Shown here: positions 1-64,000 of the stretch, piece after piece
How the letters are laid out: every line of letters starts with the position of its first letter
Numbering within the stretch: position 1 is the first letter of the stretch
Source of the DNA: Mesorhizobium zhangyense
GTDB taxonomy: Bacteria; Pseudomonadota; Alphaproteobacteria; Rhizobiales; Rhizobiaceae
DNA length: 64,000 nucleotides
Assembly: GCF_011045115.1 (NCBI RefSeq)
Contig: NZ_JAAKZG010000004.1
Location: forward strand, 248,001-312,000
Reading direction: 5' to 3'
Program-made: the position numbers and the translations under genes
The notes under the pieces: model-generated
What the model was told of the DNA's origin: nothing
What the model saw: only the letters and a program-made list of their open reading frames with translations
The model's database searches: none

Positions 1-1023
1 CGCCTCGGCTTCCCCGGCGTGTTGCTGCCCACAGGCCAGAGCTGCGAGGATTCCTGGATAACCGCGACTGGCCTCGCCGCCCATACCGAGCGGCTGAAAT
101 ATCTGGTCGCGCTGCGTCCGGGCGTGGTCTCGCCCGTCTTCGCCGCGCGCCAGACGGCAGCGCTGGACCGTCTCAGCAATGGGCGTTTGCTCCTCAACGT
201 CGTGGTCGGCGGCAATCCGACCGAACTGGCCGGCGACGGCGTCTTCCTGCCGCATGACGAGCGCTATGCGCAGGCGGATGAATTCCTGAAGATATGGCGT
301 GCTCTGGTCTCCGGCGAGCAGGTCAATTTCGATGGCAAATATTATCGCGTCGAGAACGGCCGCCTCGACCTCCTGCCGGTTCAAGAGCGGCCGCCGCTCT
401 ATTTCGGCGGCTCTTCCGACGCCGGTCAGGATCTGGCAGCCGAACAGGTCGATATGTATCTGACCTGGGGCGAACCGCCGGCGCTTGTCGCGGAAAAGAT
501 CGCAAGCGCGCGTCGCAAGGCAGCGCTGAAAGGGCGCAAGCTTCGTTTCGGCATCCGTCTGCATTTCATTGTCCGTGAAACCGAGGAAGAGGCGTGGGCG
601 GCGGCCGATCGCCTGATCAGCCGCATTACCGATGCTCAGATCGAGAACGCGCAGGCGAGGTTCCTGAAGGAAATGGACTCCGTCGGGCAGCGGCGCATGG
701 CCGAACTGCATGGTGGCAGGCGCGACCGCCTGCTTGTCGGCCCAAATCTCTGGGCAGGCGTCGGGCTCGTGCGCGGTGGCGCCGGCACGGCACTCGTCGG
801 TACGCCCGATCAGGTTGCCGACCGCATCCGCGAATACCAGGATATCGGTATCGATACGGTCATCGGCTCCGGCTATCCGCATCTCGAGGAGGCCTATCGC
901 GTCGCCGAACTGCTGTTCCCGAAATTCGGCATCGGTTCTCGCCGCATCAAGCCACGGGAAGACATCGCCAACGAGTTTTCGGTCGGCTTCCACGGCGCGG
1001 AACGCCTGCAGGCCTCCTCATGA
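1..1023 (+). CDS. ssuD: FMNH2-dependent alkanesulfonate monooxygenase SsuD (5' end cut by window)
   Basis: SsuD splits C2-C10 alkanesulfonates into aldehyde and sulfite using reduced FMN supplied by a reductase, giving the cell sulfur when sulfate is scarce. The frame is open from base 1, so roughly the first 40 residues lie outside the window. The visible part follows the E. coli SsuD sequence almost throughout, including the [10 protein letters not shown] stretch, [37 protein letters not shown], the [11 protein letters not shown] segment and the [19 protein letters not shown] loop. It is a luciferase-type TIM barrel and should be cytosolic. The stop overlaps the ssuC start (ATGA), so the genes are translationally coupled. 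Confidence in the family is high; the true start cannot be seen. Confidence 0.95.
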
Positions 1024-1799
1024 GAAAGACACTCGCCAATATCGGCCACGAAAGCGCCGGCTGGATTCTGCCCGCAGTCATTCTGGTGGTCTGGGAACTG
1101 GCTTCGCGGGCGGGGCTCATCGCAACCAATGTCCTGCCAGCACCCAGCGCGGTAGCAGAAGCCTTCTGGCGGTTGCTCAAATCGGGAGAGCTTCTCGAAA
1201 ATATCTGGGTTAGCACTGCTCGAGCCCTGAGTGGCTTTGTCGTCGGCGGTGCGATCGGCTTTGCGCTCGGGCTTGCCAACGGTCTTTCAGCACTCAGCCG
1301 CGGGCTGACCGACACGACGCTGCAGATGATCCGCAACATACCGCATCTGGCGCTGATCCCGCTGGTAATCCTGTGGTTCGGCATCGACGAGGAGGCAAAG
1401 CTGTTTCTCGTCGCCCTCGGCGTCTTCTTCCCAATCTATGTAAACACGCTGCTCGGCATCCAGACCGTCGATCCGCAGCTTGTCGAAATGGGCCGCATCT
1501 ATGGCATGTCGCGCACGCAGCTTTTCCTGCGTGTCATCCTGCCGGGAGCGCTACCGGCGATCTTTGTCGGATTGCGCTATGCGCTCGGCATCATGTGGCT
1601 GACGCTGATCGTGGCGGAAACGATCTCGGCCTCGTCCGGTCTTGGCTACATGGCCATGCAGGCGCGTGAATTCCTGCTGATCGATGTCGTCGTGCTTTCG
1701 ATCCTGATCTACGCCCTTCTCGGCAAGCTCGCGGACAGTCTTGCACGCTTGCTGGAACGGCTTTCACTGCAATGGCATCCCGCCTTCCAGAGAGCGTGA
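1020..1799 (+). CDS. ssuC: Aliphatic sulfonate ABC transporter permease SsuC
   Basis: Inner-membrane permease of the sulfonate importer, 259 residues (E. coli SsuC is about the same size). It shows the hydrophobic segments and the cytoplasmic EAA-type loop ([22 protein letters not shown]) that contacts the SsuB ATPase. I chose the ATG at 1020, overlapping the ssuD stop, because the frame upstream reads only arginine-rich shadow sequence. With ssuD in front and ssuB behind it forms the usual ssuDCB order; any ssuA or ssuE must lie left of the window. Confidence 0.93.
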
Positions 1800-1808
1800 G
1801 GTGAGACA

Positions 1809-2615
1809 ATGACCGCAGCAACGATCACGGCCCGCCGCGCTTTCAAAAGTGTCCCGCTGGAACGCGCGCCACGCCGACCGCAAACACCGGTCGCCTTCTC
1901 GTTCAGGAATGTCGGCAAGAAGTTTGGCGACAAGACGGTTCTCGAAGGCATCGATCTCGAGGTTCGCGAGGGTCAGTTTCTGGCCGTCATCGGCAAGAGT
2001 GGCTGCGGCAAGAGCACGTTGCTCCGGCTGCTCGCCGGGCTGGATCGTCCGACCTCCGGCCAGTTGGCCCACGATGCAGGCAAGACCGATCACAGCCGTA
2101 CGCGCATCATGTTCCAGGAACCGAGGCTGTTGCCCTGGGCGCGCGTAGTGGACAATGTCGCGGTCGGCTTGACCGGTATTGCCAAGGGCAGGCAGGCACG
2201 CGATCGCTCGCTGGAGATTCTAAGGGAGGTTGGCCTCGCCGATCGCGCCGGCGAATGGCCATCGGTTCTGTCAGGCGGCCAGAAGCAGCGCGTGGCGCTG
2301 GCTCGGGCTCTCGTCGGGCAGCCACTCATCCTGGCGCTCGACGAGCCACTGGGTGCGCTCGATGCTCTCACCCGCATCGAGATGCAGCAACTGCTGGAAC
2401 GCATCTGGCTCAGCCAGAAATTTACCGCCGTTCTGGTCACGCATGATGTCGCCGAGGCAGTGGCGCTGGCTGATCGTGTGGTGGTCATAGACGAGGGCAG
2501 AATCGTGCTTGATCTCGACATCCCTCTGCCAAGGCCGCGTCGCCACGGCACCTCCGAACTCGCCCGCCTCGAAGGTCTGATCCTCGACCGCCTGTTCAAC
2601 GGCGAAGCCAGGTAG
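1809..2615 (+). CDS. ssuB: Aliphatic sulfonate ABC transporter ATP-binding protein SsuB
   Basis: ATPase that powers sulfonate import, 268 residues. Walker [10 protein letters not shown] is at residues 62-70, the LSGGQKQR signature near 154-161 and Walker B LILALDEP near 173-180, followed by the switch histidine in VTHDVAEA. The first 28 residues precede the ABC domain and are basic, as in other SsuB proteins. The start has a GGTGAG ribosome binding site nine bases after ssuC ends. It is the last gene of the ssu unit, and the next gene converges on it with only 14 bases between. Confidence 0.93.
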
Positions 2616-2629
2616 GACTACGCCTAGCC

Positions 2630-4435
2630 CTACTGCACCTGCACGAAATGACCCGCTGAAACCTCGTCGTATTTGCGTACCGGCGCTACGAAATCCGGCG
2701 CGCGCACCGGGCTCCTGATTTCATCGTTGGAAATGCGCCGGATCTGCCGCCGCGCGGGATCGGGCACCGGAACAGCTTCCATCAGCTTTTTCGTATAGGG
2801 ATGCTGCGGATTCTCGAACACCGAGGCACGCGAGCCGATCTCCACGATCTCGCCCAGATACATCACCGCGACGCGATGGCTGATGCGCTCCACCACGGCC
2901 ATGTCATGCGAGATGAAGAGATAGGCAAGCTTGAAGCGCTCCTGAAGATCGAGCATCAGGTTGATGACCTGCGCCTTCACCGAAACGTCGAGCGCGGAGA
3001 CGGATTCGTCGGCGACGATGAATCTCGGCTCCAGGGCGAGCGCCCGCGCGATGCAGACCCGCTGGCGCTGGCCGCCCGAAAACTCGTGCGGAAAGCGATC
3101 GGCCATGCTCGGTGACAGGCCAACGCGGGTGAGAAGATCGGCCACGCGCTTGCGGACTTCGCCTCGCGCGGCAAGGCCGTGGGTGACGATCGGCTCGGCA
3201 ATCGCCTCGCCCACACGCATGCGCGGATTGAGGCTTTCGAACGGGTCCTGAAAGATCATCTGCATATGCTTGCGGATGTCCAGCAGCGATGATTTTCCGG
3301 CGTGGCGCACATCCTTGCCGCCGACGGTGATGGAACCGCTTTTGGCTTCCGTCAGGCGCATGATGGACCGGCCGGTCGTAGACTTGCCGCAACCGGATTC
3401 GCCGACCAATGACAGCGTCTCGCCTTCGCGCAGATCGAAGGAGACGTTCTCCACCGCATGCACCCGGCCCGACACCCGGCCGAAGAAACCGGACTTGATG
3501 TCGAAACGGGTGACGAGGTTCTTCACCTCCAGGATCGGGGTCTTATCATGTTCGACCGTATCGGCGGTGTCTGCCACGGATGCAGCCTCGCCCGTCTTCA
3601 TGTCGACGATCGGAAAACGCTTTGGCTGGACCGTGCCGGCCATCGAACCGAGCTTCGGCACGGCCGAAAGAAGTGCCCGCGTATAAGGATGCTTGGCGTG
3701 CTGGAAGATCTCCTGCGTCGTGCCGGTCTCGACCGCTTCGCCGCGATACATGACCACGGTGCGGTCCGAAATTTCAGCCACGACGCCCATGTCATGGGTG
3801 ATGAAGAGGACCGACATGCCCTCCTCTTCCTGCAGCACCTTGATCAGTTCGAGGATCTGCGCCTGGATCGTCACATCGAGCGCGGTCGTCGGCTCGTCGG
3901 CGATCAGAAGCTGCGGGCTGCATGCCAGCGCGATGGCGATGACGACGCGCTGGCGCATGCCGCCGGAGAAACTCAGCGGATATTCGTCCAGGCGCGATCT
4001 GGCGGCCGGAATACGCACCTTGTCGAGAAGCCGGATCGCCTCGGCCCTGGCGGTGGCTTGCGTCATGCCGCGATGGCGCACCAGCACTTCCGTTATCTGC
4101 TTGCCGATTTTCAGAACCGGGTTGAGGCTCGTCATCGGCTCCTGAAAGATCATGCCGATGCGGTTGCCGCGGACTTTCTGCATGTCCTGCTGGGAAATAT
4201 CCAGCAGGTTCTGCCCTCCGAAATTGATCTCTCCCTTGAGACGGGCATTGTTTTCCGACAGGAGCCGCATGATCGACAGCGCGGTCACGCTCTTGCCCGA
4301 ACCGGATTCGCCGACGACGGCAACCGTTTCCTTCGCACCGATGTCGAAGGACACGTCGCGCACGACATCCATCCATTTGCCGTCGACGAGGAAGGACGTG
4401 TTGAGGTTGGAAACAGAAAGAACCGGAGATGTCAT
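2630..4435 (-). CDS. Peptide-type ABC transporter ATPase with two fused ABC domains (DppD-DppF/GsiA type)
   Basis: One 601-residue chain holds two complete oligopeptide-type ATPase halves, so it replaces separate DppD and DppF subunits. The first half has Walker A GESGSGKS, signature SFSGGMRQR and Walker B LLIADEPTTALDV; the second has GESGCGKST, EFSGGQRQR and FIVADESVSALDV. Each half ends with the HPYTRALL/HPYTKKLM region typical of this family. It lies last in an operon that runs from the binding protein at 10780 down to here, and starts three bases after the DppC-like gene. Glutathione-type GsiA has the same architecture, but the neighbouring nucleoside hydrolases argue for a different substrate. 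Confidence 0.92.
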   Translation of the reverse strand: MTSPVLSVSNLNTSFLVDGKWMDVVRDVSFDIGAKETVAVVGESGSGKSVTALSIMRLLSENNARLKGEINFGGQNLLDISQQDMQKVRGNRIGMIFQEPMTSLNPVLKIGKQITEVLVRHRGMTQATARAEAIRLLDKVRIPAARSRLDEYPLSFSGGMRQRVVIAIALACSPQLLIADEPTTALDVTIQAQILELIKVLQEEEGMSVLFITHDMGVVAEISDRTVVMYRGEAVETGTTQEIFQHAKHPYTRALLSAVPKLGSMAGTVQPKRFPIVDMKTGEAASVADTADTVEHDKTPILEVKNLVTRFDIKSGFFGRVSGRVHAVENVSFDLREGETLSLVGESGCGKSTTGRSIMRLTEAKSGSITVGGKDVRHAGKSSLLDIRKHMQMIFQDPFESLNPRMRVGEAIAEPIVTHGLAARGEVRKRVADLLTRVGLSPSMADRFPHEFSGGQRQRVCIARALALEPRFIVADESVSALDVSVKAQVINLMLDLQERFKLAYLFISHDMAVVERISHRVAVMYLGEIVEIGSRASVFENPQHPYTKKLMEAVPVPDPARRQIRRISNDEIRSPVRAPDFVAPVRKYDEVSAGHFVQVQ

Positions 4436-4438
4436 GGC

Positions 4439-5377
4439 TCAGCCCTCCCGCCTGGGGTTGAGGATATCGCGCAGCGCGTCGCCGATCAGGTTGATGCCGA
4501 CGATGAGCAGAAGCAGCGCTAGGCCGGGAAAGAAGCTGATCCAGTAATCGCCCGACAGAAGGTATTCGAAGCCGTTGGAGATCAGCAGGCCCAGCGAGGG
4601 CTCGGTGACCGGCAGCCCGATGCCGAGGAAGGACAGCGTCGCCTCCAGCATGATCGCATAGGCGACGCGCATGGTGGCCACCACGATCAGCGGCGGCAGG
4701 CAGTTGGGCAGAATATGCCTGAACAGGATGCTCCGGTCCGGCAGCGCCATCGAGCGTGCCGCATCGACATAGCTGCGCCGCCGCTCGACCAGCGCCGAGC
4801 CGCGAATGGTGCGGGCATAATAGGCCCACTGCGTGATCACCAGCGCCAGGATGATCTTGTCGACCCCCTGCCCCAGAATGGCGAGGAAGATCAGCGCGAT
4901 CAGGATCGCCGGGAAGCTCAGCTGGATATCGACGATGCGCATCAGGATCGCGTCGGTCTTGCCGCCGGCGTAAGCGCTGAGCAGGCCGAGCGAGGCGCCG
5001 ATCACCAGTGCGATGGCCGCACTCGATATGCCGACGATGATGGAGGTGCGCAGGCCGTAGAGGATGGCGCTGAACAGGTCGCGGCCCTGGTCATCGGTGC
5101 CGATCAGGTAGTACAGGCCGCTCATGCTTTCCGAGCCCGGCGGCAGGCGGTTGTCCATGATATCGAGCTGCGCCAGATCATAAGGGTTCTGCGGCGCGAT
5201 CAGCGGCGCAAACAGCGCGGCCAGCACCAGCAGCGTCACGATGATGATGCCGGTCAGCGCTAGCCTGTCGCGCAACAGAGCGCCCAGTGTGGCGCGGAAC
5301 GGAGAGCGGGATGCCCGTTCCGCGTCAGCGCCGTCTCGCGAATGGACGGAGTTGCCGGGATTCGCGTCGTTGCTCAT
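4439..5377 (-). CDS. Peptide-type ABC transporter permease (DppC-like)
   Basis: Inner-membrane permease of 312 residues. A hydrophilic N-terminus of about 30 residues is followed by the first membrane segment, then the DppC-specific periplasmic part (GTDDQGRDLFSAILYG) and the binding-protein-dependent transport domain with its EAA loop (DAARSMALPDRSILFRHILPN). The start codon overlaps the stop of the upstream permease (ATGA). With the 5377-6351 gene it forms the membrane channel, energised by the double ATPase downstream. Confidence 0.92.
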   Translation of the reverse strand: MSNDANPGNSVHSRDGADAERASRSPFRATLGALLRDRLALTGIIIVTLLVLAALFAPLIAPQNPYDLAQLDIMDNRLPPGSESMSGLYYLIGTDDQGRDLFSAILYGLRTSIIVGISSAAIALVIGASLGLLSAYAGGKTDAILMRIVDIQLSFPAILIALIFLAILGQGVDKIILALVITQWAYYARTIRGSALVERRRSYVDAARSMALPDRSILFRHILPNCLPPLIVVATMRVAYAIMLEATLSFLGIGLPVTEPSLGLLISNGFEYLLSGDYWISFFPGLALLLLIVGINLIGDALRDILNPRREG

Positions 5378-6351
5378 CAGGAATCTCCCTCAAGGCGAAC
5401 ACGCGGATCGACGATCGAATAGAGGATGTCGACGGCGAGGTTGATGATGCTGAACATGACGACGGTGATCATCAGATAGGCGAGGATGACCGGGCGATCG
5501 AGAACGCTGATGGCATCGATGATAAGCTTGCCCATGCCGGGCCATGCAAAGATGGTTTCGGTAACGACGGCAAACGCGATCAGCGATCCAAGCTCCAGAC
5601 CAATGACCGTGATGAGCGGGATCAGTGTGTTCTTCAAAACGTGAACCAGTACGATGCGCGTTTCGGAAAGGCCTTTGGCGCGGGCGAAGCGCACGAAATC
5701 GAGCTGAAGGCATTCCATGACGCCGGCGCGGGTGAGCCTGATGATCAGCGATATCTTGAACAAGGCGAGATTGAACGCCGGCAACGCAAGATGCGAAAGC
5801 CCATCAAGTGTCAGGAAACTCACCGGGACGCCGAAGAGATCGACGGTCTCACCGCGTCCGGACGCCGGCAGCCAACCGAGCTTGACGGAAAACACCAGGA
5901 TCATCACCAGGCCGATCCAGAAGGTCGGCAGGCTGAAGCCGAGGATCGAGAAGGTCATGATCGACTTCGACACCAACGCCTTCGGCTTGAGCCCGGCATA
6001 GACGCCGAGCGGAATGCCGATGACCAGCGCCATTAACAGCGCGACGAAGGCCAGTTCGAGCGTCGCCGGCATCCTTTGCAGGATCAGCGTCAGCGCCGGC
6101 TGGTTGAAGACGAAAGAATTGCCGAGATCGCCGGAAAGAGCGTGGGTGAGGAAGGTCCAGTACTGCTCCCACACCGGTTGATCGAGACCGAAGGACTGGA
6201 TGACTTGCAGCCGCTCGGCCGGGGTAGCCGTCGTGCTGAGCAGAAGATCGACCGGGTTGCCGACCATATAGACGCCGACGAACACCAGCACCGACATCAC
6301 GAGCAATGTCAGGACCGTCTGGAGTGTGCGGCTGAGAAGATAGGACGTCAT
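5377..6351 (-). CDS. Peptide-type ABC transporter permease (DppB-like)
   Basis: Inner-membrane permease, 324 residues from the ATG at 6351. That start has a strong AGAGGTGA ribosome binding site and gives the usual N-terminus MTSYLLSRTLQT leading into the first membrane helix. The open frame extends 27 codons further, but that part overlaps the preceding gene and has no family resemblance. The DppB-type fold shows in FGLDQPVWEQY and in the EAA loop (RFARAKGLSETRIVLVHVLKN). It is coupled to the DppC-like gene by a four-base overlap. Confidence 0.92.
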   Translation of the reverse strand: MTSYLLSRTLQTVLTLLVMSVLVFVGVYMVGNPVDLLLSTTATPAERLQVIQSFGLDQPVWEQYWTFLTHALSGDLGNSFVFNQPALTLILQRMPATLELAFVALLMALVIGIPLGVYAGLKPKALVSKSIMTFSILGFSLPTFWIGLVMILVFSVKLGWLPASGRGETVDLFGVPVSFLTLDGLSHLALPAFNLALFKISLIIRLTRAGVMECLQLDFVRFARAKGLSETRIVLVHVLKNTLIPLITVIGLELGSLIAFAVVTETIFAWPGMGKLIIDAISVLDRPVILAYLMITVVMFSIINLAVDILYSIVDPRVRLEGDS

Positions 6352-6364
6352 CCGCTCACCTCTT

Positions 6365-7315
6365 TCAACGCCCGCGCCCATAGATGCTGAGGCGCTCCTC
6401 CAGCATTTCGAGGAAACGGGCCTCGTCGACACCGTTCATGACCGTGGCATTCATCGGCAGTCCGGTCTTGCCGTAAAAATCGGCATAGGTATAGCCGGCA
6501 GTTTTTCCCGACACCTGCGCGCCGACACTTGCCGCCCTGCCCTCGAATATTTCCGGTTCAAGCAGCCAGGCTATCGTCGTCGCATCGTGAACGGGTCCGC
6601 CCGGCCTGCCGAACCGCTGCATGTCGCTGCGGTCGAAGGTGCGCAGGAGACCGGCAATAGCCGCGCCGGCGGCTCCGGCGTTTTCCCCAATAGCGGCTAT
6701 GTTTTTCTCGGTGATCAGCGCCTGAAACGTCATGTCGAGCGGCATCACCACGACGGGAACGCCGGACGCGTAAACAATCTGCGCGGCGTGCGGATCGGCA
6801 TAGATGTTGTATTCGGCCCATGGCGTCCTGTGGCCAAGGGCTGTGAATGCGCCACCCATCGACACGACCTGCCGAATGCCGCGCGCGACATCGGGATGCT
6901 GCACAAGCGCCAGCGCAAGATTGGTCATCGGGCCGATGGCGCAGATGACGATGGGATCGTTGTCGGCGGCGGCCTGCCGTGTCATGCGGACGAGAAAATC
7001 GACCGCATGCTCTTCCTGCGGGCGGACACTGGCCGGTGGCACTAGCGTATCGCTGAAAGCACCTATGTGAGCGTACTTGCCATACACCTGTTCGCGAACC
7101 AGCGGCCCGGGCGCGCCGGCGTAGATCGGCACGTCAACACATCCCGACAAGGATATGATCTTGCAGGCGTTTGAGACCGTAGCTTCAAGCGGTACATTAC
7201 CTGCAACGACCGAAATGCCCAAAAGTTCGATCTCGGGAGAGGCCAGCGCAAGCAAGATCGCGATGGCGTCGTCTACGCCCGGATCGGTGTCGATGATGAT
7301 GCGATGCGGGCTCAA
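6365..7315 (-). CDS. Nucleoside hydrolase (IunH/Rih family), first of two
   Basis: Hydrolyses the N-glycosidic bond of nucleosides to free base and ribose; 316 residues, the usual length. The calcium-binding DTDPGVDD motif is at residues 9-16, and further conserved parts are the CAIGPMTNLALAL segment and GGPVHDATTIAWLL near the C-terminus. It begins with a TTG that overlaps the stop of the second hydrolase (GAGGAAG ribosome binding site inside that gene). Its place between the peptide-type binding protein and permeases suggests the imported compound is a nucleoside or nucleoside-containing molecule. Base preference cannot be read from the sequence. Confidence 0.9.
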   Translation of the reverse strand: MSPHRIIIDTDPGVDDAIAILLALASPEIELLGISVVAGNVPLEATVSNACKIISLSGCVDVPIYAGAPGPLVREQVYGKYAHIGAFSDTLVPPASVRPQEEHAVDFLVRMTRQAAADNDPIVICAIGPMTNLALALVQHPDVARGIRQVVSMGGAFTALGHRTPWAEYNIYADPHAAQIVYASGVPVVVMPLDMTFQALITEKNIAAIGENAGAAGAAIAGLLRTFDRSDMQRFGRPGGPVHDATTIAWLLEPEIFEGRAASVGAQVSGKTAGYTYADFYGKTGLPMNATVMNGVDEARFLEMLEERLSIYGRGR

Positions 7316-8271
7316 CGCACTTCCTCCAATGCGTAACGCGACAAGCGGTCGAGGAAGAGGTCGTAGACACCCTTAGCATCGACCTTGGTGACAATCTCGA
7401 CATTGGGATTCTTGCCGGACTTGCCATACCAGTCGGCGATGGTCTGGCCCATGCAGAGCTCGCTTTCATGCTCCACGAAAACCCGCGCCGTCTGCGTTTC
7501 GAAGAGCTGCGGCGCCAGCACATAGGCGATGACCAGAGGGTCGTGCAGCGGACCGCCACGCGAGCCGTAGCGGCGCACGTCGTTGCGATCCCAGAAAGCC
7601 ATCATCTCACTGAGCGGCTTGGCGAGGCGGCCGGCGGAGCCGCTGAATTTTTCTGCATGCTCCGGTGTCAGGATGACCTGATGCGTCGCATCGAGCGACA
7701 GTGCAACGATGGGAATATCGGTCGAGAACACGATATGGGCGGCGTGAGGGTCGGCGAGGATGTTGAATTCCGAAGTGATCGTCCGGTTTCCGGCTTCGCG
7801 AAAGGCACCGCCCATCATCACGATACGTTCGATGCCTTCGGCGATGGCCGGCTTCATCCTGAGCGCGACGGCGACATTCGTCAGCGGCCCGAGCGTGCAC
7901 AGCGTGATCTTCCTGCCGCTTTTCGCCGCCGCTTCGCAGCTCTCGATCAGGAAATCAACCGCACTCTTTTCCTCGATCTTCTTGGCTGGCCCGGGCAGAA
8001 CCGTGTTGCCGAGGCCGCTCTCGCCGTGAAACTGGCCGTAGATAGGATCGCGAAACAGCGGGCGGAAACAGCCGGCAAAAATGGGCACGTCCGCTCTGTG
8101 GCCGAGTTCGCAAATCTGGAGCGCATTCCTGACCGTACGCTCAAGCGGCTGGTTGCCGCAAACCGGCGTGATGCCGAGTATTTCAAGCTCCGGCGAAACG
8201 AATGCCGTCAGGATCGCGATCGCGTCGTCGATACCGGGGTCGCAATCAATGATGATCGGAGTCGCCGTCAT
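7312..8271 (-). CDS. Nucleoside hydrolase (IunH/Rih family), second of two
   Basis: Second nucleoside hydrolase, 319 residues, clearly diverged from its neighbour and so not a recent duplicate. The metal site DCDPGIDD is at residues 9-16, with CTLGPLTNVAVAL and RGGPLHDPLVIAYVL later on. Two different hydrolases in tandem could cover different bases (for example purine and pyrimidine), which is inference. It overlaps the first hydrolase by four bases and follows the DapA-like gene in the same operon. Confidence 0.9.
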   Translation of the reverse strand: MTATPIIIDCDPGIDDAIAILTAFVSPELEILGITPVCGNQPLERTVRNALQICELGHRADVPIFAGCFRPLFRDPIYGQFHGESGLGNTVLPGPAKKIEEKSAVDFLIESCEAAAKSGRKITLCTLGPLTNVAVALRMKPAIAEGIERIVMMGGAFREAGNRTITSEFNILADPHAAHIVFSTDIPIVALSLDATHQVILTPEHAEKFSGSAGRLAKPLSEMMAFWDRNDVRRYGSRGGPLHDPLVIAYVLAPQLFETQTARVFVEHESELCMGQTIADWYGKSGKNPNVEIVTKVDAKGVYDLFLDRLSRYALEEVR

Positions 8272-8309
8272 TTTGTCTGTACTTACCTTCGATTGGAGCG
8301 AAACGGGCT

Positions 8310-9194
8310 TTAGAGAGCGCCGACGCTTCGCAGCACCTCGGCCACTTCGGCACGGGCGCTTTCATTCAATGGGGCTTGCGGCGGGAGAGGATCACCCACG
8401 TCGAACCCCTGCAATTCCAGGGCAGCCTTGATGCAGGCGGCGATGGAGTATTTCGCGAAAATCTCGTTGACCCGCCACAGCGGGCGCTGCAACTCCATCG
8501 CCTTGGTCCAGTCGCCGGCGCGCGCCGCCCCGTAGAGCGCCAGACTCTGCTTCGGCACGATGCAGGCAGGCCCCGCCATCCAGCCGACGCCACCGATCAT
8601 CATCACGGCTGCCGGGATGTGGGCGGAAGCGGCAAACACCTCCATCCGGCCGCGCGTGCGCTCGATGATCGACAGGAGCCGTCCGGTATTGGTCGAGGCG
8701 TCCTTGATATAACCGATGTTGTCGACCATGCTCAGCCGTTCGATCACCGGCAGGCTGAGGTCCGAGCGCTGGAACTGCGGATTGGTGTAGAGCACCACCG
8801 GCCTGCCCTTGGCGGCTGAAGCGATCGACCGGAAATAATGCTCGACGCCCTCATCCGAAATCGGGAAATAGGCTTCCAGTATCGCAAGGATGCCATCGAC
8901 GCCGAGATCGACCATTTTCTCGGTCTGCTCCACGGCATCGCGAACCGTCGTCGAGGCAACGCCTGCCACCACCGGAACCCGGCGGCGATTGGCGGCGACC
9001 ACCGTCTCCACAACTTCGAGGCGCTGATCGCGCGACAGATAGGCGAATTCTCCCGTGCTGCCGAGCGGCGTCAGGCCGTGGACGCCACTCCCTACGAGGT
9101 GCTCCACGAGGTCGGACAGCACTTTCACCTTGATCTCGCCGGCCTGATCGACAGGCGAGACGAGATAGGGAAATACACCGCTGAAAGACATCAT
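8310..9194 (-). CDS. DapA/NanA-family class I aldolase-like protein
   Basis: Pyruvate-type class I aldolase or lyase fold (dihydrodipicolinate synthase superfamily), 294 residues. The GSTGE carboxylate-binding motif is at 45-49, the tyrosine of LYTNP near 136 and the Schiff-base lysine of YIKDAS near 164. I start at the ATG at 9194 (or the adjacent one at 9191, better spaced from GAGGG); the upstream extension overlaps the next gene and is not family-like. Members of this family act on sialic acid, keto-sugar acids or aspartate semialdehyde, so the exact reaction is open. It sits between the binding protein and the nucleoside hydrolases and may process the sugar part or a side chain of the imported compound. 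Confidence 0.87.
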
Positions 9195-9229
9195 GGAGCC
9201 CTCGCGCTTGCCTTGGGAGGACAACCGGT

Positions 9230-10780
9230 TCAGTTCGCCTGCTTCACGTAGTAAGGCAGCGTGTAGCCATCCGAGCGGCCCTGATAGGTGAACTCTTTCT
9301 TCGTCGCCCACGTATTGGCCAGGAAGAAAATCGGAATGACGCCATCGTCCTTCATGGCGATATCCATCGCCGTCTGGAGCAGCTTTTCACGCTTTTCATT
9401 GTCCAGCGTCGAGCGAGCCTCGATCAGCGCCTTGTCGAATTCCGGGTTCGAATAACGCCCGCGATTGCCTTGCCCGGCCTTCTCGCCATAGGTCTCGAGC
9501 AGCGGCCCGAGTACGCCCGAAGCTTCGCCGGTCTCGACAGCTGCGCCACCCATGATCAGGCTGAACTCCAGCGCCGAGGCGCGGGTGAAGTAGACGCTGC
9601 CCGGCAAAGTCGCGACCTCGGTCTTGATGCCGATGCGACTGAACATCTGGCCGATAGCCTGCGCGATCTTGGAATCGTTTGGATAGCGGTCGTTGGTTGC
9701 ATGGAAGGTCAGCTTGAAGCCGTCCGGGTAACCGGCATCGGCAAGCATCTGCTTGGCCTTCGGCGCATCATAGGGATCGACGCTCAGATCGGGCGAATGG
9801 CCAAAATAGCCCTCAGGCACCAATTGCCCGGCCGGCAGGCCCTGCCCGTCCATGATGCGATCGACAAGCGCCTCGCGGTTGATGGCGAGCGACATCGCCT
9901 TGCGGACCTCGACCTTCTGCAGCGGGTTCTTGCCGTCGGCACCGACCGCGAAGGGCGACACGTCACGGCCCTGGTCCATATGCAGATACATGATGCGGTT
10001 GCCGGGAACCGAAATCACGCTCAACTTCTCGGACTTTTCGAGATTGCGGGTATCGGCCGTCGGGATGCTTTCGATCAGGTCGACATCGCCCGACAGGATG
10101 GCTGCAACGCGGGCGCTGCTGTTCTTGAACACGCGGAAGGTGACCTTGTCCCAGGCAGCCGTTTCGCCCCAATAGCCATCGAAGCGCTCGAGCGTGACAT
10201 GGTCGTCCGGCGCCCACGAGACGAATTTGAACGGGCCAGTACCGATGACGCCCTTTCCGGAATTCAAATCCTGCGACGGCGTCTTTTCCAGTTCGGCCGG
10301 CAGCATGGCGATGCGGCTGAGATTGTTGGGCAGAAGCGGCGTCGGCGCTTTGGTGGCGATACGCACGGTCATGGGATCGACCGCCGTCACATCGGCGATA
10401 TCCTTGACATAGGCTTCGAACGAACTCGGGCTGTTCTGCGAAGCGAGCGCGACGCGCTTGATAGAGGCGATGACATCGTCAGCCGTAAAATCACTGCCGT
10501 CGTGGAATTTCACATTCGGCCGCAGCTTGAATTCCCATGTCGTGTCGTCGATGACCTTCCAAGATTCGGCCAGCGCCGGCTGCACCTGCTGCTTGTCGTC
10601 CTGATTGACCAGCCCGTCGAAGATGTTGCGCGCCATCGCGCTGTTGGGACCGTTGACGTAGAACTGCGGGTCCATGGATGTCGTGGATGCTGCAAGCCCG
10701 ACCTTGAGCTCGGCGGCATGGGCGACGGGCACCATAGCCATCGTCGCTGCGACAAAAGTCGCGAAAGTGGAAATCTTCAT
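9230..10780 (-). CDS. Periplasmic solute-binding protein, family 5 (peptide/nickel/opine type)
   Basis: Binding protein of 516 residues for the peptide-type ABC transporter encoded downstream. A Sec signal peptide ends near residue 23 (VAHAA). Typical family 5 features follow: [19 protein letters not shown], a LAESW motif with [21 protein letters not shown]-type sequence, then YPDGFKLTF and ATKKEF near the end. It is the first gene of the minus-strand operon and lies divergent to the LysR regulator at 10939. Family 5 proteins bind peptides, opines and sugars, so the ligand is uncertain; the operon content points to a nucleoside-like compound. Confidence 0.92.
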
Positions 10781-10893
10781 ATCGAACGCTTCTCCCGAAT
10801 TCCTCCGAGGCAGTCAGCCGGCGCTCATCCAAGCGGCAGGCCTTGCCTATTTTTTGAGCCTAGCGACTCCCTGGATTGAAAGAAAATCGCATC

Positions 10894-10910
10894 TGATGTT
10901 AGTTGCATCA
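10894..10910. promoter_or_regulatory. Candidate LysR operator TGATG-N7-CATCA
   Basis: A perfect inverted repeat with five-base arms and a seven-base spacer lies in the 158-base divergent region between the binding-protein gene and the LysR gene. Its place, about 30 bases before the regulator start, suits an autoregulatory LysR recognition site. The assignment rests on symmetry and position only. Confidence 0.4.
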
Positions 10911-10938
10911 CAAAATGTTATGCCTTGGAGTATCCGAA

Positions 10939-11877
10939 ATGCGTATCAATCCCCGGCAGGTCGAGGCCTTTCGCAATGTGATGCTAGCGGGCGGGATAAC
11001 GTCGGCCGCAGAGCTCATGAACATCACGCAGCCGGCCGTCAGCCGGCTGATCCGCGATTTCGAATATGCCGTAAAGCTGAAGCTTTTCGAGCGCGAGGGC
11101 AGTCGCTTCGCGCCGCGCGACGAGGCGGTAAAGCTCTATCGTGAGGTAGAGCGCCTCTATCTCGGGCTCGACCAGATCGGACGCGCCGCCGACGACATCA
11201 AGACCGCCAAGGGCAGCTTCCTGCGCATCGGCTCGGTGCCGGCCCTGTCGCCGCTATGCGCCAATGAAATTCTTCCCGATTTGACCAGCGAGATGCCGGA
11301 TATCTCGATCGTGTTCGACACCGAAAGCACCAATCACATCACCGATATGATCGCCAGCCACCAATATGATGTGGGTTTCGTGTTCGGGGGTGCCGAGCGC
11401 AAGGGACCCCCTGGCGAACTGCTCGCGAAGACGACAGCCGTGGCCGTTCTTTCCCCCGATCACAGGCTGGCGCGAAACGAAGCCATCAGCGTGAAAGACA
11501 TGGCGGATTGCCGGGCGATCATTCCGGGCCGCAAGACACCGTTGCGCATCAGCTTCGAGCAGATAGCCGGAAGGAACGCAGTCACTTTCAAATCCCCGAT
11601 CGAGACGTCAATCGCCAATTGCTGCGCTTTGGCCGCGAAGGGCATGGGCGTCGGCATCGTCGACGAGATCAGTGCTTTGAGCTTCGGCGGCGAACTCACC
11701 ATCCTGCCCTTCAAGCCGGACATAGTTGTTTCGTACCTGGCGATACGCCCGCCGCAGGCACCCAAAAGCCGCGTGGTGGAAATGTTTACGGAGCGTCTGA
11801 AGGAAGCCGTTTTGAAGACCCTCGGCGCGACGAACGCCGGCCGTCGAGACTCGAGCCCCGCTGCTGCAAAGCAATGA
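10939..11877 (+). CDS. LysR-family transcriptional regulator
   Basis: Regulator of 312 residues with an N-terminal winged helix-turn-helix (MRINPRQVEAFRNVML, ITQPAVSRLIRDFE) and a periplasmic-binding-type effector domain from about residue 90. The ATG at 10939 is preceded by GGAG at eight bases; an earlier in-frame ATG at 10903 would add 12 unconserved residues. It is transcribed away from the peptide-type ABC/nucleoside hydrolase operon and is its likely regulator. The sequence resembles the opine-type LysR proteins (OccR/NocR-like), which fits a gene beside a family 5 binding protein. Confidence 0.9.
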   Translation: MRINPRQVEAFRNVMLAGGITSAAELMNITQPAVSRLIRDFEYAVKLKLFEREGSRFAPRDEAVKLYREVERLYLGLDQIGRAADDIKTAKGSFLRIGSVPALSPLCANEILPDLTSEMPDISIVFDTESTNHITDMIASHQYDVGFVFGGAERKGPPGELLAKTTAVAVLSPDHRLARNEAISVKDMADCRAIIPGRKTPLRISFEQIAGRNAVTFKSPIETSIANCCALAAKGMGVGIVDEISALSFGGELTILPFKPDIVVSYLAIRPPQAPKSRVVEMFTERLKEAVLKTLGATNAGRRDSSPAAAKQ

Positions 11878-11890
11878 GTTGACAGCAAAA

Positions 11891-11923
11891 CACCCCGGCA
11901 TCTTTCTCGATGATGCCGGGGTG
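11891..11923. terminator. Intergenic terminator hairpin
   Basis: Twelve-base perfect stem (CACCCCGGCATC with its complement) and a nine-base loop between two convergent genes. Read on the minus strand it is followed by TTTTG, so it best terminates the aldehyde dehydrogenase gene; it may also stop the LysR transcript. Confidence 0.75.
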
Positions 11924-11960
11924 CTCAGTTACATTACTGGATATTGGTCGCTGCTAACGA

Positions 11961-13412
11961 TCAAGCCGCGAAATGCGAGACGAATTTCGTCGTCAGATAG
12001 GCTTCGATCGCTTCCGAGCCGCCTTCAGTGCCGTAGCCTGAGTCCTTCGTGCCGCCGAAAGGCACTTCCGGCAGGGCGAGCCCGTTATGGTTGATCGTGG
12101 TCATGCCGGCTTCGACCTTCATGCCCAGCGCCTGGCTTGTCGCAGCCGATGTGGTGAAGGCGTAGGACGCCAGACCAAAAGGCAGCCGGTTGGCTTCGTC
12201 GATCGCTTCATCAAGCGTGGAGAAGCGGTTGACGATCGCGACCGGGCCGAAGGGTTCCTCGTTCATGATCCGCGCGCTCTTCGGAGCGTTGGCGATGACG
12301 GTCGGCTCGAAGAAATTGCCCTTGTTGCCGATGCGCCGTCCGCCGGTTTTCACTTCAGCGCCTTGCGCGACCGCGTCTGCAATCAAAGCTTCCAGCGCGG
12401 GAATACGGCGCTCATTCGCCAGCGGTCCCATCTGGGTGCCTTCTTCGAGGCCGTTGCCGACACGAATTGCCTTCGCAGCCTGCGTGATGCCTTCCAGGAA
12501 CCCGTCATAGACGCCGTCCTGCACGAGGAAGCGCGTCGGAGACACGCAGACCTGGCCGGCATTGCGGAACTTCGACGTTGACAAGACCTTTACCGCTGCG
12601 CCGAGATCGGCATCTTCGAAGATGATCGCCGGTGCATGGCCGCCGAGTTCCATCGTCGCGCGCTTCATGTGCTGCCCGGCCAGTGCCGCCAGATGCTTGC
12701 CGATCGGCGTCGAGCCGGTGAACGAGATTTTGCGGATGACCGGATGGGGAATGAGGTATTCCGAGATTTCGGCTGGAACGCCGTAGACGAGATTGATGAC
12801 GCCCTTCGGCACGCCTGCATCGGCGAAAGCGCGGATCAGCTCTGCCGGCGATGCAGGGGTTTCTTCCGGCGCCTTGACGATAATGGAGCAGCCGGCAGCG
12901 AGCGCACCAGAAAGCTTGCGCACGATCTGGTTGATCGGGAAGTTCCACGGCGTGAAGGCGGCGACAGGGCCGACCGGCAGCTTGATCGCCATCTGCGACA
13001 CGCCAATGGTGCGCGCCGGAATGATCTGGCCATAGGTGCGGCGAGCTTCTTCCGCGAACCAGTCGATGGTGTCGGCGCCAGCAAGCACTTCGCCTTTGGC
13101 TTCGGCCAGCGGCTTTCCCTGCTCGCGCGTCATGATGCGGGCGATCTTGTCGGCCCGCTCGCGCAAAAGATCGGCCGCCTTGCGCATGATCTTGGAACGC
13201 TCGAATGCCGAAGTCGCGCTCCAAACTTTGAAACCGCGATCGACTGCAGCAAGGGCCGCGTCCAGATCGGCCTTCGTGGCATGCGCGATCTTCCCGATAA
13301 CCTCGCCCGTAGCCGGGTCCAGGACGGGGATGGTCTTGCCTTCAACTCCGGATCGCCATTCGCCATCGATGAAAAGCTGCGTATCGGGATAACTGACGTC
13401 TATATTGGCCAC
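11961..13412 (-). CDS. NAD(P)-dependent aldehyde dehydrogenase (succinate-semialdehyde dehydrogenase type)
   Basis: Oxidises an aldehyde to the carboxylate, 483 residues. General-base Glu255 sits in MELGGHAP and catalytic Cys289 in [13 protein letters not shown] and the FTGSTPIGK nucleotide-binding stretch are present. The overall sequence is GabD-like, but alpha-ketoglutarate semialdehyde and other small aldehydes are handled by close relatives. The start is a GTG with AGGA upstream. It lies 162 bases downstream of the PfkB kinase in the same direction, so it could be the last gene of the malK-pfkB unit and oxidise an aldehyde from that sugar pathway. Confidence 0.88.
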
Positions 13413-13574
13413 GGATGAGATTCCTGTTCAATTTGACATGAGGACAGGATCGCTCACGAGGCGGTCCTATGCGAGTGGACGTAGTGCCGCAACACCCCGT
13501 TTGGCAAGCCCGCCGGGATAAAGAAAGGTGCCCTTTCCAGATCGGCCGGCTGCTAACCCGCGTCGAATGACACT

Positions 13575-14495
13575 TCAAGGTAGATCGAACGAAGGGTCGA
13601 AACGCACGATGTCGGCCCGGGTCGGCAATCCGGCCCGCCCTCCGGGCATCGCACATTTGAGTGCGGCAACGGTATTCGAGAAAGCAATAGCCTTCTCGAT
13701 CGGCCAGCGATGTGACAACGCCAGCGCCAAGGCGCCATGAAACGCGTCTCCCGCCCCGACCGTATCGACCACATGCACCGATGGCGGCCGCGTGTTTGCC
13801 AGTTTGCCCTCGCAAAGCCAATAGAGACCACCTGCGCCATCGGTAACGCCTGTCAGCTTGTGCTGTGGTCCGGCAACGAGCCTCAACCCGGCTTCGATGT
13901 CGTCCGTCCCGGAAAACTGCGCAAGACCCGGCCTCGAGAAGACGACATATTCTGCAATATCGACAAGCGGCGCGATTGCATCGCGATCGTGCCGCGAGAT
14001 ATCCGCGTCGAGCACTGTCGGAATGCCCTGCGACCGCGCTGCCTTATATGTCTTGAGCGCACCTTTGGGCCACGACAGGTCGCAAAGGACGGCGCCGCCG
14101 AGGTTCTCTGGTTCCAGCCATTCGGCATCGTCCGGCAGATCGGGATCGGCATAGGCGACGATCAGCCGTTCCCCCGAGCCATCGACCAGAATGACCGATC
14201 CCGGCGACCGGTGCCCGGCAAAATGCCTGAGCCAGCGTGTGTCGACAGCCTCGCTGTTCAGTTCCCGGTGAAGCGCGACGCCAGTGGCGTCCTCGCCCAG
14301 ACGGCCGGCGAAGTTCGCCTTTCCGCCAAGCCGCGCGATGGCGACGCTGGCATTGGCTGCCGGTCCACCGCCGACTTCGCGGCGCGACTTTGCGTAGATC
14401 TTCACCGGCTGCGCCGGTATCTCGGCGACGCTCATGATAATGTCCTGGATCGCCAGTCCAAGACAGAACACTTCGCCCGGCCTGTGCTCAGACAA
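13575..14495 (-). CDS. PfkB-family carbohydrate kinase
   Basis: ATP-dependent sugar or nucleoside kinase of the ribokinase/PfkB fold, 306 residues. The N-terminal FCLGLAIQDII and GGGPAANASVAIARLGG substrate motif and the C-terminal DTVGAGDAFHGAL anion-hole/catalytic-base motif are intact. I chose the TTG at 14495, with AGGTG six bases upstream and an eight-base overlap with the ATPase gene; the open frame extends 74 codons further but only as a shadow of that gene. The position beside a sugar importer, an isomerase and an epimerase suggests it phosphorylates the resulting ketose. Confidence 0.88.
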   Translation of the reverse strand: MSEHRPGEVFCLGLAIQDIIMSVAEIPAQPVKIYAKSRREVGGGPAANASVAIARLGGKANFAGRLGEDATGVALHRELNSEAVDTRWLRHFAGHRSPGSVILVDGSGERLIVAYADPDLPDDAEWLEPENLGGAVLCDLSWPKGALKTYKAARSQGIPTVLDADISRHDRDAIAPLVDIAEYVVFSRPGLAQFSGTDDIEAGLRLVAGPQHKLTGVTDGAGGLYWLCEGKLANTRPPSVHVVDTVGAGDAFHGALALALSHRWPIEKAIAFSNTVAALKCAMPGGRAGLPTRADIVRFDPSFDLP

Positions 14496-15585
14496 GAGCC
14501 GCACCTGTGGTGGGATGAAACAGATGAATGCGATCGACGTCAAGTTGGAACCGACACTCCTTGTCGCCGACATGCACCGCGCCGGGCTTGACCCTCGCCA
14601 TGATCTCGCGACCGCCGAGCAGGACGACTGCGATCGAATCCGCGCCGTGATCCTCGACGAGAACAATGTCGGATGAGAAGTCGAAAGCGCTTCCAGCGCC
14701 GCGCCTCTGTGACACAAGGGAGACGTGCTCCGAGCGCAACCCGACCTCGACGCGATCGACGGACTCCAAAGCCTTCATGCGGGCTGCCGGCAGCTTGACT
14801 TCCTGTCCTTTGCCGAAGACCAGCCAGGCCTCATCGCCTTCCCGGCGCAGTTCGGCAGGCAGCAGGCTCATCGGCGGCGAACCGATGAAAGTCCCGACGA
14901 AGCTGTTGGCCGGCCTTTCATAGATATCCATCGGCGTGCCGATCTGCTGCACTTCGCCGAGCTTCAGGACCACGATGCGATCGGCCATGGTCATGGCTTC
15001 GATCTGGTCGTGCGTGACGTAGATGCTGGTGGTGCGCAGCGCCATCTGCAGCTTGCGGATTTCCATGCGCATGCCGACACGCAGCTTCGCGTCGAGGTTC
15101 GACAAGGGTTCGTCGAACAGGAACACTTCCGGCTCCCGGATGAGGGCGCGGCCGAGCGCGACGCGCTGGCGCTGCCCGCCTGAAAGCGCCTTAGGCTTGC
15201 GTTCCAGAAGCGCATCCAGTTCGAGCATTTTGGCGACATCCGCAACGCTTTGCGCGATGTCGCCAGCGGGCAGGTCGCGCATTTTCAGGGCAAAGCCAAG
15301 GTTCTCGGCGACCGTCATATGCGGGTAGAGCGCATAATCCTGAAACACCATCGCCATGTCGCGGTCGCGTGGCGCAACGGCGCTGATGTCGCGTCCGTCG
15401 AGCAGGATTTCACCGCCGGAGATTTCCTCCAGGCCGGCGATCATGCGCAACAATGTGCTTTTACCGCAGCCTGACGGCCCGACCAGAACGATGAACTCGC
15501 CGTCGGCCACTTCGAGGTCCACGGCTTTCACGGCCTCGACCGTTCCGAACCGCTTCTGCACGGAGCGCAGTGTCAACCCTGCCAC
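14488..15585 (-). CDS. Sugar ABC transporter ATP-binding protein (MalK/UgpC type)
   Basis: ATPase of carbohydrate importers, 365 residues from a GTG at 15585 preceded by GGGAG. Walker A GPSGCGKST, the Q-loop in VFQDYALYPHM, signature LSGGQRQR and Walker B VFLFDEPLSNLDA are present, followed by the regulatory C-terminal domain (FVGTFIGSPPM, VEVGLRSEHV). It probably energises the binding protein and two permeases at 20284-23372, which have no ATPase of their own, although it lies on the other strand across the divergent promoter. Confidence 0.92.
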   Translation of the reverse strand: MAGLTLRSVQKRFGTVEAVKAVDLEVADGEFIVLVGPSGCGKSTLLRMIAGLEEISGGEILLDGRDISAVAPRDRDMAMVFQDYALYPHMTVAENLGFALKMRDLPAGDIAQSVADVAKMLELDALLERKPKALSGGQRQRVALGRALIREPEVFLFDEPLSNLDAKLRVGMRMEIRKLQMALRTTSIYVTHDQIEAMTMADRIVVLKLGEVQQIGTPMDIYERPANSFVGTFIGSPPMSLLPAELRREGDEAWLVFGKGQEVKLPAARMKALESVDRVEVGLRSEHVSLVSQRRGAGSAFDFSSDIVLVEDHGADSIAVVLLGGREIMARVKPGAVHVGDKECRFQLDVDRIHLFHPTTGAALV

Positions 15586-15603
15586 TTTCTTCTCACTCCC
15601 GTG

Positions 15604-15646
15604 TTGACATTCGCTGTTTCTAAAGCACAATAATTACACAGTGTAA
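15604..15646. promoter_or_regulatory. Divergent promoter with palindromic operator (ROK regulator/sugar locus)
   Basis: The perfect palindrome TTACAC-A-GTGTAA lies at 15634-15646. On the plus strand TTGACA (15604-15609) followed by AATAAT (15629-15634, long spacer) places it near the transcription start of the ROK gene. On the minus strand TTTACA and TTTAGA with a 17-base spacer place the same palindrome over the -35 box of the ATPase gene. One protein bound here could control both directions; the ROK product encoded next door is the obvious candidate. Inferred from sequence only. Confidence 0.5.
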
Positions 15647-15662
15647 ATATCATGGAAACTCG

Positions 15663-16856
15663 ATGTCTGGACGCTTTGCACCAAGGAGCAGAAGGGAGAC
15701 CAGAGCGGTCGTCCTCGAAAGCCTTTTGCGCAGCGGAGGAGCCTTCAGGCCGCTGATTGCAAGGGATGCGCAGCTTACGGAAGCAAGCATTTCCCGCATT
15801 CTGACGGAATTGCGGGGTGAAGACATCATTGAGGAGATTCGCCGTCCGGCGCCTTATGTCGGCGGTCCGACCGCTCTTGTTACACTAAGCAAGAATATAG
15901 CGATCGCCGGCATTGAACTGTCGAATGACAGGCTTTCCTTCGGTATCGGCGATCTCGCCGGTACCATCGATTATGTCGAACGCATGCCAGCCTCGCCGCA
16001 ACTGAAACAGTCGGAATTCGAGCGGCTGTTCGGCAATTGCCTTGCCACGATGACGCAATGGACCGGCAAGCGGGGCATTTCCATCCGGCAGGCGGCACTG
16101 TCCATTCCGGGTTACAGCAGCGCAAATACCAATCCGATTTTTACCTGGGACATGAAACGCCTGCGCGCCTTTCTGGCCGAGGTTCTGGAAGGCGTCCCGC
16201 TGTCGATCACCAACTCGGTCATCGCGCAAGCCGCCTTCCATCGATATTCCAGCACTGCCGCCTACCCGATCGAAGGCGATCACCTGTTCCTGTTCGTCGG
16301 CCATGGCGTGGCCGGCGTGGTCGTCAATGAAACGGCTCCTATCGACACTTTCTCGCCGTTCGAACTCGGGCACATGGTCATCGAGCGCAACGGGCATGCG
16401 TGCCGGTGCGGCCATAAGGGCTGTCTTGAAGCTTACACCTCCTTGAAAGCCGTCTCGAAGATCATTGGTATCGCCGAGAGCGAGGTGCTGCATCAAGGCG
16501 ACGGGTTCATCGAAGCGCTTGATCTCGGAGACGACATCCGAACAAGCCTTCGCGAACGTCTCTTCCTGCTGGGTCTTGGTCTCGGCAACGCACTGAATTT
16601 GCATCCCGTCTCATCTGTTGTGATCAGTGGCTGGCCGTCGCTGATGCCGGTCGGAGACCGCGATGCAATCCTGGAAGGCCTCGACGAAAGCCTTCTTGGC
16701 GGCTTCGATCAGGATCGGCTCAAACTTTCTTTCATCGCACCGTCGATCGGCAACGACCCGCAGGCGGCGCTCTACTACGCAGCCTATTGTTTCGTGCGTG
16801 GCGGCGGGCTTGAGGCAAAAGCCGAGCCCCAGGCGGCGCTGGGGGAGAATGCCTGA
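15663..16856 (+). CDS. ROK-family transcriptional regulator (NagC/XylR type)
   Basis: 397-residue repressor-type protein. An N-terminal helix-turn-helix (LIARDAQLTEASISRILTEL region, residues 32-51) is followed by a sugar-kinase-like ROK domain. The zinc-binding motif CRCGHKGCLEAY that structures the effector site is present, as is VGHGVAGVVVN. The phosphate-binding DxGxT of true ROK kinases is not evident (IELSNDRLSFGI instead), so this is a sensor rather than an enzyme. It is the first gene of the plus-strand sugar operon and overlaps the next gene (ATGA), consistent with autoregulation at the palindrome in front of it. Confidence 0.9.
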   Translation: MSGRFAPRSRRETRAVVLESLLRSGGAFRPLIARDAQLTEASISRILTELRGEDIIEEIRRPAPYVGGPTALVTLSKNIAIAGIELSNDRLSFGIGDLAGTIDYVERMPASPQLKQSEFERLFGNCLATMTQWTGKRGISIRQAALSIPGYSSANTNPIFTWDMKRLRAFLAEVLEGVPLSITNSVIAQAAFHRYSSTAAYPIEGDHLFLFVGHGVAGVVVNETAPIDTFSPFELGHMVIERNGHACRCGHKGCLEAYTSLKAVSKIIGIAESEVLHQGDGFIEALDLGDDIRTSLRERLFLLGLGLGNALNLHPVSSVVISGWPSLMPVGDRDAILEGLDESLLGGFDQDRLKLSFIAPSIGNDPQAALYYAAYCFVRGGGLEAKAEPQAALGENA

Positions 16857-18214
16857 TGACGATCTTGCACCGGACCGGAAGCATCGTGGCCGGCAGCCGA
16901 AAAATAGGCGTCCTCTTCGTTGCTTCGGCTCTGTTTTCCGAAACTGCGGCCAAGGCGCTGATCAATCGCACGCAGGAACTTGCTGTCGACGAACGGCTGA
17001 CGGGCCGGCTTCAGGTTGCGGAAAAACTTGCAAGGGATCGTGAGAGCTGCGCCGAGTCTCTGAAGACGCTCGATCTCGATCAACTCGACGGCCTCGTCAT
17101 CCAGCTTTCGACGTTTTGTACGGCCGAGCTTCTGCACGAGGTTCTCGACAAGATCGGAAACCGCCAGCTGCCCTTAGCACTTTGGGCACTGGAAGAATCC
17201 AATGAGATCGTGACGAACTCATTGTGTGGGGCGCAGCTCTGGGCATCGACGCTCAACCGCTTCGGCCGCCGTTTCACCCTGCTGCTTGGCAATCCCGGCG
17301 ATGCCGCGATCGTCGATGAGCTTGCGGCTTTCAGTGCGGCCGCGCGTGCGAGAGCAAGCATTACCGGAGCACGCATTGCCCTGCTCGGTGCGCATGCCGA
17401 CTGGTTCACAAATCTGGCGGCCGACCCCTGGGGGCTGAAGCAAGCGCTCGACGTAACCATCGAGCAGACGACCCTGGTCCGTTTCCTCCAAGACTGCAAA
17501 GCCGACGAGGCCTCAGAAAAGGTCGCGGCCAAACGCTGGTCCGACGCCCATTTCGAAGACGGCAACGCCGAGAACGGGCGGCTCACGCTCGGCCGCACCT
17601 ATGCCCGCCTGGAGGCGGGTCTTGACCGGGTAAAGGCCGATGCCATCGCCATTCGCGATTGGCCCGAAATTCTCTATGCGGAAAATTTCCGCGGCACCTG
17701 GGCCGCACTCGGCGAATTGTCCGACCGTGCTGTGCCAATCGCCCCGGAAGGCGATGTGATGGGCGCGCTGACCGCCCTCGCCATCCGCGCTTTCGATCCC
17801 TCGTCGCTGCCGTTCCTGACCGATATTTCCGGCATCGACCGCGCCAACAACAGGCTGGTGCTCTGGCACTATGGCGTCAGCCCGCGCCTTTCGGACGGCC
17901 CCCGCTCGCTCGACCCGGTACTGAAACAGGAGAGCTTTCCGCTGCGCGCCGGCGCGATGACCTTGGTGCGCCTTTCCCTGCGAAATGACGGCGCGATCCG
18001 GATTTTCGTGGCTGAAGGCGAGATCGAGGCGGAACGCTCCAAGGCCAACCGCGCCGCCGGCTATTTCCGTCCCGCGACGATGGAAGCGGAAGCATTCATC
18101 CGGAATTTCATCGAAGGAGGCTACGAGCATCACGTCACCGCCGTTTACGGCCATTGGGGCAATGCAGTGCGCCACCTCGGGCGCCAGCTTGGGCTGAAGG
18201 TCGACCATGCTTGA
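16856..18214 (+). CDS. L-fucose/L-arabinose isomerase-family protein
   Basis: 452 residues resembling the FucI/AraA superfamily of aldose-ketose isomerases. The C-terminal half has the expected order: an EGDVMGALTALA segment with acidic metal-ligand candidates, FLTDISGID, then LVLWHYGVSP carrying the histidine ligand candidate. Known isomerases of this fold need manganese and interconvert an aldose and its ketose. The protein is shorter than FucI (about 590) and nearer AraA in length, and belongs to a poorly characterised branch, so the sugar is unknown and a non-isomerase role is possible. It sits between the ROK regulator and the GH31 glycosidase, overlapping both. Confidence 0.75.
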   Translation: MTILHRTGSIVAGSRKIGVLFVASALFSETAAKALINRTQELAVDERLTGRLQVAEKLARDRESCAESLKTLDLDQLDGLVIQLSTFCTAELLHEVLDKIGNRQLPLALWALEESNEIVTNSLCGAQLWASTLNRFGRRFTLLLGNPGDAAIVDELAAFSAAARARASITGARIALLGAHADWFTNLAADPWGLKQALDVTIEQTTLVRFLQDCKADEASEKVAAKRWSDAHFEDGNAENGRLTLGRTYARLEAGLDRVKADAIAIRDWPEILYAENFRGTWAALGELSDRAVPIAPEGDVMGALTALAIRAFDPSSLPFLTDISGIDRANNRLVLWHYGVSPRLSDGPRSLDPVLKQESFPLRAGAMTLVRLSLRNDGAIRIFVAEGEIEAERSKANRAAGYFRPATMEAEAFIRNFIEGGYEHHVTAVYGHWGNAVRHLGRQLGLKVDHA

Positions 18215-20261
18215 CACCGGCCGCACGCCGTTTGCCGATCTGCTGCCTCGTGGCGTGGTCCATCGTCCCGTCTCGGTTGGCTGGCGCGCGGATGGGGGCT
18301 CTTGGACGACTGTGCCCTTCGGCGAAATGCCTGACGGAAAAGTCGACGTAAGCGCCAGTGACGACGGTCGAAGCATCTGCATCATCGCCTCAAAAGCGGA
18401 CGCCTCGGCAATCGAGATTGCCTTCGCTGTTCCGAAAATCTTCCAGGCCTTCGGCGGCGGCGAAAGGTTCGAAACGCTTGATCTGCGCGGCCAGTCGGTG
18501 CGCTATTACCTCGAGAATTTCGGCCTCGGCAACGGCACCTATCTGCCAAGTCCATGGATCGCGACGACGCTCGGCTATGCGGTGTTCCTGCCCGAAGAAG
18601 CGCCGGCGGTCTTTCACGTCGCCCCCTCCTTCGATCCAAATGTGTTTCGTATTCAGGTCGAGGGCGATCGTCTCGATCTAGAGATTCATCTGGGCGAGCT
18701 GTCCGAACTCTACGCCCTGCTGATAGACCGTATCGGCCCGCCATTGATGCCGGAGGATAGCTTCTTCAGCCTGTGGAAGGCGGGCGACTGGCGGATCGAA
18801 AACGCAAAAACGGTTGCCGCTGACGTGGCAGGCCATGCCGGCCTGGGCTTGCCGATGGGCGTCAAGCTGATCGATGCCTATTGGTCGAGCGAGGTTCATT
18901 CCTTCGCCTTCGACACGCAGAAATATCCGGACGCCGATGGCATGATTGCCGACCTCGCTAGGGATGGCACCGACATCTATCTTTGGCTGTGCCCCTGGGT
19001 GGTGGTCGGTACGCGCTCTTTCGAATATGCCAAGGCACAAGGCTACGTGATCGTCGATGCCGCGGGCGAACTGATCACGCGGCGCCCCGGAGCCAACCCC
19101 AACATCATCGCTGCGCTCATCGACTTCTCCAACCCGAAAGCCCGCGCATGGTGGTCGAACAGCCTGCGCGGCCTACTGAAACAAGGCATAAAGGGCTTCA
19201 AGGCCGATTTCGGCGAGCAACTGCCCGAACATGCGGTTCTCATGTCGGGAGAAACCGGCGGCAGAGCGCACAACGCCTTCGTTCGCTACTATCTGGAAGC
19301 CACCATCGACGCCTTCGACGGCGGCACGCCCGCCATTATCAGCCGCTCAGGTTCCCCGCGCATTCGCGCGCCGATCTGGACCGGCGACCAGACCTCCGAT
19401 TTTTGCCCCAAGACCGGCCTGCCGTCGGCGATCCGTGCCGTCCAGAGCGCCAGTCTTTCAGGCTGGTCCTTCATCGGCAGTGACCTCGGCGGCTACTTCG
19501 GCACGCCGACCCCACAGGTCTTTGCACGCTGGGCGCAATTCGCCTGCTTCACGCCCCTGATGATGCTTCACGGTCTCGGCTGCCGGGAGCCGTGGGACAT
19601 GGATGACAGCTCGGCGCGAACATATAAGCGTTTTGCAGCACTTCATCTCGCACTGCTTCCCGTCTTCCAGCATTTTGGCCGCCAGGCGACCGATGGCGGA
19701 CTACCGCTGCTGCGCATGATGCCGCTGGCATTCCCGGAGATCAACTGGCGCGAAATCAACGACTGGGATCAGCAATTCATGCTGGGCGATGACATTCTGG
19801 TCGCGCCTGTTGCCTTCTATGGCAACACGCGTGCGATCTATCTGCCTGCCGGCGACTGGTACGACGTATTGGCAGGAGAATGGGTCAATGGCCCTGCCTG
19901 GCGGGTTCATGACGTTCCGCTTGAGAACATGCCGATCTTCATTCGCTCAGGCGCAAGGCTGCCGCTTGCAACGGACGCCGCGTCACGCGGTGCTTCCATG
20001 CTGGTTTTCGTCAATCCCGACAGTGCCGATCGCCTTTCGATCGACCATGTGGAGCCTGGCTGGAATGTAGACCGTGTCGGGATAGTCGGGTCGAGCGGTC
20101 GCGGGCGCATCGTGGGGGGAGCAGAGCGGCAGCCGAACAGCCAGGATGCGGCGATCGAAGATTGGTTCGGCCCGGACATCATCTGGGCGACGCCGCTTCA
20201 CGGCAAACCTATGGAAATCGTCCTGGATAGAACGACGGAGAAGTCGACACGACAGGATTGA
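18207..20261 (+). CDS. Glycoside hydrolase family 31 (alpha-xylosidase/alpha-glucosidase type)
   Basis: 684-residue retaining alpha-glycosidase. The nucleophile is Asp334 in KADFGEQLP and the acid/base Asp394 in WTGDQTSDF; IGSDLGGYFG and the beta-sandwich domain ending with the IYLPAGDWYD stretch follow. There is no signal peptide, so it cleaves an imported glycoside in the cytosol. The sequence around the substrate pocket (LIDAYWSSEVHSFAFD, LCPWVV) resembles YicI-type alpha-xylosidases more than sulfoquinovosidases. The start overlaps the isomerase-like gene, and the sugar-binding protein begins 22 bases downstream, which ties this enzyme to that importer. Confidence 0.9.
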   Translation: MLDTGRTPFADLLPRGVVHRPVSVGWRADGGSWTTVPFGEMPDGKVDVSASDDGRSICIIASKADASAIEIAFAVPKIFQAFGGGERFETLDLRGQSVRYYLENFGLGNGTYLPSPWIATTLGYAVFLPEEAPAVFHVAPSFDPNVFRIQVEGDRLDLEIHLGELSELYALLIDRIGPPLMPEDSFFSLWKAGDWRIENAKTVAADVAGHAGLGLPMGVKLIDAYWSSEVHSFAFDTQKYPDADGMIADLARDGTDIYLWLCPWVVVGTRSFEYAKAQGYVIVDAAGELITRRPGANPNIIAALIDFSNPKARAWWSNSLRGLLKQGIKGFKADFGEQLPEHAVLMSGETGGRAHNAFVRYYLEATIDAFDGGTPAIISRSGSPRIRAPIWTGDQTSDFCPKTGLPSAIRAVQSASLSGWSFIGSDLGGYFGTPTPQVFARWAQFACFTPLMMLHGLGCREPWDMDDSSARTYKRFAALHLALLPVFQHFGRQATDGGLPLLRMMPLAFPEINWREINDWDQQFMLGDDILVAPVAFYGNTRAIYLPAGDWYDVLAGEWVNGPAWRVHDVPLENMPIFIRSGARLPLATDAASRGASMLVFVNPDSADRLSIDHVEPGWNVDRVGIVGSSGRGRIVGGAERQPNSQDAAIEDWFGPDIIWATPLHGKPMEIVLDRTTEKSTRQD

Positions 20262-20283
20262 CGTCAACAGTGGAGGAGACGAC

Positions 20284-21519
20284 ATGACCGTACATAAATT
20301 TCTCAGAAAGAGCGCAGTATCCGCTGCCATCGCCATTGGCCTCGGCCTTTCGCCGGCCATGGCCGACAACATCGTATTCTGGGTCAATTCACCGCTTGCC
20401 TCAGGGCCTGACGCGCCGATCTACGCCGAGATCAAGGCCTTCGAGAAGGAAACCGGGCATACGGTCGAAGTCCAGCCGGTAGCGCATATGGAAATGGAGC
20501 GGAACCTCTTCGTTGCTCTGTCGGGCGGTGCAGGACCGGATGTGATGGCGCTCGACATCGCCTGGGTCGCGGGCCTGGCTGATGCAGGCCTGATTGCCGA
20601 TCTCTCCGAAAAATCCAAACCGTTCGCGGCCGAATATCAGGCCGGACCGCTTGCCAGCGGACGCTTCGACCAGCGCCAATATGCGATGCCGCTCTACACC
20701 AACAATGTCGCGCTTTTCGTCAACGACCGGATGCTGAAGGAAGCGGGCATAGACAAGGCGCCAGCCAATTGGGACGAGTTCCACAAGGCCGCCGTTGCCA
20801 TGACGAACAAGGATAAGGATACCTATGGTCTGACCTTCGGCGGCAGCCGCATGGGCGCGTTCCAGCTCTACAGCTTCATCTGGGAGAATGGCGGCGACAT
20901 CATCGACGAAACCGGCAAGGTTCGCGTCGGTGAGCCGGGCGCCGTAGACGCGGTGGATTTTCTCGCCAAACTTTACACCGAAAATCACGCCATGCCGGAA
21001 TCCGTGCTTACCGCAGGGTCCTGGGACGAGGTCAACGCGCCCTTCATCCAGGAGCGTGCCGGCATGCTGATCAGCGGTGACTGGGCGCTGTCGGCGCTTG
21101 AGAAGGGTAATCCCAAGCTCGAATTCTCCGTCCATCCTTTGCCAACCGGAAAGCAGGCTGCCACCGTTATCGGCGGCTACAATCTGGCGATCAACGCGAA
21201 CTCCTCGGTTCAGGATGCAAGCTGGCAGCTGGCACGCTGGCTGACGGGTCCGCGCAGCGTGGAACTCATGCATAAATACAACCGGCTTTCAGCGACTGTT
21301 GCGGCAACCACGCCTGAAGCGATCGCTGCGCTGCCGGAAAAGCAGCGGCCATTCATGCAGCAGGCCGACGCAGGAAAGGCACGCCCGGTCGTCGCGGCGT
21401 GGAGTCAGATTCACAACGAGATCATCGCGAATGTGTGGGACTCCGTGCTTCGCGGCAAGCCGGCAAAGGACGCCATGGCCGAAGCCGCAACAGCCATCCA
21501 GGGCCTGCTGGGACAGTAG
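20284..21519 (+). CDS. Sugar ABC transporter substrate-binding protein (family 1)
   Basis: 411-residue periplasmic binding protein for a carbohydrate, with a Sec signal peptide ending near residue 27 (SPAMAD). The MalE-like fold shows in FEKETGHTVEVQP, GAGPDVMALD, ALFVNDRMLKEAGI, GGYNLAINANS and the C-terminal VWDSVLRGK. The ATG at 20284 follows a good GGAGGAG site; earlier in-frame codons overlap the GH31 gene. It should capture the glycoside that GH31 later cleaves. Confidence 0.92.
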   Translation: MTVHKFLRKSAVSAAIAIGLGLSPAMADNIVFWVNSPLASGPDAPIYAEIKAFEKETGHTVEVQPVAHMEMERNLFVALSGGAGPDVMALDIAWVAGLADAGLIADLSEKSKPFAAEYQAGPLASGRFDQRQYAMPLYTNNVALFVNDRMLKEAGIDKAPANWDEFHKAAVAMTNKDKDTYGLTFGGSRMGAFQLYSFIWENGGDIIDETGKVRVGEPGAVDAVDFLAKLYTENHAMPESVLTAGSWDEVNAPFIQERAGMLISGDWALSALEKGNPKLEFSVHPLPTGKQAATVIGGYNLAINANSSVQDASWQLARWLTGPRSVELMHKYNRLSATVAATTPEAIAALPEKQRPFMQQADAGKARPVVAAWSQIHNEIIANVWDSVLRGKPAKDAMAEAATAIQGLLGQ

Positions 21520-21525
21520 CGGCAA

Positions 21526-22470
21526 ATGATGAAGCGCACCTCGCCCCGTCAGGAACTCAAGAAGACCTGGTCGTCCATGTTCGAGACCGGACGGGGTGCG
21601 CGCATCTATCCTTATCTTATGGTACTGCCGGCAGTGCTTGTCGTTGTTGGCGTCGTGGTTTACCCGCTGGTCTACGGCATCCTTTCTGCGTTCTACGACG
21701 TAACGCTGAGGACGCTCGGCAGCGGCAAGATGAACTTTGTCGGCCTGCGCAATTTCGAGCGCGTCTTCGCCGATCCCGTCTTTCTTCAGGCATCGTGGAA
21801 CACACTGGTCTGGGTTGTCCTGAATGTCGTCGCCCAGCTGGGTCTCGGCCTGGCGCTGGCACTACTGCTGCATCGGGCCATACCCGGCATCGGCTTCTTC
21901 CGCTCCGGCATTCTCGTGCCATGGGTCGTGCCGAGTGTCGTTGCGGTGCTGACCTGGCGCTGGATGTATGATCCGAGCGTCGGCATCGCCAACGAATTGC
22001 TGCTGCGGCTGGGTATCATCGACGATTACCATCCCTGGCTTGGCGATACGGCGACGTCGCTTTACGCAGTGACGATAGAGAGCATCTGGAAGGGTACGCC
22101 GTTCGTCATGCTGCTGCTTCTCGCAGCGCTGCAACTCGTCCCGCGCTCCATCCTTGAAGCCGCATCCATGGACGGCGCCTCCGGCTGGCGCAAGCTGTGG
22201 CATGTGATCCTGCCGCAGATACGCGTTTCCTTCGCCATTGCCGCAGTGTTGACCTTCATCCTCACGGTCAACAACTTCAATGCGATCTGGCTGATGACGG
22301 AAGGTGGGCCGCTGAACTCGTCCGAGATCCTGTTCACGCTGGCCTATAAATACGGCTTCAAGCGCTTCGATCTCGGCATGGCATCGGCGGTCGCGACCAT
22401 GCTTTTCGTCGGTCTCGTCATCGCGACGACTATCTATCTCAAACTCATCCAGGCACGTGAGGGCGACTGA
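21526..22470 (+). CDS. Sugar ABC transporter permease (MalF/UgpA type)
   Basis: Inner-membrane permease of 314 residues with six predicted membrane segments and the EAA loop (LEAASMDGASGWRKLWHVILPQI). The N-terminus is cytoplasmic and basic; a second ATG three bases on is equally possible. It lies six bases after the binding protein and two bases before the partner permease, so the three are one transport unit. Confidence 0.92.
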   Translation: MMKRTSPRQELKKTWSSMFETGRGARIYPYLMVLPAVLVVVGVVVYPLVYGILSAFYDVTLRTLGSGKMNFVGLRNFERVFADPVFLQASWNTLVWVVLNVVAQLGLGLALALLLHRAIPGIGFFRSGILVPWVVPSVVAVLTWRWMYDPSVGIANELLLRLGIIDDYHPWLGDTATSLYAVTIESIWKGTPFVMLLLLAALQLVPRSILEAASMDGASGWRKLWHVILPQIRVSFAIAAVLTFILTVNNFNAIWLMTEGGPLNSSEILFTLAYKYGFKRFDLGMASAVATMLFVGLVIATTIYLKLIQAREGD

Positions 22471-22472
22471 CC

Positions 22473-23372
22473 ATGCAGATCGCCTCCATTCACGAACGCC
22501 CGACGAAAAGAGTCGCAATGCCGCGCATTCGATCTGGCTTGAGCCTGCCCAAGCCACTGGGCAAGTTTCTCACCTATGCCACCTTGTGGGTAGCCTTCGT
22601 CTGGTCGGTGTTTCCGTTCTACTGGATGATCGCAACCTCGATACGCGGCAAGGACGAGATATTCCAGCGGCCGCCAAACCTCGTGCCGCATGCCATTACG
22701 TTCCAGAACTACATCGATCTTCTGGTCGGTGCGCAGTTCTGGCGCTTCGCCCTGAACAGCCTCATCCTGACGATCAGCGTCACGATCATCAGCGTCCTCA
22801 TATCGGTGACGGCGGGATATGCCATGGCACGCCACCGCTTCAAGGGCTCGGTGATGCTGCCGTTGTTCATGCTCTATGGGCAGATGTTCCCGCCGGTGCT
22901 GCTGCTCATCCCCTTCTACGTCCAGCTTCGTTATCTCGGCTGGCTCGACAGTCTCTACGGCCTCATTCCGGTCTACCTCAGCTACATGCTGCCGCTCTGT
23001 GTCTGGTTGATGCGCGGGTTCTTCTCGCAGGTGCCGTTCTCTCTGGAAGACGCTGCCCGCATGGACGGCTGCACCCGCTGGCAGGCATTCTGGAAGGTCA
23101 TCCTGCCGATGGCGCGCCCAGGCATCGTCGCGGTCGCCACCTGGGTGATGATCCACACCTGGAACGAGTTCCTCTATGCCAGCACCTTCATCCTCAGCGA
23201 GAAGAAACGCACCCTGCCCCTCGGGCTCAGCGGGTTGATCGGCCAGTACACCACGGACTGGGGCGTGCTGATGGCCGGCGGCGTCATCACAGCCGCGCCC
23301 ATACTCATCGTCTTCTTCTTCCTGCAGAGACACCTCGTCTCGGGTGTCGGCGGTGGCGCGGTGAAGGGATGA
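22473..23372 (+). CDS. Sugar ABC transporter permease (MalG/UgpE type)
   Basis: Inner-membrane permease of 299 residues. It has the MalG-type opening (FPFYWMIATSI), the substrate-channel stretch NSLILTISVT, and the EAA loop (LEDAARMDGCTRWQAFWKVILPMARPG). It pairs with the permease just upstream. No ATPase gene follows; the MalK-type ATPase at 14488-15585 is the likely partner. Confidence 0.92.
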   Translation: MQIASIHERPTKRVAMPRIRSGLSLPKPLGKFLTYATLWVAFVWSVFPFYWMIATSIRGKDEIFQRPPNLVPHAITFQNYIDLLVGAQFWRFALNSLILTISVTIISVLISVTAGYAMARHRFKGSVMLPLFMLYGQMFPPVLLLIPFYVQLRYLGWLDSLYGLIPVYLSYMLPLCVWLMRGFFSQVPFSLEDAARMDGCTRWQAFWKVILPMARPGIVAVATWVMIHTWNEFLYASTFILSEKKRTLPLGLSGLIGQYTTDWGVLMAGGVITAAPILIVFFFLQRHLVSGVGGGAVKG

Positions 23373-23397
23373 CCGAGGCACGACACGGAGCAAATGC

Positions 23398-24231
23398 ATG
23401 AGCGGTCGCAGCGCCCGCTGGGCGGATCTGACACGTCATGACTTCGCGTCGCTCGACAGCGACCGGACGATCGCCGTCCTGCCAATCGGTGCGATCGAGC
23501 AGCATGGTCCGCATCTGCCGGTTTCTGTCGATGCGGATCTTGTCGATGCGGTCGTCGAGCGCGCGTTGCCGCTAATTCAGTCCAACCTGACGGTTCTGTT
23601 CCTGCCGACCATGGTCTACGGCAAGAGCAACGAGCATGCGGCAATCGCCGGAACGCTCACGCTTTCTGCCGAAACGCTGATCCGGGTTCTCATGGAGATC
23701 GGCGAAAGCGTCGCATGCGCAGGCGTCCGCCGGCTCGTCTTTCTGAACGGGCACGGCGGCAATAGCCCGGTTCTCGACATCGTTGCCCGCGATCTCAAGG
23801 TCAAGTTCGGCCTGCAGACCGCAACCTGCCACTGGTACAATTTCAACGAGGCCGAAACGCTGAGGGACAAGACCGAGCAGGCATACGGCATCCATGCCGG
23901 ACTGGTCGAAACCAGCGCCATGCTGGCGATCAAGCCCGAGCGCGTCGTCATGGAACGAGCGGCGGATTTCGGCAACGCCGCGCAGGGCTGGCAGGAGAGC
24001 TATCGACATATCGGGCTTTCGGCAGGCCGTGCGAGACCAGCCTGGGAAATCGACGATCTCAACAAGGATGGAGCCTGCGGCAATGCCGCTGCCGCAACGG
24101 TCGAGATGGGCGAAAAGCTGCTTTCCACCACCGCCAGAAACTTCGCGGCATTCGTCTCCGAATTCGATCGCTTCTGCCGGGAAATGGATGTGGTCGGGCG
24201 GTCAGACGGGCAGGAAAAACGAGAGTCATGA
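23398..24231 (+). CDS. Creatininase-family metal-dependent hydrolase
   Basis: 277 residues of the creatininase/MftE/ArfB family, which holds two metal ions and hydrolyses or cleaves cyclic amide-type bonds. Metal ligands are visible in [20 protein letters not shown] (Glu, His, Asp) and in LNGHGGNS, with NEHA between them. GGAG lies seven bases upstream of the ATG. Family members act on creatinine, formamide intermediates of flavin synthesis or peptides; in a sugar locus the substrate may be a lactone- or lactam-like sugar derivative, which is inference. It overlaps the FAD-linked oxidase gene. Confidence 0.85.
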
Positions 24232-25658
24232 TGTCCATTTCAGGCAAATCGACGATCGATTGGCAGGCCTTCCGTCATGCGCTGGGCGCTGTCGACTCCT
24301 TCGACACGCCATCCATCGTCAAGAAGCGCTCCCGCGACTTCTTCTGGTACAGCCCGATCCTCAATCGCGAACTTGCCGGAAGTTTCGGCGATCTGGTTGT
24401 CGCACCAAAGAATATTTCCGAACTGGAAACCTGCATAGCCACAGCCGTCGAATGGAACGTGCCGACCGTCCTGCGCGGCGGCGGCACCGGCAATTACGGC
24501 CAGGCCGTGCCGATGGACGGCGGCCTCATCATAGACATGACTAGCATCAACCGTATCCTCGATATCGCCGAGACGACCGTGCACGTAGAGGCAGGCTGCA
24601 AGATCGGCGCGATCAATGAAGCTCTGCACGAGCAAGGCCGGGAACTGCCCATATTCCCTTCGACCGAAGCCATCGCCACGATCGGCGGCTTCATCGCCGG
24701 CGGTTCGGGCGGCATCGGATCGATCACCCACGGAATGCTGCGCGATGGCGGAAACATCGATTCGATCGAGGTTCTGTCGATGGAGAACCCGCCTCACCGG
24801 CATGTCTTCAAGGGCGACGATATCCGAGCGATCCATCACGCATGGGGGCTGAACGGTGTCATCACCGATCTGGTGTTGCGCACCGTTCCGGCGCGCAACT
24901 GGATCAACGTCATCGCTTCCTTCCCGACCTACTGCGAGGCCTTCGAGGCCGGCATCGCAGTGGGCAAGAGCCGGGGTTTCGAACTCAAGCTGCTGACGAC
25001 GATCGATGCGCGAATAGCAGGCTCCATACGTCGCCTGGACGGGATCGGCGGCAAAGGTCGCGCACTGCTGCTGGCGCTGGTGGACGACGCCGGCCAGGGG
25101 GAGCTGGCGAAGCTGGCAGAGGCGCAAGGCGGCACGATTGAACTCGCACTGGACCGGGATGCGATGGAAAAGGCTGGCCTGCCAGGCATGTCCGAGTTTT
25201 CCTATAACCACACGACCTTGCAGATTCTGAAAAACGATCGCAGCGTGACCTATCTGCAGGTGACCTTCAAAGCCCCGCTCGACAGTTCAAAGATCGATAC
25301 GCTGCAGGCGATATTCGGCGATGAGGTCCTGATGCATCACGAGTTTGCCCTGCTCAACGGCGAGCTTGTTGCCTTCGATCTGCCGGTCGTTCGCTACTCC
25401 AGCGACGAGCGTCTTTTCGAGCTGATGCGGATCTACGATGAACACGGTTGCCCGCCATCCAATCCGCATGTGCCCTATGTCGAAGGTGGATCGATGAAGC
25501 CGGATTTCCGCCACTTGGCCTGGAAGAAAAGGCTCGATCCGCACGGACTGCTCAACTCGGCCAAGTCACGTTACTGGAACGATGTGAAACACCTTTCGCC
25601 GGAAGAGATCGAGAAGCTGCCAGCCCGTCCGGCAATCGCGAAGGCAAGCGCGCGCTGA
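24228..25658 (+). CDS. FAD-linked oxidase (GlcD/VAO-type)
   Basis: 476-residue flavoprotein with a PCMH-type FAD-binding domain near residues 45-220 ([41 protein letters not shown]). The C-terminal part ends with [12 protein letters not shown], typical of the glycolate/lactate oxidase branch. Relatives oxidise 2-hydroxy acids, sugar alcohols or lactols. Start at the ATG at 24228 or the next one at 24231, overlapping the creatininase-family stop. It is the last gene of the plus-strand sugar operon and suggests an oxidative step on the imported sugar. Confidence 0.87.
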
Positions 25659-25681
25659 ACGTCTGGTGGCTGACATCCTGC

Positions 25682-26536
25682 TCAACCAAGCGTAAGTCCA
25701 GCCTTACGCGCCGCATCTCGCAGGAACGGCAGCCCAACCTCGATGACATCGTCCGGGTTCTCGTCGACCGAGCCCCACACGTCTGATTTGCCCGCAACAT
25801 CGGCGTCGACACGGTTCATGCTTTCGAGCGTGATCGGACCTTCATAGCCGACATCCGCCATGGCCTTGAACGCCGCGTCCCAATTCAGCATCCCTCTACC
25901 GGGCACACCCCGGTTGGCTTCCGAAACCTGGACATAGCCGAGATATGGGGCAGCGGTCTCCAAGACTGCGGCAAAGCTCTCTTCCTCGATATGCATGTGA
26001 TAGGTGTCGAGATGGATGAAGATGTTTTCCGCACCGATCCGCTCGATGATCCGAGCGGCATCAATGCCGCGATTGATCAGATGCGTTTCATAGCGATTGC
26101 ACGGCTCGATGCCGATTTTCACCCCATATGCTTTTGCAGTTTTTGCGGCCCGTTCCAGAAAACGACAGATGCTATCGATCTCCTTTTTCGTGCGTGCACG
26201 GCCGGTCGTCTTGCCGATGGCTCCATAAGTCATGCCGCCCAACCCGAAGCTGCCGACTTCCGCACAAACACGAAATGCCGACTCCAGGTATTCAAGCCCC
26301 TCTTCCGGCCGTTCGACAACATCCAGCGACGCGGGCAGTCCGAGCGAGGCAAACAACTCCACCTTGTAATGGGTAGCGAAGGACCGCGTTCGTTTGGTGT
26401 CGATTTCTTGGGGCCGAAACATTGGGATTTCGAGCAAGCCGACGCCGTGCTCCTTTAACCTGTCCATCTGCGGATCGATACGGGCGATATCCCATACCGG
26501 TGCAATGGCAAAAGTGTGGAGTCCGAAAGTGCTCAT
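25682..26536 (-). CDS. Sugar epimerase/isomerase, TIM barrel (D-tagatose/D-psicose 3-epimerase-like)
   Basis: 284-residue xylose-isomerase-like TIM barrel. Putative metal ligands are Glu in IGIEPCNRYE, Asp and His in FIHLDTYHMHIEE, and the C-terminal Glu in ITLESMNRVD, the pattern of ketose 3-epimerases. The LGGMTYG segment also fits that group. It converges on the oxidase gene with 23 bases between, so it probably has its own promoter. With the FucI-like isomerase and PfkB kinase it would complete an isomerise-epimerise-phosphorylate route; the actual sugar is unknown. Confidence 0.85.
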   Translation of the reverse strand: MSTFGLHTFAIAPVWDIARIDPQMDRLKEHGVGLLEIPMFRPQEIDTKRTRSFATHYKVELFASLGLPASLDVVERPEEGLEYLESAFRVCAEVGSFGLGGMTYGAIGKTTGRARTKKEIDSICRFLERAAKTAKAYGVKIGIEPCNRYETHLINRGIDAARIIERIGAENIFIHLDTYHMHIEEESFAAVLETAAPYLGYVQVSEANRGVPGRGMLNWDAAFKAMADVGYEGPITLESMNRVDADVAGKSDVWGSVDENPDDVIEVGLPFLRDAARKAGLTLG

Positions 26537-27027
26537 GCGTCAGCCTCTTTGTTCGTGCGCCGCGGCAGCACTTGTGTCACCGCCAACCGACGATGACTTG
26601 GTTCATATGTTGGCAGTCTTCAGATTGGCCTCCGCGCGGCCGATGGCATAGGAGGCCAAAACCCCAGTTGGACCGCCGACAAACGCGGTGAAAGCAATGC
26701 CGCAGCAGCCATACCGCCAAGCAATGCGGTAGGCAAACTCCAAAAATCGGGATGGCGATCCTGATGCCCATCGTCTCATAGGGGTCGGCACACCGACCAC
26801 CCGCCGCAAGCTCAGCGGCGGCCTCAACGGTTTAGAGCCGCGTTCATATCGCCGTTTACGCTCAGCAGGGAATCGGCGCGACGATAGAGCGGAGCGGATC
26901 AATGAATAATCTGGTCAAGGAAATACGGGGCACGCTCGGGCTGCGGCGCCGTGAAGAATTGCTCCGGTTCCGCCTGCTCGATGGATGCCATTTGAACGGC
27001 TGGTTGGACATGCCGGCGGGCGCAGGC
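26537..27027. other. Intergenic region without recognisable gene
   Basis: About 490 bases between the start of the epimerase-like gene and the end of the acyl-CoA synthetase gene. Short open frames on both strands have arginine- and cysteine-rich, unconserved-looking products. I see no convincing hairpin with a T-run, repeat or insertion-sequence end. It probably contains the epimerase promoter and the end of the long minus-strand operon. Confidence 0.5.
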
Positions 27028-28821
27028 TTAAGCGGTCTTGGCTTGCTGCAGGCCGAGCTCGGCGATCATCGTCTCCCGCATCTTGAACTTCTGCGCCTTG
27101 CCGGTGACGGTCATCGGCAGTTCCGCGACGAAGCGCACATAGCGAGGCACCTTGTAGTGGGCGATCTGGCCGCGGCAGAAGGCACGCAGCTCTTCCTCCG
27201 TCGCGGTCTGGCCAGAGCGCAACACGACCCAGGCGCAGATTTCCTCGCCGTATTTTTCGTCGGGCACACCGAACACCTGAACCTGCTCGACCTTGGGATG
27301 GCGGTACAGATACTCCTCGACTTCGCGGGGATAAACATTCTCGCCGCCGCGGATGAGCATGTCCTTTACCCGACCGACGATGTTGCAAAACCCGTCGGCG
27401 TCGATGGTGGCAAGGTCGCCGGTATGCATCCAGCCGGCTGGATCGATCGATTGCTTGGTAAGTTCCTCGTCGTTCCAGTAGCCGCGCATGACCGAATAGC
27501 CACGTGTGCAGAGTTCGCCGGGGACGCCGACCGCAACGGTCGAGCCGGTTTCGTCGACCAGCTTGACCTCGACATGGGGATGGACGCGGCCAACGGTCGA
27601 GACGCGGCGGTCGAGCGGATCGTCGACATTGCTCTGGAACGACACCGGGCTGGTCTCGGTCATGCCGTAGGCAATCGTCACCTCGCTCATATGCATGTCG
27701 GAGACGACACGCTTCATCACTTCGATGGGACAAGGAGAACCGGCCATGATGCCGGTGCGCAAGCTGGACAGGTCGAATTCGAAGAAACGCGGATGCTCCA
27801 GCTGAGCGACGAACATCGTCGGCACGCCGTAAAGCGCGGTGCAGCGCTCGCTGCTGACGGCTTCGAGCACGCTGACAGGCTCAAAACCTTCCCCCGGGAA
27901 AATCATGGTCGCGCCGTAGCTCACCGCGCCCATCACGCCCATCACCATGCCGAAGCAGTGATAAAGCGGGACGGGAATGGCAAGGCGGTCCTGCTCGGTG
28001 AGGCGCATCGTGCCGGTGACGAAGCGGGCGTTGTTGACGATGTTGCGGTGGGTCAGCGTCGCGCCCTTCGGCGCGCCGGTGGTGCCGCTGGTGAACTGGA
28101 TGTTGATCGGGTCGTTGACAGAGAGACTGGCGGTTATGCCGTCGAGCTTCAGCCGGTCGCGGGCGCTCCCCTTCTCCGACACCTCGTCGAAACCCAGCAT
28201 GCCGGGCATCGGCTCGGAACCCATGGCAATGACGATGCGCAGGCTGGGCAGCCGCGCGGCATGCAGCTTGCCCGGGGCCGCATCGTCGAGTTCGGGCGCC
28301 AGTTGACGCAGCATGCCGACATAGTCGCTCGACTTGAATGTGGGAGCGAGGACCAGGGCGACGCAGCCGACCTTGTTCAGCGCATATTCGAGCTCGGTGA
28401 CGCGGTAGGCCGGATTGATGTTGACGAGGATCGCGCCGATGCGGGCAGTGGCGAACTGCGTCAGAATCCATTCGGCGCGGTTCGGCGCCCAGATGCCGAC
28501 GCGGTCGCCGGCCCTGATGCCGAGCGCCAAAAGCCCTGCCGCAAATGCGTCGACGCGCCGGTCCAGTTCCTGATAGGTCCAGCGCAGGCCCTGCTCGCGA
28601 AACACGGCTGCCTCTCGCTGGCCATGACGGGCGACCGTCTGCTTGAGAAGCTGCGGAATGGTCAGGTCCCAGAGCGGCGCTTCGGTGTCTCCGCTGACAT
28701 GGGCTTGCCCGGCGGCAGGCTTGCGTCCGCTTTTTCTGCCTATACCAGCCGCGCCAGCGTCGTCGGCCAGGGCCCGCAGTGCCGAAATCGGCTGCTTAAG
28801 GTCGTTGATGGTGCGAGCCAT
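27028..28821 (-). CDS. Acyl-CoA synthetase (AMP-forming)
   Basis: 597-residue ATP-dependent acid:CoA ligase of the ANL superfamily, activating a fatty or aryl acid through an acyl-adenylate. The P-loop [21 protein letters not shown], the hinge stretch [27 protein letters not shown] and the catalytic lysine region [11 protein letters not shown] are all present. A GGAGG site precedes the ATG at 28821. The first 45 residues, before the [11 protein letters not shown] stretch, are an unusual extension. It starts 24 bases after the ATPase-amidase gene and is the last gene of the amide operon, so it probably activates the acid released by the amidase. Confidence 0.92.
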
Positions 28822-28845
28822 GGTTTCCTCCCCAAAAGGCGATCG

Positions 28846-31200
28846 CTACATACTACGCCAATCGCCCGACTGTTCGAAAGCGTGAGCGGCGCGATAGATT
28901 GTGCTTTCCTCGTAGAAACGGCCAATCAACATCATGCCGACCGGCAAGCCGTCGATCATGCCGCACGGCACGCTCATTGCCGGATGGCCAGACGCATCGA
29001 AAGCAGACGTGTTGGGGATCATCTCGAAGGCGCGCTGTATCTGCAACGCCAGCGGCGCGTCCGCAGGCGGCAGAGGCGGCGCTTTCATCGGCACGGTCGG
29101 CATCAGCAGCAGATCGTAGGATTTGAGCGCCTCGTCATAGGTCGCCCGCAGCAGGCGGCTGAGATTCTGCGCCTTGGCGTAGAAGCGGCCACGGTAATAG
29201 CTCTGCATGTATTCGCCGACGAACATCGAGATCTTCAGCGTCTTCGACAATTCGTCGGCGCGGGCGCGCCAGTTGGAATGGGCGTCGAGCAGGCTGGTGA
29301 CGTAGAGCCCTTCCCAGTTCGTGCCGAAACCGTTGCCATGCATCATCAGATCGGTCAGGCCCTCGAGCGCGATCGGCGTCCAGATGACCTGACCGTCGCG
29401 ATGCATGGGGATCGACGTTTCCTCGACCTGCGCGCCGAGGCTGCGCAGCCTGTCAGCGGCAACCCGCACCTTGCGGTCGACCTCGGCCTCGCTCGATGGC
29501 CAGCCGAAACCCTCGCGGACGATACCGATGCGCAGGCCCGAAACGCCGCGGCCGAGCGCCTGCGTGTATTTGTCGACGCGCGGCGCGTATTGACGGGGGT
29601 CGAGCCCGTCGGCCCCGGCGATGACTTCAAGCAACAGCGCATTGTCGGCGACATTGGCTGTGATCGGCCCGGCATGGTCGATGGTGATTTCGATCGGCAT
29701 GATGCCGGAATAAGGCACGAGCCCGTGCGTTGCCTTCATGCCATAGGCACCGCAGAAGGCGGCAGGCATGCGGATCGAACCGCCCTGGTCGCAGCCGATC
29801 GCCATTTCGACCTCGCCCGCCCCGACAAGCGCGCCTGAGCCGGAAGACGAGCCGCCTGAGGTATGACCCATCCTGTGCGGATTGTGGACCGGCCCGGTCG
29901 CATTGGTATGGCTGCCCCCGGACAGGCAGAAATACTCGCAATGCGACTTGCCGACGATGGTACCGCCAGCGTCGAGGATGCGGGTTACGATGGTGGCGTC
30001 CAGATCGGGCGTATAGCCCTCCAGCGTCGAGGCACCGTTCATCATCGGCACGCCGGCAAGGCAGATATTATCCTTGAGCACGATCTTGCGGCCTTCGAGC
30101 GGACCGCTGACGGCGCCGCGCACCTCGCATTTGTAGTACCACGCGTTCATTGGGTTTTCGGCCGCCGAAGGGCGATAGCCGGGCGTGCGCGGATATTTCA
30201 CCTTGGGCAGGTAATCGGGAAGCTGATCGATCCGGTCATAGGCCAGGAACGAACCTTCCATGAGCTGCATGTAGGCGACGATCTCCTCGTCGGAGAGATG
30301 CATATGCAATCCGCGAACGACATCCTTCATCTGGTCGAGGGTTGGGCGGCGGACGGTCATGTAGCTCTCCCTGTGAGCGGGCGACGCCATCTGTGCTGCG
30401 GCAGCGGATGGCGTATGCGATTTGATCTGGGCCGAGACAGGCTGCACGCCTGACGCCGGCAAGCCGGGTTTTGGCGACGATGCGCGGCCGCGGCCAAAGC
30501 CCATGAAGCTTTCAATTTCCGCGCTACTGGCGTCGTGGCCCGTCGGGTCGGGGATCTCGCCACGCTCCATGACGACCAGCCGGTCGCAGACATCGGTCAG
30601 GAATTCGAGGTTCTGCTCCACAACCAGGATGGTCAGCCCGGTCTCCTTGCGGATGCGGTTCAGGGTTTCGGCCATCTCCTGGATGATCGACGGCTGGATG
30701 CCCTCGGTCGGCTCGTCGAGCAGGACGACAGAGGGTTCCGCCGCCAGGCAGCGTGCGAGCGCCAGAAGCTGCTGCTCGCCGCCGGACAAGGCGCCTCCCG
30801 GCCGGTCCAGAAGCCGTTCGAGGCGCGGGAAATCGGCAACGGCATTGGCGACCGCCTCCTCCGCATCGCTTGAAGCGCAATCCCGGTTCCAGGCGATCCT
30901 GATGTTGTCGCGAACCGACAAATGCGGGAAGATGCCCCTGCCCTGCGGGACGTAGCCAATGCCGAGACGGCCACGCTCGAAGGGTGCAAGCCGCGTGATG
31001 TCGTCGCCGTCGAATCTGACATGCCCGGCCGTCGCAGGCAGATAGCCCATGAGGGTCTTCAAAAGCGTCGATTTGCCCATGCCGTTTTGGCCGAGCACGC
31101 CGACGGATTCGCCTTCACTGATCATCAGCGAGACGCCGCGCAGGATCTGGATATCGCCATAGCCTCCGGTCAGGCCATCGACCGCCAAAAGCGCGCTCAT
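28846..31200 (-). CDS. LivF/UrtE-type ABC ATPase fused in frame to an amidase
   Basis: One open frame of 784 residues. Residues 1 to about 237 are a branched-chain amino acid/urea-type ATPase: Walker [10 protein letters not shown], signature LSGGEQQLL, Walker [12 protein letters not shown], then VVEQNLEF. A linker of about 40 residues rich in Ala, Ser and Pro leads into a 504-residue amidase-signature enzyme. The amidase triad is intact: Lys in IVLKDNI, the cis-Ser in GGSSSGS and the nucleophile in [11 protein letters not shown]. It resembles the Rhodococcus enantioselective amidases ([25 protein letters not shown]). An internal ATG at 30360 with GGGAGAG upstream could also yield free amidase. 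The start overlaps the upstream ATPase gene. Confidence 0.87.
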
Positions 31201-31910
31201 AGGCTTCTCCCGAGATAGACATCGCGCACCAGAGGGTCCTCCAGCACATCCTCCACCGGGGCCTGCGCGATAACGCGGCCCTGGTGAAAAACAGTGACGG
31301 TCTCCGCAATCTGGCGGATGAAATGCATGTCGTGCTCGACGACGATCAGCGTGGCGTGCTCGACAAGGCCGCGCAGGATGCCGACCATGCGCTCGACCTC
31401 CTCGCCGGAGAGGCCAGCGGCCGGCTCGTCGAGCAGGATCAGCCACGGCTTGGCAGCAAGCACGATGGCAAGTTCCACCAGCTGGCGCTGGCCGTGCGAC
31501 AATTGTCCGACCAACTCGCGCCGAAGATCGGCGATGCCGACGGCCTCCAGTGCCTGGAGCGTCCCGGCGTTTGCATCGCCGCTCCTGCGCCGCGCCGCTA
31601 GCCAGACATTCTCATGCACGGAAAGCCCGTTCATGACGCTCGGCACCTGCGTCTTGATGCCGACGCCGAGACGTGCGAGCCGATGCGGCCCAAGCCCTGA
31701 AACGGGCTCACCGCGCAAATAGACCTGGCCGTCGCTTGGTTGCAGCATGCCGGTGAGGCATTTGAAGAAGGTGCTTTTCCCCGCGCCGTTCGGCCCGATC
31801 AGGCAACGCAGTTCGCGCTCGCGCAAGGCGAAGTCGACGCGATCGACGGCGGTGACGCCGCCGAAGCGGACCGTCAGCCCGTTGGTTTCAAGCACGACCT
31901 CACCCGGCAT
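31197..31910 (-). CDS. LivG/UrtD-type ABC transporter ATPase
   Basis: ATPase of a branched-chain amino acid/amide/urea importer, 237 residues from the ATG at 31910, which overlaps the end of the permease gene; a GTG four codons earlier is possible. Walker [10 protein letters not shown], signature LSHGQRQL, Walker [14 protein letters not shown] and the switch histidine in VVEHDMHFI are present. The [15 protein letters not shown] loop resembles UrtD/FmdE more than classical LivG. It forms a heterodimer with the ATPase half of the next gene. Confidence 0.9.
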
Positions 31911-32940
31911 TGGACACTGCACGCTTGCGCCGTCTTTGGCGGCGGGATTTCTTCGACGATGGCCGGCGCAAGCCAGCCTTCATGAAGCGCGCGACCGTCG
32001 GGACAAGTCCCTCCTGAAGGAACAGCACGACGACGATGAGCAGGACCCCCATGATGAAGGAATTGTCGACCGCCGACTGATGGCCAAGCACGAATTTGAG
32101 ATAGCCGAGAAGGGCAGCGCCGATCATCGGGCCGATCAGCGTGCCGAGCCCACCGACGATAACCCAGATGATGATCTCGGCGGACTGGCCGAGGCTGAAC
32201 AGGCCGGGCGTGACGATCTCGGCCCAATTGGCGAACAGGCAGCCGGCAAGGCCGGCGAGACCACCGCTGAGCGCAAAGGCTGCGGATTTGTAGAAGCGCA
32301 CGTCATAGCCGAGAAGCTCGGTACGTTCCTCGTTTTCGCGCAACGACACAATGATCCGGCCGAAGGGCGAGAGCAGCGTCAGGCGAAGGCCGAGATAGAC
32401 CAGCGCAAGCAGGGCAATCGTGAAATAGAAAAGGCCGGCGCCATAGATATAGGTGCCCGGATCACCGGGCACGGTCAGCGTGGGGAAGCCGGGTATGCCG
32501 TTGAAGCCGCCAAGCCGGGCCTCGCCGATGCGATAGGTTGGCCCGGCGGTCGAATTGAAGAATTTGAACAGGATCAGCGTCACCACCAGCGTGACGACAG
32601 CGAGATAGACATCGCTCAGCCGGCCATAAAACATCAACGCACCGAGCAGTCCGGCGAACACTGCCGGCACCAGGATGGCGAGCGCGAAAGCAGCCCAGGC
32701 GCCATTAAAATTGATTGCCGCCAATGCATAAGTGTAGGCGCCGAGGCCATAGAATGCCGCCTGACCGAAGCACAATATGCCGCCGAACCCCCAGATGAAA
32801 CCGAGGCTGAGCGCCAGCATCGCATAGATGGTGAGCAAGGTGGCGGTGTGGACGTCGACGATGAATGGCAGGACAAGCGCACAGACCAGCGTGCCGACCA
32901 GGACCCGCCCTGCCTCCATCATGAGGATGCGGGAATTCAT
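31900..32940 (-). CDS. LivM/UrtC-type ABC transporter permease
   Basis: Inner-membrane permease, 346 residues, with about nine hydrophobic segments and the LivM-type pattern (LSLGFIWGFGGILCFGQAAFYGLGAYTYAL region, and GGLAGLAGCLFANW). The C-terminal tail after residue 320 is very basic. Start and stop overlap the neighbouring genes, so translation is coupled across the operon. It forms the channel with the LivH-like protein. Confidence 0.92.
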   Translation of the reverse strand: MNSRILMMEAGRVLVGTLVCALVLPFIVDVHTATLLTIYAMLALSLGFIWGFGGILCFGQAAFYGLGAYTYALAAINFNGAWAAFALAILVPAVFAGLLGALMFYGRLSDVYLAVVTLVVTLILFKFFNSTAGPTYRIGEARLGGFNGIPGFPTLTVPGDPGTYIYGAGLFYFTIALLALVYLGLRLTLLSPFGRIIVSLRENEERTELLGYDVRFYKSAAFALSGGLAGLAGCLFANWAEIVTPGLFSLGQSAEIIIWVIVGGLGTLIGPMIGAALLGYLKFVLGHQSAVDNSFIMGVLLIVVVLFLQEGLVPTVARFMKAGLRRPSSKKSRRQRRRKRAVSNAG

Positions 32941-33806
32941 CAGGTCCAGCCCTTGAAAAAACGGCCGGTGATGCCGACCGGCATGAGCCGAAGCAGCACC
33001 ACCGCGGCGACGAGTAGGGCTATCTCGCCGCCTACCGAACTCGTGACAAGGGTGAATATCTGAGAGATCGAACCGAACAGCCCCGCGCTGGCGATCGTTC
33101 CGGTGACGACCGAGGCGCCGCCGGAAATGACGGTGATGAAGGCCTTGGCGATGTAGTTCGCGCCGCTGCCGGGGCTCAGCCCGACGAGCGGAGCAAGGAG
33201 CGCGCCAGCAAGTCCGCTAAGCGCCGCACCGGCAGCGAATGTCGTCATATAGACATGCGAGATGTTCAGCCCGAAGGCCTGTGCCATGTCGGGCCGCTGC
33301 ATGGCCCCGCGCGCTATCAGCCCGGCGCGCGTGGCTTTCAGCACGATGTATATGACGAGCATGACAAGTGCCGCCGCGGCAATGAGGAACAGGCTATAGC
33401 CGCCGATCTGGTAATTGCCGACCGTCAGCCCACTGAGCGGGTTCGGGATGCCGGTCATGGTATTGCCGAAGATCATCGAGAACGCCCCGGTCATTGCCAG
33501 GCTGAGGCCCCAGGTCGCCAGCATGGTGTTGATGAGCCGGCCATAGAGCCAGCGCACCACCAGCCGCTCGACGATCAGACCCCAGAGCCCGACCACCACA
33601 GGGGCCAGAACCAGCATGCAGAAATAAAGGTTCAGTCCGCTGCGATGGCCGAGAATGGCGACATAGCCGCCAAGCGTCAGGAACTCGCCATGCGCCAGGT
33701 TGATGACGCGCATCATGCCGAAAATGACGGCGAGGCCGGAGCTGATCAGCACCAGCACCGCGATGGAATGCAATATCTCGACGGTGACGACGACGGCGAA
33801 ATCCAT
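32940..33806 (-). CDS. LivH/UrtB-type ABC transporter permease
   Basis: Inner-membrane permease, 288 residues. The LivH signature INLAHGEFLTLGGYVA and RPDMAQAFGLN are present along with eight or so hydrophobic stretches. It overlaps the LivM-like gene and follows the binding-protein gene by 12 bases. Together with its partners it forms a complete importer. Confidence 0.92.
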   Translation of the reverse strand: MDFAVVVTVEILHSIAVLVLISSGLAVIFGMMRVINLAHGEFLTLGGYVAILGHRSGLNLYFCMLVLAPVVVGLWGLIVERLVVRWLYGRLINTMLATWGLSLAMTGAFSMIFGNTMTGIPNPLSGLTVGNYQIGGYSLFLIAAAALVMLVIYIVLKATRAGLIARGAMQRPDMAQAFGLNISHVYMTTFAAGAALSGLAGALLAPLVGLSPGSGANYIAKAFITVISGGASVVTGTIASAGLFGSISQIFTLVTSSVGGEIALLVAAVVLLRLMPVGITGRFFKGWT

Positions 33807-33818
33807 GTGATGCGCTGC

Positions 33819-35042
33819 TCAGATGTCGATTTCGTATTGCTTGTTGTCGTCGGGATTGGCCTTCAGGTCGCAGAATTTCTGGGTGTCGATCGGCTGACGC
33901 TGGCTGAAGCTTTTTATGACGGAAAGCGACTGGTCGCGGATTTCCATCAGCTGCATGTCGAGCACGGCGTGGTGGGTCTGCGGGTCGATTGCGATCTTTC
34001 CCGACGGGCCATCGATGCCGATGCCGCTTTCGAGCGCCTCGATGACCGGGTCATGATCGACGGTGTTGGCCTTCTTGACCGCCTCGGCCCACAAATGGAT
34101 GCCCTGATAATTGTTGACGGCGAATTCGTTGATCGTCGCGACATCGCCGAAACGCGTCTTCCACTTGTCGAGAAAAGCCTTGTTGGCCGGGATGTCGATG
34201 CTGGGCGACCAGCTGTAGGCGACCATGATGCCGTTGCCCTCCTGCGGGGTCAGCACCAGATGCTCGTTACCGGATCCGAGCGTGGACGAGGCAAGCGGAA
34301 TGCGGTCCTTCATGCCGGACGCGGCCCACTGGCGGTAGAAGGACAGATGCGCGCCGCCGACGAGTGCGGACAGAACGAGATCGGGTTTTGCTTCCTGGAT
34401 CTTGGCAATCGTCGCGCCGAAGTCGGACACGTCGAGCGGGAAGAATTCGGTGGCGAGCACCTCGCCGCCATTCTCGCCGACATAATGGCTCATCCATTTC
34501 GCGGTGATCTGGCCGTAATTGTAGTCGGCGGCCAGCACGTAGACTTTCTTGCCAAACTTCTCGATCGCTGCCGGTATCAGCACTTCGATCTGCTGGGCGG
34601 GCGTGATGCCGGTGCAGACGATGTTGCGGTCGCAGACGCCGCCTTCGTAGAGCACGTTGTAGAAATAGGGAACGTTGGCCTTGCGCAGCGTCGGCCGGAT
34701 CGCCTCTCGCGATGCCGAAAGAATGCCGCCATGGACGACATGCACCTTGTCGGAGCGGACAAGCTGCTGGGCGAACTGGGTATAGAGCGCCATGTCGGAC
34801 TGGGTGTCGTAGGAAACCTTTTCGATCTGACGGCCGAGCAGGCCGCCGGCAGCGTTCAGCTCTTCGACGGCAAGCGTCGCGGCCATGTCCATCGGCTTGC
34901 CATAGGCGTCGAAGATGCCTGACACGTCGAGGATCGATCCCAGCTTGATCGGATCGCCGCTCTGCGCGCGCAAAATGGACGGTAGCGAAAGTGCGCCGGC
35001 CATAGCGGCGGTCGTAGCGAGAAAATGTCTGCGGTTGATCAT
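33819..35042 (-). CDS. Amide/urea-type ABC transporter substrate-binding protein
   Basis: 407-residue periplasmic binding protein of the Leu/Ile/Val-binding fold, nearest in style to UrtA and the short-chain amide protein FmdD. The N-terminus INRRHFLATT with the following hydrophobic stretch and RAQSG is a twin-arginine-like signal. Typical parts are GSILDVSGIFDAYGKPMDMAATLAVEE-like sequence, YDTQSDMALYTQFAQQL and YFYNVLYEGGVCDRN. The amidase fused to the transporter ATPase argues for an amide as ligand. The start overlaps the flotillin-like gene (ATGA). Confidence 0.9.
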   Translation of the reverse strand: MINRRHFLATTAAMAGALSLPSILRAQSGDPIKLGSILDVSGIFDAYGKPMDMAATLAVEELNAAGGLLGRQIEKVSYDTQSDMALYTQFAQQLVRSDKVHVVHGGILSASREAIRPTLRKANVPYFYNVLYEGGVCDRNIVCTGITPAQQIEVLIPAAIEKFGKKVYVLAADYNYGQITAKWMSHYVGENGGEVLATEFFPLDVSDFGATIAKIQEAKPDLVLSALVGGAHLSFYRQWAASGMKDRIPLASSTLGSGNEHLVLTPQEGNGIMVAYSWSPSIDIPANKAFLDKWKTRFGDVATINEFAVNNYQGIHLWAEAVKKANTVDHDPVIEALESGIGIDGPSGKIAIDPQTHHAVLDMQLMEIRDQSLSVIKSFSQRQPIDTQKFCDLKANPDDNKQYEIDI

Positions 35043-36655
35043 GACGCCTGTTCCCTCTTGTTTGATTTCTGTCGGCGTGGACGCGCGGAGGCATCTCCCC
35101 CATCGCCGTTGCCCTGGTCGAGGTCGAGATTGAGGCCGATCGACTGGCCGAGCTTCTGCATAGCGGGAAGCTGCAAGGCGAGGTTGAGCACGCCATCGAC
35201 GGCGCCGCCGATCGGCGATTGCGAACCGCCGGCGCCGTCGTGGCCGCCCCCACCCAGGCCGAGACCCGAAATATGGTTGATACGAATCGAGTCGATCTTC
35301 TCCAGCGGTTTCGCCATACGTTCGGCGAGGTCGGGAAGCCGGTCGATCTTGTGCATATCGAGCTTCATGCGCATCAGCGCCTCGCTCTGCTGGTTCTCTG
35401 CCGCAAACAGCGCGCGCTGCGCTTCAGTCTCCGCAGCACTTTCATGACGGCGCCCAGTGGCGCGCAGTTCGGCAGCTTCCGCTTCGCCGCGGGCCGTCTC
35501 GACCAGCGAGGCCGCGGTGCCTCGGGCCCGCTCTCCGGAGGCCTCGGTCGCGTGCCTGGCGCGGATCAAGGCCGCCGCCCCTTCGCGCTCCGCCACCAGC
35601 CGGTCGCGCTCGGCCTGCAGGCCTTCCTGCGCCTCGATCACCGCAACGCGCCCGCGTTCGGCTTCGGCCTGGACTGCGACTTCCTCGATGCGCTTGCGGG
35701 CAAGCGCGATCTCGCCGTCGATCTTGGCGGTCTCTGCGGCGAGCAGCGCCTCGACTTCGGACTGCCTTAGCTGCAGGTCACTGCCGATCTCGGCAAGGCG
35801 CAGATCGCGCGTGCGTTCGATACGGGCCTGCTCGGCGGCGCGTTGCGCGCCCTGGCGCACAGTTTCCGTCTGCGACTCCGTATCGGCCCGCAGCCGGTCG
35901 AGCGTCAGCCGCTGCGCGATCTCGGCCTCCTGCTGCTCACGCTCAATATCGAGCCGGCGCTTGACGGCGGCAAGGTCGGTCTGGCGCACGGCAAGGTCGG
36001 CCTCAGCCTCGATCTCGGCGCGCCGCTTGCGGTTCTCCGTGATCACCTCGGCCAGCCTGCGCATGCCGACGGCGTTGAAGGCGTTGTTCTGGTCGAGCGC
36101 GGCGAAGGCCGCTTGATCGAGGCGGATCAGCGAGACGGATTCCAGGTGGAGGCCGTTCTGCTTGAGGTTTTCGGCCAGGGCATCCCGCACCGCCTTTACG
36201 AATGCGCCGCGCCGCTCGTGCAGCGCCTCCATCGTATAGGCTGCGACGATCGCCTGGACGGCATCGATGAAGCGGCCTTCGAAGAGATTGCCGATTTCGT
36301 CAGGCCGCAACGCACGGGCACCAAGCGCCTGCGCGGCGGTCGCGACACCATCCACGGTTGGCTCGACGCGGAGGTAAAATGCCATTTCGACATCGACGCG
36401 CAGCCGATCCTCGGTCATCAGCGACTTTTCGCCGGCCCGCTTGATCTCGATGCGCATGGTGCGCATCGGAATTTCTTCCATGCGGTGCAGGAAGGGCAGC
36501 GCGATGAAGCCGCCATCCATCACCACCTTCTGTCCACCAAGGCCGGTTCGCAGCAACGCTTTCTCGCGGGTTGCCTTGCGATAATAACGCTGCAGGAAAG
36601 CCACGACGATGATGATGGCGACGATGATGGCTATCAAGGAGAGCAAAAGCGTCAT
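35039..36655 (-). CDS. Flotillin-like SPFH-domain membrane protein (YqiK type)
   Basis: 538 residues. A single N-terminal membrane helix (residues 3-21) is followed by an SPFH/band 7 domain to about residue 190, then a long Ala/Glu/Arg-rich coiled coil to about 430, and a Gly-rich tail. Bacterial flotillins organise membrane microdomains and scaffold membrane complexes. Here the gene overlaps and precedes the binding protein of an ABC importer, so it is translated as the first gene of the amide operon. A CAGGAAA site stands upstream of the ATG. What it scaffolds is not shown by the sequence. Confidence 0.88.
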   Translation of the reverse strand: MTLLLSLIAIIVAIIIVVAFLQRYYRKATREKALLRTGLGGQKVVMDGGFIALPFLHRMEEIPMRTMRIEIKRAGEKSLMTEDRLRVDVEMAFYLRVEPTVDGVATAAQALGARALRPDEIGNLFEGRFIDAVQAIVAAYTMEALHERRGAFVKAVRDALAENLKQNGLHLESVSLIRLDQAAFAALDQNNAFNAVGMRRLAEVITENRKRRAEIEAEADLAVRQTDLAAVKRRLDIEREQQEAEIAQRLTLDRLRADTESQTETVRQGAQRAAEQARIERTRDLRLAEIGSDLQLRQSEVEALLAAETAKIDGEIALARKRIEEVAVQAEAERGRVAVIEAQEGLQAERDRLVAEREGAAALIRARHATEASGERARGTAASLVETARGEAEAAELRATGRRHESAAETEAQRALFAAENQQSEALMRMKLDMHKIDRLPDLAERMAKPLEKIDSIRINHISGLGLGGGGHDGAGGSQSPIGGAVDGVLNLALQLPAMQKLGQSIGLNLDLDQGNGDGGDASARPRRQKSNKREQAS

Positions 36656-36976
36656 GCGGCATGTTTTCCTGCGCGGCGGCGGATGGCAGGAAACTAGGCT
36701 CGAATTATTTTCCTTGTCAAATATTTATTTTCCTAGGATACTAAATTGATGGTCGCCGGCGACCATGGCTCGACTTTCCGGTTGCCTAGCCGCGAGGACG
36801 GGTCAAATGCGTAGAGTGTATCAAGAGTAAGTGTTCATCGCGTTGCATGGAGTGATTCATGCGGCAAGGACGTAGCCGACTTGCCGCATGACCCACGCAG
36901 GCAGAAGGAGCGCCTGATCTGCCGTGCGCAACAATGTGCACCTCCTGCGCATCCAAGCGGGGGGCAGTCTGCGATC
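36656..36976. promoter_or_regulatory. Promoter region of the amide operon with CCTAGG and TTATTTTCCT elements
   Basis: This 321-base gap lies upstream of the flotillin-like gene and after the AmiC-like gene. An AT-rich island at 36703-36747 contains an exact direct repeat TTATTTTCCT at 36705-36714 and 36725-36734 (20 bases apart, about two helical turns). The second copy runs into the palindrome TCCTAGGA at 36731-36738. The same core recurs upstream of the amine oxidase gene. I see no open frame of interest here. Confidence 0.5.
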
Positions 36977-38065
36977 CTAGGAAAAGCTCTCGATGATCCG
37001 GAAGTTGTAGCCGTGGGCCTCCGCCAGATAGGTCGGAGCGCGGCTTTCCTGGGCGAGATCGTAATAGCCGCCACGCACGCCTTCGCCGCCGATGGCGCGC
37101 GCCGGCCGACGCCAGCCGCCGCCTTCGGACGACCGCGACAGCGTGTCGAGAAAGCGCATGCCTTCATACAGGCCCTGGCCGATCGTGTTCAGCGTCGGCC
37201 CGCTCTCGCCGTAACGGCTGTAATAGCGCTCGCGGAAGGAATCGTTGCCACGATTTTCGAGCGCGCCGAAATAGCCCGAAGCAACAAAAAGCCTTTCGAG
37301 ATTGGCATTGCCGATGGCCAACAGCATGTTTTCCTCGATGGCGCAGGAAAACCTTGCGATCGACGCGGAGAGTCCCGAAGCGCCAAAGGCGCGGTTGAAA
37401 TGGACCGCATCCTCGCCCACCACGGACAGCAGCACAGCGTCTGGCTTCAGCGATTTCACACGTTCGAGAATGTTGCCGAAGCGGCTGGTGCCAAAGGGCA
37501 CGTAGATTTCGTCCAGAATTTCATGGCCACGACGGCGAAAATGATGACGCACGATGCGGTGCGTGGTGCGCGGCCAGACATAGTCGTTGCCGATCAGCAC
37601 CCAGCGCCGTGCGTTCAAGTGCTCAGCCAGCCAGTCGATGCCCGGCAGCAACTGGCGTGCCGGGGTCTCGCCTATGCAATAGACACCACGCCCCACTTCG
37701 CCGCCTTCATAGAGCGGAGTGTAGACATAGGGAACACGCCCGGCGATGCGATTTGCAACCGCGGTGCGCACATCGGACGTATGCATGCCGACCAGCGCAT
37801 CCAGCTGGCCGTTTTCGAGCATTTCCTGCGCTGCCTCGGCGACCTCCTCGCCGGAGCGCCCGGCATCGACGATCCTGAGCACGATCTCCCTGCCCTGCAG
37901 ACCGCCAAAAGCATTGATCTCCGCTGCCGCCAGTTCGGCACAGGATCGGCATGACGGTCCCCAGATGCCAGCCGCGCCGCTGACCGGGATGAAAAGTCCG
38001 ACGTCTATCTGATTGCGTCGGCGCGAATTTATGACGCGATCGCCCTGCTTCCAGGAGCGGCTCAT
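36977..38065 (-). CDS. AmiC/UrtA-like cytosolic binding protein (probable amide sensor)
   Basis: 362-residue periplasmic-binding-fold protein related to the transporter's own binding protein (shared PYVYTPLYEGGEVGRGVYCIGETPARQL-type region) but with no signal peptide, so it should stay in the cytosol. That is the arrangement of AmiC, the amide-sensing repressor of the Pseudomonas amidase operon. Binding-fold segments include GLFIPVSGAAGIWGPS, INAFGGLQGREI and HEILDEIYVPFGTSRF. GAGGAG lies nine bases before the ATG. No AmiR-type antiterminator is nearby; the divergent MarR gene may be the partner regulator, which is inference. Confidence 0.8.
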   Translation of the reverse strand: MSRSWKQGDRVINSRRRNQIDVGLFIPVSGAAGIWGPSCRSCAELAAAEINAFGGLQGREIVLRIVDAGRSGEEVAEAAQEMLENGQLDALVGMHTSDVRTAVANRIAGRVPYVYTPLYEGGEVGRGVYCIGETPARQLLPGIDWLAEHLNARRWVLIGNDYVWPRTTHRIVRHHFRRRGHEILDEIYVPFGTSRFGNILERVKSLKPDAVLLSVVGEDAVHFNRAFGASGLSASIARFSCAIEENMLLAIGNANLERLFVASGYFGALENRGNDSFRERYYSRYGESGPTLNTIGQGLYEGMRFLDTLSRSSEGGGWRRPARAIGGEGVRGGYYDLAQESRAPTYLAEAHGYNFRIIESFS

Positions 38066-38202
38066 GCGCGTCGACTCCTCTCGAGGCGATGCTTCGTGGC
38101 ATTGCCCTCTTCGGTTCCAGCCTGCGTTCCCTACAAACCGGATACCTTGCCAATTCCCCGCCTAAGAATGACGCGGTTCCGCGACCAGCGCAATATGGAT
38201 GA

Positions 38203-38231
38203 TTGCCGAGGAAACAAAAAAGTTCTATTCT
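38203..38231 (+). promoter_or_regulatory. Candidate promoter of the MarR gene
   Basis: TTGCCG and TATTCT separated by exactly 17 bases end 35 bases before the MarR start codon, in the 200-base divergent region shared with the AmiC-like gene. Each box matches the sigma-70 consensus at four of six positions. Confidence 0.4.
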
Positions 38232-38265
38232 GGTTAGACATTCATCAAAGCGCATACGTAAAGTC

Positions 38266-38700
38266 ATGTCCAACGCTGCCAATACCCTTAAGTTGCCTGA
38301 TCTTCTCGCTCGTGTTCATCGGGAGATTTATATCGATCTCAGCCGGATACTGTCCGAGGATGACGGGCTGCCGGTCGAGCAGTGGCGGGTTCTCTCGATC
38401 CTTGCCGCGGAAGACGGCCTGTCGATGAGCGATCTTTCCGAGCGGGCGTTCATGACAATTTCGGCCCTGTCGAAGAATATCGACCGCATGGTGTTTCGCG
38501 CCCTGGTGCATCGCCGGCAGGACAGCGGCGACCAGCGCCGCGTCCTGACCCACATCACGTCTTTCGGCCGCGAGATGCTGCGCAACCGCACACCTGCCGT
38601 CGAACGCTTCTGCAATGACCTTTCCGAAGCGCTGGGGCCGCGGGATTCGCAGCAACTTGAGACGCTGCTGCGCGCCGTTCTTGCCGTTCGCGGAAACTGA
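38266..38700 (+). CDS. MarR-family transcriptional regulator
   Basis: 144-residue winged-helix regulator from the ATG at 38266; a TTG 63 bases earlier would add 21 lysine- and arginine-rich residues and overlap the predicted promoter. The DNA-binding part is QWRVLSILAAEDGLSMSDLSERAFMTISALSKNIDRMV-like sequence, followed by the wing (HRRQDSGDQRRVL). MarR proteins bind short palindromes as dimers and are released by small aromatic or phenolic ligands. It lies between the amide operon and the amine oxidase operon and may control both. Confidence 0.88.
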   Translation: MSNAANTLKLPDLLARVHREIYIDLSRILSEDDGLPVEQWRVLSILAAEDGLSMSDLSERAFMTISALSKNIDRMVFRALVHRRQDSGDQRRVLTHITSFGREMLRNRTPAVERFCNDLSEALGPRDSQQLETLLRAVLAVRGN

Positions 38701-39019
38701 AAAGCCTAGCCAACCATTCTCCGTGCTGACAGCGCTGACCCGGTAATTTCATGGGCGCAAGCGATCTCAGGAATCGCGTGCTGATGACGCTGCGTCAGTA
38801 GTAACTCCTTAAGCATATCCTTATGAAACAACCGCCGCCAAAATGGCGGCCATTAAGACGATAGCCCGGCAAGGCATTGTTTTCCCTTAGAGTTATCGGG
38901 CGGCTTTGTTCGACCAAGCAATCATTGACAGGAATCGGGTTCTGGGCAATTATTTGCCTAGGAAAATGTTTTTGTTTTCCCAGCTTCTCTGCAAATTCAT
39001 CACTCCTTAGGAGGAAGGC
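38701..39019. other. Intergenic region with a small hairpin and the amine oxidase promoter
   Basis: The 319-base gap holds the hairpin GCCGCCA-AAA-TGGCGGC at 38834-38850, a seven-base stem without a T-run that might end the MarR transcript. The amine oxidase promoter and its palindrome occupy the right half. No open frame is convincing. Confidence 0.5.
38925..38967 (+). promoter_or_regulatory. Promoter of the amine oxidase operon with overlapping palindrome
   Basis: TTGACA (38925-38930), a 17-base spacer and AATTAT (38948-38953) form a good promoter. The palindrome ATTTGCCTAGGAAAAT (38952-38967, one mismatched pair) overlaps the -10 box and probable start site, the classical place for a repressor. 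It shares the CCTAGG core and AT-rich flanks with the element before the flotillin-like gene, so the MarR product is a reasonable candidate. A strong TTAGGAGGAA ribosome binding site follows at 39007-39016. Confidence 0.55.
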
Positions 39020-40978
39020 ATGCGACCGGGTTTCGAAAAGGAAGTCCCTTATGTTCGCAATGTTTCGGCCAACCCATGGCTGCCCGACTATCCCAATCCG
39101 CCGGATCTGCGCTTCAACTATTACAAGCTGCTGAACGACTCCTGGACCAACCGCAAGGCGATCGGCACGGCGCCCGCAAACAAGACGGTCGCGATCATCG
39201 GCGGCGGCGCAGCGGGCATGACCACGGCGCGGGAGCTATGGCGTTCGGGCTATACGGTGCGGATGTTCGAGGCGAGCCCGCGGGTCGGCGGCCGGCTCTA
39301 CACACAACGCAAATCCTTTGGCATGACGGCGTTCGAATTCGGCGCCATGCGCATGCCGTTCTTCAACGACCAGACGAGCGGCGAGGCACCCCAGCAATCG
39401 ACCAACTGCCTCCTGTCCTACTATCTGAACCAGGATCAGAAATGGAGCGGCAATCCCAGCCCGACCTACGGCATCCTGAGTGACTTTCCCAATCCCGGCC
39501 AGACGAAGGGCGGAACCGGCATCTACATGAACAACGGCTACGGGCCGAACGACTGCTATTCCAGCCCGACGATGATCGACTGGCCTTATCAGGGTCAGCC
39601 CGACAATCCGGACCTGCAAACGGTCGCTGCCAAAGTCAACGCGCTGATCGAGCTGTTCACGGCCAATATCGCGCCAGTCTACACGCAAGACAGCAGCGCC
39701 TGGGACGTGATGTGGCAGCAGATCGCGCAGAACTACGACAAAATGTCGTTTGGCGATCTCGTCTTCACCGAACCGGTGACAACCTATAACAATGACGGCT
39801 GGTTCGGCGGCTTCGGCATGACCTCCTACGAGTCCGATCTGTTCTACACGATCGGCACCGGCGACGGCAGTTGGGGCGCCTTCTATGGCATCAGCGCGAT
39901 GTGGTTCATCCGCTGCGTGATGTTCGGCTACAATTCCGATCTCCAGACGGTCAGCGGTCTGAACAACGCCAGCTACCTGCCGCAGTACAATTCAATGCCT
40001 TATGACAGTGGCGGCCAGCCGATGGAGCCGCCCTTCTATCGCGGCATCCAGTCACTGGTCGAATTGCTGTTCTATCTTCGCGCGCCTGGTACTGCGAAGT
40101 CGCTTTATTCCGCCTGCCGCGACGGCAACGACACGAGTGCGGCACTTTACGTCAATTCGGCGGTGAGCAAGCTGCAGCGCAATTCCGACGGCTCGATCAA
40201 TGTTTTCGTTAACGGCGGCAGCTCCGTCATCAAGGCCGACTATGTCGTCATCACATCCCCGATCTGGTCGACGCAGCTGTCGATCGATTTCGAGGGCTTC
40301 GACAACCAGTCAATGCTGCCGTGGCGGGTTCCGGCCGCGTTGCAGCAACAGCATCTGATCGCCAGTGCCAAGGTGTTTTTCCCGCTCTACAAGGCTTATT
40401 GGAACGCGCCTGACTCCATTCCGCAGCTCATCGTCACCGATACGTTCGTTCAGGACGCCTATGGCGTGCAGTGGAGCCAGGACAACAACGATGCCGCGCT
40501 GCTTGCCAGCTACACCTGGGAAGACGATGCGGTGAAGCTGTTGGCCGTCGACAACAGCACGCTGCAGAAAATGGTGGCAACCGAGCTGGAGCGCATCACC
40601 ACGACGACGCTGGGAAAGAGCATCCTGCCCTATATCAACACCAGCGCGGGCGCTGTTTTCCAGTGGACGCTGCAGCCGACCTATCATGGCTGCGCCAAGC
40701 TCTACCGCCAACGCGCCTGGGAGCAGTGCTACGATCTCCTGGCCTACAACCAGGTCTATTCGGGAACGTCCCGCCTCTATTTCGCCGGCGAATCCTACGG
40801 CGTCGAGGGAGGGTGGACCGAGCCCGCGCTGCGCACGGCGCTCGATGCGGTGATCCATCTCATCAACAATTCGAACGGCACCTTCAACAACGGCTTCCAG
40901 TTCTACAACTACCCTCTCTACGACACGACGTTCCAGCCGAACGAAGTCTATCCGCAAACCTCGGCGGCAGCAGAATGA
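39020..40978 (+). CDS. Flavin amine oxidase family (L-phenylalanine oxidase/tryptophan 2-monooxygenase type)
   Basis: 652-residue FAD enzyme. The dinucleotide fold VAIIGGGAAGMTTA (GGGAAG at 61-66), the flavin-contacting GGRLYT at 90-95, GAMRMP, ASYTWEDD and the C-terminal FAGESYGVEGGWTEPAL are those of amino-acid oxidases and 2-monooxygenases such as Pseudomonas phenylalanine oxidase and IaaM. Such enzymes yield either a keto acid or, by oxidative decarboxylation, an amide. There is no signal peptide. The start has a strong GGAGG site. Two glycosyltransferase genes follow in the same direction, and an amide-degrading operon lies upstream. Substrate and reaction type cannot be told from sequence. 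Confidence 0.87.
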   Translation: MRPGFEKEVPYVRNVSANPWLPDYPNPPDLRFNYYKLLNDSWTNRKAIGTAPANKTVAIIGGGAAGMTTARELWRSGYTVRMFEASPRVGGRLYTQRKSFGMTAFEFGAMRMPFFNDQTSGEAPQQSTNCLLSYYLNQDQKWSGNPSPTYGILSDFPNPGQTKGGTGIYMNNGYGPNDCYSSPTMIDWPYQGQPDNPDLQTVAAKVNALIELFTANIAPVYTQDSSAWDVMWQQIAQNYDKMSFGDLVFTEPVTTYNNDGWFGGFGMTSYESDLFYTIGTGDGSWGAFYGISAMWFIRCVMFGYNSDLQTVSGLNNASYLPQYNSMPYDSGGQPMEPPFYRGIQSLVELLFYLRAPGTAKSLYSACRDGNDTSAALYVNSAVSKLQRNSDGSINVFVNGGSSVIKADYVVITSPIWSTQLSIDFEGFDNQSMLPWRVPAALQQQHLIASAKVFFPLYKAYWNAPDSIPQLIVTDTFVQDAYGVQWSQDNNDAALLASYTWEDDAVKLLAVDNSTLQKMVATELERITTTTLGKSILPYINTSAGAVFQWTLQPTYHGCAKLYRQRAWEQCYDLLAYNQVYSGTSRLYFAGESYGVEGGWTEPALRTALDAVIHLINNSNGTFNNGFQFYNYPLYDTTFQPNEVYPQTSAAAE

Positions 40979-41012
40979 ACCGCGGTAGCAAATCCGGCGC
41001 GGGGGCGATGGC

Positions 41013-42752
41013 ATGAACGCCGCTCCTGCACTCCGCTTGCGCGAGGCCGTGTCTCCGCGACCCAATTGCGCCATCCATTTCATCCCGGAGGCTTATGAAG
41101 GTGACAAGAGGCTGGTGGTCGGACGCCAGTCGGCCGGCGCGGGCTTTCTCGATGCTCTGGTCGAGCATGGCGGGGTCGACAAGCTTTACTGCCTGACCGA
41201 CAGGCCGCAGATCTACGACGCGTTTCGTGAACGCGTAGCCCTCGGCGAGCGCACCCTGCCCTCCGAGTGGATCACGCCGTTCGATGGCGATCTCCTGGAA
41301 GAAGCCGGCTGCGTGTTCATGCCGGGGCCAGTCATATCCGAAGGCGCGTGGATGCGCCGTTATATCGGCGAGCGGCGCTACAGCGTTTGCGGCATCACGC
41401 ATTCGGTGGCGACCGAGCGCGTCATCCGCAGCATCCGCGATTTCATGGTATCGCCGACACAACCGTGGGATGCTCTGATATGCACCTCGCTCTCGGCGCG
41501 GCAGGCGATCGAGCATATATTCGAAACCTGGGGAGAGTATCTGGCCTCGCGCGGCTTCACCGTCGGCAAGACGCCGGTGCAGTTTCCGATCATTCCGCTC
41601 GGTGTCCATCTCGACCGCTTCACGCGTACTGAAGCCAGAATCGCGGCAGGCAAGGAACTCCGCGCCAAACTCATGCTTGAGCCGGACGACATCCTGGTGC
41701 TGAATTTCGGGCGGCTCGACTACCGCTCAAAGTCGCACCCGGTACCGCTTTTCCGGGCGCTGGAGATCGCATCGCGCCACATGCGCAAGGGCCGCATGCA
41801 TCTCGCCATGGTCGGACAGTTCAACGACCCGCTGAACGAGCATGAGTTCCGGGCCGCGCGCCAGCTGTTCTGCCCTTCGGTGCCGGTGCACTGGATCGAC
41901 GGCGCCGACCCGCAGACCGCGCGTGATTCATGGTTTGCGGCCGATATGTTCGTCTCGCTGCCCGACAACGTCCAGGAAAGCTTCGGATTGACGCCGGTCG
42001 AGGCGATGGCAGCGTCCCTGCCTTGCATCGTAAGCGACTGGAACGGCTACAAGGAAACGGTGGTCGACGGGGAAACGGGCTTTCGGATTCCGACGATCAT
42101 GGCGCCATCCGGCGCCGGCATCGAGCTTGCAGATGATCACGCGCGATCGGTCTTCGATCATTTCACGCTGATCTCCTTCACCGCGCAGTGCACGGCAGTC
42201 GACATAGACGCCTGCGCGGAAGCGATCGCACGGCTGGCAACGGATGGAGAGTTGCGCCAGCGCATGGGCCAGACCGGGCGCAAGCGCACTGAGGCACTTT
42301 ATGACTGGCGCAGCATCATCGCCCAATATCAGGACCTGTGGGCAGATCTTGGCGCGCTTCGCCGTAGCGCCCGCACAGTGGGTGGACGCGATCCTTCCAG
42401 GCAGACCGTTCATCCCGACTATCCCGATCTTTTCACCATGTTTGGCGGGCATTCGTCGCAACCGCTGGAACTGGCGATGATCGCAACCGTCGTGGACCCG
42501 GACCCGGAATACACGCTCCGCCAGATGAGGACCTTGCGGATGAACACCGTGGCGCGACCGATCATGCTCGATGATTTCGAGATCGACCGGATCGTCAAAC
42601 GGCTGGGCGAAGCGCCCGAGAGCGTGGCCACGCTGCTTTCCGGGCTGCCCGAGGCCAACCGGGCCAGGGGAATGCGCAGCCTGATGTGGCTGTGCAAGTT
42701 CGGCATCATTTCACTGTCGACACTGCAGCACGACGAAAGCCCGCCTGCATGA
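41013..42752 (+). CDS. Glycosyltransferase, GT4-like, with C-terminal extension
   Basis: 579 residues of the GT-B fold. The C-terminal Rossmann half carries ILVLNFGRLDYRSKSHP, WFAADMFVSLPDNVQESFGLTPVEAMAA-type donor-binding sequence with the E-x7-E-like motif, and IVSDWNGYKETVVDGETG. About 130 residues follow the GT domain (from about residue 450) and match nothing I recognise. No membrane segment or signal is seen, so it acts in the cytosol. It begins 34 bases after the amine oxidase gene, and its stop overlaps the next glycosyltransferase (ATGA). Confidence 0.85.
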   Translation: MNAAPALRLREAVSPRPNCAIHFIPEAYEGDKRLVVGRQSAGAGFLDALVEHGGVDKLYCLTDRPQIYDAFRERVALGERTLPSEWITPFDGDLLEEAGCVFMPGPVISEGAWMRRYIGERRYSVCGITHSVATERVIRSIRDFMVSPTQPWDALICTSLSARQAIEHIFETWGEYLASRGFTVGKTPVQFPIIPLGVHLDRFTRTEARIAAGKELRAKLMLEPDDILVLNFGRLDYRSKSHPVPLFRALEIASRHMRKGRMHLAMVGQFNDPLNEHEFRAARQLFCPSVPVHWIDGADPQTARDSWFAADMFVSLPDNVQESFGLTPVEAMAASLPCIVSDWNGYKETVVDGETGFRIPTIMAPSGAGIELADDHARSVFDHFTLISFTAQCTAVDIDACAEAIARLATDGELRQRMGQTGRKRTEALYDWRSIIAQYQDLWADLGALRRSARTVGGRDPSRQTVHPDYPDLFTMFGGHSSQPLELAMIATVVDPDPEYTLRQMRTLRMNTVARPIMLDDFEIDRIVKRLGEAPESVATLLSGLPEANRARGMRSLMWLCKFGIISLSTLQHDESPPA

Positions 42753-43828
42753 GGGGCGCCGTCTGCTATCTGCTGTCCGGCTACAAAAGCCACAAGCGCG
42801 CCGGCCTCGACTACCGGCGCGCGCTGGAGGGGGCGGGCGTAGAGATTACCGACAGCCCGGCAGAGGCAGATATAGTTGTTCTCCACAATGAACCTTGGAG
42901 TTATCCCGGCTATTTCCGCGCCTATCCCGAACTCAAGCAGCGCCATGTCATCGCCTACGCCGTGTGGGAACCGGATCGGCTTTCGCCCAACGTGACACGC
43001 TGGCTTGGACTCGTCGATGAGATCTGGACCAGTTCAAGTTATTGCCGCGATATCATGCTGGCGAGCGGCAAGCCGGTGACCATCGTGCCGCATATCGTGA
43101 CGCCGCCCTCGCCTGACCTGGCCGAGCAAGGCACGTTGCGCGCGCGGTTCGGCCTGACGGACACGACATTCGCCTTCTATACGATCGCCAGGCTCGAAGA
43201 GCGCAAGAACATCGAAGCTGGCATTCGCGCTTTTGCCAAGGCATTTCCGGACGGCGGACCGGTCTTTATCGTCAAGACGCCTGAGCAATTGCCTCTCTCG
43301 ATGCGCGCCAAGGGTGTCATTGCCTGGGGCGGCGATGCCACGGATGACGAAATCGCAGCGCTGCATGGCATCGGGCAGTGCTGCGTCAGTTCCCATTGCG
43401 CGGAAGGCTGGGGCCTTTGCATCTCCGATGCTATGGCGCACGGCAATATCGTCGCGGCGACCGGGTTCAGTGGCAACATGGACTACATGACCCCGCAGAA
43501 TTCAATGCCGGTGGCTTTTTCGGTCGAACCAATCTGCAAGGCCGACACGCGCATGAGCTTCGGCTTCGAGAGCTCGAACGCCGCAGCTGCCTGGGCCTAT
43601 GTCGATGAAGATGATCTAAGCGCGAAACTGCGCACCGTGCACGATGAGTGGACAGGTCTTGCCGGTATGCGCACTGCGGCACAAACCGCGATGGCTTCCT
43701 ATGGCATCGACGCCGTCGCTCCCACGATGCTGTCGAGAATTGACGCTCTTCATCCGAGGCCGCGATTGTCAAGCCAAGCCGGACCGCATCGCTTGCGGCC
43801 AAAGCTAACCCATTTGATTAAAGCTTAG
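42749..43828 (+). CDS. Glycosyltransferase, GT4-like
   Basis: 359 residues, GT-B fold, from the ATG at 42749 that overlaps the preceding stop. Recognisable parts are VIAYAVWEPDRL, VDEIWTSSSYCRDIM, VPHIVTPPSPD, the linker FYTIARLEERKNIEAGIRAFAKAF and the donor site SSHCAEGWGLCISDAMAHGNIVAATGFSGNMDYM. This second group is like glycosyltransferases of polysaccharide and surface-glycan loci. Acceptor and sugar are unknown. As the third gene of the amine oxidase operon it implies that the oxidase product, or something made with it, is glycosylated. Confidence 0.85.
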   Translation: MRGAVCYLLSGYKSHKRAGLDYRRALEGAGVEITDSPAEADIVVLHNEPWSYPGYFRAYPELKQRHVIAYAVWEPDRLSPNVTRWLGLVDEIWTSSSYCRDIMLASGKPVTIVPHIVTPPSPDLAEQGTLRARFGLTDTTFAFYTIARLEERKNIEAGIRAFAKAFPDGGPVFIVKTPEQLPLSMRAKGVIAWGGDATDDEIAALHGIGQCCVSSHCAEGWGLCISDAMAHGNIVAATGFSGNMDYMTPQNSMPVAFSVEPICKADTRMSFGFESSNAAAAWAYVDEDDLSAKLRTVHDEWTGLAGMRTAAQTAMASYGIDAVAPTMLSRIDALHPRPRLSSQAGPHRLRPKLTHLIKA

Positions 43829-43874
43829 ACCTGCAACTGTCTGATTTCTGCCTGTCCGGCACGGACCACTCCAA

Positions 43875-43994
43875 TCACCCAAGCAAGTTGAGCAACGCCC
43901 TGACCACGCCGAACACGCCAAGTCCAATCAAGGCAATACCGGCAACTCTGGTCGTCAACTGCCAACTGTAGAGCTTGTTGTCTGGCAGTCGCAT
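43875..43994 (-). CDS. Small membrane protein, 39 residues
   Basis: A short frame starting eight bases after the YbaK-like gene, with AGAAAGG just before the ATG. The product begins MRLPDNKLYSWQLTTR and continues with one hydrophobic helix (about residues 17-37) ending in LLNLLG. A basic or polar N-terminus followed by a single helix is typical of small inner-membrane peptides. Composition and placement are much better than expected for a random frame, but I know no named family. Confidence 0.5.
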   Translation of the reverse strand: MRLPDNKLYSWQLTTRVAGIALIGLGVFGVVRALLNLLG

Positions 43995-44002
43995 TGCCTT
44001 TC

Positions 44003-44497
44003 TCAACTCGCAGCAAGGCTGTTTTGGTTTGCAGCACCCTTTGACAGATCCCCCACCACGGCCTGAGCAATCCGCAACAACTCGGGAAGAGCGATCACAA
44101 GGGTCGCCGTGTTGCGACCCGTGCCGCAAACGACCTCTTCCAACTCAAGGACGTTGCGGTCGATAAACACACGGGCGCCGTTGATCGGCAGCGGAACGAC
44201 GCCGCCGATCTCCATGTCGAGCCTGTCCCGGACGTATTCCTCCTCGGCCATGCGAAGGTCTGCCCGCCGCTCTCCTAACGCGTCTGCGATCCTCTTGTAG
44301 TCGGCGCGTTCGGCTGCCCGGATGGCGATGATCGCAAGACTGTTGTCCGCGCAACGAAACACCAGGCCCTTGACCATGTTTCGAGGATCGTGCGGCAGTA
44401 TCTCCTTTGCATCGTCGAACGAGATCAACGGCCTATGCGTCACCACGGAGAACACCGTGCCCCGCTCTTCGAGGTATCGTTTGACCAGCGGGCTCAT
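44003..44497 (-). CDS. YbaK/ProX-type aminoacyl-tRNA editing-domain protein
   Basis: 164 residues from the ATG at 44497, which overlaps the tryptophanase stop. The YbaK/EbsC fold shows in [16 protein letters not shown], the lysine-containing [17 protein letters not shown] and [17 protein letters not shown]. Free-standing proteins of this family hydrolyse mischarged tRNA (for example Cys- or Ala-tRNA-Pro). Its coupling to tryptophanase is unusual: it may clear tRNA charged with a by-product, or act on another aminoacyl compound. Confidence 0.83.
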
Positions 44498-45921
44498 GCG
44501 CTGACCAGTTCCTTGTTCGATGCTGCCGGCGCCGTATCTGCCCACCGAAACCGCGCCGTGAAATGCCGCAAGATCGGTGGCTCATATTCGAAGTCGAGCC
44601 CTTTGATGCTCTCCGCGCGAGCGGCAACGGCGATCAGCGCATCGGCGATATAGTCCATATGATCATTGGTGTAGACGCGGCGCGGGATCGTCAGGCGCAG
44701 CAATTCAAGCGGTGACACTTCCTGCTCGCCGGTTTTCGGATCGCGCCCCAGCATGAGCGAACCAATCTCCACCGCACGCACGCCGGACTCGATGTAGAGT
44801 TCGCACGCGAGAGCATGCGCTGGAAACTGCTCGGGGCGAACATGCGGCAGGATAGCGGCAGCGTCCACGAACACGGCATGTCCACCCGTCGGATACTGGA
44901 TCGGAACGCCGGCGTTTCTCAGTCTTTCGCCAAGATAGGCCACCTGCCCGATGCGATAGGCGAGATAGTCGCTTTCGACCGCCTCTTCGAGCCCGATCGC
45001 GACCGCCTCCATGTCGCGCCCCGCCAACCCGCCATAGGTGATGAAGCCCTCCATGGGTACGCATCTGGTCTGGACGGCGCGAAACAGATCCTCGTCCTGA
45101 CGGAACGCGCAAAAGCCGCCAATGTTCACCAGGCCATCCTTCTTCGCGGACAAGGTCAGCATGTCGCCGTAGCACATCATCTCCCGCACGATGTCGCGGA
45201 TCGAGCGCTCGGCGTAACCCACTTCCCGCTGTTTGATGAACCAGGCGTTTTCGGCAAAACGCGTCGCGTCGATAATCATCGGGATGCCCATCTCCCGGGC
45301 ATATCCGGAAACGGTTCGCAGGTTGGCCATCGACATCGGCTGGCCGCCGGCACTGTTGCAGGTGATGGTTGCGATGATGCCGGCGACGTTTTGGCGACCG
45401 TGAATTTCTATCGCATGAAGCAGTTCCGCCAGGTCGAAGTTTCCCTTCCAGTCGTCGTGCTTGGCGGTATCGAGAGCGGACTTGGTCAGGACGTTGATCG
45501 CCTTTGCGCCGGCGATTTCGACATGAGCCTTCGTCGTGTCGAAATGGTAGTTGGACAGGAAGACCGGCGTGGCCGATCCACGCCTCTTGACCATTTCCGG
45601 GAACAGGATTTGTTCGGCGCCCCGGCCCTGATGAGTCGGGATTGTATAGGGGTACCCGAAAAGCCGCTCGATGGTATCGGCCAGCCGATAATAGTTGCGG
45701 CTGCCCGCATAGGCTTCATCGCCGAGCATCATGCCAGCCCATTGGCGATCGCTCATCGCGCCGGTGCCGCTGTCGGTCAGGAGATCGATATAGACATCCT
45801 CGCTTCGCAGAAGGAATGGATTAAACCCAGCTTCCCTCAATGCGACTTCACGGTACGGCTGTTCGGTCATGCGAATTGGCTCGACCATCTTGATCCTGAA
45901 TGGCTCAGGGATACGTTTCAT
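44494..45921 (-). CDS. tnaA: Tryptophanase
   Basis: PLP enzyme that splits tryptophan to indole, pyruvate and ammonia; 475 residues. I start at the ATG at 45921, with AGGAG nine bases upstream, giving [15 protein letters not shown]; an ATG six codons earlier lacks a site. The PLP lysine is in [13 protein letters not shown]. Tryptophanase and tyrosine phenol-lyase are close, but this protein has the tryptophanase versions of the specificity positions (RAVEIGS rather than RSMERG, and SNYHFDTT with its aspartate). [16 protein letters not shown] is lyase-like, so the protein has some mixed features. It is the first gene of a unit with the YbaK-like protein and follows the AraC gene. Confidence 0.88.
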
Positions 45922-46015
45922 TTTGGCATGCTCCTGCATTGCGGCGCGTTTCGGCGCCGACTGGTTGAGTTTCTGAACGTTGAGGAAAACGAGGCGGGCG
46001 AACCCGGCAAAGCCG

Positions 46016-46843
46016 CTACATGGCGAATGCGGCCTGATAGGCTCCCGGGGTCACGCCGATGCGTGCCTTGAAGGTGCGAATGAGGTGAGCCTGGTCGGCA
46101 AAACCGGATGCAGCCGCGACGTCAACCGGATCATGGCCGCGTCGCAACATTGCCTTTGCAGCATCCACACGCCGGTTGATCAGATAGGCATGCGGCGTGA
46201 AGCCGGTGTCCCGGTGGAATGCTTCGATCAGGCGCTGCCGCGGCAACCTGGCTTCCTTGACCAGTTCGGCAAGGGTCAGTTTTTCATCGAACCGCTCGCA
46301 CATAACCGCAGCCGCTCGTGCGACCGGCCCTTCTTCCGCGCCAGTCGGCTTTAGAGCAACCCGGGCGTGTCTGGACAGGCAATGGCGGTAGCTGCGCAGC
46401 ATCAGCTCTTCGGCTTCCAACGGGCACTGATTGTCTTCCCAGGCGCGATGAGCCTCGAAAAAGAGCGCGCAGCCTCGCACATCCCTGACGACCGGCTCCG
46501 GAAACGACGGAGTTCCGAGAATTCCACTCCCCGACATTTCCGATGCGATTTCGACTATGAGATCCGCGTCGGGGTAACTCACCCGGTAGCTGTAACCGTC
46601 CATCATCGGGATGCCGTCATGAACGTCATGCGGATTGTAGAGGGTCAGGTCGCCTGCCCCTGCGAAAAGCTGGACGCCGCGGATGAAGACGCTGGCCTTG
46701 CCGCTCATCAGCGCCCCGATCACATAGGTCTCATGCGCATGAGGGGCGTAGTGATGTTGGCTGAACGATGCCGTCAGGCACTCGACGCCGGTGGTCGGCG
46801 CCGTGAAATACCGGGCATGCTCTTTTGCGTTTCTAACGCCCAC
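46016..46843 (-). CDS. AraC-family transcriptional regulator
   Basis: 275 residues. An N-terminal cupin-type ligand domain ([32 protein letters not shown]) is followed by two C-terminal helix-turn-helix units from about residue 175 ([33 protein letters not shown], and [30 protein letters not shown]). It lies 94 bases upstream of tryptophanase in the same direction and is its most likely regulator, responding perhaps to an aromatic amino acid. Confidence 0.9.
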
Positions 46844-46978
46844 CGCTTCGCTCCATGAACGAAATTACTCAGGCCAAATTAGCACATGCAGGGGCAGCCG
46901 GATTGAAGAAAAGTATTTGTACGTCAACTCCCGGTGCGACGCCAATTATCAGCCCAACTGCGGCACAAGCCGTGAGCG

Positions 46979-48982
46979 CTACCGCCGTTTCGCCATCAGA
47001 AACATGAAATATGGTCCGCCCACCAGGGCAGCGATAAGTCCGGCCGGGATCTGCCATGGGAAGATCAGCATGCGGCCGGCCCAGTCCGCGCAAACGAGTA
47101 TCAAGCCGCCGAGAATCGCAGAGGCGAAAAGCTGCGGCAGGGCGCGCTGAAAGCCGAGCATGCGCGCAAGATGCGGCGCCATCAGTCCGACGAAGCTCAA
47201 CGGGCCGATGACGAGGGTTGCTACCGCCGTCGGTATCGACACCAGAACCAGAAGAATGACGCGGACGCGGTCAAGCCGGAGACCCAGCCCGCATGCAGCG
47301 GCATCGCCGAGGGGCAGAATCTCCAGCCAGCGTGCGAGGAACGGCACGATCATCAGCGGGACGATAGCCGTCGTTGCCGCGACAAGGGCGTCGGCGGTGG
47401 TGGCACGATACGTAGAGCCCGACAGCCACGCCAGCAGCGTGTCGAGGCGCGGGTCGCCGCTGGCAAGCACTACCGCTGAGAAGGCGGAAGCCATCGTCGC
47501 CATCGCGACACCGGCGAGCAACAACCTGTCGGGCGCGAGCGCCCGGCGGTTGCCGATCGGCGCCACTATCGCCAGGCTTGCCAAGGCACCCGCAAAAGCA
47601 GCCGCGAGCATGGCCGAGCGGTCAAGGCTCGAACTCAGGACGAAAAAAACCAGCACGCCGAGTGAAGCACCGCCGGAAATGCCCAGCACCTCCGGTGCCG
47701 CCATCGGATTGCCGGTCATGCGCTGCATCAACGTGCCCGCAATCGCCAGCATAACACCGGCGGCAAGCGAAACCGCGACGCGTGGAGCCCGCAGCGGCAA
47801 TAATTCGGACAGTCCCGCTCCTGAAGCCCAGCGCCATCCGCTGCCGTCATATCCCACGGCCAGCACGGCCCAGACGAGCACAGCCATTGCCGTCAATGCC
47901 GGCAGCAGAAACAGCCATGCGTTTCGCCTGTGCAGGGATGGCATCACCTCTTGCCGCTCCGGCATGGTTCGCAATTTCGGCAGCAGCAGAAGGAGCAGCG
48001 GCGCTCCGAGAAACGCGGTGGCCGTACCGGCGGGAATTTCCGACGCGAACGGCAGGACCTGTACTGCCCTGTCGGTCAGCCACAGCATCGATGCGCCGGC
48101 AAGCGGCGCCCATATCATGCGCTGCCGAAACGTACGCGCGCCGGCGAGCTTGACCAGTGCCGGCGCTGCCAGCGCCACGAAACTGATGACCCCGACAGCT
48201 GCGACGACAGCCGCGCTCAGCGCCACGGCAACGCCGGTTCCCGCAAGCCGCATCGTGACCGGGCTGGCCCCAAGGCTCGTCGTGCTCTCGTCGCTCAGAT
48301 CGAGCAGCCGCAACGGGCGGATCAGAAACAAAGCGGCGATGCCGGCCACAATGAGCCAGGGAAGCAGCCTGAACGTTGCGGTATCGCCATTCTGGATGAG
48401 CGAGCCGGTCTGCCAGATGAACAGTTCCTGCGTATATTCGCGGTTGATCGCCATCAACAGCGCGCCCGCCGAATTGCATGTAAGACTGATCACCAGCCCC
48501 GCAATGATAATGGCGATCGGTGAAAAGCGACGGCCTCTCGACAGTTCGAAGACGGCGAGCGTGGCAACGGCTCCTCCCGCCAGCGCCACCCATTCCCGGC
48601 CGTGTTCCAGCGTCCAGGGCGCATAGAGGGTGGCGACGGTCAGGGCGATGCTGGCGCCGGCATTCGTGCCTATGGTCGTCGGTTCGGCGAGCGGATTGCG
48701 CAATACCTGTTGCAGAAGCGTGCCCGCCAAGCCGAGCGCGGCACCCGCGAGCAGGCTGATTGCTATACGCGGCAGGGCCGCGTGGCGATAGAGCAACTGG
48801 CGCGGATCGGTGAGATCGGGAGCGCCGATGGCATGCCACCAGAGTTCTGCGGGCAGAAGGCGCAGTAGGCCGGTAAGAGTGAGGCATGCGGCCAGCAGCG
48901 CTGGCACGCAAACCAGCAGAAGAAGGGGCCAGTCCCTCCTGCCGGGCATCGTCGTCTTGCCTGCGGCCTGCATGACGGTCAT
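46979..48982 (-). CDS. fhuB: Ferric hydroxamate ABC transporter permease FhuB (double-length)
   Basis: 667-residue inner-membrane permease made of two FecCD-type halves, as in E. coli FhuB (660). The first half carries LPRIAISLLAGAALGLAGTLLQQVLRNPLAEPTTIG-like sequence, the second LRAPRVAVSLAAGVMLAIAGTLMQRMTGNPMAAPEVLG-like sequence. I start at the ATG at 48982, overlapping the fhuD stop; the frame runs 37 codons further upstream only as a shadow of fhuD. About 20 membrane helices are expected. The matching ATPase FhuC is not encoded in the window. Confidence 0.92.
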   Translation of the reverse strand: MTVMQAAGKTTMPGRRDWPLLLLVCVPALLAACLTLTGLLRLLPAELWWHAIGAPDLTDPRQLLYRHAALPRIAISLLAGAALGLAGTLLQQVLRNPLAEPTTIGTNAGASIALTVATLYAPWTLEHGREWVALAGGAVATLAVFELSRGRRFSPIAIIIAGLVISLTCNSAGALLMAINREYTQELFIWQTGSLIQNGDTATFRLLPWLIVAGIAALFLIRPLRLLDLSDESTTSLGASPVTMRLAGTGVAVALSAAVVAAVGVISFVALAAPALVKLAGARTFRQRMIWAPLAGASMLWLTDRAVQVLPFASEIPAGTATAFLGAPLLLLLLPKLRTMPERQEVMPSLHRRNAWLFLLPALTAMAVLVWAVLAVGYDGSGWRWASGAGLSELLPLRAPRVAVSLAAGVMLAIAGTLMQRMTGNPMAAPEVLGISGGASLGVLVFFVLSSSLDRSAMLAAAFAGALASLAIVAPIGNRRALAPDRLLLAGVAMATMASAFSAVVLASGDPRLDTLLAWLSGSTYRATTADALVAATTAIVPLMIVPFLARWLEILPLGDAAACGLGLRLDRVRVILLVLVSIPTAVATLVIGPLSFVGLMAPHLARMLGFQRALPQLFASAILGGLILVCADWAGRMLIFPWQIPAGLIAALVGGPYFMFLMAKRR

Positions 48983-49869
48983 GCCTGAGCAAGCAACGTG
49001 GCGAAGCGAGCGGCCGACGCCAATCCGCCGAACGGCCAGACGGGCGGGATCGTCGTCACATTGCCTGCCTTGACGCAGGGAAGGTTCGCCCACAGCGTGC
49101 TTTGCTCGATCCGGATGCGAATATGCGGCGGGATCGGATCGAGCGAAACCAGCCGCGCTTCGCCAATCGCCACCAGTTCTTCGATGCCCATCGTCGAAAA
49201 GCCCCAGCTATCGGTTTTTCCCGTCCAGGCATTGGTAATCCCGACCCTGTCGAATACGTCCTGCAGCAAGCTGCCACGGCCATAGACGCGGACATGGCGA
49301 TCGTCGAACATGCTGACCACGGCGAGCGGTCGCCCTTCCTTGCCGGCAAGCCTCACCCTGGCCTCGGAAATAGCGGTCGCAGTCTGACGGATCAGCTCTT
49401 CCGCCTCGGCTTCGCGTCCAAGTTTCTCGCCGAGTTTCCGTGTCTCGGTCTCGGCCTGCCGGTAAGGCGTGTCGGTGCCGTCATAGAAGGGAACGGTATG
49501 GAGCGGCGCTATTCGTGCAAACGGACCCTGATCGAGCCCGTAGCCGTAAGCGCCGATGATCAGATCGGGCTTGAGTTCCAGGAGCAATTCAAGATTGGGC
49601 TCACCGCGCGAGCCGAGGTCCAGGCATCCTGCCGAGAGGCCGGGGCCAACCACCCAGTCGCGATATCCCTTTGTATCGGCGACCGCGAGCGGCTCGATGC
49701 CGAGCGAAATGATCATCTCGGCCGCGGTCCATTCGAGACAGGCCACCCGCGGCTGAGATGCGCCGCGGGCCGGTAAGGTCGCGGCGCCGAGCCAGGCCCC
49801 GGCGAGGCCGGCAACACACTGCCGCCTAGTGAGCAGGCCAAAAGGCGCGCGCGATTCCGTATTTCTCAC
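48979..49869 (-). CDS. fhuD: Ferric hydroxamate-binding protein FhuD
   Basis: Periplasmic siderophore-binding protein, 296 residues, of the helical-backbone FhuD/BtuF fold. The N-terminus has a twin-arginine-like signal (LTRRQCVAGLAGAWLG). Features include EWTAAEMIISLGIEPLAVAD, LDLGSRGEPNLELLLELKPDLIIG and the C-terminal VKAGNVTTIPPVWPFGG. The GTG at 49869 overlaps the fhuA stop (GTGA). It passes ferric hydroxamates such as ferrichrome to FhuB. Confidence 0.9.
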   Translation of the reverse strand: MRNTESRAPFGLLTRRQCVAGLAGAWLGAATLPARGASQPRVACLEWTAAEMIISLGIEPLAVADTKGYRDWVVGPGLSAGCLDLGSRGEPNLELLLELKPDLIIGAYGYGLDQGPFARIAPLHTVPFYDGTDTPYRQAETETRKLGEKLGREAEAEELIRQTATAISEARVRLAGKEGRPLAVVSMFDDRHVRVYGRGSLLQDVFDRVGITNAWTGKTDSWGFSTMGIEELVAIGEARLVSLDPIPPHIRIRIEQSTLWANLPCVKAGNVTTIPPVWPFGGLASAARFATLLAQA

Positions 49870-52076
49870 CAACGATACTTTACCGAGCCGGTGATCTTGC
49901 GGCCCTCTCCGTAAAAGCAGCCCGAACTGCGGCTGTAACAGGAGGTGACATACTGCTTGTCGAACAGGTTGCTGGCGTTGAGCTGGAACTTCATGTTCTT
50001 CCAGTCGTAGTGGACAGCCGCGTCGACCAGCGTCGCCGCGGGCACCTCGAAGGAGTTGGCGTCATCGCCAAAGCTCGAACCGATATAGCGCAGGCCGGCA
50101 CCACCGCCGAAGCCCTCCAACATTCCGCTCCGGAATGTGTAGTCACCCCAAAGCGACAGTCGATGTTGCGGCACGCCATAAGGCGTGTTGCCGCCGGTGC
50201 CATCGCCGTCATCGACTATCTTCATGTCGATATAGGCGTAGGCAAGCTTGATGTCCCAGCCTGAATCGAGGCTCGCAACGCCCTCCAGCTCGATGCCGCG
50301 CGAGCGGATCTTGCCGGTCTGGAAAGTGTCGTTGCCGTAACTGCGCGTGACATTCTCCCGCGTCAGGTCGAAGGCCGAGACGGTGACGAAACTGTTCCAG
50401 CCTACCGGCTGGTATTTCACGCCGATCTCATACTGCTCGCCGGTTTCCGGCTTGAACGCTTCGCCTTCATTGTTGGTACCGATCTCCGGCATAAATGACG
50501 TCGAATAGCTGACATACGGCGCCAGCCCGATGTCGGAGAGGTAGACCAGACCGACACGACCGGTGAAGGCGCTGTCCGACTGCTCGCTCTCGCCACCCTC
50601 AAGCTTGTCGAATGACTTGCTTTGGGTCCAATCCTGGCGGCCGCCGAAACTCAGCACCCAGTTTTCGTATTTGATCTGGTCCTGTGCGTAGAGACCGACC
50701 TGCCACTGCCGGGCGTCGACATCCATGTAGGGCGTCAGCTCGCCTATCGGCGCGCCGTAGACCGGATTGAAGATATCGTCCAGCGGAGCAATGTCGCCGC
50801 CCGCACCCCAGTCGCTGTAGTCGGTATACTGGTAATCGAGGCCCATCAGCAGCGTATGGGCAAGCGGTCCCGTATCGAATGTCGCCTGGGCCTGGTTGTC
50901 GATCGCGAAATTGCCGAACTTCGAGCGGCCGGCATCGACATAACGATGATAGGTATGGCCATCAGGATCGAGGCCAGGTTCCAGATCGGGATTGGGATTG
51001 GCGCCGCCACCGAACACGCCGAACTGTTCACCGTTATAGAGGTAGGAATAACGGGCGTTCTGCCGCACCTGCCAGGTCTCGTTGACCCGGTGCTCAAACT
51101 CGTAGCCGAGCATTGCGAATGTCGGATTGAACTCGTCGAATGCCGGCTCGCCAACGAAAATGTTGTTCGGCAGGCGTTTCCCGCCCAGGCCGGGGAACAC
51201 GGTTCCCTCAGCCGGCAGAAACTGGATGCCCCAGCCGCCCTTGTTGCGCTGATAAGTTCCCAAGACCGTCAGGCTCGTGTCCTCATCGGGCTGCCATTTG
51301 AGCGATGGCGCGATGAAAATGCGGTCATCATTGACGAAGTCGACATCGATGTTGCCGTCGCGCAAAAGGCCTGTCAGCCGGTAGCTGAGCACGCCGGCCT
51401 CATCGATCTTGCCGCCCATGTCGAACTGTGTCTGATAGCGGTCAAAGCTGCCCGCGCTGACTTCAATCTCGCGGAACGTCTCGCCAGTCGGGCGCTTGCT
51501 GACATAGTTGATGATGCCGCCGGGGCTGTTCTGGCCATAGAGCACCGATGCAGGCCCGTGCAGGATTTCGATCCGCTCGGCGCCATAAGGTTCGAGCGAC
51601 AGGAAGCTCACAAACGCCGAGCCCTTGAGGCGCAGACCATCCTTGAAGAAGATCTCGTCCCACGCATCGAAGCCGCGGACCTGCAGGCCGGAACCGCGGG
51701 TGTCGTTACCCCACATTTCGCCCGATACGCCGGGAGTATAACGCAAGGCGTTGCCGAGGCTTTCCACACGCTGAGCTTCCATCTGGTCGGCGGTGACGAC
51801 CGAGATCGATTGTGGCGTCTCGATCAAAGGCGTGTCGGTCTTGGAACCGGTGGCGCTGCGGCTGGCGACATAGCCGTCGACCGGTCCCCAGGCGTTTTCG
51901 ACCCGCGACTCAATGGTGACCTGATCGAGGACGATCGCACCGCCTGATGCGGCACCATTGCCGGAATTCTGATCGCCGTTTGCCGAGGATGCTTGCTGAG
52001 CGAATGCTGCCGGGCTTGTCAGAACTCCCAATCCCAGCACGGTGGAAACCAACAAGCGATGAAACCGCCGCTTCAA
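49866..52076 (-). CDS. TonB-dependent ferric siderophore receptor (FhuA type)
   Basis: Outer-membrane receptor, 736 residues from a TTG at 52076, which gives a clean signal peptide (KRRFHRLLVSTVLGL to AFAQ). The frame is open to a TTG at 52163, so a longer form is possible; neither start has a strong ribosome site. The plug domain (LIETPQSISVVTADQM, LRYTPGVSGE, VRGFDAWDEIFFKDGL, GPASVLYGQNSPGGIINYVSKRP) is followed by a 22-strand barrel ending in aromatic Trp (KYRW). It belongs with fhuD and fhuB in one coupled operon and so likely takes up ferric hydroxamates. Confidence 0.9.
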   Translation of the reverse strand: MKRRFHRLLVSTVLGLGVLTSPAAFAQQASSANGDQNSGNGAASGGAIVLDQVTIESRVENAWGPVDGYVASRSATGSKTDTPLIETPQSISVVTADQMEAQRVESLGNALRYTPGVSGEMWGNDTRGSGLQVRGFDAWDEIFFKDGLRLKGSAFVSFLSLEPYGAERIEILHGPASVLYGQNSPGGIINYVSKRPTGETFREIEVSAGSFDRYQTQFDMGGKIDEAGVLSYRLTGLLRDGNIDVDFVNDDRIFIAPSLKWQPDEDTSLTVLGTYQRNKGGWGIQFLPAEGTVFPGLGGKRLPNNIFVGEPAFDEFNPTFAMLGYEFEHRVNETWQVRQNARYSYLYNGEQFGVFGGGANPNPDLEPGLDPDGHTYHRYVDAGRSKFGNFAIDNQAQATFDTGPLAHTLLMGLDYQYTDYSDWGAGGDIAPLDDIFNPVYGAPIGELTPYMDVDARQWQVGLYAQDQIKYENWVLSFGGRQDWTQSKSFDKLEGGESEQSDSAFTGRVGLVYLSDIGLAPYVSYSTSFMPEIGTNNEGEAFKPETGEQYEIGVKYQPVGWNSFVTVSAFDLTRENVTRSYGNDTFQTGKIRSRGIELEGVASLDSGWDIKLAYAYIDMKIVDDGDGTGGNTPYGVPQHRLSLWGDYTFRSGMLEGFGGGAGLRYIGSSFGDDANSFEVPAATLVDAAVHYDWKNMKFQLNASNLFDKQYVTSCYSRSSGCFYGEGRKITGSVKYRW

Positions 52077-52414
52077 AAGCCCATATTGCCTCGGAACCGA
52101 ACGGTCCCTAGTATCTTGCCCATATCCATTGAAATCCGCGAAACCACTCACACAACGCCCCAATTCCGATTTGTATCATGGTATCATGCCGTCCCAAGCC
52201 GATAATGCTGACTACCGGAGTCATGTTTTTCAGTCAAGCCAGCCAAGACGCTTGATTCAACCAGGGCGCTAATGACAACGAGCACAATCTCGAGCCCGTC
52301 CGCGGCGGAGCCAGGCCCATTTTTGCAGACGCGCTATCCGCAAAGGTCGGATGCGCAAGTGCCGCGCCGAACCGAGGGCTATCCCAAGCATATAGGAATT
52401 TAGGAGCTGCCAAC

Positions 52415-53170
52415 TTGGTTCGCATTCTCGCAGTCCATGCGCATCCGGACGACATCGAGTTTCTGGCTGCCGGCACTTTGGCGCTTTTGGCCGATACCGG
52501 ACAGCATCACATTATCTTCTCGACGCTGACCAGTGGCGACAAGGGATCTCGCGATCTGTCAGCCTCGGAGATTTCCGAATTACGTCGCAAGGAAGCAGCC
52601 TCTGCGGCCGCGATCATCGGCGCGGACTATGTGCCCGGGGATTTTCTGGACCAGGAAATCTTCTCGGATAACGCGTCGCGGCACGCGGTGGTGGAACTGC
52701 TGCGCAAGACGCGCCCCGATGTCGTCCTGACGGCATCGCCCGTGGACTATTCCCCGGACCATGAGGCAACGAGCCTGCTCGTGCGCGACGCCTGCTTTGC
52801 GGCCGGGTTGCCCAACTACAAAACTCACTCGCCTTCTATCGGCGAAATCCCCGAGCTCTATCTGATGGATCCTCTAGGAGGCACCGACCGCAACGGCGAT
52901 ACGATCGACCCGGATTTTATCGTCGACATTACCGACAAGATCGCAGTCAAACGCGCCATGCTGGAGAAACATCAATCGCAGCGCGCTTGGCTGAAAGCCC
53001 ACCATCATATGGAAAACTACGTGGAGCAGATGGAAATCTGGTCCGGCGAGCGCGGTAAGTGCATCGGCGTTCCGTTTGGCGAAGGATTCCGACGTTATCG
53101 CGGGCACCCCTTTCCTCAGAACCGCTGCCTTGAGCTGCTCCTTCAGGAGCATATTACCAAGCGGACCTAA
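52415..53170 (+). CDS. PIG-L/LmbE-family deacetylase
   Basis: 251-residue zinc-dependent N-deacetylase fold. The zinc motif AHPDD is at residues 9-13 with the third ligand in the DYSPDHEA stretch (about 110-117). The TTG start at 52415 has AGGAG about eight bases upstream. Family members remove acetyl groups from N-acetylglucosamine derivatives (mycothiol, bacillithiol, glycolipid and antibiotic pathways) or cleave related amides. It stands alone, divergent from the siderophore receptor, so its substrate is not indicated. Confidence 0.87.
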   Translation: MVRILAVHAHPDDIEFLAAGTLALLADTGQHHIIFSTLTSGDKGSRDLSASEISELRRKEAASAAAIIGADYVPGDFLDQEIFSDNASRHAVVELLRKTRPDVVLTASPVDYSPDHEATSLLVRDACFAAGLPNYKTHSPSIGEIPELYLMDPLGGTDRNGDTIDPDFIVDITDKIAVKRAMLEKHQSQRAWLKAHHHMENYVEQMEIWSGERGKCIGVPFGEGFRRYRGHPFPQNRCLELLLQEHITKRT

Positions 53171-53695
53171 CTTGCCAAACAGGCAGTTATGTCGGCTTGG
53201 CGGCAAGTCGACGGCCGAGGCGCTGCCTTGTCAGCCAAAGGCATAGCCACGCCGAACTTTTCTACGGGCGCGTATAATTTTCTGTGTGTTGGCTACCATA
53301 GCTTCTCTCACAGGCTTCAACTCAAAAGATGTCGCAATGTCTTTAAGGTGCCAAGCTCGAGAAAACGCAATCCTTCCCATGAGCGCGACGCAGTGACTTT
53401 GGCCAAGTTGAAGAGCAGGCAGATAACCGGATAGAGAAACTTTAAGGCCAATTTGCTCCTTGAGTTTTTCTGCCATGTGATTACACGTAGCGCACCAGGC
53501 CGGGCCCCTCTGGCAGTTCCAATGAACTGTGATGTCGGACTGGAAGTCCAATTGGGTGGCCTGGTGTTCGTGGAAATCAATCGACCGTAGTAGTCCGACA
53601 GCAAGCGCGTTCGGCACGGCAGTGCCGTTTGCGTTACACTTTGCGATAAACAGGTCCCACGGCATGCGGGTGCCCACACACAACATGGGTGCCAT
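53171..53695. other. 525-base region between PIG-L and TerC genes, gene content uncertain
   Basis: No known gene or RNA element is evident. A minus-strand frame at 53231-53695 could encode 154 residues containing WNCQRGPAWCATCNHMAEKL and a basic C-terminus, with fairly natural composition but no ribosome binding site and no family I recognise. Base composition is lower in GC than in the neighbours. The 5' leader of terC must lie in its last part; I could not make out the two-helix fold of a yybP-ykoY manganese riboswitch. Confidence 0.35.
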
Positions 53696-54349
53696 ATGAG
53701 CGAATTCTTAACCCCTGAAGCCCTTTCTGCCTTGCTTCAGGTTATCATGATCGACCTGGTTCTGGCGGGCGACAACGCGATCGTCATCGGCCTTGCTGCC
53801 GCCGGCCTGCCAAAAGACCAGCGAGCCAAAGCCATTCTCATCGGAATCATCGCTGCGACGGTGCTGCGCATCGGCTTTGCCGCAGCAACGACCCAGCTTT
53901 TGCAGATCGTCGGGCTTCTGCTTGCCGGCGGTGTTCTGCTGCTATGGGTGTGCTGGAAAATGTGGCGCGAGTTGCGTGCCAACCATGCCGAGGAAACCGA
54001 GGCGAACGAGGCACTGCAGGACCGCGATATCAACCTTGACGGCAAAATTGCCGGCAAGGCCCCCCGCAAGACGTTTGCGCAGGCAGCATGGCAGATCGTC
54101 ATCGCCGACGTATCCATGTCGCTCGACAATGTGCTCGCTGTGGCAGGTGCAGCCCGCGAACATCCGGGTGTGCTGGTGTTCGGCCTGATCCTGTCCATCG
54201 CGCTCATGGGCCTGGCTGCGAGCTTCATCGCCCGCCTGCTCCAGCGCCATCGCTGGATCGCTTACGTCGGCCTGGCAGTCATCCTGTATGTTTCGGTGGA
54301 GATGATCTACCGCGGGATCAATGAAGTCCTGCCTTATCTGAATCCCTGA
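53696..54349 (+). CDS. TerC-family integral membrane protein
   Basis: 217 residues with about seven membrane segments. The two TerC signature repeats each carry acidic residues in a helix: MIDLVLAGDNAIVIGLA near 19-35 and IADVSMSLDNVLAVAGA near 137-153. Homologues (YjbE, Alx, MeeF/MeeY) export manganese or help metallate exported proteins; tellurium resistance is an older label. It is a single gene between convergent and unrelated neighbours. Confidence 0.92.
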   Translation: MSEFLTPEALSALLQVIMIDLVLAGDNAIVIGLAAAGLPKDQRAKAILIGIIAATVLRIGFAAATTQLLQIVGLLLAGGVLLLWVCWKMWRELRANHAEETEANEALQDRDINLDGKIAGKAPRKTFAQAAWQIVIADVSMSLDNVLAVAGAAREHPGVLVFGLILSIALMGLAASFIARLLQRHRWIAYVGLAVILYVSVEMIYRGINEVLPYLNP

Positions 54350-54362
54350 AATCCTCTTTCGG

Positions 54363-54390
54363 CTGGCGCAACGATGTTTGGTTGCGCCAG
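54363..54390 (+). terminator. Hairpin after terC
   Basis: Ten-base perfect stem CTGGCGCAAC with its complement around an eight-base loop, 14 bases after the terC stop and followed by TTCTGTT. The T-run is weak. Confidence 0.55.
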
Positions 54391-54434
54391 TTCTGTTGCG
54401 AGAACTCACAATTGTCTCGCGCATTCATTCTAGA

Positions 54435-54463
54435 TGCCCAGTCGAATCTTATTCGACTGGGCA
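54435..54463. terminator. 13-base perfect hairpin between convergent genes
   Basis: TGCCCAGTCGAAT and its exact complement enclose a three-base loop, between terC and the iminosuccinate reductase gene. There is no T-run on either strand, so it may act as a transcript-stabilising 3' structure or a Rho-related stop. Confidence 0.45.
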
Positions 54464-54473
54464 GACGCTTGCG

Positions 54474-55439
54474 TCAAAAATCAACGTCGATGGCGACGCC
54501 ATTTTCAATGGCGAGTTTCACGACCGAGGACGCGACGGCAAGATCCTGAAGACCGACGCCGGTGCCGTCGAACAGAGTGATGTAATCATTCGAAACGCGT
54601 CCGGCATCCGTACCGTTCACGACTGCGCCAAGTTCGCGGATGTCTGCTTCGGCAACGGTCCCTGCTGCAATGGCGTGCTGGCACTCGCCGATGCTTATCG
54701 ACTGCGCGACCTCGTCCGTAAACAGCCGCGCGCGTGCGACCAGCGCCACGTCGACTTCCTGCTTGCCCTTGGTGTCGGTGCCCATGCAGGCAATGTGCGT
54801 TCCCGGCCTCACCCCATCGGACATCAGCAATGGCTTGAAGCTCGAGGTGATCGTCACGATGACGTCGGACCGAGCGGCGAGATCGTCCAGCGAAACGCTC
54901 TCGAACGGCAGGCCGAGTTCTTCAGCCACCTTTGCCAGGCTGTCGAGTTTCTCGGCAGAGCGGTTCCAGGCCACGACACGCTCGAACTTGCGCTGCCTTG
55001 CTACCGCACGCAGTTGAAACGCCGCCTGGTGACCCGCGCCGACGATGCCCAGAACCTTTGCGTCCTGCCGCGCGAGATGGGCAACCGAAACCGCGGCTGC
55101 AGCGGCCGTGCGCAATGCAGTCAACAAATTCCCGCCAACGATCGCCCGGCACTTTCCGGTGTCGGCTTCGAACAGAAAGATCGTCGATTGATGGTTGGTC
55201 AAGCCTTTTGCGGCGTTGCCCGGCCAGTAGCCGCCGGACTTCAGGCCGAGATCGAGCGTGGCCTTGTCGAAACCGGACTTGAACCCGTAAAGCGCCTCGG
55301 CATGTCCGATCGCTTCGCGCACGACCGGAAAGTTTTTTGCTTTCCCCGCCGCCATCGACGCAAAGACCTTTTCCACCGCTTCGAAAGCGGCCTCGCGCGT
55401 CATGAGGTTCGCGATTTCACGCTCGGGAACGATCAGCAT
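54474..55439 (-). CDS. bhcD: Iminosuccinate reductase BhcD (ornithine cyclodeaminase family)
   Basis: 321 residues of the ornithine cyclodeaminase/mu-crystallin fold. The Rossmann motif GIVGAGHQAAFQLRA binds NAD(P)H; TALRTAAAAAVSV and HIACMGTDTKGKQEVD are typical. In the beta-hydroxyaspartate cycle BhcD reduces iminosuccinate to L-aspartate, regenerating the amino donor for BhcA. The identification rests on the gene order bhcA-B-C-D together with the family; alone it would be an ornithine cyclodeaminase homologue. Its start touches the bhcC stop. Confidence 0.88.
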   Translation of the reverse strand: MLIVPEREIANLMTREAAFEAVEKVFASMAAGKAKNFPVVREAIGHAEALYGFKSGFDKATLDLGLKSGGYWPGNAAKGLTNHQSTIFLFEADTGKCRAIVGGNLLTALRTAAAAAVSVAHLARQDAKVLGIVGAGHQAAFQLRAVARQRKFERVVAWNRSAEKLDSLAKVAEELGLPFESVSLDDLAARSDVIVTITSSFKPLLMSDGVRPGTHIACMGTDTKGKQEVDVALVARARLFTDEVAQSISIGECQHAIAAGTVAEADIRELGAVVNGTDAGRVSNDYITLFDGTGVGLQDLAVASSVVKLAIENGVAIDVDF

Positions 55440-56602
55440 CAGTAGGCCTTGCCGCGGGCGGACACAGGCCAGAGCGTCTCGACCTTGCCGTTACGGACAC
55501 CGACATACCAGTCGTGGACATTGCAGGTCGGGTCACAGTGTCCCGGAACAAGCTTCAGTTTGTCGTTGATCTTCAAAACGCCGTTCGGATCGGAAATGAC
55601 ACCATGCTCGTCCGAGCATTTGACGTATTCCACATCCTTACGGCCATAGACGAACGGCAGCCCGCTATCGACCGACTGGGCCTTGAGGCCGGCATCGCAG
55701 ATCGCCTTGTCGGCTTTTGCGTGAGACATGACAGAGGTCAGGATGAACAGCGCATTCTCCCACTCGCCATCATCGATGCGCTTACCGTCCTTGTCGTGAA
55801 TGCGTCCGTAGTCGGCGTCCATGAATGCGTAGGAGCCGCATTGCAGTTCGTTATAAACTCCGGACGTTCCTTCGAAATAATAGGACCCCGTGCCACCGCC
55901 GCCGACGATGTCGCATGCAAGGCCCTCTTTCTTCAGCGCTTCGACCGCATCGCTGACCTGCGCCACGGCGATATCGATCTTTGCCTTGCGATCCTCGAAT
56001 TTGTCGAGATGCTGCATGGCGCCCTGATAAGCCTGGATGCCTGAGAATTTCAGGCCCTTTGCAGCGTGGACGGCCCTGGCGATTTCCACCACCGCTTCCG
56101 TCGTCACGACACCGCAACGGCCGGCGCCACAATCGATCTCGACCAGGCATTCGATCTCGGTGCCGTGTTTATGGGCAGCCCTGGAGAGATCGGCGACATT
56201 GGCCAGATCGTCGACGCAGACGATCGTGCGCGCGCCGAGTTTCGGCAACCGGGCCAGGCGGTCTATCTTGGCTGCGTCCCGCACCTGGTTGGACACCAAT
56301 ACGTCCTTGATGCCGCCGCGCGCGAAAACCTCGGCCTCCGAAACCTTCTGGCAGCACACGCCGCATGATCCGCCAAGCTTTTCCTGAAGTTTGGCAACAT
56401 CGACCGATTTATGCATCTTGCCGTGGACGCGGTGCCTGACACCCATCTTCTTTGCAATGTCGCCCATCTTCCTGATGTTGCGCTCGAGCGCATCGAGGTC
56501 GAGCACAAGGCAGGGCGTCTGGATATCGGCCTCGTTCATGCCGGGGATGGCGGGAACGTCGAAGCCGACATCGAGGTTTTCGATCCTGGTCATATCGTTC
56601 AT
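55439..56602 (-). CDS. bhcC: beta-Hydroxyaspartate aldolase BhcC (D-threonine aldolase fold)
   Basis: 387-residue PLP enzyme that condenses glycine and glyoxylate to (2R,3S)-beta-hydroxyaspartate. The start at 56602 has GGAG seven bases upstream. The N-terminal part (DVPAIPGMNEADIQTPCLVLDLDALERNI region) is nearly that of Paracoccus BhcC; the PLP lysine is in HGKMHKSVD, and EIDCGAGRCGV and the C-terminal metal-site residues in VPGHCDPTCNVHD are present. It lies 13 bases after bhcB. D-threonine aldolase or D-serine dehydratase activity is the alternative, made unlikely by the neighbours. Confidence 0.9.
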   Translation of the reverse strand: MNDMTRIENLDVGFDVPAIPGMNEADIQTPCLVLDLDALERNIRKMGDIAKKMGVRHRVHGKMHKSVDVAKLQEKLGGSCGVCCQKVSEAEVFARGGIKDVLVSNQVRDAAKIDRLARLPKLGARTIVCVDDLANVADLSRAAHKHGTEIECLVEIDCGAGRCGVVTTEAVVEIARAVHAAKGLKFSGIQAYQGAMQHLDKFEDRKAKIDIAVAQVSDAVEALKKEGLACDIVGGGGTGSYYFEGTSGVYNELQCGSYAFMDADYGRIHDKDGKRIDDGEWENALFILTSVMSHAKADKAICDAGLKAQSVDSGLPFVYGRKDVEYVKCSDEHGVISDPNGVLKINDKLKLVPGHCDPTCNVHDWYVGVRNGKVETLWPVSARGKAY

Positions 56603-56615
56603 CAGATTTGCTCCT

Positions 56616-57599
56616 TCAGGCCTGCATCCAGGGCAGCTTGGCCAGATCGACATTGCCACCGGTGACGATGACACCAACGCGTTTGCCGCGGAAGGTGTCG
56701 GGGTTCTTCAAAATGGTTGCCAGCGGCACGGCGGAGCTCGGCTCCATGACGATCTTCATGCGCTGCCATATCAGCTTCATCGCATCGACGATCTCGGTCT
56801 CGCTGGCCGTCAGGACATCGGCGACGTAGGTTGAGACGAAATGCCAGGTAAGTTCCTTCAACGGCACCTTCAGCCCATCCGCTATCGTTTCCGGCGCGTC
56901 GTCTGCGATAATGCGGCCGGCGCGGAAGCTGCGTGCCGCATCGTCTGCCTGTTCAGGTTCGGCCGCAATGACCTTCACATCAGGGGCAATCGTCGCAAGC
57001 GTCAGGCATGTGCCGGAAATCATGCCGCCGCCGCCGATCGGCGCCACGACCATGTCCAGCCCGCCGCCGAAATCCTTCATCTGCTCCATCAGCTCCAGGC
57101 TGCATGTACCCTGCCCGGCGATCACCCTCGGATCGTTGTAGGGATGAACGAAGTCGGCGCCGGTTTCTGCATGCACCCGCGCGAAATACTCTTCGCGGCT
57201 CGAAGTGGATGGCTCGCATTCGGTGATGATGCCGCCATATCCACGCACCGCGTCCTTCTTCGCCTGTGGTGCGGTACGCGGCATGACGACATGGCATGGA
57301 ATTCCCCGCCGCCCGGCCGCATAGCTGAGCGACAATGCGTGATTGCCCGAGGAATGCGTGGCGACACCTTTGCGCGCTTCTCCGTCGCTCAGGCCGAAGA
57401 CGGCATTGGAGGCGCCGCGAACCTTGAAGGCGCCCGCCTTCTGGAAATTCTCGCATTTGAAGAAGAGTTCCGCGCCGGTAAGGCCATCGAGATAGCTCGA
57501 CCGCAGGACCGGTGTGCGATGAATGTGCGGTTTGACCCGCTCATAAGCCGCCCTGACATCATCGAAAGTGGGGATGTACATCTCAGCCGCGTCCTTCAT
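56616..57599 (-). CDS. bhcB: beta-Hydroxyaspartate dehydratase BhcB (threonine dehydratase fold)
   Basis: 327-residue PLP enzyme that dehydrates beta-hydroxyaspartate to iminosuccinate. The PLP lysine is in GAFKVRGASNAV, SSGNHA binds phosphate, and the glycine loop is PIGGGGMISG. TECEPSTSSREE and HPYNDPRVIAGQGT match the bhcB type. I start at the ATG that overlaps the bhcA stop; homologues begin at MYIPT, so the ATG at 57581 is also possible. It is the second gene of the cycle operon. Confidence 0.9.
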   Translation of the reverse strand: MKDAAEMYIPTFDDVRAAYERVKPHIHRTPVLRSSYLDGLTGAELFFKCENFQKAGAFKVRGASNAVFGLSDGEARKGVATHSSGNHALSLSYAAGRRGIPCHVVMPRTAPQAKKDAVRGYGGIITECEPSTSSREEYFARVHAETGADFVHPYNDPRVIAGQGTCSLELMEQMKDFGGGLDMVVAPIGGGGMISGTCLTLATIAPDVKVIAAEPEQADDAARSFRAGRIIADDAPETIADGLKVPLKELTWHFVSTYVADVLTASETEIVDAMKLIWQRMKIVMEPSSAVPLATILKNPDTFRGKRVGVIVTGGNVDLAKLPWMQA

Positions 57600-58789
57600 C
57601 AAGCTGCCGCCTTCGCGCGAACCTTGCCGCCCAGCCGGTAGACCTCCTGTGCCGCTGCAACCCCCGAGCCGAGCCTGATCGGCAGGCCGAGATCTACCAT
57701 GACCATCTCGACGGTCGCCAACCCCGAAAGCATCATAGCATCCGTCAGACTGCCGAGGTGGCCAATGCGGAAGACCTTTCCCGCAACGTCGCCAAGCCCC
57801 ACGCCAAAGGCCATGTCGTATTGGCTGGCGGCACGCGTGACGATCTCCGTCGCATTGAAGCCTTCCGGCGTCCGGATGGCGCTGACGGTATCTGAATAGA
57901 GGTCCGGCGACACGGCACAAAGCGGCATGTTCCAGGCGCGGGCCGCGGCACGGACACCTTCTGCTATTCGCGCATGACGGGCGAAGACATTCTCCAGCCC
58001 CTCGTCGAGCAGCATGGAAATCGACAGCCGCAGACCGTTCATCAGCCCGAACGGCGGGGTGTAGGGAAATGCGTTGCTGGCGTAGCTTTTGGCCATGTCG
58101 CGAACGTCAAAAAAGGCGCGCGGCAAGCCGGCGGTTTCGACAGCCTTCATCGCTTTCTTGGAAAAGCCGACGATCGCAAGCCCGGGCGGCAGCATGAAAC
58201 CTTTCTGGGAACCGGTGACCGCCACGTCGACACCCCATTCGTCGAACCTGAAATCCATCGAGGCGATGGAACTGACCCCATCTACGAAGAGCATTGCGGG
58301 GTGGCCCGCTGCATCGATGGCACGGCGCACGGCTGCGATGTCGGATTTGACGCCGGTTGCCGTTTCGTTGTGGGTGGCGAGAACCACCTTGATGCGATGG
58401 TCGCGATCCGCCCTCAGCAACTCCTCGTAACGTTCCGTCGGTATGCCCTCGCCCCAAGGCGCCTGAACAACTTCCACGTCGAGGCCATGGCGCTGGCACA
58501 TATCGATCCAGCGATGCGAGAACATGCCGTTACGGGCGGCGAGAACCTTGTCGCCGCCCGAAAGCGTATTCGTAATCGCCGTCTCCCAGCCGCCGGTTCC
58601 CGTGGACGGGAAGATGAAGATTTGCGCATCGCGCGACTTCAGGACCGTTCGCACGCCCTCGAGGCAAGGTGCGAGAATGCTTCCGAATACCGGCGAGCGG
58701 TGATCGATGGTTGGCATGGAGCAGGCGTTGCGGATGGCCTCCGGCATGTTGGTCGGGCCAGGGATGAAAACCGGATTCTGAAAGCTCAT
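57599..58789 (-). CDS. bhcA: Aspartate-glyoxylate aminotransferase BhcA
   Basis: 396-residue class V PLP aminotransferase that transfers the amino group of aspartate to glyoxylate, giving glycine and oxaloacetate. The start at 58789 has GGAG at seven bases and yields MSFQNPVFIPGPTN, the usual beginning. IFIFPSTGTGGWE and the PLP lysine in TGSQKGFMLPPG identify the serine-glyoxylate aminotransferase group. The three cycle genes that follow make BhcA the better name than SgaA. It is the first gene of the operon, with an AT-rich promoter region in front. Confidence 0.9.
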   Translation of the reverse strand: MSFQNPVFIPGPTNMPEAIRNACSMPTIDHRSPVFGSILAPCLEGVRTVLKSRDAQIFIFPSTGTGGWETAITNTLSGGDKVLAARNGMFSHRWIDMCQRHGLDVEVVQAPWGEGIPTERYEELLRADRDHRIKVVLATHNETATGVKSDIAAVRRAIDAAGHPAMLFVDGVSSIASMDFRFDEWGVDVAVTGSQKGFMLPPGLAIVGFSKKAMKAVETAGLPRAFFDVRDMAKSYASNAFPYTPPFGLMNGLRLSISMLLDEGLENVFARHARIAEGVRAAARAWNMPLCAVSPDLYSDTVSAIRTPEGFNATEIVTRAASQYDMAFGVGLGDVAGKVFRIGHLGSLTDAMMLSGLATVEMVMVDLGLPIRLGSGVAAAQEVYRLGGKVRAKAAA

Positions 58790-58858
58790 GGGACGCTCCA
58801 TCGGACATATTTCGCCTACCTTAGGCATTTGCGATGGAATTATCTATTTTTTTGGAAA

Positions 58859-58884
58859 AGTTTTTCTTTTTGACTTGAAAAACT
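58859..58884. promoter_or_regulatory. Inverted repeat AGTTTTTC-N10-GAAAAACT upstream of bhcA
   Basis: A perfect eight-base inverted repeat in a strikingly AT-rich stretch (58836-58930), 70 bases before the bhcA start. It is a candidate operator for the cycle's regulator. The known bhc clusters are controlled by the IclR-type protein BhcR, whose gene is not in the window. The rest of the 58829-59086 gap shows further TTTTTGA/TCAAAAA runs and no gene. Confidence 0.4.
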
Positions 58885-59086
58885 ATTTATCCATGAATTT
58901 CAAAATGTTGACTTTTTCAAAAAGGATTGCGTTCTCGGTGAGGATAAAAAATTACGGCCTCTATGTTTCGGATTTGCTCTGTCTAAAGCAGCAACCGCGA
59001 TCCCGTTCGCACCAACTTTCGTTCTTGCAACAGGATCCCGAAACCAGCTTTGATCCGGATCTGAACGTTCTTCAGGCCGATAGTGG

Positions 59087-61903
59087 TCAGAACCTCACGG
59101 CAAGGTCGAGCTTGAAGCTGTGATCCTGTGCCTGGCTGGCGACTTGGCCGGCATAGACGAAGCCGAGTGTGGCAGCCTTCGCAATCTGCAGGTCCAGTCC
59201 GGCTTCGATCGCGAGCGCGTCCTTGGCGATCGGCAGACCTTCGATCGCGAAAGGCGTGCCGCCGGCAAAGCTGAAGGTGGAGGTCGGCACGGTGTCGCCG
59301 AAGGCATGACGCCAGCCCAGCATGCCGCGGGCGGTTGCGGCGAGGCTGCCGATGTCGAAGTCGGTAGCGGCGTGTGCGCCGAGTGTTGTGAAGGTTACAT
59401 CGGTGGTGGACGCTGCGGAAAAGAGACCCATCCCGCTGCCTTTTTCGGCAAAGCCGTCCGCCCTGACGCTTGCATATGCCAGTCCGGCAAAAGGTTCCAG
59501 GCGGAGATTGCCAGCCGTCATGCGATAGCCGAGTTCGCCGAAGACCTGTGCGGTGCCTGCGTCATAGTCTGCTGCCGGCTTGCCGTCGAAATCATAGAAA
59601 TAGCTGCTGAACCGAGGCGCGCGCCGGGTTTCAATATCGTGCCATGTGTAGGCAGCACCCGTCCGCAGGGCGACCGCACCCCACTCGGTGCCGGCATAAA
59701 GGCCGAGGTGTATATTCTTGGAGGAGCCTGACGAGGATGTACGCGGGCTCTCGAATGTGGTCTGGCTGTAGCCGCCGAGCACGCCGACCCGCCAGGCGTC
59801 GCCCACAGCCGCGTCGCCGCCGAACAGCACGCCGCCGATGGAGTGGTCAAGGCCCGCCGCATTGTCCGTCCCATCGCGTTTTCCCCAAGCGCCGAGCGCC
59901 TGGCTCCAGACCGCGAAACGATCGGTCGTGGCGGGAGCGAGTTCCGGCCCGTCCGGGCCATAGGCCATGACCGGCAACGCCGGGGTGCCGACATCTGCAA
60001 AGGCAGTGCGAAGGCGTGATGAAGCCGCATCGCTGATGAGACTGGTTTGCGTGACCAGCGTGCCGGCAAGCGAGGGATGGATCTCGCCGGTAAGCTGGTT
60101 GAAGGCGACGGCTGCCCCATCCGCGTTCAGGGTCGTGACGATGCCGTAGAGCTGGTTGTCCAGGCCGAGGCTTTCGATGCCTCCCGCGACCCCTGCACCG
60201 TTGCGTGTGGTGGCGACGTCGGCGAAGGCGACGCTGTTGCGCGAGACGTCGAGATAGACATTCGTCGGATCATAGATGAGATCGAAATCGAGGAAGGCAT
60301 AGCAGTTGCAGACATCCGCGAACTGTCCAGTGACGTCGCCATCTGCAGACAGGATCGTGTGGCGCGCATCGCCACCATAGGCGCCGGGCTCGAACGCGAC
60401 ATCGACCGACCCGCCCTCGATCGTGGCCGTGCCTGTGACGTCGAGACGGCTCGTGCCGTCTGGCGCGCCGAGTTCCACGACCAGCCAGGTGTTCTCGCGC
60501 TGGCGATAATTGCCGTCGATGGTCAGCGTGCCGCCGTCGCGATTCCAGCCGGCGTAGACCGCACCATTGTTGTCCACGTCGCCGAAGATCGTGCCGGTGC
60601 CGGCGAGCGTGCCGGCCGGATCAATGAGCGTATCGGATGTTATGCTGCCGTTAACGGCAAGCACGCCGCCGGCGATGCGGGTGTCGCCGAGATAGGCGCT
60701 GTCACCAGTCAGGACAAGCACGCCATTGCCCGACTTCATCAGCCCGCCATCGCCGGTGATGTCGTTTTCCCATACGCTTTTGCCTTCGTCGATCACGGCG
60801 TGGAAGTCGCTCCAGTCGAACTTGCCAGGTCCGAGCACTGCCTTGCCGGCATCGAGCAGGCCGTAACCGAAGATCTCGTCCACGCCCGGAGCGCCGACAT
60901 CCCGGGCCGTCCCGAGCAGAACCTGGCGCACTTGCTCCATGGTCATGTAAGGAAACATTTGCGCAACCAGCGCGGCAGTGCCGGCTACAAACGGTGCAGC
61001 CAATGAGGTGCCCCATTCCTTGCTGTATCCGCCGCCTGCATTGGCAACCAAAATGTCGTCCCGGTCTCCTATCCAGACCCATTGTTTGCCGCCGTCGTCC
61101 CACTCCCAGACGTCGCCGCCGCCAGGTGCTGCCAGGCACCAGTTCATGGCGACGCCGCAACGATTCGACCATATCGGCATATCGCCGGGCGCAACCGCGG
61201 CGACCGCCAGCCAACCGGACTCCAGTTCCGGAAAATAGAAGGGAAGGCCCGCGTTTATGGCGGGTTGGCTCCATCCTTCATTTCCCGTGGCCCAGATCAG
61301 AAGAGCTCCTTCGGCGACAGCGCGACGATAAACCGGAAGCTCCCGTTCAAAGCCGCTCTCCGCTTCTTCGAAGGTAATATCCGTAGTCGGGCGTAAAAAC
61401 CCATAGCTGTTGTTCAAGATGCGCACTCCACGCTCGACGAGCATCGAGATGCCATAAAGATCGCCGTATTCATCTCCGCCGTACCTGTTGGCAGAAACGA
61501 TCATTGCTCCGGGAGCCACGCCATGCATGCCGACTCCATCGCGATTGGCGGCAATAATGGATGCAACTGAAGTGCCGTGGTTCTCCGCGTCCACGTTCCA
61601 GGGATACGATGGATCGAAAGTGACACCTTCGATATAGCGCCCCACAAATTCAGGATGATTTATGTCAAGACCACCATCGATCAGTCCCACCATGACCCCG
61701 CTGCCATCGAGCCCCTTCGCATAGGCATCGGCAGCATTGATGAAATCGAGCCCCCATTGCGCGCGGTATTCCGGGGTGCGCCAGCTTTCCGGATCAGTCG
61801 GGTCGCCGGAGGTCTGTGCACTGGCGGAGCCAGAGAAGCTACCGCAAAGCGCGGTCGACAAGAGAAGCGCTGCGACACGGCTTATAAACAATCTACCCGA
61901 CAT
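59087..61903 (-). CDS. Autotransporter with subtilisin-type serine protease passenger
   Basis: 938 residues from the ATG at 61903, giving the signal peptide SGRLFISRVAALLLSTAL to SASAQ; an ATG at 61924 would add seven residues. The S8 peptidase domain (about 40-350) has the full triad: Asp in GLIDGGLDINHPE, His in ENHGTSVASI, Ser in GTSLAAPFVAG. A beta-helix linker with GGTLTIDGNYRQ-type repeats follows, then a 12-strand autotransporter barrel over the last 280 residues ending in VRF. The protease should be displayed on or released from the cell surface. It stands alone; function may be cleavage of surface or environmental proteins. Confidence 0.9.
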   Translation of the reverse strand: MSGRLFISRVAALLLSTALCGSFSGSASAQTSGDPTDPESWRTPEYRAQWGLDFINAADAYAKGLDGSGVMVGLIDGGLDINHPEFVGRYIEGVTFDPSYPWNVDAENHGTSVASIIAANRDGVGMHGVAPGAMIVSANRYGGDEYGDLYGISMLVERGVRILNNSYGFLRPTTDITFEEAESGFERELPVYRRAVAEGALLIWATGNEGWSQPAINAGLPFYFPELESGWLAVAAVAPGDMPIWSNRCGVAMNWCLAAPGGGDVWEWDDGGKQWVWIGDRDDILVANAGGGYSKEWGTSLAAPFVAGTAALVAQMFPYMTMEQVRQVLLGTARDVGAPGVDEIFGYGLLDAGKAVLGPGKFDWSDFHAVIDEGKSVWENDITGDGGLMKSGNGVLVLTGDSAYLGDTRIAGGVLAVNGSITSDTLIDPAGTLAGTGTIFGDVDNNGAVYAGWNRDGGTLTIDGNYRQRENTWLVVELGAPDGTSRLDVTGTATIEGGSVDVAFEPGAYGGDARHTILSADGDVTGQFADVCNCYAFLDFDLIYDPTNVYLDVSRNSVAFADVATTRNGAGVAGGIESLGLDNQLYGIVTTLNADGAAVAFNQLTGEIHPSLAGTLVTQTSLISDAASSRLRTAFADVGTPALPVMAYGPDGPELAPATTDRFAVWSQALGAWGKRDGTDNAAGLDHSIGGVLFGGDAAVGDAWRVGVLGGYSQTTFESPRTSSSGSSKNIHLGLYAGTEWGAVALRTGAAYTWHDIETRRAPRFSSYFYDFDGKPAADYDAGTAQVFGELGYRMTAGNLRLEPFAGLAYASVRADGFAEKGSGMGLFSAASTTDVTFTTLGAHAATDFDIGSLAATARGMLGWRHAFGDTVPTSTFSFAGGTPFAIEGLPIAKDALAIEAGLDLQIAKAATLGFVYAGQVASQAQDHSFKLDLAVRF

Positions 61904-61961
61904 TTCAAAAAAGCCCCAAGCCATTACCCGCAGCAATAATGGAAAATAGCCCGAGCGGATC

Positions 61962-61981
61962 AATACGGCAGATGTCGTATT
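61962..61981. promoter_or_regulatory. 20-base inverted repeat upstream of the autotransporter gene
   Basis: AATACG-N8-CGTATT lies about 60 bases before the chosen start. The core GGCAGATGTC loosely recalls LuxR-type boxes, which are also 20 bases long. It may be a regulator site for the autotransporter gene; symmetry and position are the only evidence. Confidence 0.3.
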
Positions 61982-62080
61982 TCGATTGTAGGCGTAACGG
62001 GAGACCAGGTGCGCGGCACCTCACCGCGGACAGACATTGTGAAAATTCGAACCGCGTTTCATCTCCATTCCCGGAAACCT

Positions 62081-62653
62081 TTATTCCAGGTCGCCCAGCT
62101 CCTCATGGACACCGGAGATGATGTCGGCGCGCTGTGTGGCCGAGCGGCCGGCATGCGCGGCGTAGGTCAAGGCCAGGAACCGGATCGCGCTGACGATCGT
62201 GGTATGCGAGGGCCCGAGACCAAAGCTGGAGACATGGCAAGGCAACACGACCTTCGAATAACGCTGAGCCTGCGCAGCATAAATGCGGTCTGTGATCGTG
62301 ACGACGCTCATCGGTGTCGCTTGTGCATAACTCAGCATCGAGGTAAGCAGCTTCGGCGCCGGCGGCAGCGTGATCAACAGCAACGCATCGCGCGGCCCGG
62401 TCATGGCGAGGTCTTCCGCCCATGATGCCTGATTGACCCCGAGGATCATGACGCTGTGGCGCAGCCGGGCGAACATCAGCCTTGCGTAGCGCGCCAATCC
62501 CTCCTCCATGCCTAGCCCGAGAACCCAGAGCCGCGGCGCCTCGTGGATATGCTCGGCGGCTTCTCGTACACGGTCTGAGCGCAATTCCTCGAAGGTCTTG
62601 GTAAGGTTCTTGAGCTCCAGTTCGAGATGCGTGCCAACGGTCTTGCCGAGCAC
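62081..62653 (-). pseudogene. MurR/RpiR-family regulator lacking its helix-turn-helix domain
   Basis: 190 residues that correspond to the C-terminal SIS (sugar-phosphate-binding) domain of RpiR regulators: APRLWVLGLGMEEGLARYARLM, then LLLITLPPAPKLLTSML and the VVTITDR stretch. The N-terminal HTH of about 80-90 residues is absent, and an in-frame TAG stands two codons before the first possible start (GTG at 62653). It therefore looks like a truncated remnant, although a free SIS-domain protein cannot be excluded. It lies next to the decayed vapBC/integrase segment, whose arrival may have removed the front half. Confidence 0.7.
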
Positions 62654-62772
62654 GATCTACTCGCATCCTCTCTCTGCTCGATGATAGGGAAAGTCTGCGA
62701 GTATCGTGGAATTTGTCGCGTCGCATGCTATCTAGGTAGAATGCGGATTTTTAGGAATCTGGGAACCTTCAC

Positions 62773-62979
62773 GTGGCATTGAGCGTCAAAGACAAAGAGA
62801 CCGAGCAACTGGCGAGCGCGCTGGAAGAGCGCCTACGTCGCGGCAGCTCCGACGCCCGCAAGGCCGCGTTGCTGGAAGACCTGGTTGCGAGCCGCCGGCA
62901 CTGGGCGGCCTTGCCCGTGCTCGACGCGCGCAGCGTCGATGAGATCCTCGGCTACGACGAGAATGGACTGCCGAACTGA
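62773..62979 (+). CDS. vapB: VapB-type antitoxin
   Basis: 68 residues beginning with a GTG. The N-terminus (ALSVKDKETEQLASALEERL) and C-terminus (LDARSVDEILGYDENGLPN) are typical of the alphaproteobacterial VapB antitoxins (PSK/Rv0623 type) that pair with PIN-domain toxins. The stop overlaps the start of the vapC remnant (TGATG), as in intact pairs. With the toxin destroyed it is now an orphan antitoxin. Confidence 0.85.
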   Translation: MALSVKDKETEQLASALEERLRRGSSDARKAALLEDLVASRRHWAALPVLDARSVDEILGYDENGLPN

Positions 62980-64000
62980 TGGTCATCGACACCTCGGCGA
63001 TCGTCGCTATCGCCCTTGATGAAACACTCGCCGATCACGCCCGCGACTACGTCGAGGCGGCGAGTTCAGCCAACACGCGCCGCGCCTACGCTGCCGACTG
63101 GAAGCATTTTACCACCTGGTGCCGGCGTCAGCACCTGGATGCCCTGCCACCGGACCCGCAGGTGGTTAGGCTTTACATCACTGCCTGTGCGTCCGGCAGT
63201 ACAGTCGGTACGGCCAGCCGGGGCAAAAAGCCGAACTCAGTGTCGACGATCGAGCGCCGCCTTTCCTCTCTGTCTTGGAATTATGCCCAGCGCGGCCAAT
63301 CATTTGACCGCAAGGACCGGCATATTGCCACTGTAATGGCTGGAATTCGTAATTCACACGCCACTCCACCCCGCCAGAAGGAAGCCATCCTGCCCGAGGA
63401 TCTTACCGCCATGCTGGAAACGCTTGATCGTGGCACTTTGCGCGGCCTAAGAGATAGAGCCATGCTTTTGCTCGGCTTCGCCGGCGGCTTGCGCCGCTCG
63501 GAAATTGTCGGTCTCGACGTTGGTCGGGACCAGACCGAAGACGGCCGTGGCTGGATCGAGGTTCTCGACAAGGGCGTTCTTGTCAGACTGCGGGGAAAAA
63601 CCGGCTGGCGCGAGGCTGAAATCAGCCGCGGCTCCTCCGATGCAACCTGCCCCGTTGTCGCGCTGCAGACCTGGCTGAAACTGGCAAAGATTGTTCATGG
63701 GCCGCTATTCCGGCGAGTCACAGGCCAGGGCAAGCAAGTCGGCGCCAACCGGCTGAACGATCAGGAAGTGGCGCGACTCGTCAAGAAAGCAATTCTTGCT
63801 GCCGGATTGCGTGGTGATTTGTCCAAAGACGAGCGCGTTCAAAAGTTTTCCGGCCATTCGCTGCGTGCCGGCCTCACCTCCTCGGCCAAGGTCGCCGAAC
63901 GCCAGTCTACAAGCAGTTCGGTCATGTCTCGGCCGAAATGACTCGCCGTGACCGCTTCCGCGTCAATTTCACCAAGGCGTCCGGATCGTCGGAAGTGACC
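62979..64000 (+). pseudogene. vapC start fused to a broken tyrosine recombinase (runs off the window)
   Basis: The first 15 residues, VIDTSAIVAIALDE, are the start of a PIN-domain VapC toxin. Then the frame passes into a tyrosine integrase: SAM-like N-terminal domain (SANTRRAYAADWKHFTTWCRRQ), catalytic Arg in GLRRSEIVGLD and HSLRAG near the end. At about 63905 one base is missing: in the shifted frame the normal continuation YKQFGHVSAEMTRR is readable to the window end, but the apparent stop is at 63941. In that continuation MTRR runs straight into DRFRVNFTK, so the short segment that should carry the catalytic tyrosine is deleted. The integrase is dead and the toxin is truncated. Confidence 0.8.

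Follow-up and report, generated by a model that had tools for sequence, protein, structure and literature searches.

The window considered here is a stretch of 64,000 nucleotides from Mesorhizobium zhangyense (contig NZ_JAAKZG010000004.1). On its minus strand lies a gene of 784 codons plus a stop (28846-31200; ATG at 31200-31198, stop codon at 28848-28846) which, based on its open reading frame and on Pfam and NCBIfam matches, fuses a UrtE-type ATPase to an amidase. A check of the frame from 31200 to 28849 found an uninterrupted 784-amino-acid ATPase::amidase protein without any internal stop, so that the single frame running through the junction, as described in the original prediction, is borne out. 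In the direction of transcription, the operon consists of genes for an AmiC/UrtA-like protein, a flotillin, a binding protein, two permeases, UrtD, the fusion, and an acyl-CoA ligase.

The ABC ATPase domain (residues 1-235, 30496-31200, minus strand; Pfam, NCBIfam) and the amidase-signature domain (residues 281-784, 28849-30360, minus strand; Pfam, NCBIfam, and alignment) are the only domains detected by Pfam in the fused chain (ABC_tran at residues 20-165, 112.5 bits; Amidase at residues 362-768, 297.6 bits), and neither peptidase nor transmembrane domains were found by Pfam. The NCBIfam amidase model PRK07235 covers residues 281-783 with 810 bits, exceeding its cut-off of 545, and the ATPase part scores 253.4 bits with the UrtE model, under the cut-off of 285.8; the two databases agree with the earlier assignment of a LivF/UrtE-type ATPase and an amidase-signature enzyme to one frame. 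All the motifs of the ATPase domain (Walker A K43, signature S139, Walker B D162/E163, and switch Q196, Q being usual for LivF at the switch position) are intact in the 53 fused proteins that are readable from the start codon, two further fused proteins (L025 and L083) having been excluded for want of a readable start. The Lys-Ser-Ser triad, correctly predicted to be intact in the window's protein, corresponds to K376, S451, and S475 and is likewise kept in 53 of 53. Residues 308-777 align with the closest solved enzyme, the amidase 3a1k/3a1i, catalytic serines included, and S475 is aligned with a residue for which PDB chain 3a1k has Ser and 3a1i has Ala. The conservation of the triad bears on the reading that the amidase domain is mainly a sensor, which would slow the ATPase when product or substrate builds up: the C-terminal placement of the added domain on the ATPase fits such a role, and regulatory C-terminal domains are present in other importer ATPases such as MalK and MetN, but a pure sensor would tolerate loss of the triad, which makes this reading improbable. 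An AlphaFold model of the fusion built with 12 sequences was poor (amidase mean pLDDT 57.6, pTM 0.38) and uninformative on docking, and no structural claim is based on it.

Upstream of the fusion and on the same strand are genes for a UrtD-like ATPase (31197-31922; NCBIfam), whose TGA and the start codon of the fusion gene share bases (ATGA), a UrtC/LivM-like permease (31900-32940) and a UrtB/LivH-like permease (32940-33806; both by Pfam and NCBIfam), and a substrate-binding protein with a weak Tat-signal match (33819-35042; Pfam, NCBIfam, and solved relatives). According to Pfam and NCBIfam, this single operon contains the set of a urea-type/branched-chain (HAAT) importer, with binding protein, two permeases, and two ATPases. 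The scores with the urea models fall under the NCBIfam cut-offs not only for the UrtE-type part but also for UrtD (226.1 vs 304.1), UrtC (264.3 vs 575.55), UrtB (238.8 vs 374.25), and the binding protein (364.2 vs 494.8). Since this holds for all five subunits, we do not call the importer a urea transporter. Next to these genes are a flotillin with SPFH/Band_7 and C-terminal Flot domains (35039-36655, minus strand; Pfam) and an AmiC/UrtA-like binding protein without a signal peptide evident by eye (36977-38065, minus strand; domain matches), which is probably an amide sensor. The solved relatives of both binding proteins include 8tg1, urea-binding proteins, and AmiC; in the case of the AmiC/UrtA-like protein, AmiC (1pea) is matched at E 3.1e-21, but with a lower score than 8tg1 and the solved urea-binding proteins. 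No AmiR antiterminator (ANTAR domain) was found in the window operon, which has a divergent MarR-family regulator gene instead (38203-38700, plus strand; domain matches). Downstream of the fusion, the acyl-CoA ligase (27028-28821, minus strand; NCBIfam) belongs to the PRK12583 family (889.8 bits, cut-off 832). A 978-codon frame on the plus strand (26902-29838), antisense to the ligase and the amidase, is most likely the mirror frame of GC-rich coding DNA. Further along, a putative creatininase-like gene (judged by eye) lies with genes for a sugar isomerase-like protein and an FAD-binding oxidase (23398-26536) beside sugar ABC permease genes (21526-23372); none of these has an evident connection to the amidase operon.

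Homologues were searched in whole genomes using the linker plus the amidase as query. At the family level, 52 of 394 genomes gave a match (E 1e-80); with E 1e-150, the numbers were 36 of 397 for the order, 45 of 385 for the class, and 21 of 398 for the phylum. Unfused amidases are among these matches, and the four samples partly overlap. The one other genome searched from the window's genus gave no match, and phage records contained no match. Altogether, 127 loci with a relative were collected, including those of named genomes and plasmids, of which 116 were distinct after removal of 11 with identical amidases. Among these, 55 are fused in frame, 24 have a separate ATPase gene just upstream, 31 have no adjacent ATPase, and six are cut by a contig end. 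The fused loci span 14 family codes and 29 genus codes (44 of the 55 loci are coded) in addition to named genomes, and their distribution is patchy. They include Zhengella mangrovi (L071), a Ferrovibrio MAG (L076), plasmids of Sulfitobacter alexandrii and Sulfitobacter sp. THAF37 (L089 and L090), and the Osedax symbiont Rs1 (L088), whose gammaproteobacterial assignment rests on a MAG.

The junction search proposed with the original prediction has thus returned a conserved fusion in many genera. The opposite outcome, in which all close relatives would have separate genes or a frameshift would have been missed, is absent: of the best 30 family loci, 25 are fused in frame, one is separate, and four are cut near the junction, one of which (L025) was later read as fused. 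A missed stop, a frameshift, or an assembly artefact can be dismissed with near certainty, as the 55 distinct fused homologues, annotated plasmid records among them, exclude a sequencing error. Two unfused arrangements were also noted among the relatives. L100 and L135 (genome G836), apparently one gene region, have a divergent amidase with 68% identity, no adjacent ATPase, and a frame of more than 1000 codons, and L142, in a genome region shared with L134 and L103, is a separate-gene operon with two different amidases flanking the importer genes, one before and one after them.

Phylogenetic trees were built for both domains by quick searches without bootstrap. The six cut rows group with the 55 fused ones as one clade of the amidase tree, with an SH-aLRT of 91, which is below the 95 mark, and a single change of state is found once the cut rows are excluded. 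The ATPase-domain tree, which also took 24 separate ATPases and six other LivF-type ATPases of the same genome and gave a warning for long branches among the outgroup, places the 53 fused rows in one clade with an SH-aLRT of 96, above the mark. As the fused rows form one clade in both trees, a single old fusion that has been retained is indicated, and as no fused row lies among the unfused ones, no return to separate genes is seen. Judged from these trees, the fusion is one ancient event that has been kept across the whole clade.

The linker between the two domains covers residues 236-280 (30361-30495, minus strand), as delimited by sequence comparison and by pLDDT, which is below 50 at residues 234-283 of the AlphaFold model. 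A joining linker had been predicted with 40 residues, close to the measured length of about 45. Across the fused relatives, linkers are highly variable in sequence and range in length from 31 to 105 amino acids; Ala, Pro, Ser, Arg, Gly, and Thr abound in them, and their 3244 residues include no Trp or Cys. Because loci were called fused by their frame, a linker length in multiples of three would be a circular criterion, and substitutions were used instead. In an amino-acid-guided alignment, pN was lower than pS in 44 of 45 overlapping linker pairs, the exception having one substitution; this kind of alignment favours low pN, and the test was therefore repeated on nucleotides. In the nucleotide alignment of 13 non-overlapping close pairs, in which 11 of 17 gaps were multiples of three and six were not, the 444 in-phase substitutions were distributed over codon positions 1, 2, and 3 as 127, 105, and 212 (chi-square p 4e-10, with substitutions taken as independent). 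From this excess at the third position we conclude that the linker evolves as translated coding sequence, under a constraint that is weaker than in the ATPase or amidase domain, as expected for a flexible tether. This result is relevant to the idea that the parts are separated after translation by proteolysis of the linker, or that nearly all amidase comes from an internal start, so that the fusion itself matters little. A long, disordered-looking linker and a kept internal start would suit it; stops in the linker would then be harmless, yet the frame has been kept open and its codons constrained, and we regard this explanation as very unlikely.

The internal start is an ATG at 30360-30358 (minus strand), at the beginning of the amidase, which is preceded at a distance of 6 nt by the Shine-Dalgarno-like AGGGAG (30367-30372, minus strand; identified from the sequence and its relatives). 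Each of the 61 rows, fused or cut, has an ATG where the amidase begins. The 17 nt upstream pair with the anti-Shine-Dalgarno sequence with a mean of -7.0 kcal/mol in 43 rows (p 6e-14) and -5.4 kcal/mol in a deep group of 18 rows (p 1e-4), compared with a mean of -3.3 kcal/mol at 1608 control Met codons located elsewhere in frame within the amidases; the rows are related by descent, which makes these p values too small. Of 36 representatives sharing less than 90% identity, 23 have the ribosome-binding site within the strongest tenth of their own linker, whereas in five it has a rank above 0.3 and does not stand out from the remainder of the linker; among these five, L043 has no pairing whatever at the internal start. 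An absence of the site from the 61-64% group was considered and ruled out, a GGTGA-type site being present in many of its members. The residues preceding the internal Met vary by lineage, yet the ribosome-binding site is retained in most. The kept ATG and ribosome-binding site suggest that free amidase is probably made besides the fusion owing to selection on the internal start, which lends support to the earlier proposal of an internal ATG with its own ribosome-binding site at 30360; alternatively, the site may have been inherited from an unfused amidase gene.

The comparison of gene neighbourhoods covered 36 of the 55 distinct fused loci and 20 of the 24 separate ones (all but L109, L110, L130, and L131). 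In four of the 20 (L143, L145, L148, and L149), the ATPase is more distant (36-41% identity) and the genes are arranged differently, leaving 16 close comparisons. By tblastn, a flotillin is present in the operon of all 36 fused loci and in none of the 20 separate ones. A profile built from the 36 flotillins, which is no test for those 36 themselves, likewise found none in the 20 separate loci at E values up to 1. The gap between the AmiC-like and binding-protein genes measures 84-390 nt in nine separate loci versus 1746-1988 nt in 26 fused loci, and it is this widened gap that the flotillin occupies; the AmiC-like gene is missing in ten of the 36 fused loci. In the window's genome, the flotillin is the sole protein with a Flot domain, and both its domains score above the Pfam cut-offs (SPFH/Band_7 68.4 bits, Flot 100.6 bits), although it is under the FloT equivalog cut-off. 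The acyl-CoA ligase (at least 50% identity) shows a similar pattern, being present in 31 of 36 fused and 0 of 20 separate loci; it is missing in four fused loci with room for it, and the fifth (L082) ends at a contig edge. Two fused operons without the ligase (L154 and L155, of family code f18, which they share with L156) have a second amidase gene directly downstream, with 54-55% identity. As the fused loci form one clade, the association with flotillin and ligase reflects shared history rather than many independent gains, and the fusion, the flotillin, and the ligase may each have been gained once.

Taken together, we moderately favour the view that the operon encodes an importer for an amide, most likely a carboxylic acid amide, whose UrtE-type ATPase carries the amidase that hydrolyses the imported amide. 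The binding protein and permeases would take up the amide, and the amidase domain, held by its flexible linker to the cytoplasmic ATPase, would hydrolyse it near the channel exit. The acyl-CoA ligase would then trap the acid as its CoA ester, the ammonia being used by the cell; the neighbouring ligase suggests an acid that needs CoA activation and hence, by inference, an amide larger than acetamide. The link with amides comes from the closest solved enzyme, the amidase 3a1k/3a1i, from AmiC being one of the solved relatives found for both binding proteins, and from a Paracoccus operon of separate genes in which the amidase is neighboured by an ANTAR-domain gene and a binding protein. Additional free amidase from the internal start may dimerise with the tethered copies, the flotillin would gather the importers in membrane patches, and the AmiC-like protein and MarR would control expression. 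The operon content makes it plausible that what is imported serves the amidase as its substrate, with uptake and hydrolysis coupled at the membrane, and the fusion together with an adjacent membrane-organising flotillin suggests that uptake and digestion are physically linked. On the other hand, the separate-gene relatives presumably work without a fusion.

A rival explanation is that the fusion is a frozen accident of co-expression, in which both parts work but the tether provides no coupling and the linker only prevents mutual hindrance. The great variability of the linker in sequence and length and the existence of separate-gene operons with the same importer and amidase are in its favour. 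However, the fusion has been kept in all 55 readable members of the clade (six more are cut), and no reversion is seen even though the kept internal start would make it easy; the linkage of the flotillin with the fusion is also against an accident, and we therefore consider it rather unlikely. Returning to the amide importer with a motor-borne amidase, a stronger form may be put forward only tentatively: the operon might encode a fixed uptake-and-digestion unit, in which pairs of tethered and free amidase cross-link importers, the dedicated flotillin gathers them in patches, and the amide is drawn inward and prevented from leaking by hydrolysis and CoA activation where it leaves the channel. 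If true, such a unit would be an ABC version of group translocation. Most work has treated importers separately from the enzymes acting on their cargo; here the two are joined in one chain, a join that has been kept through long divergence together with a dedicated flotillin. The locus offers a simple genetic system for asking whether uptake by an ABC importer is altered when an enzyme is placed at its exit and what role a bacterial flotillin plays for a defined partner.

Several known systems resemble parts of this arrangement. The closest solved enzyme, which we take to be the amidase of Rhodococcus sp. N-771 acting on aliphatic and aromatic amides, is a stand-alone protein, whereas the window's amidase is fused to an ATPase. 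The UrtABCDE and LivFGHMJ importers have the same five-part layout, and the ATPases, permeases, and binding protein of the window match these models; the differences from UrtABCDE are that the UrtE-type subunit carries an enzyme and that the curated urea cut-offs are not reached. AmiE belongs to the nitrilase superfamily, an enzyme family other than that of the amidase signature. In the parts of one report that were available, amiE is described with amiC, amiR, and ABC genes, and urtABCDE beside amiE and fmdA (PMC13209695). Like the window, the ami operons of that report combine in one locus an ABC importer of the urea type with an enzyme that hydrolyses amides, and their AmiC-type sensor probably has its counterpart in the window's AmiC/UrtA-like protein; but their genes are described as separate, flotillin is nowhere mentioned in the paper, and the available parts describe no fusion (PMC13209695). 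In Paracoccus, a relative with separate genes has its amidase followed by genes for a binding protein and an ANTAR-domain protein, as in ami operons. Both fused Sulfitobacter proteins are annotated (RefSeq-based) just as "amidase", and no report of an ATPase-amidase fusion was found among the full-text literature matches listed, as judged by titles and the openings of abstracts. To our knowledge, the nearest idea in print is that of the PCATs. As far as the parts of the two sources that were available go, these share with the fusion a hydrolase that acts on the cargo within the transporter chain, but they are exporters whose peptidase removes a secretion signal, whereas the window has an importer ATPase with a catabolic amidase (PMC6959990, PMC8794836). 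Viewed against all these systems, the locus appears to be a new arrangement of an importer type and an enzyme that are both known, one that is ancient and linked to a flotillin.
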